The position numbers were made by a program, and so were the translations under genes. A stretch of 33,927 bases of DNA from a virus. Shown here piece after piece: positions 1 to 33,927 of the stretch (the stretch's first letter is position 1; each line of letters opens with the position of its first letter). Below the pieces are notes generated by a model, which was not told the DNA's origin, made no database searches, and worked only from the letters and a program-made list of their open reading frames with translations. Location: positions 1-33,927 of IMG/VR virus record IMGVR_UViG_3300047558_000103; one strand, written 5' to 3'.

Positions 1-69
1 ATCCACAGGAGGAACCGCGATGGGGTCTATATCTTTGTTTGTCTGTGGATAACTCTGTGTATAACTCAT
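1..69 (-). CDS. Small partial ORF running off the left edge
   Basis: An ATG at 69 opens a frame that stays open to base 1 (23 codons visible). A good ribosome binding site, GAGG with a 7-nt spacer, lies inside the last codons of the gpZ-like gene just upstream, so translation coupled to that gene is plausible. The product begins with a repeated tetrapeptide (SYTQ, SYPQ) encoded by a tandem 12-bp repeat that contains two DnaA-box-like sequences. If the two ends of the window join directly, the frame continues for seven more codons and stops just before the ribosome binding site of the ParB-methyltransferase gene. No function is recognised. The constraint here could be on the DNA (origin) rather than on the peptide. 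Confidence 0.4.
   Translation of the reverse strand, partial: MSYTQSYPQTNKDIDPIAVPPVD
43..66 (-). other. Two tandem DnaA-box-like sites in a 12-bp repeat
   Basis: Bases 43-54 and 55-66 are a tandem 12-bp repeat with one mismatch. Read on the minus strand the units contain TTATCCACA (52-44) and TTATACACA (64-56). Both fit the DnaA-box consensus TTATNCACA exactly and sit in the same orientation 12 bp apart. Binding of host DnaA here is inference. The repeat also codes for SYTQ-SYPQ in the small edge ORF. Confidence 0.5.
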
Positions 70-73
70 TGCA

Positions 74-697
74 TCACCTCTTCATCGTGTTGAGTGCTCG
101 GGTCAACGCCTCGACCATCCGTTTGTTGAAGTTGGCTTGCACCGACTTGGCTGCGGTCGCGTAGATGTTGAAGCGAGGCTTGTATTCAGTCTGCAACTCA
201 TACGACGCCAACATCTCGACAACGGAGCGACGTGAGCGCCTGTAAACGCCTGGCTGCTTGTGTTCGCGTTCGCCAGCATGGAACAGCGTGCCCGTTGGAT
301 GTGCGTACCTGCGGCGGGTTGATCGTGAGATGTTTCCGTATTTGTCCTTTGGTGCTTTGAGTGTCGGCACAAGGATTGCTTGCTTCTTTGGCTTACGGAT
401 GCCACCCTCGACTTGGAATAGCAGGTACTCGGCCTGCACTGGGTCGGCAATGATTGACACCTTGAGGTCATGCTTGCTTGATCGCTTGCCCTTGAACTTG
501 CCGGACTTTGTCATGAAAGCCATCTTGGTGAACGGTGTCGGCTTGTCCAGCTCTATGTCCATGGATGCGGTGACGTCAGCGGCCACGTCGTTGGCTACCG
601 TGTTGAGCGCCAGCGAGGTTGCAAACGGAAGTTGCTCGCGTTGATACCAGCGCAGTTGCTTGGAAATCTCGTCCGTGTTTATTCTGATTTCGACCAT
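74..697 (-). CDS. Lambda gpZ-like minor tail protein family
   Basis: A 207-residue basic protein. The start is the ATG at 697, placed 5 nt after AAGGAG; the GTG one codon upstream is less well spaced. The N-terminal stretch (LPFATSLALNTVANDV) resembles the lambda gpZ/minor tail family, in which an amphipathic helix with an Ala-Asn-x-Val pattern is followed by a basic body, and the length is close to the roughly 190 residues of gpZ. Residues about 110-150 are very rich in Arg, Lys and His. GpZ-type proteins act in tail completion and head-tail joining. The odd feature is position: it sits after the primase-helicase gene and about 16 kb from the tail operon by the nearest route. Family assignment is by resemblance only; a DNA-binding role cannot be excluded. 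Confidence 0.55.
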   Translation of the reverse strand: MVEIRINTDEISKQLRWYQREQLPFATSLALNTVANDVAADVTASMDIELDKPTPFTKMAFMTKSGKFKGKRSSKHDLKVSIIADPVQAEYLLFQVEGGIRKPKKQAILVPTLKAPKDKYGNISRSTRRRYAHPTGTLFHAGEREHKQPGVYRRSRRSVVEMLASYELQTEYKPRFNIYATAAKSVQANFNKRMVEALTRALNTMKR

Positions 698-947
698 CAC
701 TGCTCCTTCGTAAAAGTATTACTTTTCGGAATCATTGTATTGCAATTATTGCAACACATCTTACCGTACACCACCGTCAACACCGTACACCGATTTCCAT
801 ATAGGCTACGCGTTTCTCGCGCTGGTGATCGTGCCCACCCATTTTCTATGCTCTCCTTATATTTCTCTATTTCTACCTTAATAGGTGTACGGTGGTGTAC
901 GGTATATAAAAAGACTATATAAATCAAAGACATTTTTTATGTACACC
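698..947. other. Spacer with repeats; doubtful 78-codon ORF
   Basis: A 250-bp A/T-rich stretch between the primase-helicase stop and the gpZ-like start. It contains most of the GGTGTACGG repeat family. On the minus strand an open frame (933-697, 78 codons) runs through it and ends in TGATG overlapping the next start, but it has no ribosome binding site and much of its sequence is the repeats. I treat it as probably non-coding. Confidence 0.5.
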
Positions 948-966
948 TTACCGTACACCGTACACC
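764..966. repeat. GGTGTACGG iteron-like repeat family, six copies
   Basis: CCGTACACC occurs at 764-772, 783-791, 951-959 and 958-966, and its complement GGTGTACGG at 884-892 and 894-902. A partial copy (GTACACC) lies at 941-947. The longer form TTACCGTACACC occurs at both 761-772 and 948-959. Bases 764-777 and 889-902 form a perfect 14-bp inverted repeat. Two copies lie within the last codons of the primase-helicase gene and encode its C-terminal VYGVR. Direct plus inverted iterons next to a phage primase-helicase suggest an origin or a repressor-binding array; which one is inference. Confidence 0.65.
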
Positions 967-3254
967 TTGGCAGGAGGAATATGCAATAAACGGGTATTTT
1001 TACCCCTCTTTGTCAGACCACCGTTCAATTTGCGAATAATCATCCCAGCCTTTGTTGAGTCGGCCTTTGTCGGGTTTTGCTTGCCGATGGCCATAAGTGC
1101 CTCAGTAGGTGTACGCCAAAGCCACTCGACCGTCGACGTTGACCAATCAAGCGAATTAGTAATTAAGTCCTCAATCGGGTCGATAACTGTGAACTCCTCG
1201 TTGTGCGTGTTTAGCGCGTCCAATTCGTCCGGCGTCAAGAACCAAGACTCGCCAGGCAGGTACAGTTGCTCATAGATTTGAGCCCAGCACTGCTGCATAT
1301 CGACGGTGTGATCATGGTCAAGCGACTCGCACTCGATCGTCCAATACCGTCGGTTTCCGGTCTCGTCGTGCAGGTAATTCTTGGGGTTCACGCTGGCGAA
1401 AAATACTGTCCGGCGGGCGTATGCGGACTCCTTGCGGGCATAAGCTCGACGCAAGATATCGCGGTCGCTTGTCAGGAATGATTTAAGCGCGGCCACGTCT
1501 GATTTGCGGAACGTGGCGTCGATCTCGCCCAACTCCACCAGCCAGTTTGAGACGCACTTCATGACGCTGTCGCGGTCGTCTGGCCGCAGGAGCATTCCGT
1601 CCTTGAGCACGCCGAGGGTGTCTGGGACGAGCGTTTTGAACCACTTTGTCTTGCCGATGTACTGCGCGCCCTGAAATACCAGCACGCCATGGGCTGAGAC
1701 GCCGTTTGGCCTGAATGCTGCGGCGACCGCGGAGATTAGCCAGCGAGTCATAAATGCGGTCTTCATGGCCGTAACGCGCGGGTCTTTGGCCTCGTTCTTA
1801 GCCTTCACCGTTGCGATCAGCTGGCCCAGGTGATCTTGCCCGTCCCATGGGCTGCTTGTAATCCACTGCGCCACTGGGTTGTACTGATTCTGGTCTGCAA
1901 GGTAGGTCACGAAGTCCGGCACGCGGTCGACCGGCATCTTGAACTTGGCGCACTCCGAGATCAGCCATGAGAGGCTGGCGTTTTGCCGGTTGTCCATGCT
2001 GAAGCCAACGGTAGGGATGAGAATCTCCTCCTCCTTGCTGATCACGTTGTAGCGCACGATGACGTTCAACCGGCGCAGGACTTCGTTCAGGTTCTCAATG
2101 GTTGCCAACGGCTTGCCTTTGTCATTGGTGTTTGGCAGCCAGCCGTAATAGTCCACCATCTGCGAGGAAGGCGCTGGCAGCGCTTCAGTGGGTGCAGCGG
2201 CTACCGATTGAGAGAACACGGCACCGCTGCTTGCGGGGTTGTTCGCTTTCTCGACCGCTGCCGGGCCGGTCGGAGGCAGGTCACTCGCCGCATTGACCTT
2301 TGGCTGATTATCAGGTGCGGCAACGAATATTGCGCTGTTAATACGGGTTTTTACTGATTCGAGCGATTCGCTGATATGCAGGTCGTTGAAATCCGTTCCC
2401 TTACCGCGCTCGTCTTCCCATCGAGGTGTGGCTATCTTTGCGCGTATTTCTGTGGCCGCTTCGACCGCCGCCAAGACGCCAGGGTTCCATGGCTCTCCTG
2501 CCTGTGGGTGGCCTGCTGGCCGTACCGTGAAGGCGTCGTCGTCCGCTGCGATGATGATCTCGGCCTCTGGGAGCGCCGCGCGTATTTTCTTGGCGACCGG
2601 CTTGATGTTGCCCGCGTTGAATGCCACCACCACGCAGTAGCCCGTTGCGGCTCGGATTGACATACCCGTGGCCCAGCCCTCGCAGATTACGACCGGCCCG
2701 AGCTTGGATGGCTTGCCGAGCACCGTGTATGCGCCGGTGATGGGTGTGCCCTTCAGGAATTTCTTTTCACCGTCTTCTGCGATGCGCTGGAGGCCAACAA
2801 TAGCGCCAGGGCCATGCCTCAATGGAATCAGCAACTCTCCGTTCAATACGCGTGTTCCTTCGGTTCCGACCTGCTTGCGCACACCGTATGGGTGGCTCAT
2901 CTCTTGAGCCTGCTCCCACATCTGTGCCGAACGTTGTGCACACTCAGCGCGCTCGCGTACTGCCTCGGCCTCGCGCTGGGACTTGGCATCGTCCATCTTC
3001 TTGCGCCACGCTTGTTTTTCTTCTGGCGTGAACTCGCGCTTGTTCTTGGATGACCATGTGGCGTCGATTTGCGACCGGTTGCATCCGAAGCGGCCAGCGG
3101 GTCGCTCGTCGTCGTGGAAAACGTACCAGCCCGCCTTGTCGCGCGGGTTTCCGTTTGAGCTGAACCGCTGGATTTTCCCGTCGCCAATGATCTCGTCAGG
3201 GGGTGTTAAACCCGCTGCGGCAATGGCGTCTCTAAATTCTTGTTGTGCATTCAT
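948..3254 (-). CDS. TOPRIM primase / VapE-type replicative helicase
   Basis: A 768-residue bifunctional replication protein. Residues about 185-275 form a TOPRIM-type domain: VVICEGWATG with Glu192, then the acidic cluster IIAADDD at about 234-240. A Pro/Ala-rich linker (about 310-365) leads to a VapE/D5-like SF3 helicase domain. That domain has Walker A GAQYIGKT near 529-536, Walker B (WLVELGEID) near 571-579 and the family signature TGNRRYW at 632-638. It should prime and unwind DNA at the phage origin using host polymerase, since no phage polymerase is seen. The 104-bp leader upstream contains an imperfect palindrome at 3315-3331. The last codons are built from the GGTGTACGG repeat. It follows the VRR-NUC gene in the early operon. 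Confidence 0.9.
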   Translation of the reverse strand: MNAQQEFRDAIAAAGLTPPDEIIGDGKIQRFSSNGNPRDKAGWYVFHDDERPAGRFGCNRSQIDATWSSKNKREFTPEEKQAWRKKMDDAKSQREAEAVRERAECAQRSAQMWEQAQEMSHPYGVRKQVGTEGTRVLNGELLIPLRHGPGAIVGLQRIAEDGEKKFLKGTPITGAYTVLGKPSKLGPVVICEGWATGMSIRAATGYCVVVAFNAGNIKPVAKKIRAALPEAEIIIAADDDAFTVRPAGHPQAGEPWNPGVLAAVEAATEIRAKIATPRWEDERGKGTDFNDLHISESLESVKTRINSAIFVAAPDNQPKVNAASDLPPTGPAAVEKANNPASSGAVFSQSVAAAPTEALPAPSSQMVDYYGWLPNTNDKGKPLATIENLNEVLRRLNVIVRYNVISKEEEILIPTVGFSMDNRQNASLSWLISECAKFKMPVDRVPDFVTYLADQNQYNPVAQWITSSPWDGQDHLGQLIATVKAKNEAKDPRVTAMKTAFMTRWLISAVAAAFRPNGVSAHGVLVFQGAQYIGKTKWFKTLVPDTLGVLKDGMLLRPDDRDSVMKCVSNWLVELGEIDATFRKSDVAALKSFLTSDRDILRRAYARKESAYARRTVFFASVNPKNYLHDETGNRRYWTIECESLDHDHTVDMQQCWAQIYEQLYLPGESWFLTPDELDALNTHNEEFTVIDPIEDLITNSLDWSTSTVEWLWRTPTEALMAIGKQNPTKADSTKAGMIIRKLNGGLTKRGKNTRLLHIPPAKVYGVR

Positions 3255-3358
3255 ACCTGGCTCTCAAAACTGGCGAAAAAGTGGGGCAGCACTCGCCAGG
3301 GTCATGCCTCGTCACCTGATAGCTAGTCAGGCCAAGCCCCGAACAAAATATACCATGG

Positions 3359-3688
3359 TTATTGCGGTTTACGCAACACCCACAGAGCAGAATCTACCGA
3401 TCGGACGACGTCAGCAAGAGCGCCACGGTTGCGCATTGAGTTTAGAAACGCGTGCTGCGCTGCAGAGATTCGTCCCGTTTCCGTCTTGACTTCGAGGAAA
3501 AATGGCCGACGATCGTTGGTGAAGCCGAAGAGGTCACTGAAGCCAACCGGCAGCCCAGACTTAACCGGCCGGCCGTCTTTCGTGAAGAATAAACCCACGT
3601 TCCCGCGAAATACCATGTGCCCATCGGCAGAGAGCGCCAGCATGATAGAGCGCATCAAGTCAGCCTCTGATAGTTTTTTTTCAGTCAT
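3359..3688 (-). CDS. VRR-NUC domain nuclease
   Basis: A 109-residue protein with the layout of a stand-alone VRR-NUC (PD-(D/E)xK superfamily) nuclease. It has GFSDLFG with Asp52, then FFLEVKTETGRIS with Glu66 and Lys68, followed by the conserved Gln of AAQ and a C-terminal Arg/Trp-containing strand. Phage VRR-NUC proteins are thought to be structure-specific endonucleases acting on recombination or replication intermediates. The ATG at 3688 overlaps the upstream stop as ATGA, which favours it over the in-frame start four codons earlier. It lies between the zinc-binding protein and the primase-helicase in the replication operon, and next to an SF2 helicase, a combination frequent in phages. 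Confidence 0.85.
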   Translation of the reverse strand: MTEKKLSEADLMRSIMLALSADGHMVFRGNVGLFFTKDGRPVKSGLPVGFSDLFGFTNDRRPFFLEVKTETGRISAAQHAFLNSMRNRGALADVVRSVDSALWVLRKPQ

Positions 3689-3951
3689 CGCACCGCCCAC
3701 AATTTCTTAACCACCTCGGCCAGCCGCAACCCAGCCGCCTCGCCACGTTTTTTCGTGATGCCATCAATGTACTCGCGCCGATCGTATTTGCTTGGCAACG
3801 AGATCACATGGCGAGCCTCGCACTCCTCGCGGTAATCCTCGCAGAAGTTGCAGACGTTGCGCCCGTCCGAGAGCGTCACCATCGGCCCTGTTTCGCATCG
3901 CTGGCATCCAAGGCACTCAGACACGGCGGGCCTCTTTTGCGTGGCGTGCAC
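3685..3951 (-). CDS. Small Cys-rich zinc-binding protein
   Basis: An 88-residue protein of unknown function. Cysteines at 13, 16, 19, 34, 37 and 44 form CxxCxxC and CxxC clusters, consistent with a zinc ribbon in the N-terminal half; the C-terminal half is basic and helical. It overlaps the end of the helicase gene by 35 bp with the ATG start. An alternative GTG start at 3924 would give a short GTGTCTGA overlap with the helicase stop and keep every cysteine. It lies between the helicase and VRR-NUC genes, so an accessory role in DNA replication or recombination is likely but unproven. Confidence 0.7.
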   Translation of the reverse strand: MHATQKRPAVSECLGCQRCETGPMVTLSDGRNVCNFCEDYREECEARHVISLPSKYDRREYIDGITKKRGEAAGLRLAEVVKKLWAVR

Positions 3952-5302
3952 GGAGAACGTGTCTTGCCCAGAGCTCTGGCCGCTTCATGCCTCGAGCGCG
4001 TCCGATTGCGACCAAGTCCTGCTCTGACTGCGCTCGCCCCTGCTCCATGCGTTTTGCCTTGGCGGCGGCTTGCAGGTCGATTTCTTGAAGTTCGCCGTCG
4101 ACTTGTTCAAGCACTCGTGTGTTTGGCTGAAATTCATGGCCGCATCCGCAGTGTGTCGCTAATGATGCGACAGTTGAAAAACAACTTGGACATGTCTTAA
4201 CTGACACCTCTGATTTTTTGTTGCTTTTGCGCTTTGCTTTTCCATCAATGCTCCACTCTCTAGCCAAAGCCGGAGGGCCATGCCTTTCAAGGTTCCCGCT
4301 GTGATCGAGAACGATGCAACAGTCTTTTCCTTGATGCGTACGAAGCCCACGACCAATTGATTGCAAATATTTCACAAGAGATTGTGTTGGTGCCAACATG
4401 ATGATGCAAGCGATAGATGGCACATCTACTCCGGCCACATACAGTGCGCAATTGCAAACAATATCTAACCTGCCATCGCGAAGCCCGCTTAGCGCAGCGT
4501 CTCGCTCAATTGGGTCTGATTCACCGGATACGGCAGTCGCTCGATAACCGGCGGCTTTGAATTCATCCGCAACGTGCTTTGCGTGCTCAATGGAAACGCA
4601 AAAAGCAACGGCTGGTCGTCCATGCGCAACCTTTTTATATTCGGCCACAGCACTTCCAGTAATTTTCGGCTTGTCCATTAACTGAGCAAGCTCATCTTTC
4701 GCAAAGTCACCACCACGACTTGATACTCCAGAAAGATCAACTGTCTGCGGCGCGTAATATTTGATCGGCGTCAAAAGTCCTTCATTAATCAAATCTTGAG
4801 TTGAGCAAGTTGGAATCAAAACGTCAGCGACCTCAGAAAGCCCGCGCCCATCCAAACGAACTGGCGTTGCAGTCAATAGCAATCGTTTTGCATCCGATGC
4901 CCACTTGATAATATCTTGGTAAGTATTGGCAACAGCCAGATGAGCTTCGTCGATGATTAGCAGCGTTGGCGGTTGGTATCGCGTCAACCTGCGCACAAGA
5001 GTTTGTACCATCACCAATTGAACTGGAAAATTTCTGTTCCCGTCATACCCAGCAGCAATCCAACCATGCGGTATGCCTTCGCTGATTAGACGTTTGCTTG
5101 TGTCGTTCAAGATTTCTTTCAGGTGAGCTAGGAACCAAACCTGATGGCCTTTTGCGATGGCGTTTTGAATCATCACAACTGCAGTTGCAGTTTTCCCGAA
5201 TCCAGTCGCGGCAACCAAAACAGGCGCTTTGTATCCTTGCCTGTAAGCGTTTCTAATGTCTTCGATTGCCTTTTCTTGGCGTGGTCTAAGAGTGATGCTC
5301 AT
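3917..5302 (-). CDS. SF2 DEAH-box DNA helicase
   Basis: A 461-residue superfamily 2 helicase. Motif I ATGFGKT is at 32-38, motif II DEAH at 118-121, motif III TATP at 144-147, and motif VI QSIGRGLRT at about 314-322. A C-terminal zinc ribbon follows (Cys371, 374, 385, 387), then a basic helical tail. The N-terminal Q-motif-like start is MSITLRPRQ. Such phage helicases remodel replication or recombination forks. Its ATG overlaps the HNH gene stop as ATGA. The start of another helicase gene (MTITLRPYQ) lies about 940 bp upstream beyond the HNH gene. By eye the DNA from about 4130 upstream is richer in A/T at third positions than the last 70 codons, suggesting a recombinant gene. Confidence 0.92.
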   Translation of the reverse strand: MSITLRPRQEKAIEDIRNAYRQGYKAPVLVAATGFGKTATAVVMIQNAIAKGHQVWFLAHLKEILNDTSKRLISEGIPHGWIAAGYDGNRNFPVQLVMVQTLVRRLTRYQPPTLLIIDEAHLAVANTYQDIIKWASDAKRLLLTATPVRLDGRGLSEVADVLIPTCSTQDLINEGLLTPIKYYAPQTVDLSGVSSRGGDFAKDELAQLMDKPKITGSAVAEYKKVAHGRPAVAFCVSIEHAKHVADEFKAAGYRATAVSGESDPIERDAALSGLRDGRLDIVCNCALYVAGVDVPSIACIIMLAPTQSLVKYLQSIGRGLRTHQGKDCCIVLDHSGNLERHGPPALAREWSIDGKAKRKSNKKSEVSVKTCPSCFSTVASLATHCGCGHEFQPNTRVLEQVDGELQEIDLQAAAKAKRMEQGRAQSEQDLVAIGRARGMKRPELWARHVLRARHAKEARRV

Positions 5303-6066
5303 GGCATGTCAGGCCAGTAACGGTTTCCCTTAGACTGGTTCTCTTGAGCAGAAATAATTTGCAGATTGGCTTCGCAGTGCAATCCAGACACCAATTTACT
5401 GATTAATGGAACTATGTGATCAACGTGGCAATGCTCACCAGCTGCGCGTCTAAGACGAGCCGATTTATAAATTTCATTCATCTTTGATTTGTCAGCCCAT
5501 TTTGGCTGTGCGGACTTAGCTTTAGCTGACCTCAAACGCTGACGCTGCGTTGATTTTTCTGGGTTTCTTTTTACCCAAGCGTTTGCAATTTCTTTCCTTC
5601 TATCTGGGTTAGCCTCTCGCCATTTCTTTGATCTTTGATTGGCTTGATCTTTATTCGCGGCTTGACGCTCTGACGCGCGTTTATTCAAACGCTCGCGATT
5701 AGCCATGTGGTAATCAGCCTTTATGCGCTTCAGATATTCTGCATTCTGAATTCTCCACTCTCTTGTGCATTGCTTGCATTTTGGTTGATACCCATATCCA
5801 GACTTTGCAAATTCGTTAGATTTTTTAATTTGCAAGCAACCTGTGCATACGATGCCATTAGAGAAAATCCGTGTTTTCGCTGTAATGCAACCACAAGATA
5901 GCACTCGCCCACTAGTGGAGTGTCTGCGAAGTTCTGTTGCACGCTTCACAATAGAAGTACCACACTCACAAACACATATCCAAAAAGCGCCATTGTCAGA
6001 ATGTGAATAACTTGATACAACAAGTCGTCCAAATTTTTGTCCAGCTAAATCAGTTGTTTTATTCAT
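5299..6066 (-). CDS. HNH homing-type endonuclease
   Basis: A 255-residue protein counted from the ATG at 6066. The N-terminal module (GQKFGRLVV followed by CVCECG and SCGC) is the Cys-rich DNA-recognition module often found in phage HNH homing enzymes. A second Cys pair set (74/77, 97/100) follows, then a Lys/Arg-rich region with repeated NP-containing helices. The C-terminal HNH nuclease has DHIVPL (Asp216, His217), GLHCEANLQ (Asn234) and ENQSKGN (Asn243). It is predicted to nick or cut a specific site and promote its own spread. No good ribosome binding site precedes 6066. The frame is open further upstream to the ATG at 6243, so it may be made as a 314-residue fusion carrying the remnant helicase start. 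Confidence 0.88.
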   Translation of the reverse strand: MNKTTDLAGQKFGRLVVSSYSHSDNGAFWICVCECGTSIVKRATELRRHSTSGRVLSCGCITAKTRIFSNGIVCTGCLQIKKSNEFAKSGYGYQPKCKQCTREWRIQNAEYLKRIKADYHMANRERLNKRASERQAANKDQANQRSKKWREANPDRRKEIANAWVKRNPEKSTQRQRLRSAKAKSAQPKWADKSKMNEIYKSARLRRAAGEHCHVDHIVPLISKLVSGLHCEANLQIISAQENQSKGNRYWPDMP

Positions 6067-6079
6067 TTTGCAAATAAAA

Positions 6080-6179
6080 AAACCCAAGGCGGAACTCTCA
6101 TTCTTTCGAATGTTGGCGGACTGGTCAGTACCAGCAGAGTCCCGTCTTGGGTTTACTGAGAAATCGCCGCCAAGCGATT
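6080..6179 (-). ncRNA. Candidate structured RNA with pseudoknot upstream of the HNH gene
   Basis: On the minus strand a 6-bp hairpin (6179-6174 with 6167-6162) has the 6-nt loop TTGGCG at 6173-6168. Downstream, 6154-6137 pairs with 6097-6080 in an 18-position stem (one A-C mismatch, one G-U). Inside it are a 5-bp hairpin (6134-6121, loop ACTG) and a 5-bp hairpin (6112-6099) with a GAAA tetraloop, giving a three-way junction. The strand between them contains CGCCAA (6118-6113), exactly complementary to the first hairpin's loop. The long stem is followed by a T run, so it could also terminate transcription. All pairs are visible in the sequence; function is unknown. Confidence 0.6.
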
Positions 6180-6243
6180 GTTGAATCTTACCACGCGTGC
6201 GCTCAATAAGCGTGTTTTGATATGGGCGGAGGGTGATGGTCAT
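6162..6243 (-). pseudogene. Remnant start of a displaced SF2 helicase gene
   Basis: The ATG at 6243 overlaps the methyltransferase stop as ATGA, the spacing expected for the next operon gene. It encodes MTITLRPYQ followed by an LIERTR helix, typical of the first 20-25 residues of phage SF2 helicases and similar to the MSITLRPRQ start of the intact helicase at 5302. After about codon 25 the helicase resemblance ends, before any Walker A motif, at the hairpin of the RNA candidate. The frame then continues in phase through that element into the HNH gene. I read it as the 5' end of the original helicase, cut off by insertion or replacement. Confidence 0.6.
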
Positions 6244-7586
6244 TTTGGTGCCCCAGAGATTTCCAAGGCCAAGTTGATTCGTTCTCCAATCCATCGCACC
6301 ACAGGCACAGCCCATGAGTTGCCAAGCGCCTTGTATCGAGGCCCATCAGGACACTGGTCACGGTCAGGCCCACTCAGCGTCATGCCCTTAACGGCCAGCA
6401 TTGCCTCGTAACTGATTCCTTTACGTGCGGCTTCCTGATAGGTTCTCCACGGAATGTTTGTATAGTTGTCTGGGAAGCCTTGCAGGCGCTCGCATTCGAC
6501 TGGGGTTAGCCTGCGCACAGCCATTGACGCGTAAACCGCATGGCTGTGCCCCTTAGTTAAAGTAAAAGAAGGGTCGCCAGCTTCACCAATCCCAAAACCT
6601 GTGCGTTCACCAAGCTGATTGTGACGAGTTGCAATCATTGTGTTAATCGGCATCGCCTGCATTAATGCGTTTTCGCCTCCATTATTTCGCCCAAGCGTAA
6701 ACGCAAGGCCATCGCTTACGCATGGGTCTTGAGTTCCGTGAACAACAAAATCCTCACTCTCGAAGTCATAGCGCATGTTGCCGCCAGCCGTAAGACATTT
6801 GGCTGTTTGAACTGTCACGCAGAAGTCGAGTTCGTTGGCGTTTCCTGCGGGCCGATTGAGTCCGCCACCATTCGCAGTGAGCGTTCCAGCGCACTCGGTA
6901 ACGTCTTTTTTCGTTTCTCTGCTCGGCGCAAAATCCCTGCGCAGGCCATCGAACTCAAAAAGAACCGAGGCGGGATCGAATCCGTTTCGAGCACTTGCGA
7001 CAACGAACACACGTCTGCGACGTTGGGCCACTCCGAAATATTGGGCGTCAAGAATGCGCCACGCGACTGCTCTTTTGGGGCCAAACACAGCACCAGCGTT
7101 CGACCATTTTTCCCCTGACGGGACAAGTGGCTCATCTTCTCCGGCAAGTCCTGCAAGAAAGCAGCCGAAGGCGTTATCTTTGGTGCTGAGAACCCCTGGG
7201 ACGTTTTCCCAAAAAATGATGGCTGGCTCAAGTCCAATTCCATCTCTGGCAGTGTCAATTGCATTTGCTATCTCGCAAAAAGTTAGTGAAAGATTGCCGC
7301 GCTCATCGTCAAGCGACTTGCGTGTTCCGGCAACGCTGAATGCTTGGCATGGTGTGCCGCCGCAAAATAAATCTGGCGCTTCGACCTCTCCGCTTGAGAT
7401 GCGGTTGGGCAACGTTGTCATGTCGCCAAGGTTGGGAACGTCAGGATAGTGGTGCGCAAGCACCGCGCTTGGAAACGGCTCAATCTCAGACAGCCAAGCG
7501 GCCTTCCAGCCAAGCGGATGCCAAGCGACCGAAGCGGCCTCAATGCCTGAGCAAACAGAGCCGAATTTAATCACTCGACCACGCAA
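6240..7586 (-). CDS. C5-cytosine DNA methyltransferase (Dcm-like)
   Basis: A 448-residue C5-cytosine methyltransferase with the family motifs in order: I, FGSVCSGIEAAS (8-19); IV, GGTPCQAFS with catalytic Cys80; VI, WENVPGV (Glu127); VIII, QRRRRVFVVA (188-197); a target-recognition region of about 140 residues; IX, RRLTPVECERLQGFPDNY; and X, YKALGNSWAVPVV. It probably protects phage DNA from host restriction; no partner restriction enzyme is present. The start is a TTG at 7586, 7 nt after GGAGG; a GTG at 7574 overlapping the upstream stop as GTGA is the alternative. The sequence specificity cannot be read from the protein by eye. Confidence 0.93.
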   Translation of the reverse strand: MRGRVIKFGSVCSGIEAASVAWHPLGWKAAWLSEIEPFPSAVLAHHYPDVPNLGDMTTLPNRISSGEVEAPDLFCGGTPCQAFSVAGTRKSLDDERGNLSLTFCEIANAIDTARDGIGLEPAIIFWENVPGVLSTKDNAFGCFLAGLAGEDEPLVPSGEKWSNAGAVFGPKRAVAWRILDAQYFGVAQRRRRVFVVASARNGFDPASVLFEFDGLRRDFAPSRETKKDVTECAGTLTANGGGLNRPAGNANELDFCVTVQTAKCLTAGGNMRYDFESEDFVVHGTQDPCVSDGLAFTLGRNNGGENALMQAMPINTMIATRHNQLGERTGFGIGEAGDPSFTLTKGHSHAVYASMAVRRLTPVECERLQGFPDNYTNIPWRTYQEAARKGISYEAMLAVKGMTLSGPDRDQCPDGPRYKALGNSWAVPVVRWIGERINLALEISGAPK

Positions 7587-7816
7587 ATCAAATCCTCCGC
7601 ACTTAGGCTCACGTTATGAGCCTTGGCGAGTGTTAAAACACGATTTTGTAAGGCCGATGGGACGCATCCTCCTGTGCCGCCTTGCTCTTTGGACTTGCGC
7701 CAACGGCTGATTGATGATGCGTTGCGGCCTAGCAATTTAGCAAGGGTGCGCACGCCGCCGAAGGCTTGGATGCACTTATCGGCGGGGGTTGTTGGTGTTG
7801 CGTTTTCTGTATTCAT
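7571..7816 (-). CDS. Cro/YdaS-like helix-turn-helix regulator
   Basis: An 81-residue DNA-binding protein. Residues about 18-50 form a helix-turn-helix (GGVRTLAKLLGRNASSISRW), followed by SKEQGGTGG and a helical C-terminus. This matches small Cro/carph-isopro-type phage regulators. It is the first gene of the leftward early operon and faces a divergent control region containing repeated TTGCGTT heptamers, its likely operators. The ATG at 7816 has no ribosome binding site, but a TATACT -10 box ends 6 bases before it, so the message is probably leaderless, as for lambda cI from PRM. With no integrase visible it may act as a Cro-type switch rather than a lysogeny repressor. Confidence 0.8.
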   Translation of the reverse strand: MNTENATPTTPADKCIQAFGGVRTLAKLLGRNASSISRWRKSKEQGGTGGCVPSALQNRVLTLAKAHNVSLSAEDLICVVE

Positions 7817-7822
7817 GCGCAA

Positions 7823-7828
7823 AGTATA
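7823..7828 (-). promoter_or_regulatory. Leftward early promoter -10 box, leaderless transcript
   Basis: On the minus strand TATACT lies at 7828-7823, and the start codon ATG begins at 7816, seven bases past the -10 box. That places the expected transcription start on the A of the ATG. No clear -35 hexamer lies 17 bp upstream, so activation or an extended contact may be needed. An AACGCAA heptamer lies in the spacer. Confidence 0.55.
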
Positions 7829-7881
7829 GCAAAAAACGCAACGGATTAATTGTGGAAAATAAGCAACGCAAATACATTTAT

Positions 7882-7912
7882 TTGCACTTGCTCGCATTTC
7901 TTGGTGTATAGT
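7882..7912 (+). promoter_or_regulatory. Candidate rightward early promoter
   Basis: TTGCAC at 7882-7887 and TATAGT at 7907-7912 form a plausible sigma70 promoter, though the 19-bp spacer is long. The -10 box abuts a TTGCGTT heptamer (7912-7918), and a 17-bp palindrome (7922-7938) covers the expected transcription start. It would drive the rightward block starting at 7956. Confidence 0.4.
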
Positions 7913-7921
7913 TGCGTTCAT

Positions 7922-7938
7922 TGCAACACGGTGTTGCA
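7922..7938. promoter_or_regulatory. 17-bp palindromic operator candidate
   Basis: TGCAACACGGTGTTGCA is a perfect inverted repeat of 8 bp around a central G, placed between the rightward promoter and the ribosome binding site of the first rightward gene. It shares the TTGC core with the neighbouring heptamers. It is a good candidate repressor site; an RNA hairpin in the leader is the alternative. Confidence 0.55.
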
Positions 7939-7955
7939 TTCAACCGGAGAGAAAG

Positions 7956-8084
7956 ATGAACACATTTCGAGAGAACTACACGCCAAAGCCGCTGCCTTAT
8001 CGCCACACGGCGAAGGATTATTTTGTCGCGGTATTGATTGGCGCGATGTTGGCCTTGGCTTTGATTGCGTGGTGGGCCGCATGA
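7956..8084 (+). CDS. Single-helix membrane microprotein (42 aa)
   Basis: The ATG at 7956 follows a good GGAGAG ribosome binding site and opens the rightward block. The first about 20 residues are polar and basic (NTFRENYTPKPLPYRH). Residues about 22-42 form one hydrophobic helix (FVAVLIGAMLALALIAWWAA) that ends at the C-terminus. The stop overlaps the next start as ATGA. As the first gene after the early promoter it would be among the earliest products. Roles such as superinfection exclusion or host takeover at the inner membrane are possible, but nothing in the sequence decides. Confidence 0.7.
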   Translation: MNTFRENYTPKPLPYRHTAKDYFVAVLIGAMLALALIAWWAA

Positions 8085-8293
8085 CCAACGCCTTCGACAT
8101 AAAAAACCCGATCGTGAAGATCGACACCAAGGCCATGGACAGAGCCGCATTGAACTCGCGCTTGCAATCTGGCGTGGTGAACAAAAAGCGCAAAGAGGGC
8201 GTTGAGCTGTCTTTGATGGGTGGCAGCAAACTAAACCCCGAAGCCTTGGAGCCTCGGGCGATTTATTACTTTAGCAAGGCGGGGGCGAAATGA
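8081..8293 (+). CDS. Hypothetical protein with C-terminal YYFSKAG motif
   Basis: A 70-residue protein of unknown function, coupled by ATGA overlaps to both neighbours. The central part is basic (VVNKKRKEG), and the C-terminus reads LEPRAIYYFSKAGAK. A near-identical ending (LAPKQVFYFSKAG) closes the 88-residue protein encoded at 13819-14085, at the far end of this block. The shared pattern is L-x-P-x(2)-[VI]-[YF]-Y-F-S-K-A-G. The remainder of the two proteins shows no obvious similarity beyond basic character. Confidence 0.75.
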   Translation: MTNAFDIKNPIVKIDTKAMDRAALNSRLQSGVVNKKRKEGVELSLMGGSKLNPEALEPRAIYYFSKAGAK

Positions 8294-8580
8294 CGACTAA
8301 GCACACACCAGGGCCTTGGGTATATATCGGCAATGGCGACATCGTTGCCAAGTCTGAAAAATACTGCGGTGGCGAAAAAGACATTGCTTCCGTTTTTTTG
8401 ACCAGAAATGATGAGGATGAAGCCAACGCCCGCCGAATTGTTGCATGTGTCAACGCCTGCGAAGGTCTGCCAACTAAATGGCTTGAAAAGAACAAAATTC
8501 AAGATAGGTGGACAGATGAGATCAACAACTCACCAAAATACGCCGCCATCGCCAAAGCAACAGGAGAGAAGCATGAATAA
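8290..8580 (+). CDS. Conserved phage protein of the HTPGPW type
   Basis: A 96-residue protein that begins with KHTPGPW and carries ANARRIVACVNACEGLPTKWLE, a combination found in many small phage proteins of unknown function. The family has an N-terminal strand-rich segment followed by an amphipathic helix with the NARRIVACVNAC core. It is translationally coupled upstream (ATGA) and downstream (ATGAATAA). No enzymatic motif is seen. It belongs to the early rightward accessory block ahead of the recombination genes. Confidence 0.8.
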   Translation: MTTKHTPGPWVYIGNGDIVAKSEKYCGGEKDIASVFLTRNDEDEANARRIVACVNACEGLPTKWLEKNKIQDRWTDEINNSPKYAAIAKATGEKHE

Positions 8581-8812
8581 AGAAACAGGTGGGCCAGCGT
8601 TTCCACAACAAGGCTTAGACCCTTGGAAGAATCCACATCAAATGGCTAAAGGCATGACCCTGCGTGACTACTTTGCTGCCAAGGCGATGCAGGCAGTCAT
8701 CACGGACTGGCTTAACACTGGAGATATTTTTCAAGACGAGGAGATTCCTGAAGTTATCGCAAGAGATTGCTATCTTGTTGCAGACGCCATGATTAAGGAG
8801 AGAAACCAATGA
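8573..8812 (+). CDS. Conserved phage protein of the GMTLRDYFAAKAMQ type
   Basis: A 79-residue protein starting at the ATG at 8573, which follows AGGAGAG. It carries TGGPAFP near the N-terminus, the signature GMTLRDYFAAKAMQ at about residues 27-40, and a C-terminal helix ending in ADAMIKERNQ. This signature is widespread in phages and prophages of Proteobacteria, but I know of no established function. It overlaps the end of the preceding gene by eight bases and the next start by ATGA. Confidence 0.85.
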   Translation: MNKETGGPAFPQQGLDPWKNPHQMAKGMTLRDYFAAKAMQAVITDWLNTGDIFQDEEIPEVIARDCYLVADAMIKERNQ

Positions 8813-9078
8813 CCGAAATCAACAGAATCCTAGAAGAGCGCGGCGCTCGATACGGGAAGTTCAAAGACCATGCGGCTCTGTGCCAAAAGATCAAGTACAC
8901 CATGATCTTGACGGACGGGTGGCAACTGCTTGCCCCAGATCAACGCGAGGCGCTCGAAATGATCGCCCACAAAATCGCCCGCGTGCTCAACGGCGACCCG
9001 AATTACTCCGACAGCTGGCGAGACATTGCTGGTTATTCGACTTTGGTTGCTGACCGGCTGGATGGGGTGGAGAAATGA
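8809..9078 (+). CDS. Conserved phage protein (DUF6378-like)
   Basis: An 89-residue helical protein: ILEERGARYGKFKDHA, a middle helix, then EALEMIAHKIARVLNGDPNYSDSWRDIAGYSTLVADRL. This ARYG...F..HA...KIARI.NG.P...D.W.DIAGYA layout is a common phage family of unknown function, usually 80-100 residues, and the length here fits. It is coupled to both neighbours by ATGA overlaps. Confidence 0.85.
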   Translation: MTEINRILEERGARYGKFKDHAALCQKIKYTMILTDGWQLLAPDQREALEMIAHKIARVLNGDPNYSDSWRDIAGYSTLVADRLDGVEK

Positions 9079-9134
9079 CCCTCGCCATCCTATTAATCGC
9101 CATGGCAATCGACCACATCTGGATAGAACTATGA
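9075..9134 (+). CDS. Transmembrane microprotein (19 aa)
   Basis: A very short frame, ATG at 9075 to TGA at 9134, encodes a mostly hydrophobic peptide (MTLAILLIAMAIDHIWIEL). Both its start and its stop overlap the flanking genes as ATGA, so it fills exactly the space between them. That placement is the main evidence that it is translated. It could alternatively serve only to pass ribosomes to the exonuclease gene. Confidence 0.5.
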   Translation: MTLAILLIAMAIDHIWIEL

Positions 9135-10105
9135 AACCACAAGAAATCCGCACCGTCCAAATCATCCAACCTGACAACGAAGCGCACTGGCTTGAGATGC
9201 GCACGAAGGACGTCACCAGCACCGAATCTGCCGCGCTGTTTGGCATGAGCCCGTATGTCACGCACTTCGATCTCTGGCATCGCAAACGATCTGGCGATGT
9301 GCCTGAGTTCAAAGCCAACGAGCGCATGAAGTGGGGCAACCGCCTCGAATCAGCCATCGCCCATGGCATCGCCGAGGAAAACGGCTGGGAGATCAGGCCG
9401 ATGAAGGAGTATTACCGCGACCCAGATGCGCGGATCGGCAGCTCGTTCGATTTCGTCATCACCAACCACCCAGACGGGCCCGCGCACTTGGAGATCAAGA
9501 ACGTGGATTACCTAGCGTTCCGTGACGGCTGGATTGAGCACGACGATGGCAGCATCAAGGCCCCAGAGCACATCGAAATGCAAGTCCAGCACCAAATGGC
9601 GGTCAGCGGGTTCGCTCGTTCATTCATCGGCGCATTCATTGCAGGCAACCGAGGCGTGGTGATCGAGCGTGAGCGCGACGAGGCGGTGATCGCGGCAATC
9701 CGAGCGAAGGTTGCAGAGTTTTGGGCATCCATAGAAGCAGGCCAAGAACCCACACCTGTCATGCCAGCGGACGCCGAGGTGCTCATCCGGTTGAATCAAT
9801 ATGCGCAACCAGGCAAGGTGCTTGACGCCAGCAACGACGAGGAAATTGCCCGCTTGGTTGCCGATTACAAGCACGCAGCAGATCAGGCGAAAAACTGGGA
9901 GGAAGACAAAGAGGTCTGCAAAGCCAAAATCCTAGAGGCCATTGGCGACTCTGAGAAAGTCCTCCTCAAAGGCTGGAGCATCAGCGCAGGAATTCAGACA
10001 GAAACCCCACCGACTTTAATTACAAAAGAAATGATTGGGATGACCTATGGGGGTAGGAAAGGGTATAGAATGTTGAGGATTTCGCAACGAAAGCCAAAGA
10101 AATAA
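9131..10105 (+). CDS. YqaJ-family viral recombinase / lambda-type exonuclease
   Basis: A 324-residue PD-(D/E)xK nuclease of the YqaJ/lambda exonuclease type. RTKDVTSTESAALFGMSPY lies at 24-42, then WGNRLES with Glu73, SSFDFV with Asp107, LEIKNV with Glu121 and Lys123, and EMQVQHQM with Gln151/153. It should resect double-stranded DNA ends 5' to 3' to make single strands for the RecT protein encoded next. The ATG at 9131 overlaps the preceding microprotein's stop. The last about 35 residues are encoded by noticeably more A/T-rich DNA than the rest, so the 3' end may be recombinant. Confidence 0.9.
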   Translation: MKPQEIRTVQIIQPDNEAHWLEMRTKDVTSTESAALFGMSPYVTHFDLWHRKRSGDVPEFKANERMKWGNRLESAIAHGIAEENGWEIRPMKEYYRDPDARIGSSFDFVITNHPDGPAHLEIKNVDYLAFRDGWIEHDDGSIKAPEHIEMQVQHQMAVSGFARSFIGAFIAGNRGVVIERERDEAVIAAIRAKVAEFWASIEAGQEPTPVMPADAEVLIRLNQYAQPGKVLDASNDEEIARLVADYKHAADQAKNWEEDKEVCKAKILEAIGDSEKVLLKGWSISAGIQTETPPTLITKEMIGMTYGGRKGYRMLRISQRKPKK

Positions 10106-10144
10106 CCGCCACAGGTCGGCCACCTGTATTTTTTAGGAGAAACC

Positions 10145-10972
10145 ATGAGTAGCAACCAGATCGTCGTGCAAGAAGTACGACACGCCATCGAGAAGATGGC
10201 CCCCCAGTTCAAAGCAGCCTTGCCAGCGCACGTCAGCACTGAGAAGTTTGTGCGCGTCACGCTAACCGCTGTTCAGATGAACCCAGCCCTGTTGGACGCA
10301 GACCGCCGCACGCTTTTTGCAGCTGCCACACGCGCCGCGCAGATGGGCTTGCTTCCAGACGGACGCGAAGGAGCAATCGTCACGTTTGGAAATAACGCGC
10401 AGTGGATGCCAATGGTGGCCGGCATCATGAAGCTGGTGCGCAACTCAGGCGAAATCAGCACCTGGAGCGTGCAGGCGGTTTACAAGAACGACAACTTCGA
10501 TTTCAGCCTTGGCGACGAAGAGCACATCGCGCACAAGCCAGCGCTCTCAAACCGAGGCGAGCTGATCGCGGTGTATTCGATTGTCACCATGAAGGACGGC
10601 GAGAAATCCCGCGAGGTGATGAGCGTCGAGGACGTCAACGCAATCCGCGCGCGCAGCCGAAGCGGCAAGTCTGGCCCTTGGGTTAGCGACTTTGCCGAGA
10701 TGGCCAAGAAAACGGTTATTCGCCGCCACAGCAAGCGCTTGCCACTCAGCACGGACATTGAAGGCGTCTTGAAGGACGACGACGATTTATTCATGCCGCC
10801 AGTCGAGGTCGCACCGGCCCAAGAAGAAGCGCCACCAGCGCCAAAACGCGCAAGCCGATTAAACAAGGTAGCCGAGCAAGCGCCGAAGCCAGACGACGAC
10901 GGTGTGATCGACGTACCGCACCGCGAGCCAGCGCCTGAAACCGCAGGCAACGCGGACGATTCACCCATCTAA
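10145..10972 (+). CDS. recT: RecT-family single-strand annealing protein
   Basis: A 275-residue RecT/Bet-type annealing protein. The family core runs from about residues 20 to 205: FVRVTLTAVQMNP, LFAAATRAAQMGLLPDGREGAIV, WMPMVAGIMKLVRNSGEI, EMAKKTVIRRHSKRLPLS. The C-terminal 70 residues are a low-complexity Pro/Ala/Glu tail ending in an acidic DDSPI, a common site for SSB contact or regulation. Paired with the upstream exonuclease it makes a two-component recombination system for end repair and replication. An AGGAG ribosome binding site precedes the ATG. A UUCG-loop hairpin follows the stop. Confidence 0.93.
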   Translation: MSSNQIVVQEVRHAIEKMAPQFKAALPAHVSTEKFVRVTLTAVQMNPALLDADRRTLFAAATRAAQMGLLPDGREGAIVTFGNNAQWMPMVAGIMKLVRNSGEISTWSVQAVYKNDNFDFSLGDEEHIAHKPALSNRGELIAVYSIVTMKDGEKSREVMSVEDVNAIRARSRSGKSGPWVSDFAEMAKKTVIRRHSKRLPLSTDIEGVLKDDDDLFMPPVEVAPAQEEAPPAPKRASRLNKVAEQAPKPDDDGVIDVPHREPAPETAGNADDSPI

Positions 10973-10976
10973 ACAC

Positions 10977-10992
10977 ATGGGCTTCGGCCCAT
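10977..10992 (+). other. UUCG-tetraloop hairpin after recT
   Basis: ATGGGC-TTCG-GCCCAT is a perfect 6-bp stem with a TTCG loop, starting 5 bases after the recT stop. No T run follows, so it is probably not a full intrinsic terminator. It could stabilise the 3' end of the upstream mRNA or reduce expression of downstream genes. Confidence 0.6.
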
Positions 10993-11001
10993 CATAAAAC
11001 C

Positions 11002-11211
11002 ATGAACCAATACGAACTCCTCACACCAGACCAGGTGGCCGACACGCTTAAAGTGACCGTTGGCACTCTGGACAACTGGCGGCAGAAAAATTACGGGCCA
11101 AAGCACATCAAGCTAGGCCCTTCAAGCAAGAGCCCCGTCCGCTATCGCCGCATCGACGTCGAAGCGTGGGTCAAGCAGTGGATTAAACCAGTCTCAGGCG
11201 AGGCCGTATGA
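11002..11211 (+). CDS. AlpA/excisionase-like HTH protein
   Basis: A 69-residue winged-helix MerR/AlpA-like DNA-binding protein. LLTPDQVADTLKVTVGTLDNWRQKNYGPKHIKLG is the classic helix-turn-helix plus wing, followed by VRYRRIDVEAWVKQW. Such proteins act as excisionases, terminase small subunits or transcription factors. With no integrase and with terS identified elsewhere, a regulatory role for the rightward block is the most likely reading. The stop overlaps the next small gene as ATGA. Confidence 0.85.
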   Translation: MNQYELLTPDQVADTLKVTVGTLDNWRQKNYGPKHIKLGPSSKSPVRYRRIDVEAWVKQWIKPVSGEAV

Positions 11212-11306
11212 AACGCAAAAAGCATCACCCCATTCGATACACCATGATGGATGTGATGATGGCGTCACCCGATAAACCGATGGACGCATCAAAGCGCCGT
11301 CACTAG
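11208..11306 (+). CDS. Small basic Met-rich ORF (32 aa)
   Basis: An ATG at 11208 overlapping the HTH stop opens a 32-codon frame. The peptide is strongly basic (KRKKHH at the start, KRRH at the end) and has five internal methionines. The translational coupling supports expression; function is unknown. Confidence 0.5.
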   Translation: MKRKKHHPIRYTMMDVMMASPDKPMDASKRRH

Positions 11307-11315
11307 CTCACAAGG

Positions 11316-11687
11316 ATGTGGAACGGATTGGCCTCAATCGAAACAGCGCCAGCACCTTCAACCGAAGACTGGCGCGTTTGTAGTGATGCCGTGAACCTCA
11401 TGGAGACGATGGTGAATATGCAGATCGTTGAAGACGCCAACGGCCTCATAGACGACGCTGTGACAGCACTAGCGCTTGCAGGAAGGCGTCACATGAAGAA
11501 CGGCGTCATCAGGCTAGACGCGCAAGGTATGCAGGCCGTGCGGGCCGTCCTAGAGGACTATGCAAGCATCATTGAGCAAGTGTCCGAGCGCACGCTAATT
11601 CAGGTGCACCGCAACACGGAGAAGCGCATCCGTGAAATTCTCACCGGCAGAAAGAAGCCTCACGATGTTGAGGTCATGGATATTTAG
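11316..11687 (+). CDS. Conserved phage hypothetical protein (123 aa)
   Basis: A 123-residue helical protein: VNLMETMVNMQIVEDANGLIDDAVTALALAGRRH, then IRLDAQGMQAVRAVLEDYASIIEQVSERTLIQVHRNTEKRIREILTGRKKPHDVEV. I recognise the pattern from Burkholderiales phages and prophages, where it follows recombination or HTH genes, but no function is known to me. No metal-binding or catalytic motif is evident. The start has a weak AAGG immediately before the ATG. Confidence 0.75.
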   Translation: MWNGLASIETAPAPSTEDWRVCSDAVNLMETMVNMQIVEDANGLIDDAVTALALAGRRHMKNGVIRLDAQGMQAVRAVLEDYASIIEQVSERTLIQVHRNTEKRIREILTGRKKPHDVEVMDI

Positions 11688-11695
11688 GAGACACC

Positions 11696-11773
11696 ATGAA
11701 ACAGATTCTCGTAAACGTACTCATCGCAATCTGCATCGCTTTAGTTTTAAGCGCTGCGCATCTTTTGGACTAA
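11696..11773 (+). CDS. Transmembrane microprotein (25 aa)
   Basis: A good TAGGAGACACC ribosome binding site precedes the ATG at 11696. The 25-residue product (MKQILVNVLIAICIALVLSA...) is a single hydrophobic helix with a basic N-terminus, so the N-terminus should face the cytoplasm. It is one of five such microproteins in this block; function is unknown. Confidence 0.6.
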   Translation: MKQILVNVLIAICIALVLSAAHLLD

Positions 11774-11776
11774 AAA

Positions 11777-12043
11777 ATGGCATACGAAGCAGGAAAAGGC
11801 AGCGCACAGCGGCCAACAAATCACCAAGCGTTCTCAGAAGCGTTTGATCGTATCTTTGGGACAACATCACGCCAGTTTGGTCATGTCGATGCGGACGACG
11901 CATCAGAAGAACATGTCGATGAAGGCGAGGAAAACGAACACGAGGATGATGCGCTGGACTATTGCGATGCATGCAGCGGGTCTGGCGAAGGCATGCACGA
12001 CGGGTCGAGCTGCTACAAATGCAAAGGGACGGGGAACGCATGA
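11777..12043 (+). CDS. Acidic protein with DnaJ-like zinc finger
   Basis: An 88-residue protein. Residues about 35-60 are very acidic (EEHVDEGEENEHEDD). The C-terminal part reads CDACSGSGEGMHDGSSCYKCKGTG, two CxxCxGxG elements like those of the DnaJ zinc-binding region, here with the unusual short spacing of a single finger. Small phage proteins with this ending are common, and a substrate-binding or scaffolding role is often assumed without proof. It is coupled to the next gene by ATGA. Confidence 0.75.
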   Translation: MAYEAGKGSAQRPTNHQAFSEAFDRIFGTTSRQFGHVDADDASEEHVDEGEENEHEDDALDYCDACSGSGEGMHDGSSCYKCKGTGNA

Positions 12044-12150
12044 ACACCTGGCCTTTTCCACCCGCAACAGGCGCAGTTCCTTGGACTGCCAAACAAATCA
12101 AAGAATACGCGCAACAACAACGCGCACAACTGCCAGAGGCTCCGTTATGA
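12040..12150 (+). CDS. Small hypothetical protein (36 aa)
   Basis: A 36-codon frame whose start and stop both overlap the flanking genes as ATGA. The peptide starts MNTWPFPPATGAVPWTAKQIKEY and ends in a Gln-rich helix. No family is recognised. The double coupling is the main support. Confidence 0.6.
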   Translation: MNTWPFPPATGAVPWTAKQIKEYAQQQRAQLPEAPL

Positions 12151-12368
12151 AAAAAGATTTGGTTGCATTGCTTGATGCTTATTGGCAACAGTCATGTGCT
12201 TTGCTAATGATGCGCGTACACATTGAAGATTGGCAATTTGAGTATGCAATGGAAGCACAACTGGAATACCTGTATTGGGATGATATTGCTGGTGATTTGT
12301 ATATGAAAAATGAAGATGACTATTGGCTTTTGCGCCGTTCAACTGGTGAATTTGAGGTTCAAATATGA
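12147..12368 (+). CDS. Small acidic hypothetical protein (73 aa)
   Basis: A 73-residue acidic, aromatic-rich protein (AYWQQSCALLMMRVHIEDWQFEYAM, then YWDDIAGDLYMKNEDDYWLL). It is coupled on both sides by ATGA overlaps. The DNA is visibly more A/T-rich than that of the recombination genes. The high aromatic and acidic content is reminiscent of DNA mimics or inhibitors, but this is only a resemblance in composition; no family is recognised. Confidence 0.65.
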   Translation: MKKDLVALLDAYWQQSCALLMMRVHIEDWQFEYAMEAQLEYLYWDDIAGDLYMKNEDDYWLLRRSTGEFEVQI

Positions 12369-13261
12369 CAACACACAAAGAAGCATTGAAGCTGGCGCGA
12401 AGCGTCATATCGTCAATCAACCAAGGCAAACAACACGCGCTGACACATAACGATGAAACTGTGTTTTGGCAACGTGAAGAATGGGTGCGATGGGCGCTAG
12501 ATGAAGTGCTGCCATTGATTGAAGAAGCCTTGGCACAGCCAGAGCAAGAGCCTGTGGGCGAGGCGTATCTGTGTGACATATGCCAGACACCGTTTGATGG
12601 TGCTTACGAGTGCCCATCATGCGGTCACAATGAAGCAACCAAAGAGCCTCTCTACACCCACCCACAGCAAGCACAGCCAAAGGCAGAGCAAGACGTTGTA
12701 TCAGGAAAGACGTTTGACCAGTGGGTCGCGCTTAACGAGGCAAACGCAGCCCGCGTGCTTGAGCTTGAAGAAAAGTTGGCCAAGCAAGAGCAGGGTGAGC
12801 CTGTGCTTGAAATAGTAAATGGGAAAATCAATAGAGCTTGGGACGCTATTCCCGCTGACTTTACTGGCTTGCTTTATATGCAATCACATCCAAGTGTCCC
12901 GTCAAAAAAACCGCAAGAGCCTTGGTATGGATCAGCACGAGTGGATGATTACAACAGAGGTTGGAACGATTGCATTGATTCTATCAACGCAATACACCAA
13001 CCATCGAATGTGACGGCCCATGTGGCGATTTACATGGGTCATCGACTTACACCAGAAGGGACAAAAGAGTTTTGGGGTTGGGCTGATTCACCGCTTCCTG
13101 TTGGCACAAAGCTCTACACCACACCACAACAACGCAAGCCGCTGACGGATGAGCAGATTTCAAACGCTTACTTAGAAACAGATGAAGACATTGAAAATGG
13201 GATAGGCAATTTTCGTGACGGGGTTCGATTTGCCGAAGCCGCCCACGGCATCAAGGGGTAA
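12365..13261 (+). CDS. Modular conserved phage protein (Eaa-like)
   Basis: A 298-residue mosaic protein of unknown function. It has an N-terminal helical segment (KEALKLARSVISSINQ), a zinc-ribbon-like CDICQ...CPSCGH at about residues 70-87, segments of the repeated type EPVGEAY...PLYTHPQQ and GTKLYTTPQQ, and a C-terminal PLTDEQISNAYLE...FRDGVRFAEAAHGIKG. This assembly of short interchangeable modules ending in ...AAHGI is typical of early proteins in many Proteobacteria phages, and internal rearrangement between phages is common. It is coupled to the preceding gene by ATGA. Confidence 0.7.
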   Translation: MTTHKEALKLARSVISSINQGKQHALTHNDETVFWQREEWVRWALDEVLPLIEEALAQPEQEPVGEAYLCDICQTPFDGAYECPSCGHNEATKEPLYTHPQQAQPKAEQDVVSGKTFDQWVALNEANAARVLELEEKLAKQEQGEPVLEIVNGKINRAWDAIPADFTGLLYMQSHPSVPSKKPQEPWYGSARVDDYNRGWNDCIDSINAIHQPSNVTAHVAIYMGHRLTPEGTKEFWGWADSPLPVGTKLYTTPQQRKPLTDEQISNAYLETDEDIENGIGNFRDGVRFAEAAHGIKG

Positions 13262-13263
13262 GC

Positions 13264-13500
13264 ATGATTCAAACTTACGTTCAACACGACGACAAGACCT
13301 ATCTTGTTTCAACAATCAACCGTGATTCATCTTCGCCATATGGAGGGCGTTACGCCGAGACTATGGTTTGGGAGTGGGACAAGAAAAACATCAAACGCTC
13401 ATCCGACAGCATTTTGATGCAAGGCGAATCGCCAGAAAATTCGATCTACACCCACCAAAAAGTCGTCGAGCGCATCTTCTGTTTTGGCATCAAGGAATAA
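13264..13500 (+). CDS. Hypothetical protein (78 aa)
   Basis: A 78-residue, probably beta-rich protein (TYVQHDDKTYLVSTINRD, then TMVWEWDKKNIKRSSDSILMQGE). The start lies 2 bases after the preceding stop. A YGGRYAETMVWEWD-type core with a following HQKVVE occurs in other phage hypotheticals as I recall, but no function is known. Confidence 0.65.
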   Translation: MIQTYVQHDDKTYLVSTINRDSSSPYGGRYAETMVWEWDKKNIKRSSDSILMQGESPENSIYTHQKVVERIFCFGIKE

Positions 13501-13503
13501 GGC

Positions 13504-13572
13504 ATGACAGACATACAAACAATCTGCGCGACAGTTGCGTTTTGTTTTTGGATATGGGTGATCGCTCGATGA
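13504..13572 (+). CDS. Transmembrane microprotein (22 aa)
   Basis: A 22-residue peptide, MTDIQTICATVAFCFWIWVIAR, forming one hydrophobic helix flanked by an acidic N-terminus and a terminal Arg. It starts 3 bases after the previous stop, and its stop overlaps a downstream ATG as ATGA. No strong ribosome binding site is visible, so re-initiation is likely if it is made. Confidence 0.5.
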   Translation: MTDIQTICATVAFCFWIWVIAR

Positions 13573-13814
13573 CCCGCCGCCCAATCGGCCTATCAATCCC
13601 ATATCGCAGGAAACCCATGCCAACAATTAAGGCCCGCGAGATCTTCGAAAAACTTTATGGCGACTTCGGCCTGAAACCAACAGACGCTGCATGGCTTGTG
13701 TTTTTGTCCGGCTGGAACGGCGCACTGGAGCAAGCCGCCAAAGAATATGAACAAATGCCATTCGGCGACAACGCGGCCAGCGTGGCTGTATTTTTAAGAG
13801 ATAAACAAGAGTAA
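13569..13814 (+). CDS. Small hypothetical protein (81 aa)
   Basis: An 81-residue protein if started at the ATG overlapping the microprotein stop. An internal ATG at 13617, 5 nt after AGGAA, would give 65 residues starting MPTIKAREIFEKLYGDF and has the better ribosome binding site. The body contains AAWLVFLSGWNGALEQAAKE, a helical pattern seen in other small phage proteins. No function is recognised. Confidence 0.65.
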   Translation: MTRRPIGLSIPYRRKPMPTIKAREIFEKLYGDFGLKPTDAAWLVFLSGWNGALEQAAKEYEQMPFGDNAASVAVFLRDKQE

Positions 13815-13818
13815 TACC

Positions 13819-14085
13819 ATGACAGTAATTAACGCATTCAATCCCGCCTATGTGGCCACACACATGCCTGAATTCATAACCAAGATGCGCACCGAGGCAA
13901 CGCAAGCTGAAAATGGACGTATATACGGCGCCCGCTCGAAGGTAACGCGCGAATCCGTGTCTGGTTCATCAGTAAATACGATCACAGCGTTTCCAAAGGC
14001 AAAGCGCGTCAGCCTGGCCCCGAAACAAGTCTTCTATTTCAGCAAAGCCGGCACCGCCAACACAAACAAAAAGAAAAAGAAATGA
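13819..14085 (+). CDS. Hypothetical basic protein with FYFSKAG motif
   Basis: An 88-residue protein with LAPKQVFYFSKAG near its C-terminus and a terminal NKKKKKK tail. It shares the FSKAG pattern with the 70-residue protein at 8081-8293. The N-terminal part (INAFNPAYVATHMPEF) resembles short phage structural or regulatory peptides, but no family is certain. Its stop overlaps the next start (ATGA). Confidence 0.7.
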   Translation: MTVINAFNPAYVATHMPEFITKMRTEATQAENGRIYGARSKVTRESVSGSSVNTITAFPKAKRVSLAPKQVFYFSKAGTANTNKKKKK

Positions 14086-14207
14086 GCGAAGAAGCAAAAA
14101 GCCTGCTGACACTGTTCGGGTTGATCTTCGTTGCAGCAGGCCTGTGTCTCGGTGTGATGCTCTGGTTGCTTGCCAAAGACATCCACAACCACGACGATCA
14201 AGCGTAG
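14082..14207 (+). CDS. Single-helix membrane microprotein (41 aa)
   Basis: The last rightward gene. A 41-residue protein with one hydrophobic helix (LLTLFGLIFVAAGLCLGVMLWLLA) between an acidic N-terminus and the polar tail KDIHNHDDQA. The start overlaps the preceding stop (ATGA). The 3' end overlaps the convergent endolysin gene by 10 bp, leaving no room for a terminator between the two converging units. Lying opposite the lysis genes, it could affect lysis, for instance as an antiholin, but this is speculation. Confidence 0.65.
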   Translation: MSEEAKSLLTLFGLIFVAAGLCLGVMLWLLAKDIHNHDDQA

Positions 14208-14668
14208 GCGCGTGTACCTTGCTTGTCGATGATGAGCTTTGACTTCTTGGGCACGTCGCTCTCGTTGGTGGTGATCGCCACATGTGTCCAGCGGTCAAAC
14301 TCGCGGATGACTTGCTGGTAAGGCAGGTCTGAGTTGATGATCGCCTTGGTCACTTCATCAGGCGTCATTCCAGGCACGCGAATGTCAGCAGCACAACCGC
14401 GACGGTGATCGCTGGTATTCTTGGAGCCGACAGCAGTGTTCACAGCCTCAGAGCGAAACGCGCTGTTGACCATGATTGGCTTGCCACCCAAGATGACCTT
14501 CAACTGCTCAAGAAAGTTGGCCAAGCGTGGCAGGTTCTCGTAGGCGTTCACCATGACCTCTTTGCCGTCAATGATGCACTTCTCAGCGGTCGTTGGCGTG
14601 TTGTCCAACTCGCGGTGATCGGTGTGGGTCAGCTCTTCGAGCGTGAAGTTTGGTGTTAGATGTGTCAT
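14198..14668 (-). CDS. M15 peptidase endolysin
   Basis: A 156-residue zinc peptidase of the M15 (Peptidase_M15_3/VanY-like) family, the usual phage L-alanyl-D-glutamate or D-Ala-D-Ala endolysin. Zinc ligands fit SDHRRGCAAD (His88, Asp95) and WTHVAI (His129); VNSAFRSEAVN (67-77) carries the conserved Arg-Ser. The protein is single-domain with no signal peptide, so a holin is needed for release, and the upstream gene encodes one. The ATG overlaps the holin-gene stop as ATGA. It is the last gene of the leftward late unit, tail-to-tail with the rightward block. Confidence 0.9.
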   Translation of the reverse strand: MTHLTPNFTLEELTHTDHRELDNTPTTAEKCIIDGKEVMVNAYENLPRLANFLEQLKVILGGKPIMVNSAFRSEAVNTAVGSKNTSDHRRGCAADIRVPGMTPDEVTKAIINSDLPYQQVIREFDRWTHVAITTNESDVPKKSKLIIDKQGTRAYA

Positions 14669-15114
14669 TTACGGTTCTCCATGATTTTCTCTGCGGTACG
14701 CCCGCCAAAATATGCCAGCATGATTAACTGGCCCCATTCGCCAAGCAGTTTGACGTATGTTTCGTTTACGTTGATGCCAAAAGCAGAGCATGACGCGAAC
14801 AGGAAATAAGCGCCAAGAATTGCAATCAGCGTCATCGGACGAATGTTTTTAGACAGCCACGAGTCGCTAGCCATATCGGCCTGCCAGCGCTCTGTGACGG
14901 CCTTTGTCTCGGCCTCAAACGCACGAGTGTCAATTTCTTTGAGTTTGAGTGCCAGCTCTGGATTTGACTCCAAAGCCTTTGTCACCTCGCCAATGGATGC
15001 CGGCACGCCGAGTTTGTCAGCGATGGCCTTGACGGCCATGCCCCCCATAGGGCCAGCCACTGCGGTGGCCAGTGCAGGAGCAGCGCTCCCGAGCAGTTTT
15101 AGGAGGCTATCCAT
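14665..15114 (-). CDS. Holin, GTA 3-TM holin family
   Basis: A 149-residue protein matching the GTA_holin_3TM type. It has a Gly/Ala-rich hydrophobic N-terminal segment (LLGSAAPALATAVAGPMGGMAVKAIADKLG), a charged helix, the signature WQADMASDSWLSKNIRPMTLI, then hydrophobic helices at about 97-115 and 125-140. It should form the membrane lesion that releases the endolysin encoded immediately downstream. The start is the ATG at 15114 in a TGATG overlap with the preceding gene; a GTG one codon earlier is possible. Confidence 0.85.
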   Translation of the reverse strand: MDSLLKLLGSAAPALATAVAGPMGGMAVKAIADKLGVPASIGEVTKALESNPELALKLKEIDTRAFEAETKAVTERWQADMASDSWLSKNIRPMTLIAILGAYFLFASCSAFGINVNETYVKLLGEWGQLIMLAYFGGRTAEKIMENRK

Positions 15115-15404
15115 CACTGCCCATCTTCGACTTTTGGTTTGCCGCTACCCTTGCGACCAGAGATCGCACCCATGGCACCAACACCCATGAAGGCGATGGC
15201 TTTGAGGATTTCCAAGAACACTGCGTCGATTGGAGCCAACACATCGTCTTGTTTCTCAAACCCGATGAGCCACAGCACACCAAACGCAATGATCATGACC
15301 ATGCAGGTGATGGAGCGCACAACGAAGGACCAGGTGCGAACCTCGATCTCTTCTTCTGTCAATTTTGGCTTGTTTAGCCATTGCTGGATTAAGTCTTTCA
15401 TCAT
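15114..15404 (-). CDS. Two-TM membrane protein, lysis-associated
   Basis: A 96-residue membrane protein. Residues about 25-48 (SFVVRSITCMVMIIAFGVLWLIGF) and 64-84 (FLEILKAIAFMGVGAMGAISG) are hydrophobic, with a basic C-terminal tail (RKGSGKPK). Small two-helix proteins of this type are frequent near holins and could be a second holin or antiholin. Two in-frame ATGs (15404, 15401) follow AAGG; the second has the better spacing. It overlaps both neighbours. Confidence 0.7.
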   Translation of the reverse strand: MMKDLIQQWLNKPKLTEEEIEVRTWSFVVRSITCMVMIIAFGVLWLIGFEKQDDVLAPIDAVFLEILKAIAFMGVGAMGAISGRKGSGKPKVEDGQ

Positions 15405-15622
15405 TCACCTTTCTCAGTTGATTTAACGGCCTTCAATAATTTCTCCAACTTCTCTCGGCTCTCGCGCAATGCGATTGCCGCCCTGTCATTCTCTCGCGTG
15501 CTGTGGTCCAGCTTTCCCTTGTACTTACCAGCCTCCAACAACGCCAAGAACAGCATCGCAAACAAGATGCCGATGACGAGGCACAGCAGGAATATCAGTG
15601 CATTTGATTCGCGCTTACCCAT
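15401..15622 (-). CDS. Spanin-like membrane-anchored coiled-coil protein
   Basis: From the ATG at 15622 this is a 73-residue protein. A short basic N-terminus (MGKRESN) is followed by one hydrophobic helix (ALIFLLCLVIGILFAMLFLALL) and then a charged coiled-coil-like tail (KLDHSTRENDRAAIALRESREKLEKLLK). This type II topology fits an inner-membrane spanin (Rz-like). No nested lipoprotein (Rz1-like) frame with a lipobox was evident, so the spanin call is tentative. It overlaps the 3' end of the preceding gene by 28 bp. Confidence 0.6.
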   Translation of the reverse strand: MGKRESNALIFLLCLVIGILFAMLFLALLEAGKYKGKLDHSTRENDRAAIALRESREKLEKLLKAVKSTEKGE

Positions 15623-16359
15623 ACCATCCCCATCAGAACCCAGAAATAAAACACCAGTGTAATCGCCCAGAACCAAGTCATGTTGCGGTCAATTTCGTCA
15701 CTGCGCCGCTGTGCTTCCTCCGCTGCACGCTTGGCTCTCTGTCTTTTCTCCTGCGCTCTACGGGCCTCCTGTTTGGCTGATACCTTGTCCTGCATCTCGT
15801 TGAACTTGGACCATATCGGCCCAAGCTGCCACGGTGCTCTTGATGTCATCTGGCTCATCAAGTCAGGGTAGGCTTTGTCAAGTTCTACCTGCAACTGCGT
15901 GAGCTTTAAAACCTCTTTTTGATCTACAACGTCCTTGCTGAAAATTTCTACGTATGCTTTGTCTGCGATTGCCTTCAGCTCATGGTAGGCATCGAACCAG
16001 ACGCCGAGGTCTTCAATGAACTGCTGGACAACGGCATCTTCATCGAGGTACTCTGGCTCTGACTTGCGTTTTGTTTTTGCTTTAGGCGCATCGACAGTTG
16101 CTGGCGCGCTTGGTGAAATATCAGCAGATGGTTTAGATTCAACAGTTCGCGCAGGTGCTGCACCAAAGAGATTGAGAACCCAGTCCCACAGTCCGCTGAC
16201 TTCCTTGTAGATAGCCTTGGCACTTGCGACTCCACCCTCGATTGTTTTCTTTGCTTGACGGATCTCAACAGCGCCGCCATTGAGCGCGTCACAGCAGTAT
16301 TGAATACCAGCCCAAGCGCCTCGAAGCGCCTGCAAAGCGATGAGGTACTCTGGCCCCAC
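15595..16359 (-). CDS. Hypothetical protein with C-terminal TM helix
   Basis: A 254-residue protein of unknown function. It has an N-terminal helical segment (about 1-60), a low-complexity Pro/Ala/Lys linker (about 70-105), a long charged, coiled-coil-prone region rich in Gln, Glu, Lys and Arg (about 150-225), and a hydrophobic C-terminal helix (TWFWAITLVFYFWVLMGMVWV). It is probably tail-anchored in the inner membrane. The start is a GTG at 16359, two bases after the upstream stop, with AAGG at a somewhat long distance. Its place between fibre and holin genes suggests a role in lysis or in the late-infection membrane. Confidence 0.65.
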   Translation of the reverse strand: MGPEYLIALQALRGAWAGIQYCCDALNGGAVEIRQAKKTIEGGVASAKAIYKEVSGLWDWVLNLFGAAPARTVESKPSADISPSAPATVDAPKAKTKRKSEPEYLDEDAVVQQFIEDLGVWFDAYHELKAIADKAYVEIFSKDVVDQKEVLKLTQLQVELDKAYPDLMSQMTSRAPWQLGPIWSKFNEMQDKVSAKQEARRAQEKRQRAKRAAEEAQRRSDEIDRNMTWFWAITLVFYFWVLMGMVWVSANQMH

Positions 16360-16360
16360 A

Positions 16361-16621
16361 TCAGGTTGCCTTGTCCTGCTTGTTGTCTAACTTGTCAAAG
16401 ATCTGGCGTAGCAGGTCTTTCACCTCGCGCATGTCTTCTTTGTAGTCGGTCTTCTGCACATAGTCATGCGGCAGCGTGTCTTTCAAGGTTGACACGCGCT
16501 CTTCCAAAAGTCGAATATAGTCATCCTGCTTTTGAATTTGTCGCGTCATCGAGTTCAACACCCATAGCGCAAGACCGCCAGCACAGGCGACCGCAATGTT
16601 GAATAGGGCTTGGTTATCCAC
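16361..16621 (-). CDS. Membrane-anchored coiled-coil protein (86 aa)
   Basis: The likely start is the GTG at 16621, 6 nt after GAGG and overlapping the upstream stop as GTGGATAA. The product begins (M/V)DNQALFNIAVACAGGLALWVLNSM, a single N-terminal helix. A charged helical tail follows (QKQDDYIRLLEERVSTLKD...KEDMREVKDLLRQIFDKLDNKQDK). Small proteins starting DNQ-LFNIAV with this layout are common near phage lysis genes; function is unknown. The frame can be read upstream to 16651, but that start has no support. Confidence 0.7.
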   Translation of the reverse strand: MDNQALFNIAVACAGGLALWVLNSMTRQIQKQDDYIRLLEERVSTLKDTLPHDYVQKTDYKEDMREVKDLLRQIFDKLDNKQDKAT

Positions 16622-16799
16622 CTTGCACCTCGTCAGCAGCCTCTGGAACACCGCCTTCTTCCAGCCATTTCAAATAGGCTTGGTAGTCTGTGTTGGCAGG
16701 TTCAAAAATAAAGCTAGTTACAGTTCCGTCTCCGTTGTCACGGAGAACACCGTATTCTTTATTTTCAACACCACCTTTGAGAAGTTTGTACGTTGTCAT
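16614..16799 (-). CDS. Small conserved phage protein after the tail fibre
   Basis: A 61-residue soluble protein: TYKLLKGGVENKEYGVLRDNGDGTVTSFIFEPANTDYQAYLKWLEEGGVPEAADE. The ending N-T-D-Y-Q-x-Y-L-x-W-x-x-x-G is a recurrent motif of small proteins, or C-terminal tails, encoded next to phage fibres. A fibre-associated or chaperone role is possible but unproven. GGAG is placed 6 nt before the ATG, which follows the fibre stop directly. Confidence 0.75.
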   Translation of the reverse strand: MTTYKLLKGGVENKEYGVLRDNGDGTVTSFIFEPANTDYQAYLKWLEEGGVPEAADEVQGG

Positions 16800-18212
16800 T
16801 TATAGCTCCGCTGTATAAAGTAAATATGCTGTGTTGTTGTTGTTTGCCATAAATGACCCAGCATTTCCAACTGTTAAACCAGAAGCAACACCAGCAACGA
16901 TTAAACCTGAATTTACAGTAGTCCCATCACCAATAGTTGGGCCAGAATTACAAGCAACAACAGAAGCTCTGCTAAAAATTGCGTAGTTTGATGAAGCGGC
17001 GGCTGTTAAAGAAGGTGTTGTTCGCATCTGCACAGGGAAGAAAAGACCTCCTTGGTATTGAACTGTAGAAAGTGTCTCGCCATAACTGAACCGAGAATAC
17101 CCGCCTGATGCAACAGCAGATGAATAGTTCCAGCAATACCGCTGACACAAAGCCAACTCAGTACCATACGGGCGGTAGTCAAAGCTCGTTGCTGTTGAGC
17201 CTTTTTCTAGTTGAACGCCTGTGATGTAGAAGGTGGCTCCGGATGTTCCGACTACGCTGGTTGCTCCTGTGGCTGAGTAATATGTTGAACCTGACCATGC
17301 TCCAGCAGTGCCACTGTAAGTAGAGCCGACACCAAGACCGAGGTTAACAGTAAGGCCAACACCGTTGTTTGTTACCCATGTTCCAGAAGTATCTGCAGCA
17401 ATCGTGATGGTTTTCTGTTCCCAAGTATTTGCCGCACTGATGGTGTAAGTGAACGGGTATGATCTGTTTTGTGCGCTGTTTTGCACAGAGCCGCCAAAGG
17501 TTCCAGTTAGCGAAGAACGCACCCAGAACGACAAAGTAACAGACTGTGCGTTTGCAGTCCCCCAACCAAGATCGGCAACATTAAAACCTTCAATTCTTTG
17601 CCGCATCAAGAAGATTTCTCCAGACGGTACTGAGTACGCAGACAGAGAAGTAATAAGCAACGAGTTTACGAAACCTGCCGGAACTACCGAAGACTGTTGC
17701 CCAGTAAACTTTGACGCTTGATCTCCATAGCAACCAAAACGGTCAACAGGAAAAACCACTCCAACAGTGTTCGTAACACTAGCCCCCGCATTACGGGCAT
17801 CTATCATCATCGCACCATTGATGATGCGGTTCTTGAAGCCAAATGTGTTTGGTGCAGAAATTTCGCTACCAAACGTAGTTTTTGCATTGACGGTTAATGT
17901 GTCACTGCTTGAATCACCAAGTGTTGCGTTACCAGTAACGCTCAATGTCACAAATGTCGCAAGAGTTGCGGTAACAGCGGCAACAATATCGTTTGTCTGG
18001 TCAAGCGTAATCAACGAAATCCACGCATCATTGTCTTCGTTGCGCATCTTGACGATGTTATTTGTAGTGTCATACCACAACATATTTGCATAAGTCGTTG
18101 ATGGCGCAGTCGTGCCGCTTTGCATCGAGCCAAGCGCCTGAAGCGCATCATTTAGGTCTGAGCGAAACGCAGGGAAACCCTGATTCGCAATGCTGAGGTC
18201 ATGTTGAGACAA
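16800..18212 (-). CDS. Tail fibre / receptor-binding protein
   Basis: A 470-residue fibre. The N-terminal attachment segment begins SQHDLSIANQGFPAFRSDLNDALQAL, a widespread fibre start. A stalk of about 60-125 follows with Ser/Thr-rich beta repeats. The main domain starts at NRIINGAMMIDARNAGASVT, followed by a jelly-roll/carbohydrate-binding region (SVTLSFWVRSSLTGTFGG, then TFYITGVQLEKGSTATSFDYRPY), and a variable C-terminus of about 120 residues likely sets the host range. The start codon is TTG at 18212, supported by AAGGAG 6 nt upstream; no ATG fits. It is encoded directly after the tail-tip gene. Confidence 0.88.
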   Translation of the reverse strand: MSQHDLSIANQGFPAFRSDLNDALQALGSMQSGTTAPSTTYANMLWYDTTNNIVKMRNEDNDAWISLITLDQTNDIVAAVTATLATFVTLSVTGNATLGDSSSDTLTVNAKTTFGSEISAPNTFGFKNRIINGAMMIDARNAGASVTNTVGVVFPVDRFGCYGDQASKFTGQQSSVVPAGFVNSLLITSLSAYSVPSGEIFLMRQRIEGFNVADLGWGTANAQSVTLSFWVRSSLTGTFGGSVQNSAQNRSYPFTYTISAANTWEQKTITIAADTSGTWVTNNGVGLTVNLGLGVGSTYSGTAGAWSGSTYYSATGATSVVGTSGATFYITGVQLEKGSTATSFDYRPYGTELALCQRYCWNYSSAVASGGYSRFSYGETLSTVQYQGGLFFPVQMRTTPSLTAAASSNYAIFSRASVVACNSGPTIGDGTTVNSGLIVAGVASGLTVGNAGSFMANNNNTAYLLYTAEL

Positions 18213-18223
18213 TTTTCGCTCCT

Positions 18224-21097
18224 TTAAGCTGCGAGTTCGCCGTAACCCTTGGCGACATAATCAAACGTGCGATTGACGGCAGAACCGCCTGAATTCTTGA
18301 AAGTGATTGTAAAGCCTGTGGCCGATTTTGAGGCGATTTCATAGAAGTCACCTTGCTGTAAATTCTGGGCCGCAATGCCAATTGCTGGCGTTACCTTGAA
18401 GGCCGGGCTGAATGTCACAGCATACGCGCCAGCACCGGACGCCAAGTTGCTACCGGATGTGACGCGGTCCAGCATATCGACTGTCACCGATAGGGCCGAC
18501 ACGGTAGGGCTTGAATCGCCACTTTGCGAGGTTAAAACAATTTTGAATCTAAATGCTCGCGCCTTGTAATCGCCAACAAAAAACCGACGGTAATCCGTCC
18601 AAACTGGAGTGCCCGCTGGGTTGTCTTCTGTTGTTGAAATGTAGAACTCGACGTTGGTGTCGCCATAGGTATTTGGGTCGCCGTCAAACAATCCGGTGCG
18701 ATCGTCAAAATTCTCTGTCGGGTCGTCAAAAAGGTTCACATAATCAATGCGACCAACGGTAATGTTGGATGTGACACGGGATGTGTAAACGGATCCAAGA
18801 TCAACGGTCTGGCCAAAATAATATGTGCCTTCTGTCGACGTTGTACCGCCACCACCATCAAAGTCGCCGTCAACGTCATCAAACAAGCCAGCAACGCTAT
18901 CAAAATCGACTGCGGTATCTAGGACTAGCAAACCTTCATCGTTTACGAAGCATTCAGTTTTTGAGCCTGAGAATGAAGGCGATTCCGTCACAGTCGCAAC
19001 GGCGTTCAGGCCCTTAATGTCCTCAATAATTGCAACAATCTCGGCCACGTTTTGGCTCTCGTTTCCGAGCTTGTCGATTGCCTTGATGAAGTACGTTCCG
19101 GTCATCGCTGGCGCAACGGCAAAAACGCTAGGGCGTGGCACCTTCTCGACCAAGTCGATTGCGTCAGAATAGACAGCACCTGTCGTTGCTCGAGAATGAC
19201 GAATGCGGTAATGGCTTAAATCTAAATCGCCAACGGGGTTCCATGTCAGGTAGGCCTGCGTGCCAATGATGTTGATCGAGAACCCCGTTACATCCTCTGG
19301 CGGAGCAGTCTTACCAACGACTTCATGGCTATCTGTGGCCCAATCTGAACGCACGCCAAGCGAGTTGATAGAGCGAGCGCGAACGTTATAAACCGCCCCA
19401 TCGATCACGTTGTAGAGCTCAAAAATTGAACCTGTTGCTTGGCCTAAGTTAATCCAATCCGTGGCTGTTGAAATCTTGGCCTGCACCTCGTATCGGTTTT
19501 GGAAAGAAGCCTCACCGGATAAAGTCACCACCAGTTTTGTGATAACAGTCTCGGCGGCGATTTCTAAAATGTCCGTTGTGGCCACGCCAGGCGCAGTCAC
19601 GGTGAACGGGTCCGGCAGATTGGTATTTGGTGCAATGTCAACGATGGTTTCGTCACCGGACGCCCAGTCATAAACGCCAGATGCAGTCTCGCGCAGCGTC
19701 AGATTGACGATAGGTGCGGAGCCAGTGTCAGAGTTTGTGAACGAGAACGACCAATCAATGACCTCAAAAACCTTGGCGTCCCATCCATATCGGCTGAAAT
19801 CAAGATAAACGTTATCGCCTGGCTGGAGTTCAAACGCTCTCAGGTTGCAAGACAAGTTCACGCTGATTTGTTGGCGTGATTTTTCCAAGTCAATCTTTGA
19901 CAAACGCTGGCAAGTCGCCACCGATGTGGTGAACGGGAATTGGATATCCTTCCAAATCTTCTCGTTGTCCTGAGCTTCATAAAAAGAGTTCGTGACAGGC
20001 GGAAAGCTGCTCAACTGATACAGCGCGTCAGGATCCGAATAAGTACCCTTGACCGCGTTGAAAATGTCACGACGGGATTGTGAACCCTGAACAGCAATTG
20101 CGCCAACTAAGTCGTCGTCAGTCAACGTGACTGTTGGTGCGCGGTACTCAGCAACCTTCAAAGTCCACTTGCCGCCAATATATGCAAGATTTCCACCGCA
20201 GGCCGTGAGCATCTTTGAGAGCACATCCTTTGGCTTCTCGCCAGAGCTGAAAGCTCCATTGATCGTGTAGCGCTTCTCTGTGCCACCTTCTGCTAGCGTT
20301 ACGTTTTCATCGCATACGTCTGCGGCTTCAATAAACGAATCGTCGTCAATCTCTGCGCTGGTCGCGCCAAAGCCGTAGTCGGCGTCTGTCAGGTAGTCGC
20401 GGATGCATAGCGCGGCGTTGGTCGAATATGCCGTTGTCGTTGTGCGAGGGTCGTATACCTTCTTGCCTTGGATTTCTGCGGTGATGTTTGGCAGGCCTTG
20501 TGGGAATTTATCGGCGTCAAACACAAGTGTCGCTCCAAGCGTTGCGATGCCTTTGAACTGGTATGCGGCGGCTGTTGTCCCAGCAAACAATTCCATTGCG
20601 GACTGTGATGCGGTGCCGGTCAAATAATCAAAAGTGATCGCCGTTGTACTGCCTTTATAGTTGATCGTGTAGATGTTCCCACTTGGTGTCAGCGCAAATT
20701 TCTCATCAGCAACATAAACGTTTTGTACGCTGTCGATTTCGTGTCCGGCCATTGCAATGGCCATGTGCATCGTCTCGTTTTTAGAGCCTGTTGTCTCCAT
20801 ATAGACGATCGTGCCACCAACGCGTGTTTTACCGTAAACAACCATCGCATCGCCTGCCGCTTGGCGTGACGATACGAGCTGACCGCGAAGTTGAGCGCTT
20901 AGATCGAATTCTTTTGGTGTCTCGGCCAGTAGCTGAGAAACGCTAGACGCGGCAGCGGCGGTGACGGCAGCTGTTGTTGCAAATGCCGTGAAAGTTCCGC
21001 CAGCGCTGATTGAAGCTGGTCCAAGATAGTAAACAGCCGCCGCAACGACAACCGCCGTGACGACTGCTTTAAAAACGTTGCCTAAACTGAATCCCAT
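18224..21097 (-). CDS. Tail tip / central hub protein (J-like)
   Basis: A 957-residue central fibre/tip protein of the lambda J type. The N-terminal about 55 residues are hydrophobic and Ala/Gly-rich (VVTAVVVAAAVYYLG). A phage-tail hub core follows (about 60-480), including VVYGKTRVGGTIVYMETTG and the CIRDYLTDADYGFG segment typical of these hubs. Fibronectin III-like domains are at about 510-700. Two Asp/Phe/Gly-rich blocks (about 731-748 and 788-811) could bind metal. The C-terminus is beta-rich. It should close the tail tube and carry the fibre encoded next. The ATG overlaps the upstream stop as TAATG. Confidence 0.9.
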   Translation of the reverse strand: MGFSLGNVFKAVVTAVVVAAAVYYLGPASISAGGTFTAFATTAAVTAAAASSVSQLLAETPKEFDLSAQLRGQLVSSRQAAGDAMVVYGKTRVGGTIVYMETTGSKNETMHMAIAMAGHEIDSVQNVYVADEKFALTPSGNIYTINYKGSTTAITFDYLTGTASQSAMELFAGTTAAAYQFKGIATLGATLVFDADKFPQGLPNITAEIQGKKVYDPRTTTTAYSTNAALCIRDYLTDADYGFGATSAEIDDDSFIEAADVCDENVTLAEGGTEKRYTINGAFSSGEKPKDVLSKMLTACGGNLAYIGGKWTLKVAEYRAPTVTLTDDDLVGAIAVQGSQSRRDIFNAVKGTYSDPDALYQLSSFPPVTNSFYEAQDNEKIWKDIQFPFTTSVATCQRLSKIDLEKSRQQISVNLSCNLRAFELQPGDNVYLDFSRYGWDAKVFEVIDWSFSFTNSDTGSAPIVNLTLRETASGVYDWASGDETIVDIAPNTNLPDPFTVTAPGVATTDILEIAAETVITKLVVTLSGEASFQNRYEVQAKISTATDWINLGQATGSIFELYNVIDGAVYNVRARSINSLGVRSDWATDSHEVVGKTAPPEDVTGFSINIIGTQAYLTWNPVGDLDLSHYRIRHSRATTGAVYSDAIDLVEKVPRPSVFAVAPAMTGTYFIKAIDKLGNESQNVAEIVAIIEDIKGLNAVATVTESPSFSGSKTECFVNDEGLLVLDTAVDFDSVAGLFDDVDGDFDGGGGTTSTEGTYYFGQTVDLGSVYTSRVTSNITVGRIDYVNLFDDPTENFDDRTGLFDGDPNTYGDTNVEFYISTTEDNPAGTPVWTDYRRFFVGDYKARAFRFKIVLTSQSGDSSPTVSALSVTVDMLDRVTSGSNLASGAGAYAVTFSPAFKVTPAIGIAAQNLQQGDFYEIASKSATGFTITFKNSGGSAVNRTFDYVAKGYGELAA

Positions 21098-21654
21098 TAT
21101 CTACCCCACGCGATTTGCCGATCTTGCAATTGTGCAACACCAGAAAGTGATTCATCACCAGTGAAGCGATCTAATTGTTCTTCGTTTGTAAGTTTTCGAG
21201 TTCTTGAACGGTCTAGGTCGATCAGCACGTTTTCAACAGAAATGGAGATCGTTGCCGTCTGGCCATCTTCTTGAAGAGACATAATGTCCATGCGTCCAGC
21301 GAACACTTGATACATATCCGAAACCGGCTGGTTCTCTGCATCAAGCGCACCGAGGTAAATCTTTGCTGAACGGCCTCGATAGTTCTCTCCAAGCATTACG
21401 GACACAATCGACGAATCAAGGCCTGAAAACGTGATCGTGATGCCGTTTGCTGACAAGTCCGTGGCCTCTGCAACCTCGGAGAAGCTCATCACCAATCCTG
21501 CACCATTCCATGTCTCTGCGTTGGCCGTAATGTCGCCGTAACCCGTCCAAAACCGAAGGTCGCCAGAATCGAACAAAAGCTCAACGGCATAGAACGGCTT
21601 GAGTTGGTCTGCATCAAACTCTGTGGCCAACGCTGATGGGAGCGTGCGTGACAT
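21097..21654 (-). CDS. Minor tail / tip assembly protein
   Basis: A 185-residue protein starting at the ATG at 21654, which overlaps the upstream stop as TAATG. The sequence YAVELLFDSGDLRFWTGYGD, ANGITITFSGLDSSIVSVML, YRGRSAKIYLGALD and VFAGRMDIMS places it with the DUF2163/BR0599-like tail proteins that sit between the distal tail protein and the hub in siphovirus gene orders. It is probably part of the baseplate-like tip. Its stop overlaps the hub gene start. Confidence 0.75.
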   Translation of the reverse strand: MSRTLPSALATEFDADQLKPFYAVELLFDSGDLRFWTGYGDITANAETWNGAGLVMSFSEVAEATDLSANGITITFSGLDSSIVSVMLGENYRGRSAKIYLGALDAENQPVSDMYQVFAGRMDIMSLQEDGQTATISISVENVLIDLDRSRTRKLTNEEQLDRFTGDESLSGVAQLQDRQIAWGR

Positions 21655-22274
21655 TAGATCGCCTCTCTTGCGCCAAATGTGATGCCGTAAAACGTTGCCT
21701 CGTTGATATCCCAAGCCTGCTGGTTTGCCGTGAGCCTGAACACGCCTTTCGGTGCGCTTACAACGATCGCCGCGTTGTCAGATGGAGCCGTGCGCAGGTC
21801 TGGCCACAGAGTGAGTGTGGCATTACCGGAACCGTCCGAATTCACATCGTCTAGGACTTTATGCAGTAATGATGTGGAGCCCGTGCCAAGCTGGATATAG
21901 TCGCCAGCCTTTAAAATACCCGTTGTGTTAGGTGTCCAGCCGTCCGTGATTAGGTCTGCTCCAGTCTGATTTGCGCCTTTCACCAACGGCGTTCCTGTGG
22001 CCACGCCGCGAGCGGTTGCGCCGTTTGGGTCGCCAAGCAGGAACGTGCCATACGAGCCGTTCAGCTTCAACAAAAACGAAATCCAGTATTCGGCGTCAGC
22101 GCGTTTCATTGGTGGCAGCGAAATATCAGCCTCCCAAAACTGGCCGGTGTACTTGTAAACCTGCTGCTTTGCGGTAAATGGCGACTGAGAGACGCCAACC
22201 ACGTTGTTGGCAGTCAGGCGTATTTTGGCCAAGCCTTTGTTAGTCGGGATTGCTAGTGGGAATGTCACAGCCAT
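21654..22274 (-). CDS. Distal tail-like minor tail protein
   Basis: A 206-residue beta-rich protein: RLTANNVVGVSQSPFTAKQQVYKYTGQFWEADISLPPMKRADAEYWISFLLKLNGSYGTFLLGDPNG, then a C-terminal barrel-like part. This pattern and its place directly after the tape measure fit a minor or distal tail protein (lambda gpM/gpL region). It starts one base after the tape-measure stop and ends in a TAATG overlap. Confidence 0.75.
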   Translation of the reverse strand: MAVTFPLAIPTNKGLAKIRLTANNVVGVSQSPFTAKQQVYKYTGQFWEADISLPPMKRADAEYWISFLLKLNGSYGTFLLGDPNGATARGVATGTPLVKGANQTGADLITDGWTPNTTGILKAGDYIQLGTGSTSLLHKVLDDVNSDGSGNATLTLWPDLRTAPSDNAAIVVSAPKGVFRLTANQQAWDINEATFYGITFGAREAI

Positions 22275-22275
22275 A

Positions 22276-24027
22276 TCAAGCCATCATCTTTCCAAATGAG
22301 CCGCCGCGACGCTTGCTATCAGCGACCGCGGCCTTTGTTGCTTCCATGATTCTCGGCATCATGCCAATAACCTCGGCCCGCACGGTCTGAGACACGCCAG
22401 CCGACAGGTTGATCGTTTGGTGCACAGTCACACCGCCACCTCCGCTGGATGGGTCGTTATTGATCTGGCCGGACGAGTTTGGAACAAATATCTCTGGCCC
22501 ATTCTCACCAACAAGATACGACTGCCCGCCCGTTACAGGCCCGCCCATAGCGCGCGCGCCATCAACCTTGCCCGTGCCTAGCCAAGAATCCAAATAGCTA
22601 GTTCCCGCCTTTACCAGTGGGTCTGTGATCGCCTTTTGAATTTGAATGCGAACGAGGTCACGAATAATTGAGCTCGCCATATCTGCGAAGGACACTTTTG
22701 CGCCCATTGCAGCGCTGGTCATAATGTCCGTGAAATCACGACCCCAACCCTCTGCTGCGTATTTCAGCTCGGCTAATTGGTCTTTTACAGGGTCTGTGTT
22801 TTTGTTGAAATCTTCAAAAGCCTTCGCGCTGGCTCTGTCATAAGTTTCCCAAGAGATAGCGCCTTCATTCACCAAAACATTCAACTCCCTGATTGTTTCG
22901 TTGTAAACCTCCATTGGAGTGCGCATTTCCTCCGTGATCTTTTTACCTTTGCTGAGACGATCAAGTTTTTCCTGAAAAGCCTTCTTTGCCTGCTCATCAG
23001 CCTCTCGACCTGCGGCTTCGAGCTCTCGGTCCTGTGCTGTAAGTAGAGCCTTCTGGCGCAACAGTTCTTCGTACTGCTTAATTTGAGGCTTTGTAACGCC
23101 TTCCATGCGTGAGAATTGAGCCAATGCAAGTTCATTCTCACCCTGCGTCATCTTCAGGATTTCGTCGTTTATGTCGCGAAGCTTCTTGGATACTTCTTCG
23201 GCGCTCTTCGCGATTGATGGGTCGATTGGCTTCAGTGTCAAAGAATCTGGTTTGACAACCTCTGGGTTGACAATGCCTCGGCCACCGCCAATGCGTGACA
23301 TTTTTTCAATGCTCATCACCTTTTGCATTTCTTTGTTGTAGAACTGCAATAGAGGAAGCGCCTTTTCACCAATCTTCTTTTGGATTTGTTGTGTCAGCCA
23401 ATCTAAGCTGTCATTAAACTGAGCCGACTGATCTGCAAATTCTGTGCTGATTGAAGAACCAAATTCTTTAATTCCAGCAGAGCCTTTGCTCAAAAACTCA
23501 TTAAGGTTTGCGCCAGTTTTACCAAACAGCGCCATTTGGTACTGCGTCTTGACTGCCCCGTCATCAACGCGCGAAAACGCATCGGCAATGTCTGCCAATA
23601 CGTCTGTCGTTGAACGAATATTTCCCTCTGCGTCCTTAACTGATACACCAAGATTTTCAAACGCAAGTGCCTGCTCTTTACTGCCAGAAGCAGCCTCGGC
23701 GATGCTTTTGTTCAGCTTGATAAGTGCGCTGCCAAGTTCCTCTTGGCTAGAACCTGCCAATGTAGCCGTGTTTGACAGCGAAGACAGCGTCTCGACAGCA
23801 ATACCGGTGCGCTTGGACAGCTCATCCATGCTGTCGGCGATGTTGATTACGTTTCGGACGTAGGTGATGGCCCCGAGCGCTGCAATTGCGCTACCGAGGC
23901 CAACCATTGCATTTCTAACGCCAGAGGTGGCGCTGTCGACTTGCTTTAGGCCGGATTGAACAGAGCGAAATGCGGCACCAGTTTTATCTGTCGCAAGAAT
24001 GTCAATTTTTAGGTCTTGCGCTGCCAT
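22276..24027 (-). CDS. Tape measure protein
   Basis: A 583-residue tail length tape measure protein. The N-terminal Ala/Gly-rich helical region (SVQSGLKQVDSATSGVRNAMVGLGSAIAALG) is followed by long helices, a central charged coiled-coil stretch (about 320-420), and the lambda-like C-terminus ARAMGGPVTGGQSYLVGENGPEIFVPNSSG. It sets tail length and is probably processed or ejected at infection. It is short for the class, predicting a short siphovirus tail. Its ATG lies inside the frameshifted chaperone extension, overlapping it by 26 bases, a layout common to lambda-like phages. Confidence 0.92.
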   Translation of the reverse strand: MAAQDLKIDILATDKTGAAFRSVQSGLKQVDSATSGVRNAMVGLGSAIAALGAITYVRNVINIADSMDELSKRTGIAVETLSSLSNTATLAGSSQEELGSALIKLNKSIAEAASGSKEQALAFENLGVSVKDAEGNIRSTTDVLADIADAFSRVDDGAVKTQYQMALFGKTGANLNEFLSKGSAGIKEFGSSISTEFADQSAQFNDSLDWLTQQIQKKIGEKALPLLQFYNKEMQKVMSIEKMSRIGGGRGIVNPEVVKPDSLTLKPIDPSIAKSAEEVSKKLRDINDEILKMTQGENELALAQFSRMEGVTKPQIKQYEELLRQKALLTAQDRELEAAGREADEQAKKAFQEKLDRLSKGKKITEEMRTPMEVYNETIRELNVLVNEGAISWETYDRASAKAFEDFNKNTDPVKDQLAELKYAAEGWGRDFTDIMTSAAMGAKVSFADMASSIIRDLVRIQIQKAITDPLVKAGTSYLDSWLGTGKVDGARAMGGPVTGGQSYLVGENGPEIFVPNSSGQINNDPSSGGGGVTVHQTINLSAGVSQTVRAEVIGMMPRIMEATKAAVADSKRRGGSFGKMMA

Positions 24028-24504
24028 CTTTGCTCCGTTCTCGCTGAATCTTCAGCCATATCTGCCATTCGGTGAACTCCTCAACGCTCATTTCCTCAAT
24101 CTCTGCGACTGTCTTATGTAATTTCTCAGCAAGAAAAAACATAAATTGGCGTTCAGGAGTCTCCGTTAGTTTTTTTCAAGACTCCCAAAGTCAACGCGCA
24201 TGATCTCGGTAGAGATTCGCTCCAACACACGGGAATCAACAGCGTTGCGCAGCGCGTGCTTGTCTTCGATAGTAAACAGCTTCTCGCCGTCTTTGTCTAA
24301 TGACTTCATCACGACAAGTTCAACCAATGCGTCGATTTCGCTGCCAGAAATCTTTGTGACCGCTTGCAGCTTTGCCTTGTCCTTCAAAGTGAAGGGCTCG
24401 ACATAAATCATCATTGGCCCATTTTCATCACCCCACTCCGCGACCTCAATGGTCTTGGTTTGCAGGGTCTTGAAATGTGCCTTTGCTTGATCGATCGCCT
24501 TCAT
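24002..24504 (-). CDS. Tail assembly chaperone, -1 frameshift product (gpGT-like)
   Basis: Slippage by -1 at A-AAA-AAC (24175-24169), directly before the TAA of the 112-residue frame, adds 55 residues (LTETPERQFMFFLAEKLHKTV... ending ARPKN) and stops at 24002. The extension has no start of its own with a ribosome binding site and is helical and acidic. The total is 167 residues. In lambda the equivalent gpGT binds tape measure and tube proteins during tail assembly. The slippery heptamer, frame and gene order all match that system. Confidence 0.85.
24166..24504 (-). CDS. Tail assembly chaperone, short form (gpG-like)
   Basis: A 112-residue protein between the tube protein and the tape measure, the standard place of the gpG-like chaperone. 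The sequence VEPFTLKDKAKLQAVTKISGSEIDALVELVVMKSLDKDGEKLFTIEDKHALRN is typical of this family. It is the main, unshifted product; a minority of ribosomes should make the longer form. The ATG overlaps the upstream stop as TAATG. Confidence 0.85.
   Translation of the reverse strand: MKAIDQAKAHFKTLQTKTIEVAEWGDENGPMMIYVEPFTLKDKAKLQAVTKISGSEIDALVELVVMKSLDKDGEKLFTIEDKHALRNAVDSRVLERISTEIMRVDFGSLEKN
24169..24175 (-). promoter_or_regulatory. Programmed -1 frameshift site A-AAA-AAC
   Basis: On the minus strand GAA AAA AAC TAA contains the canonical X-XXY-YYZ heptamer A AAA AAC in the correct phase, with the zero-frame stop immediately after it. The stop in the decoding site may itself promote slippage. 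Confidence 0.85.
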
Positions 24505-24893
24505 TAGGAAGCAGTGCTAAGTGACAAAGCGCCAGTTCCTTGCAATGTCAATGATGCCTCGACCATGCCGTCAAATGAGCCATTGACGGTCAAGCCTGTG
24601 ACGATTGCAGAACCAGTGAAATACTTGTCGCCTGTGCTTGCGCCTTCTGGATAGACGTTCAAAGTCACAGTCGAGCCAATGGCCAATGCTGTCTGACCCG
24701 CGTCATTCTCATCCCAAAACACATCCACAGAAGCCGTGAAGCTCTTGAGGCCAGTTTTGTATGTGCGTGATGCGTCGCCCATCGATGTGTCTTCAATGGT
24801 GTCTGCTGTCTCGCTGATGGAGTAGCTGCGAATTTCACCAACGGTGTCGCTGCCGATTTTGATTGTGCCTTCTGAGCCGGTGTGAGTTGCCAT
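24504..24893 (-). CDS. Major tail tube protein
   Basis: A 129-residue beta-rich protein: GTIKIGSDTVGEIRSYSISETADTIEDTSMGDASRTYKTGLKSFTASVDVFWDENDAGQ. This is the typical tail tube protein pattern of siphophages. It would form stacked hexameric rings around the tape measure. It lies between the tail terminator and the chaperone genes, as expected. AAGGGG precedes the ATG with 6 nt spacing. A 36-bp gap separates it from the upstream gene. Confidence 0.88.
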   Translation of the reverse strand: MATHTGSEGTIKIGSDTVGEIRSYSISETADTIEDTSMGDASRTYKTGLKSFTASVDVFWDENDAGQTALAIGSTVTLNVYPEGASTGDKYFTGSAIVTGLTVNGSFDGMVEASLTLQGTGALSLSTAS

Positions 24894-24929
24894 TTTTAGC
24901 CCCTTTTCAAGTTCCAGTATTTTGCCACA

Positions 24930-25373
24930 TCAAGCGGCGGTTTCGATATCGTTTTCTTTTGCAGAATAAATAATCTGGACGCTGAACGTCCCGACGCCAA
25001 CAACCTTTTCCCCGTCTCCAGAGTAATCGGCCTCAAATCCTGTGATGTTGATTTGCTTCACAAGCGCATTCAATGCGGCATTGGAGTAGATCGCCTCTTC
25101 AACTTCGACCGCAATGGTATCAAGCGTGTCGTCGAAGTTTGTGTTGGCCATCAAATACGCCTCAACAGCCGCTTCCAGCTGGCGCGTTTGCGTGCGTGGG
25201 CGCGTAAGCGTCGAGTTCACCACTTCCTCTGACTTCGTATAAATACAAAGCCCAGGCAGCTTGCCAGATTCGAGCGGATAGACACGACTGCGGTAAACGC
25301 GCGAGCCGGTTGTTGTCAGGCCTGTCAAAGCGGTGACAAGCGCATCACGGATTTTTTTTCGGATGTGGCTCAT
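24930..25373 (-). CDS. Tail terminator (gpU-like)
   Basis: A 147-residue protein: HIRKKIRDALVTALTGLTTTGSRVYRSRVYPLESGKLPGLCIYTKSEEV, then QLEAAVEAYLMANTNFDDTLDTIAVEVEEAI, and a C-terminal strand with Asp/Gly. This is the pattern of gpU-like tail terminators, which cap the finished tube and join it to the head. The ATG overlaps the upstream gene as ATGA. Confidence 0.82.
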   Translation of the reverse strand: MSHIRKKIRDALVTALTGLTTTGSRVYRSRVYPLESGKLPGLCIYTKSEEVVNSTLTRPRTQTRQLEAAVEAYLMANTNFDDTLDTIAVEVEEAIYSNAALNALVKQINITGFEADYSGDGEKVVGVGTFSVQIIYSAKENDIETAA

Positions 25374-25675
25374 TGTTTTTCCAAGACGATCTCGGTCATC
25401 CCTGTGCCGTCATCCTGCACAATGCGCGATAGGTACGTCACGCCAGAAATGACAAACGTGTCGCCTTCTGTGCAATTGACAACATCCTGCGTGCGGCAGG
25501 TTAAGCGAGGCTGCTGCACAGCAAAACCAACGGTCCCGCCAGAGTCAACCTCGATGAACTGGTTGTCGAAAATTGCCGTGATCGTTGCCGCAGATCCGCC
25601 TTGAACGGTGTACGTCACCGACTGACCAAAGTCAGCCAGAAAAACCAAACGATCTGCGGCGCTTTCGACTGCCAT
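25370..25675 (-). CDS. Head-tail joining protein (gpFII-like)
   Basis: A 101-residue, mainly beta protein (GQSVTYTVQGGSAATITAIFDNQFIEVDSGGTVGFAVQQPRLTCRTQDV, ending VTYLSRIVQDDGTGMTEIVLEKQ). The fold pattern and ending match lambda FII-like head-tail joining proteins, as does its place just before the tail terminator. TAATG overlap with the upstream gene. Confidence 0.8.
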   Translation of the reverse strand: MAVESAADRLVFLADFGQSVTYTVQGGSAATITAIFDNQFIEVDSGGTVGFAVQQPRLTCRTQDVVNCTEGDTFVISGVTYLSRIVQDDGTGMTEIVLEKQ

Positions 25676-25974
25676 TACTTAGCCTTTTTAGGACGACCGC
25701 GACGAATCACAGCCTCTCCGTCGGACGATTCCAAGCCGATGCTTGTGTTTTCCAAGTCTTCAGCATCAAAGCCGTTATCTTGAATTTCGTCGATGTTTAT
25801 GCTTTGCTCGTCGGCTTGCTCGTCGGCTTGCTGCACTGGTGCACTAGCGTTCAGAACGCATCGACCGTAGTTGATGAGGCTCTTGGCCTCGTAATCATTC
25901 AGATCAAGAACATCGCCAACACGGGCTTTGCCTTGACTTGTGATTGTGTTTCGTGTGAATAAAACTTGCGTCAT
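25675..25974 (-). CDS. Head-completion region protein with AT-hook-like tail
   Basis: A 99-residue protein. The N-terminal part (VLFTRNTITSQGKARVGDVLDLNDYEAKSLINYGRCV) resembles small domains found between capsid and connector genes. The middle is very acidic with a tandem ADEQADEQ, encoded by an exact 12-bp tandem repeat near 25805-25828. The C-terminus is RRGRPKKAK, an AT-hook-like GRP core in basic residues. It is coupled by ATGA upstream and TAATG downstream. Function is unknown; a packaged-DNA contact would fit the tail motif. Confidence 0.65.
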   Translation of the reverse strand: MTQVLFTRNTITSQGKARVGDVLDLNDYEAKSLINYGRCVLNASAPVQQADEQADEQSINIDEIQDNGFDAEDLENTSIGLESSDGEAVIRRGRPKKAK

Positions 25975-26342
25975 GGCAGGTATTTCTTAACAGCGACCAA
26001 TGAAACGGCGATCTCAAAAGATGCAACACCTGCAACGGTACAAACAGCCTTTACAAACTGCTTCATCTCGTTTGTGTTAATGCTGATTTTCTGGTGGCTT
26101 GCAGCATTACCAACTTGGGTGAATGCAGCGCCAGAAACATCGGTGTATGAACCGCCAGATGTATCGCTGTGCGTTAATTTGACGTCACAAGTCGCACCAA
26201 TACCGCCAGCGCCGCAGTTCAAAATAACAGCAGCCTCACCATCGTATTCGACCAAGTCAATGGCAGAGCCTGTTGTGGTTGTCGAAATGGTGTCGGTTGG
26301 AATCAAAGCAACAGCGGTTGCGTTATAACCAAAATTATTCAT
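25971..26342 (-). CDS. Probable capsid decoration/stabilising protein
   Basis: A 123-residue Ala/Gly/Thr-rich beta protein (YNATAVALIPTDTISTTTTGSAIDLVEYDGEAAVILNCGAGGIGATCDVKLTHSDTSGGSYTDV, ending IAVSLVAVKKYLP). The ATG at 26342 is chosen because GGAG is 6 nt upstream. A gene for a small beta-rich protein directly after the capsid gene is usually a decoration or head-completion protein; no specific family is certain. A terminator hairpin lies between it and the capsid gene. Confidence 0.65.
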   Translation of the reverse strand: MNNFGYNATAVALIPTDTISTTTTGSAIDLVEYDGEAAVILNCGAGGIGATCDVKLTHSDTSGGSYTDVSGAAFTQVGNAASHQKISINTNEMKQFVKAVCTVAGVASFEIAVSLVAVKKYLP

Positions 26343-26352
26343 ATGGAGCTCC

Positions 26353-26379
26353 AAAAAGAAGGGGGGTTATTAGCCCCCC
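26353..26379 (-). terminator. Rho-independent terminator after the capsid gene
   Basis: On the minus strand a G6 run (26379-26374) pairs with a C6 run (26366-26361) around a 7-nt loop, followed by TTCTTTTT (26360-26353). It starts six bases past the capsid stop. It would end much of the capsid transcript and lower expression of the downstream tail genes. Confidence 0.85.
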
Positions 26380-26385
26380 TGTTGA

Positions 26386-28245
26386 TTACGCCAAGTCAGC
26401 GTCGCCGTAGCAGAAGGACACGGCATTGCGAACTGCAATATCCACATCCTGCAAGGCCACCACGCGAACGGTGCCGCTTGTGCTGTTGCTGTAAGGGTCA
26501 ACGGTCAGGTCGAGGCCGGACCAGAAGCCGAGCAGCAAGTCAGCGAAGTTGCCGAAGAACACATCACCGGCAGTGATTTGGTTCGACACTTCTGTGCGGT
26601 AGCCGTTCACGGTGTTGCCTGGTTCCCACACGAATTGACCAGTGGATGTGCTGGACTTTTCGGTAGTCTTCAAAGCGCCGCGTTGGGCTGGGTTGAACAG
26701 ATATGTCATTGTGCCGATATCTGCGTTGTCGATTGCCAACTCAGACTCCATTGCCACCAATTCAGCGAATGTGGGGGTAGTGGCGGCGAAGTCTTTGGTG
26801 TTGACGCCAGAAGTGTTCTTCACACCTGTTGGCTGGTTGTTGGATCCTGTACCGTACAAGGCGGCAGCGTCGATCGCCAAGGCGATGACTTGGGCCAAGT
26901 CACGGCGCACAAAGCTCTCAACGTCAATGCTGGATTGGAGCATCAACTTGCGGCTGAAGTCGGTGTAAGCGCCAACAGTCTTGGGAGACATGGTCACTTG
27001 GGCCAGAGTTTGTTGGCTCTCGGTAGGAGCGCCAGACTCAGCCACCCAGTAAGCAGTCGCGCCAGCTGATTGCTTGGGGATTGCCACGTTGCCGACCAAA
27101 CCGTTCATCACGGTAGCGCCAGCGCGTTGAACAACAGATCGGTTGCGCAACATATCAATGAACGAATCGGCCATCAAATCGGTCGCAACGGTGTAGCCAC
27201 CAGCGTTTGCAGTGCCAACAGTCAGGTCACGCTTGCCGAAAATAACGTCGTTAGGAACGAAGATACCTTGTGCGGCGCGGCCATAAGTTTTCACGGCTGC
27301 TTCAGACACTTCACGCTCGAAAGCAGCTGCTTCCCATGCGCGTTTGTCTTGTGGGTTGGCCATCGCATTGATAGCTTTCAAAAAGCTAAATTGACGGACT
27401 TCTTTTTGTGTCAAACCAACTTCGGCTTGCACAGGCTTGTCGAAAGCGCGGCTTTCAACTGCCACATTCACATTGTTTTCCATTTGTGTTTCCTTGCGTT
27501 CTGCTTCGGCGGCGGGTTCTGGTTGTGCCACTTCCACAGGGGTGGTAATTTGTTGTTCTTCAACAACAGCTTCAGAGGTTGTATTCACGCTTTCGCTTCG
27601 ACCAACGCCAACGGACGTGTCGGCAGGAATCGAAACAATAGACGCTTCAACAGGTCGCCAAGCAGTCGCGCGGTATGTTTTGCCGTCGGCCTCTTTCACC
27701 ATCTTGGAGATTGAGTAACCGATGGAAACATTGCCGCGAATCTGATCGGCGACGTCTCCGTACACCTCCGAAGCCAATTCGCTCTTACCGAAACGAACTG
27801 TCGCACGCAACTTGCGGGCCGAGCCATCGAGGGATACAGATTCGATCACGCCAATTTGCTTCGACGGGTCATGGTCGAGCAATAAAGGCGCACGGCCTGA
27901 GTTCATAAAACTCAAGTCGATTGATTCAGGGTTATGGTCAAGAATTTCGTCGCCATAGTAACGGGATACAGCGGATTCGCTGGAGATCGACATGGACACG
28001 CGTCGGTCTTCTGCGGAATCAACGCGAGCTTCCATTGCGTCTGCGCGGGTCATGCGCTCGTTTGCTTTGCGCATGTCGTCCATCTCAACAGGAATTTCCT
28101 CGACGACTTCGGCTTCGGCTGGCGCATTTGCTTCTGCAGCAATGACGGTCGCCTCTGCCTCTGCCTGTGATTCGATGATTTCTGATAAGTCCTCAGTGTC
28201 CACATGGACAGAGAGGCTCACCACGGCGCGTTCTTGATCGGTCAT
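26386..28245 (-). CDS. Prohead protease fused to HK97-type major capsid protein
   Basis: A 619-residue polyprotein. Residues about 1-80 are acidic and helical. Residues about 84-215 form an S78-type prohead protease: LSFMNSGRAPLLLDHD with His125, NVSIGYSI with Ser174, then VEASIVSIPADTSVGVGR. A Glu/Pro-rich linker leads to an HK97-fold capsid protein: FLKAINAMANP (delta-like), GGYTVATDLMADSFIDMLRNRSVVQRAGATVM, AYWVAESGAPTESQQT, then LYGTGSNNQPTGV. In HK97 the protease and capsid genes are separate. Here an in-frame ATG at 27483 with AAGGA 7 nt upstream could also give free capsid protein (365 residues). Confidence 0.9.
   Translation of the reverse strand: MTDQERAVVSLSVHVDTEDLSEIIESQAEAEATVIAAEANAPAEAEVVEEIPVEMDDMRKANERMTRADAMEARVDSAEDRRVSMSISSESAVSRYYGDEILDHNPESIDLSFMNSGRAPLLLDHDPSKQIGVIESVSLDGSARKLRATVRFGKSELASEVYGDVADQIRGNVSIGYSISKMVKEADGKTYRATAWRPVEASIVSIPADTSVGVGRSESVNTTSEAVVEEQQITTPVEVAQPEPAAEAERKETQMENNVNVAVESRAFDKPVQAEVGLTQKEVRQFSFLKAINAMANPQDKRAWEAAAFEREVSEAAVKTYGRAAQGIFVPNDVIFGKRDLTVGTANAGGYTVATDLMADSFIDMLRNRSVVQRAGATVMNGLVGNVAIPKQSAGATAYWVAESGAPTESQQTLAQVTMSPKTVGAYTDFSRKLMLQSSIDVESFVRRDLAQVIALAIDAAALYGTGSNNQPTGVKNTSGVNTKDFAATTPTFAELVAMESELAIDNADIGTMTYLFNPAQRGALKTTEKSSTSTGQFVWEPGNTVNGYRTEVSNQITAGDVFFGNFADLLLGFWSGLDLTVDPYSNSTSGTVRVVALQDVDIAVRNAVSFCYGDADLA
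27484..27495 (-). promoter_or_regulatory. Internal ribosome binding site for free capsid protein
   Basis: AAGGA at 27495-27491 with a 7-nt spacer precedes an in-frame ATG (27483) at the border between the protease linker and the capsid domain (QMENNVNVAVES). Initiation here would make the capsid subunit in excess over the fused protease. Confidence 0.5.
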
Positions 28246-28306
28246 TTGCTGCCTTTCGGTTGCTGTTGGAACGAAATATATTCGATTTTTCGGAATTCTA
28301 ACCGAG

Positions 28307-29773
28307 TCACTGAGAAATTACATCCCCAGAAAGCTCGGATGGTGCGGGCAGCTTTTGACCAAAAGGCTGGAACGCAAATGTGATTCCGAAGTCTGCGGCC
28401 AGCTCTTTCTCTGCCTTGATCTGGTCGAATGTTTCCTCGACGTCGCGGCCATACTGGTTCGCCACATCCTGCATCGACAAGATTCCGTTATTCAAACCAA
28501 CAACCGCTGCGTTCATTTCCTTGAGCGGGTCAACCCACTGGAAGCCGCGCGCGCGGAATACGGTGGCGTCGGCGAATTTGTCAAAACGCGTGCTCGGGAT
28601 GGTGATGTATCGGCTCTCCATGATCGACGCCAAGAAGTCGCGATAGACCGGCTCAACGAAGTGCTGCACCAGCATGTCCTGCATCACTTTCCACTGGTCA
28701 CGGTCTTCAATCGTGCCCTGGCGAATCGACGAGTAAGACACGCCCTCTAGGTCGTTTGCGAGGCTTGTGTATGAAACGCCAAGGCCGGACGCGATGCCGC
28801 GTAGGATTGCCTTCTCAAAGTCGGCAAACGCTGTCGTTGGATGGGTTGGGTCAAATGCCTTGAAGTCCACACCTTGTGGGAGCTGGTGGAATGTGCCTGG
28901 GTCGGCTTCCATAACAGGCACTTTGTCGTCAAAATCGTCCGCCGTAAAACCATCGCCAGCAGGTGATGTGAAAAAGCCCATCTTGGACGCTCCAGTGCGT
29001 GCGGCCACAAGCTCTGCCTCGCGATAACCGTGGAGCATCTTCAAGCTGGCAATTGCGGGAGCCATCCAAGGCACGCCACGCGTTTGCTGTGCACGCTCCA
29101 TCAGATAGTGGTGCAGGATTTTGTCGGCAGGAATGCGCACGCGTGGGCCTGCCAGCGCCAATGACTGGCTCACGTCGCCAGGATGTTTGGTAAGCAACCA
29201 ATACGCCACGGGACGGCGGAACGGGTCTAGCTCAACGCTCATGCGAATCACGTTCCCGTTGGCCAAGTCGTCGTTGTAGTTCTCGTCGAGCAAATCAGGC
29301 TCTAAGAACTCTAAAGCGAAGCCAAACTGGTTCGGATAAGTTACCTTGCGCACAAGCACTTCGCCATCACGCGCGAGCGATTCGACCCAAAAGCGCTGGG
29401 CGTCCACCCATGACATACGGCCATCGACCGTACAAGTTCCCTTGCGGCCCCACTTAGACCATGCGTCCTCAATTGATTTGTTGCCAAATGAATCAATGGC
29501 TCCGTTGTCGTTCCGCGCCTTCACTTGCAGCGTCACGCCACGGTCGCCGACAACGTTTGATTTCGCCAGCGCCAAAAACCGCTTGGCGTATTCGTTGTTG
29601 CGGGCCAAGTCTCGGCAGCGATTGCGAAGGATAAGCAGCGCGCTTCGGATTTCTTGGTCAGGCGACTTCGATGAAGCCATGAAATCGCTGAACAAACGGC
29701 CAACGTTTGCGCCAGCATAAGCACGCTTGCCCGTCACCTTCTTTTTTCGGGAAAAAATATCAAGAATCCCCAT
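28307..29773 (-). CDS. Portal protein (lambda gpB family)
   Basis: A 488-residue portal. Family landmarks in order: LRNRCRDLARNNEYAKRFLALAKSNVVGDRGVTLQ, SWVDAQRFWVESLARDGEVLV, ILHHYLMERAQQTRGVPWMAPAI, YREAELVAARTGASKMGFF, then the wing/crown region ILRGIASGLGVSYTSLANDLEGVSYSSIRQG. It forms the dodecameric DNA channel at the capsid vertex. The start is the ATG at 29773 in a TGATG overlap with the connector gene. A 61-bp gap separates it from the protease-capsid gene. Confidence 0.92.
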   Translation of the reverse strand: MGILDIFSRKKKVTGKRAYAGANVGRLFSDFMASSKSPDQEIRSALLILRNRCRDLARNNEYAKRFLALAKSNVVGDRGVTLQVKARNDNGAIDSFGNKSIEDAWSKWGRKGTCTVDGRMSWVDAQRFWVESLARDGEVLVRKVTYPNQFGFALEFLEPDLLDENYNDDLANGNVIRMSVELDPFRRPVAYWLLTKHPGDVSQSLALAGPRVRIPADKILHHYLMERAQQTRGVPWMAPAIASLKMLHGYREAELVAARTGASKMGFFTSPAGDGFTADDFDDKVPVMEADPGTFHQLPQGVDFKAFDPTHPTTAFADFEKAILRGIASGLGVSYTSLANDLEGVSYSSIRQGTIEDRDQWKVMQDMLVQHFVEPVYRDFLASIMESRYITIPSTRFDKFADATVFRARGFQWVDPLKEMNAAVVGLNNGILSMQDVANQYGRDVEETFDQIKAEKELAADFGITFAFQPFGQKLPAPSELSGDVISQ

Positions 29774-30366
29774 CAATTACCCCCAAATCGTACTTGTACT
29801 GTCGCGCCAGTTGATTGACCACGACGAACACGCTCGGCGATCTGTTCTTTGCGAACTTCGGAGCGATAGTAATCACGAGCCTCAATCAACTCCCTGAATG
29901 ACATTTTCGTCAGGCTTCGTCCTGCCACGGAATAGCTCGCAACGTCTGAATCCGCTTTGCCAGCCAAGATGCTTTCGATCTTGGCCACCATAATCTCAGC
30001 ATGCGTGCGCGGGTCAGCGCCGTTTACATCCAAGTCAGCAATAGCGTTGAAATAACCACGGTCGACAACGATTCGATTATTGTCGGAGTTGCGCTTAATC
30101 TCAAGCTGCCAATGGTATAGGCCTGCGACAAAATCAGCGCTTGTCGTGCTTGATACGGTGAACAAGTAATCGCTACCGCTTGCAGTGCCAGTTACTTGCA
30201 CCTCTGTGTTGCCGCCGCCAGTGATGCGTGCGACATAGGTGGCTGTGTATGCCGTGTTCGGGTAATCAGCGCCAAGATCGGTGCGTTTCCATTGGATAAA
30301 GTCACCAGCGACAACCGTTTCAGGTTCAATCGTTGGAGCGTTGGAAACGTCAAAAAGGTTAGACAT
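29773..30366 (-). CDS. gpW-like head-tail connector with N-terminal beta domain
   Basis: A 197-residue protein. Residues about 1-115 form a beta-sandwich-like domain (DFIQWKRTDLG...YTATYVARITGGGNTEVQV...FVAGLYHWQLEIKR). The C-terminal part (ADPRTHAEIMVAKIESILAGKADSDVASYSVAGRSLTKMSFRELIEARDYYRSEVRKEQ) matches gpW-type connectors, with the typical SVAGRSLTKMSFRELIEAR core. GpW alone is about 68 residues in lambda, so this is a longer two-domain version. Its place between terL and portal genes matches lambda. Confidence 0.8.
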   Translation of the reverse strand: MSNLFDVSNAPTIEPETVVAGDFIQWKRTDLGADYPNTAYTATYVARITGGGNTEVQVTGTASGSDYLFTVSSTTSADFVAGLYHWQLEIKRNSDNNRIVVDRGYFNAIADLDVNGADPRTHAEIMVAKIESILAGKADSDVASYSVAGRSLTKMSFRELIEARDYYRSEVRKEQIAERVRRGQSTGATVQVRFGGN

Positions 30367-30400
30367 AAGCCACCTGTAGTTTTGGGGAGTCTAGCGCATT

Positions 30401-32272
30401 TTAGCGCCAGCCGTTGACAAATCCACCCGTTTTCTGTTTTCTGACCGGCGGTTTGTCTTTTTTCACCTCCGCATCAGCCTGCCGCGTCAACTCCACACGC
30501 TTGGCCAAGTTCGCTAAATTCACGTTCAGCAGCGCCAGCGCGGCCATGCCGTAGACGCGCACGTCCAGCGCCTCGTTCCTTGCCCGCGTCTTCACAAACT
30601 CGCGCCGCGCGAAGCCCTTGTGATACCGAGTAGCGATCTTCTCGGCTGTAAGCTGTTTGAAATATTCGTCTTCGCGGCCAATGGGGAAGTGGCAATAGCC
30701 AGGTCCAGGCTCTGCAATTTTGAACCGAGAAAAAAGCAAGTGCTTGGCCGTATCCACCCCAACGGGGAACAGCTTGATTTTCCCGATGTTGTTTTTCCCT
30801 GGCTTGCCGAGCAAAGGACGGCCTTCTCCGCCAACGCCCTTGATTGCGAATATACGCTTACCCTCGCGCGGAGCCACGTATTTGTAAACCTGCTGCGTGT
30901 GGTGGCCGCCAGAGTCGATGCAGGTCGCACGCACGATGTAATCCTGCCCAAACTCGTGCTCAAACGACTGCCCCAAGAACTCGTCCAAGTCACGCCAAAC
31001 GACAGGCGCGGACGGGTCGCCGTAGATTGTCTTATAGGCAACGGACCAGCTTTCCTCATCCTTGCCCCATCCAATAATCTCTGCCTCTAGGCGGTCGTCC
31101 TGAACGTCGACACCAGCGGTTAGCAATAAAACGTCCGCCGGCAGCACATCACCCCAGTCTTCCGCGCGGTTCGATAGTTCGTAATCATCCACCTGCTCGC
31201 CTTGCTCTTCCCAAGTCTCACCGAGATAGGTGTTAACCCATACCTTGAGCGTTGCAGGTTGCTTCTTGGCCTCCAGAAAATCACGCACACCGTCGGACAG
31301 CGGCGTCCACGGCGAATACATGGCAGACAAATGAAAACCAGCCACGCCATTGAACGGCGCAGTCGCAATCCACTCACCACCACGAATCGCCCTGATGCGC
31401 TCCGATTCCTCCCAAAGCACACCGCAGCTAATGCATGCGTATTTCGCCGTCTCCGGCTTGTCCTGCTCCCACTTCACATTCGACCACGCCATGACCTGCT
31501 GGTGTGCACAGTGCGGGCAGTTCACGTGAAATTTTCGCTTGTCCGATTCTTCAAATGACATTTCAATCCTGCTTGCGCCCTTGTTGGTAGGCGTCGACAC
31601 CTGCACAATTTTGCGGTTCCAAAACGTGGTCGCACGCTTCTTGGCCAAACTTATCGGGTCGCCCTCCGAGCCAGCCGACACAGGATATCGGTCAACCTCG
31701 TCACACAAAACAACACGGATAGGCCGAGAAGCAAGAGAAGAAGGGCTGTTGGCACCGCAAGCAGTGATATGACCACCAGGGAATACCTTATGCAAAGTCG
31801 TGTTGCCTGAATCGCGAGAACGAGGGTCTTTAACAAGATTGCTAAGAATTGGACTATCACGCAGCATAGGAGCCAGTCGATCTTTTGACCAAGTCTGCGC
31901 CATATCAAGGGTGGGTTGCACAACGAGAATCGGGCTTGGGTCTTGTGATACATGGTAGCCAACGATATTGTTCAAGATTTCAGTTTTTCCAACCTGTGCA
32001 GAGGTCATCACAACAACCTCTCGCACAGTCGTGTCCGACACAGCATCCATGATGCCGCGCTGATACTCGGCCCGAGCTGTGTCCCATGAGCCAGGCTCAG
32101 CCGAAGACTCAGGACTCAGCTTTCGATACTCGTCCGCCCACTCGCTTATTTTTAGGTCCGGCGGCGGGCGCAGGCTCTGGAATACTCTCGTCAACACCGC
32201 CTTCAGGCTCTGATGACCTGATAGGGTTATTGACATGGATTTCGATGTTTTCGAGTTCTTTGAGAGCTTCAT
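30401..32272 (-). CDS. terL: Terminase large subunit (lambda GpA family)
   Basis: A GpA-type packaging motor of up to 623 residues. Landmarks: the family N-terminus RPPPDLKISEWADEYRKLSPESSAEPG, Walker A-like SAQVGKT (91-97), Walker B VVLCDEVD (187-194), a zinc finger CPHC...CISC (252-283), then the nuclease domain beginning TAGVDVQDDRLE (Asp389). GpA-type terminases cut at cos sites, so cohesive ends are expected. The start is uncertain: 32272 or the ATG at 32236 would overlap terS by 164 or 128 bp; a GTG at 32197 or TTG at 32194 would shorten the overlap and keep the family N-terminus. Confidence 0.93.
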   Translation of the reverse strand: MKLSKNSKTSKSMSITLSGHQSLKAVLTRVFQSLRPPPDLKISEWADEYRKLSPESSAEPGSWDTARAEYQRGIMDAVSDTTVREVVVMTSAQVGKTEILNNIVGYHVSQDPSPILVVQPTLDMAQTWSKDRLAPMLRDSPILSNLVKDPRSRDSGNTTLHKVFPGGHITACGANSPSSLASRPIRVVLCDEVDRYPVSAGSEGDPISLAKKRATTFWNRKIVQVSTPTNKGASRIEMSFEESDKRKFHVNCPHCAHQQVMAWSNVKWEQDKPETAKYACISCGVLWEESERIRAIRGGEWIATAPFNGVAGFHLSAMYSPWTPLSDGVRDFLEAKKQPATLKVWVNTYLGETWEEQGEQVDDYELSNRAEDWGDVLPADVLLLTAGVDVQDDRLEAEIIGWGKDEESWSVAYKTIYGDPSAPVVWRDLDEFLGQSFEHEFGQDYIVRATCIDSGGHHTQQVYKYVAPREGKRIFAIKGVGGEGRPLLGKPGKNNIGKIKLFPVGVDTAKHLLFSRFKIAEPGPGYCHFPIGREDEYFKQLTAEKIATRYHKGFARREFVKTRARNEALDVRVYGMAALALLNVNLANLAKRVELTRQADAEVKKDKPPVRKQKTGGFVNGWR

Positions 32273-32693
32273 AGATTTGTTCTTTTAATACGGTTTTCAC
32301 CTCTTGCAAACTTTCGGACGAAAAAACCTCGGCAGCGGCCTTTGTCGGTAGCGACAACATCTTGGCCCGCATATTCGTCACCGCCTCAATCCACGCCTGC
32401 TCAATGTCGCCAGCTGGAATCAGCTTTTCCTCCATCTGCGCCTTCTCCATCTCCATAATGTCGGCACGCGCACGCGTGAGCCGCATCCGGTGGGTGGTGT
32501 AGTCGTCTTCTGGAAGGTCTTTTTTCAGATTCCCCATCCGCAAATATTGGATGTATGCCCGCACAACCGGAACGAGCTCGTATTTGCCTCGTTCCAGTTT
32601 AGGGATAACGCCTTCTTTTGCAAGCTGGTTGATACGCTGTGGCGTCAGGTCAAGCAGCTTGCAAATCGTCTCAAGCGGTACTGTCGTCGCCAT
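32109..32693 (-). CDS. terS: Terminase small subunit (Nu1-like)
   Basis: A 194-residue protein from the ATG at 32693. The N-terminal winged helix-turn-helix (PLETICKLLDLTPQRINQLAKEGVIPKLERGKYELVPVVRAYIQYLR) is typical of lambda Nu1-like subunits that bind the cos region. A long helical oligomerisation region follows (RMRLTRARADIMEMEKAQMEEKLIPAGDIEQAW), then a Pro/Glu-rich tail that contacts the large subunit. It starts inside the 3' end of the ParB-methyltransferase gene (23-bp overlap) and overlaps terL extensively. Confidence 0.9.
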   Translation of the reverse strand: MATTVPLETICKLLDLTPQRINQLAKEGVIPKLERGKYELVPVVRAYIQYLRMGNLKKDLPEDDYTTHRMRLTRARADIMEMEKAQMEEKLIPAGDIEQAWIEAVTNMRAKMLSLPTKAAAEVFSSESLQEVKTVLKEQIYEALKELENIEIHVNNPIRSSEPEGGVDESIPEPAPAAGPKNKRVGGRVSKAES

Positions 32694-33894
32694 CGGCCTG
32701 CTCCGCTGCAATCAACTCGGCCTTTTTTCCCGTGAATTCTTCCCATCGGCGCACAATCACATCGCAGTATTTCGGGTCCAGCTCCATGATTCGAGCCACG
32801 CGACCGTTCTTCTCGGCTGCAATCAGGGTGGTGCCGGAGCCACCAAAAGAGTCGAGGACGATGTCACCTCCTTTGGTGTTGTTGAGCAGCTGGTACTCGA
32901 ACAGCGCAACGGGCTTCATTGTTGGATGCTCGCCGTTGCGGGTGGGTTTGTCAAACTCAAGGATGGTGGTCTGCTTGCGGTCGGATGCCCACAGATGGCC
33001 AGCGCCTTCCTTCCAGCCGTACAGGCAGGGCTCGTGGATGAAATGGTAATCTTTGCGCCCCAAAATCAGGCTGGATTTTTTCCAGATCAAAATCTGGCTG
33101 ATTTTCCAAGCTGTGTCTCGAGCAGCGCCAATGAAGTTGTAGGACTCGACGTCGGCGTACCAAACATAAAAAACAGCGCCCGGCTTCATGACGGCGTCGG
33201 CGGCCGTGTAGGCGTCGCGCAGGAACTGCCGAAATTGATCGTCGCCCATCGAGTCGTTTTTGATGGTGAGCTTTTCCTTGGTGCCGCCCTCGTAGGCCAC
33301 GTTGTAGGGCGGGTCGGTCAGCCACATGTCCACCGGTTGGCCGTCGCACAGGCGCTCCAGGTCTGCGATGCTGGTGCTGTCGCCGCACATCAAACGGTGT
33401 TTCCCCATGACGTAAATATCGCCAGGCTTCGTTTTCGCTTCCTCTGGTACGGCTGGCGCTTCGTCCTCGTCGGTCAAGCCCTCGACCTCTTCCGCGATTT
33501 GGTCGGCCAAGCCAGCGAGCTCATCATCGGTAAACCCGAGCAAGTCAATGTCGAAATCCTCGTCCTTGAGCTCGGCAATTTCCAGCGCCAGCATTTCCTC
33601 GTCCCAGCCTGAGTTCAGCGCCAATTTGTTGTCCGCGATGACGTAGGCTTTTTTCTGCGTCTCGGTCAGGTAGCCAAGGCGGATGCACGGCACCTCTTTC
33701 AATTGCAATTTACGCGCGGCCATCAAACGCCCGTGGCCAGCGATGATCTGGTTGTCGTTGTCAATCAGGACGGGGTTGGTAAACCCGAACTCCTTGATTG
33801 ACGCGGCAATCTGCGCGGTTTGCTCGTCCGAATGCGTGCGGGAATTGCGTGCGTAAGGCAGCAGGCTTTCGATTTCAATTTGCTCAATTTGCAT
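32671..33894 (-). CDS. ParB-like / N4-N6 DNA methyltransferase fusion
   Basis: A 407-residue fusion. Residues 1-100 form a ParB/sulfiredoxin-like domain with PYARNSRTHSDEQTAQIAASI and IIAGHGRLMAARKL. After an acidic linker (about 125-155) the methyltransferase domain begins (KPGDIYVMGKHRLMCGDST). It contains the catalytic TDPPY, and later the S-adenosylmethionine-binding loop DSFGGSGTTLIAA, the order of beta-class amino-methyltransferases. Such fusions are frequent upstream of phage terminases and modify adenine or N4-cytosine. An AAGGAG ribosome binding site precedes the ATG. With the C5 enzyme at 6240-7586 it is the second orphan methyltransferase. The 33 bp upstream to the window edge hold only this leader. 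Confidence 0.92.
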   Translation of the reverse strand: MQIEQIEIESLLPYARNSRTHSDEQTAQIAASIKEFGFTNPVLIDNDNQIIAGHGRLMAARKLQLKEVPCIRLGYLTETQKKAYVIADNKLALNSGWDEEMLALEIAELKDEDFDIDLLGFTDDELAGLADQIAEEVEGLTDEDEAPAVPEEAKTKPGDIYVMGKHRLMCGDSTSIADLERLCDGQPVDMWLTDPPYNVAYEGGTKEKLTIKNDSMGDDQFRQFLRDAYTAADAVMKPGAVFYVWYADVESYNFIGAARDTAWKISQILIWKKSSLILGRKDYHFIHEPCLYGWKEGAGHLWASDRKQTTILEFDKPTRNGEHPTMKPVALFEYQLLNNTKGGDIVLDSFGGSGTTLIAAEKNGRVARIMELDPKYCDVIVRRWEEFTGKKAELIAAEQADGDDSTA

Positions 33895-33927
33895 GATCTC
33901 TCCTTAAATGAAAATGTGAATTAATAC

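Follow-up and report, generated by a model that had tools for sequence, protein, structure and literature searches.

A double-pseudoknot RNA family upstream of replication and homing-endonuclease genes in phages, and its possible role as a portable leader

Several described RNAs resemble the element reported here in position, fold or sequence. The c4 RNA of phage P1 and the CI RNA of P4 have free antisense loops and are processed from a leader. The put RNA of phage HK022 suppresses termination and is without a terminator of its own. In the repZ leader, a UUGGCG loop pairs with CGCCAA and controls a replication gene, and in the pistol ribozyme the 6-nt loop of a 5' hairpin reaches into the junction of a closing stem and pairs there. 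The c4 RNA acts by blocking the ribosome-binding site of ant (PMC12197685); putRNA, a nascent, structure-only RNA of early operons, acts alone (PMC9378689); and a 5'-rUUGGCG-3' loop is reported for the repZ leader pseudoknot of the IncI-alpha and IncB plasmids (titles cited in PMC10724649). The int-alpA RNA (RF02996) resembles the present element in location, since RNAs that match it precede the same replication gene in sister phages, and no sequence or structural relation between the two was seen.

The window is the complete 33,927-nt stretch of viral DNA analysed (IMG/VR record IMGVR_UViG_3300047558_000103). A preliminary description of it had proposed a compact pseudoknotted RNA on the minus strand. 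The perfect hairpin, its loop TTGGCG, the complementary CGCCAA, the plain hairpin, the GAAA-capped hairpin and the T-run that it named are all present on that strand, as is the closing stem (6154-6136 / 6098-6080), in which 18 pairs are interrupted by a single A x C mismatch, where 17 pairs had been counted before. A second pseudoknot, absent from that description, is formed by UCAGUA (6159-6154) and UACUGA (6130-6125). The parts of the element, with the covariation results explained below, are as follows.

6075..6180, minus strand: whole RNA element; covariance-model match of 107.8 bits (model R1) and 104.7 bits (model R2)
6185..6193, minus strand: predicted promoter element of the extended -10 type, TGGTAAGAT, separated from P1 by 5 nt; the imported cassette begins with these bases
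6162..6179, minus strand: P1 hairpin AAUCGC-UUGGCG-GCGAUU; two-sided changes in 3 of 5 counted pairs
6168..6173, minus strand: 5' strand of pseudoknot PK1, loop UUGGCG; partner CGCCAA at 6118-6113; 100% paired in 30 sequences
6154..6159, minus strand: 5' strand of pseudoknot PK2, UCAGUA, in the P1-P2 linker; two-sided changes in 6 of 7 pairs; permutation test 0/2000
6136..6154, minus strand: 5' strand of P2, the closing terminator-like stem; two-sided changes in 14 of 18 P2 pairs
6120..6135, minus strand: P3 hairpin G-CUGG-UACUGA-CCAG-U; two-sided changes in 3 of 5 pairs
6125..6130, minus strand: 3' strand of PK2, which is the P3 loop UACUGA; covariation and permutation test
6113..6118, minus strand: 3' strand of PK1, CGCCAA; covariation; possible anti-Shine-Dalgarno strand in relatives
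6100..6111, minus strand: P4 hairpin AUUC-GAAA-GAAU; two-sided changes in 3 of 4 pairs
6080..6098, minus strand: 3' strand of P2; fold and covariation
6076..6082, minus strand: T-run after P2, a terminator-like 3' end, of which 6082-6080 also pair within P2

Nucleotide A6154 may alternatively find its partner in P2 instead of PK2. The fold of the window copy has a minimum free energy of -44.9 kcal/mol (z = -5.2), and none of 200 dinucleotide shuffles was as stable; together with the covariation in the 30-sequence alignment, this bears out the earlier suggestion that the nesting exceeds chance. The minus strand is taken as the RNA strand because conserved G.U pairs fit it and the opposite strand gives weak covariance-model scores (11-19 versus 55-130 bits).

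Covariation was analyzed in 30 diverse sequences (alignment A7, picked for diversity), aligned with MAFFT and not fitted to the structure. Standard pairs occupy 96.8% of the cells, and 32 of the 45 pairs show two-sided changes, compared with 15.2 +- 1.9 in column shuffles (0/500), which do not correct for relatedness. When the partners were slid by 1-3 columns, a control that preserves relatedness, 3-10 pairs showed such changes. The covariation score is 0.417, against 0.142 for shuffled columns and at most 0.09 for slid partners. P1, P2, P3 and P4 each covary. PK1 is invariant as UUGGCG/CGCCAA except in one divergent sequence (L266), on which its covariation rests, where UGGGGA/UCCCCA changes three pairs on both sides and keeps all six. 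PK2 covaries in many members, with 5' variants that include CUCAGUA, CACAGUA, CGUAGUA, CGCAAUA, CUUAGUG, UAGGCA, GAGUAA, CUAGUA and others, and in every case the P3 loop of the same RNA is complementary; the mean PK2 helix score over 21 distinct combinations is 6.0, versus 4.52 +- 0.18 with the loops exchanged (0/2000). A later find (L357) carries, by reading of its sequence, a further variant, CAGAUAA/UUAUCUG. The window copy has P1 to P4 and both pseudoknots with compensatory changes, at 104.7-107.8 bits, and is framed by the -10 element before P1 and the T-run after P2. The preliminary description had made its RNA depend on compensatory changes among homologues, and all helices covary clearly across the relatives. 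By this comparative evidence, the minus-strand structure is a real RNA family with a double-pseudoknot, three-way-junction fold in which both pseudoknots are supported by covariation.

Besides the window, the family comprises about 70 phage contigs of IMG/VR and two GenBank phages. The Manatee Spring phages MW202462 and MW202544 each proved by blastn to carry a diverged copy; L006 was found by a DNA pattern, and a pattern of hairpin, linker and pseudoknot strand gave 15 true IMG/VR contigs among 32 matches. Covariance model R1 located copies upstream of helicases at 5 loci and, among 77 loci chosen solely by their replication-initiator protein, detected the RNA in 51; model R2 found a copy upstream of a remote HNH gene (L357). 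All members except two virome genomes are metagenomic, and the collections were scanned with patterns from known members, which may miss remote ones. A pattern scan that relaxed P1, P2 and PK1 gave no further members, and in a scan of genome contigs no member was recognised by eye among the matches listed. Covariance models found no copy in about 1,200 Pseudomonadota genomes, in a run without a positive control, nor was one found in the plasmids searched. The RNA was also absent from MW202640 and from cultured phages whose replication protein is related (Xanthomonas PBR31, Limnohabitans DC33 and Vibrio phiV208). The DC33 record (PQ492659.1) is classed as Inoviridae, yet it spans 39 kb with a lambda-like replication region and looks misclassified.

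The preliminary description could name no known family. With Rfam 15, no family reached its gathering cut-off in the window or in the other family members searched, and a permissive search gave sub-threshold matches only. Among these, STAXI RNA (RF01728; 24.3 bits versus a cut-off of 40.5) matched the window, over half of the RNA plus HNH coding sequence that forms half of the match, and none of the other members tested, and is ascribed to chance, as is an SPO1 match at E = 0.3 that lies inside a coding gene. No family-A member searched matched int-alpA. No prior description was found in a small open-access literature, and an earlier one elsewhere is possible. The element of about 105 nt is, on the searches made here, a new family among phage leader and regulatory RNAs.

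The PK1 loop hexamer is identical to that given for the IncI-alpha/IncB repZ leader. The repZ pseudoknot activates repZ translation in competition with an antisense RNA, whereas no antisense RNA, second pseudoknot or terminator appears to be shared with the RNA described here; the common hexamer is probably convergence on a good loop. The pairing of a hairpin loop into a junction and the compact multi-pseudoknot fold also resemble a self-cleaving ribozyme of pistol-like topology. That the RNA is such a ribozyme is very improbable: it has the extra hairpin P3 and the second pseudoknot, a ribozyme would not be expected to end in a terminator-like structure, its conserved nucleotides lie mostly inside helices and are partly changed in L266, and neither pistol nor any other self-cleaving ribozyme model matched the family members searched at E<=10.

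A TAnnnT hexamer with at least 4/6 matches to TATAAT occurs within 17 nt before P1 in 26 of 29 non-redundant upstream flanks, versus 1/29 in each of three control windows; at the -10 site of the window itself, a generic promoter scanner reported no full -35/-10 promoter. A T-run lies 3' of P2 in every aligned family member. The distance from the RNA end to the next start codon is 8-16 nt in all 48 aligned members, whatever the gene (9 nt to the HNH start codon in the window), and every member found by sequence pattern alone still abuts a same-strand open reading frame. Given the -10 element and the T-run, the natural product would be an RNA of about 105 nt, or a leader if transcription reads through, and we infer from these signals that the RNA is its own transcription unit, from the -10 element to the terminator-like stem. 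That every aligned member has the closing stem followed by the T-run could also be explained by a strong intrinsic terminator or insulator between the early and replication genes, with pseudoknots that just stabilise it. For this purpose a plain hairpin would suffice, and neither two covarying pseudoknots nor a promoter would be needed, which leaves little room for such an explanation.

Most copies are located directly upstream of a phage replication-initiator gene, without any HNH gene. The usual layout is lambda-like: recombination genes of opposite orientation come first, then a Cro-like regulator, and the RNA separates this regulator from the replication gene, whose product is assigned by PHROG or Pfam as O-like, DUF1376, HTH_36 or DnaD-like. 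A promoter-proximal position in a lambda-like early operon and the conservation of structure rather than sequence are features in common with HK022 put, and putRNA offers a precedent for a nascent RNA that acts alone. A put-like RNA, which would bind RNA polymerase and suppress downstream termination or pausing, is nevertheless improbable here, since the element itself ends in a terminator-like stem and T-run, unlike put, and occurs as one copy per phage beside the replication gene, not beside the early promoter of the operon.

Other copies precede HNH or GIY-YIG homing endonucleases, and in several phages the endonuclease sits exactly between the RNA and the next replication gene. The enzymes include a GIY-YIG endonuclease (L010), an AP2/HNH_3 endonuclease (L036), an HNH_3 protein (L006), endonuclease VII/HNH-like proteins (the window and L196-L198) and HNH-like endonucleases recognised by eye without a Pfam match (L021/L029 and L266). 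The RNA is therefore not tied to one endonuclease family. It was found at only 6 of 80 HNH-relative loci, and many helicase phages have no such RNA. The preliminary description had linked the element to HNH genes and let its absence next to related HNH genes count against it; that absence is largely what was found, so that the HNH link is lost while the RNA itself stands. The HNH proteins of L196, L197, L198, L357 and the window, which otherwise differ, have the C-terminal end WPDMP in common, and in L196-L198 and the window the HNH stop codon overlaps the helicase start (ATGCCATGA).

How the RNA reached its position in the window is revealed by L240, a close relative of the window phage that is 91-99% identical around the site and has an empty site. 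The following features are involved.

6194..6243, minus strand: remnant of the 5' end of the resident helicase gene (MTITLRPYQNTLIERTR), which continues uninterrupted in L240
4221..6193, minus strand: imported segment with promoter, RNA, HNH gene and N-terminal helicase part (blastn of the window against L240)
5299..6066, minus strand: HNH/endonuclease VII-like homing-endonuclease candidate of 255 aa (PHROGs)
3917..5302, minus strand: intact DNA helicase with its own start, the N-terminal part imported and the C-terminal part resident

Positions 6194-6350 of the window are 98.7% identical to L240, whose helicase gene continues with neither the RNA nor the HNH gene in it. The blastn homology breaks off at 6194, with the -10 element beginning one base later, and is found again from 4220 within the helicase, the imported segment having replaced 1,035 bp of the resident gene. 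This alignment shows that promoter, RNA, HNH gene and helicase part entered the resident helicase gene together, as a single block. The broken helicase start of the preliminary description is thereby accounted for by the remnant. Its comparison with exon-intron pairing does not hold: the loop side belongs to P1 of the RNA itself and is conserved in phages without an interrupted gene, and the 5' part of the gene is a resident remnant upstream of the imported segment. The empty site of L240 also means that the element is not an intron; no Rfam group I or II intron matched, and a segment was replaced with a complete helicase left downstream. An open frame runs from the remnant through the whole RNA into the HNH gene (6243-5299, about 314 codons), as it also does in L006, and a remnant-HNH fusion could be made.

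In L264 (about 1835-2500), the order is RNA A (the present family), an HNH-type endonuclease, an int-alpA-like RNA B and the replication gene; its relative L267 is without RNA A and the endonuclease, so that only RNA B precedes the replication gene there. In L357, the RNA and an HNH gene lie between unrelated genes. From the window/L240 and L264/L267 pairs and L357 it follows that RNA and endonuclease move as a block; homing by the HNH enzyme presumably drove the transfer. These moves into three unrelated places (the helicase gene, before RNA B, and an intergenic site) would suit an RNA that is a functional part of the mobile element, as a guide, processing signal or self-cleaving end. We give low odds to that role, considering that the endonucleases belong to unrelated families (HNH, AP2/HNH_3, GIY-YIG) and that most copies keep the fold without any endonuclease, in line with the scarcity at HNH-relative loci given above. 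A HEARO/omegaRNA identity found no support: there was no Rfam match, the downstream protein is endonuclease VII/HNH-like by PHROGs, and homologous copies precede unrelated genes.

Our preferred reading, to which we assign a probability of about 0.5, is that the RNA may be a portable cis-acting leader or attenuator that gates the next gene. It is favoured by the near-fixed place of the promoter element, the steady distance to the start codon, the replication genes as clients and the complementarity of the PK1 strand described below; its nearest analogues in function would be the P1 c4 and P4 CI immunity RNAs and HK022 put. In a locked knot, P2 and the T-run would end transcription, and a stem would lie within the ribosome's reach of the start codon. 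The CCGCCAA strand, held by the P1 loop in PK1, could in most relatives face UUGG of the downstream ribosome-binding site, and the state of the knot and translation could be linked through this strand. The natural client would be the replication initiator of lambda-like early operons, from which homing endonucleases may have borrowed the leader. No mutually exclusive antiterminator pairing was noticed in the RNA, so that opening of the gate may need a protein. Of the preliminary description, the compact pseudoknotted RNA of no known family stands, and its translational or terminator-switch reading is retained as a plausible one.

In 42 of 48 members, the downstream ribosome-binding site contains a UUGG to which the PK1 strand is complementary; the match mostly covers only 4 bp and is partly explained by the T-run plus GG. 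Stronger complementarity is found in L304 (8 bp) and in L266 (7 bp, with both sides changed). The window copy is without UUGG at its ribosome-binding site and reaches no more than 3 bp; the step of pairing with the Shine-Dalgarno sequence therefore cannot be general. In L266, the P1 hairpin sequence TTGCTGGGGAGCAA (about 1752-1766) recurs unchanged where the downstream endonuclease gene has its ribosome-binding site (about 1857-1870).

The terminated 105-nt RNA could equally act in trans. It would then accumulate as an immunity or copy-control RNA like phage P1 c4 or P4 CI and, by pairing at the ribosome-binding site, would shut off the replication gene of the phage that encodes it or of a superinfecting one. 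It resembles c4 and CI as a small structured RNA that heads an operon it may control and may pair with a ribosome-binding site, and c4 provides the precedent in its block of ant (PMC12197685). Promoter and terminator signals of its own would give a discrete small RNA, the complementarity between PK1 strand and Shine-Dalgarno sequence co-changes in L266, and PK2 and the class of RNA differ between sister phages, as incompatibility determinants do. In contrast to the free antisense loops of c4 and CI, all loops of the present RNA are tied up in its two pseudoknots, with no free seed, and it has its own terminator; most members offer only 4 bp to the Shine-Dalgarno sequence, and the RNA was never found away from a downstream gene. 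We consider this main rival somewhat unlikely, and the put-like, ribozyme and endonuclease-guide readings less likely than it.

Other RNAs fill the same slot in sister phages that lack RNA A, which counts in favour of the leader reading. Among 26 replication-gene loci without RNA A, 20 match a sequence search for another RNA (RNA B, class B), which was recognised by eye in three more loci without RNA A (L299, L300 and L312). Class B RNAs are small and promoter-preceded, and also occur before homing endonucleases in L318 and L337. The int-alpA model matches 8 of 10 class B loci tested, with L278 at 36.0 bits versus the cut-off of 35.8 and the seven others below it; within the slot, only these class B sister RNAs match. 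The int-alpA-like RNAs (L267, L278, L283, L284, L289, L306, L313 and L338, at about 2400-2500, or about 220-315 in L283) lie directly upstream of replication-initiator genes, not between int and alpA. In class B, the main loop complements two stretches, one directly 3' of the closing stem and the other at the ribosome-binding site, in each case only modestly more than in exchanged pairs; for the ribosome-binding site, the values are 5.18 versus 4.66 +- 0.2 in exchanged pairs (p about 0.01, 11 distinct loops), a result that speaks for action in trans. In L307 (about 2370-2490), a third, unrelated structured leader is located in the slot, followed by a T-run and a Shine-Dalgarno sequence, and its hairpin loop GGACAAG is complementary to CUUGUCC in a second hairpin.

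We tentatively propose, as a possibility that is still doubtful, that phage replication modules have a slot reserved for structured RNAs, where unrelated classes (the double-pseudoknot class, int-alpA-like RNAs and perhaps more) are swapped like immunity cassettes. One strand of each would pair either within the RNA, as part of a pseudoknot, or with the ribosome-binding site that serves the replication gene. This would amount to an RNA-only replication control, captured by homing endonucleases as a portable expression leader.

The present work adds a well-supported RNA family to phage biology, at a place that may govern the start of DNA replication. It joins three topics that have been studied separately, namely the leader RNAs of early operons, orphan RNAs such as int-alpA, and the control of homing-endonuclease expression. 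Because sister phages carry differing RNAs in the same slot, a role in immunity versus one in replication timing is directly testable by swapping them.
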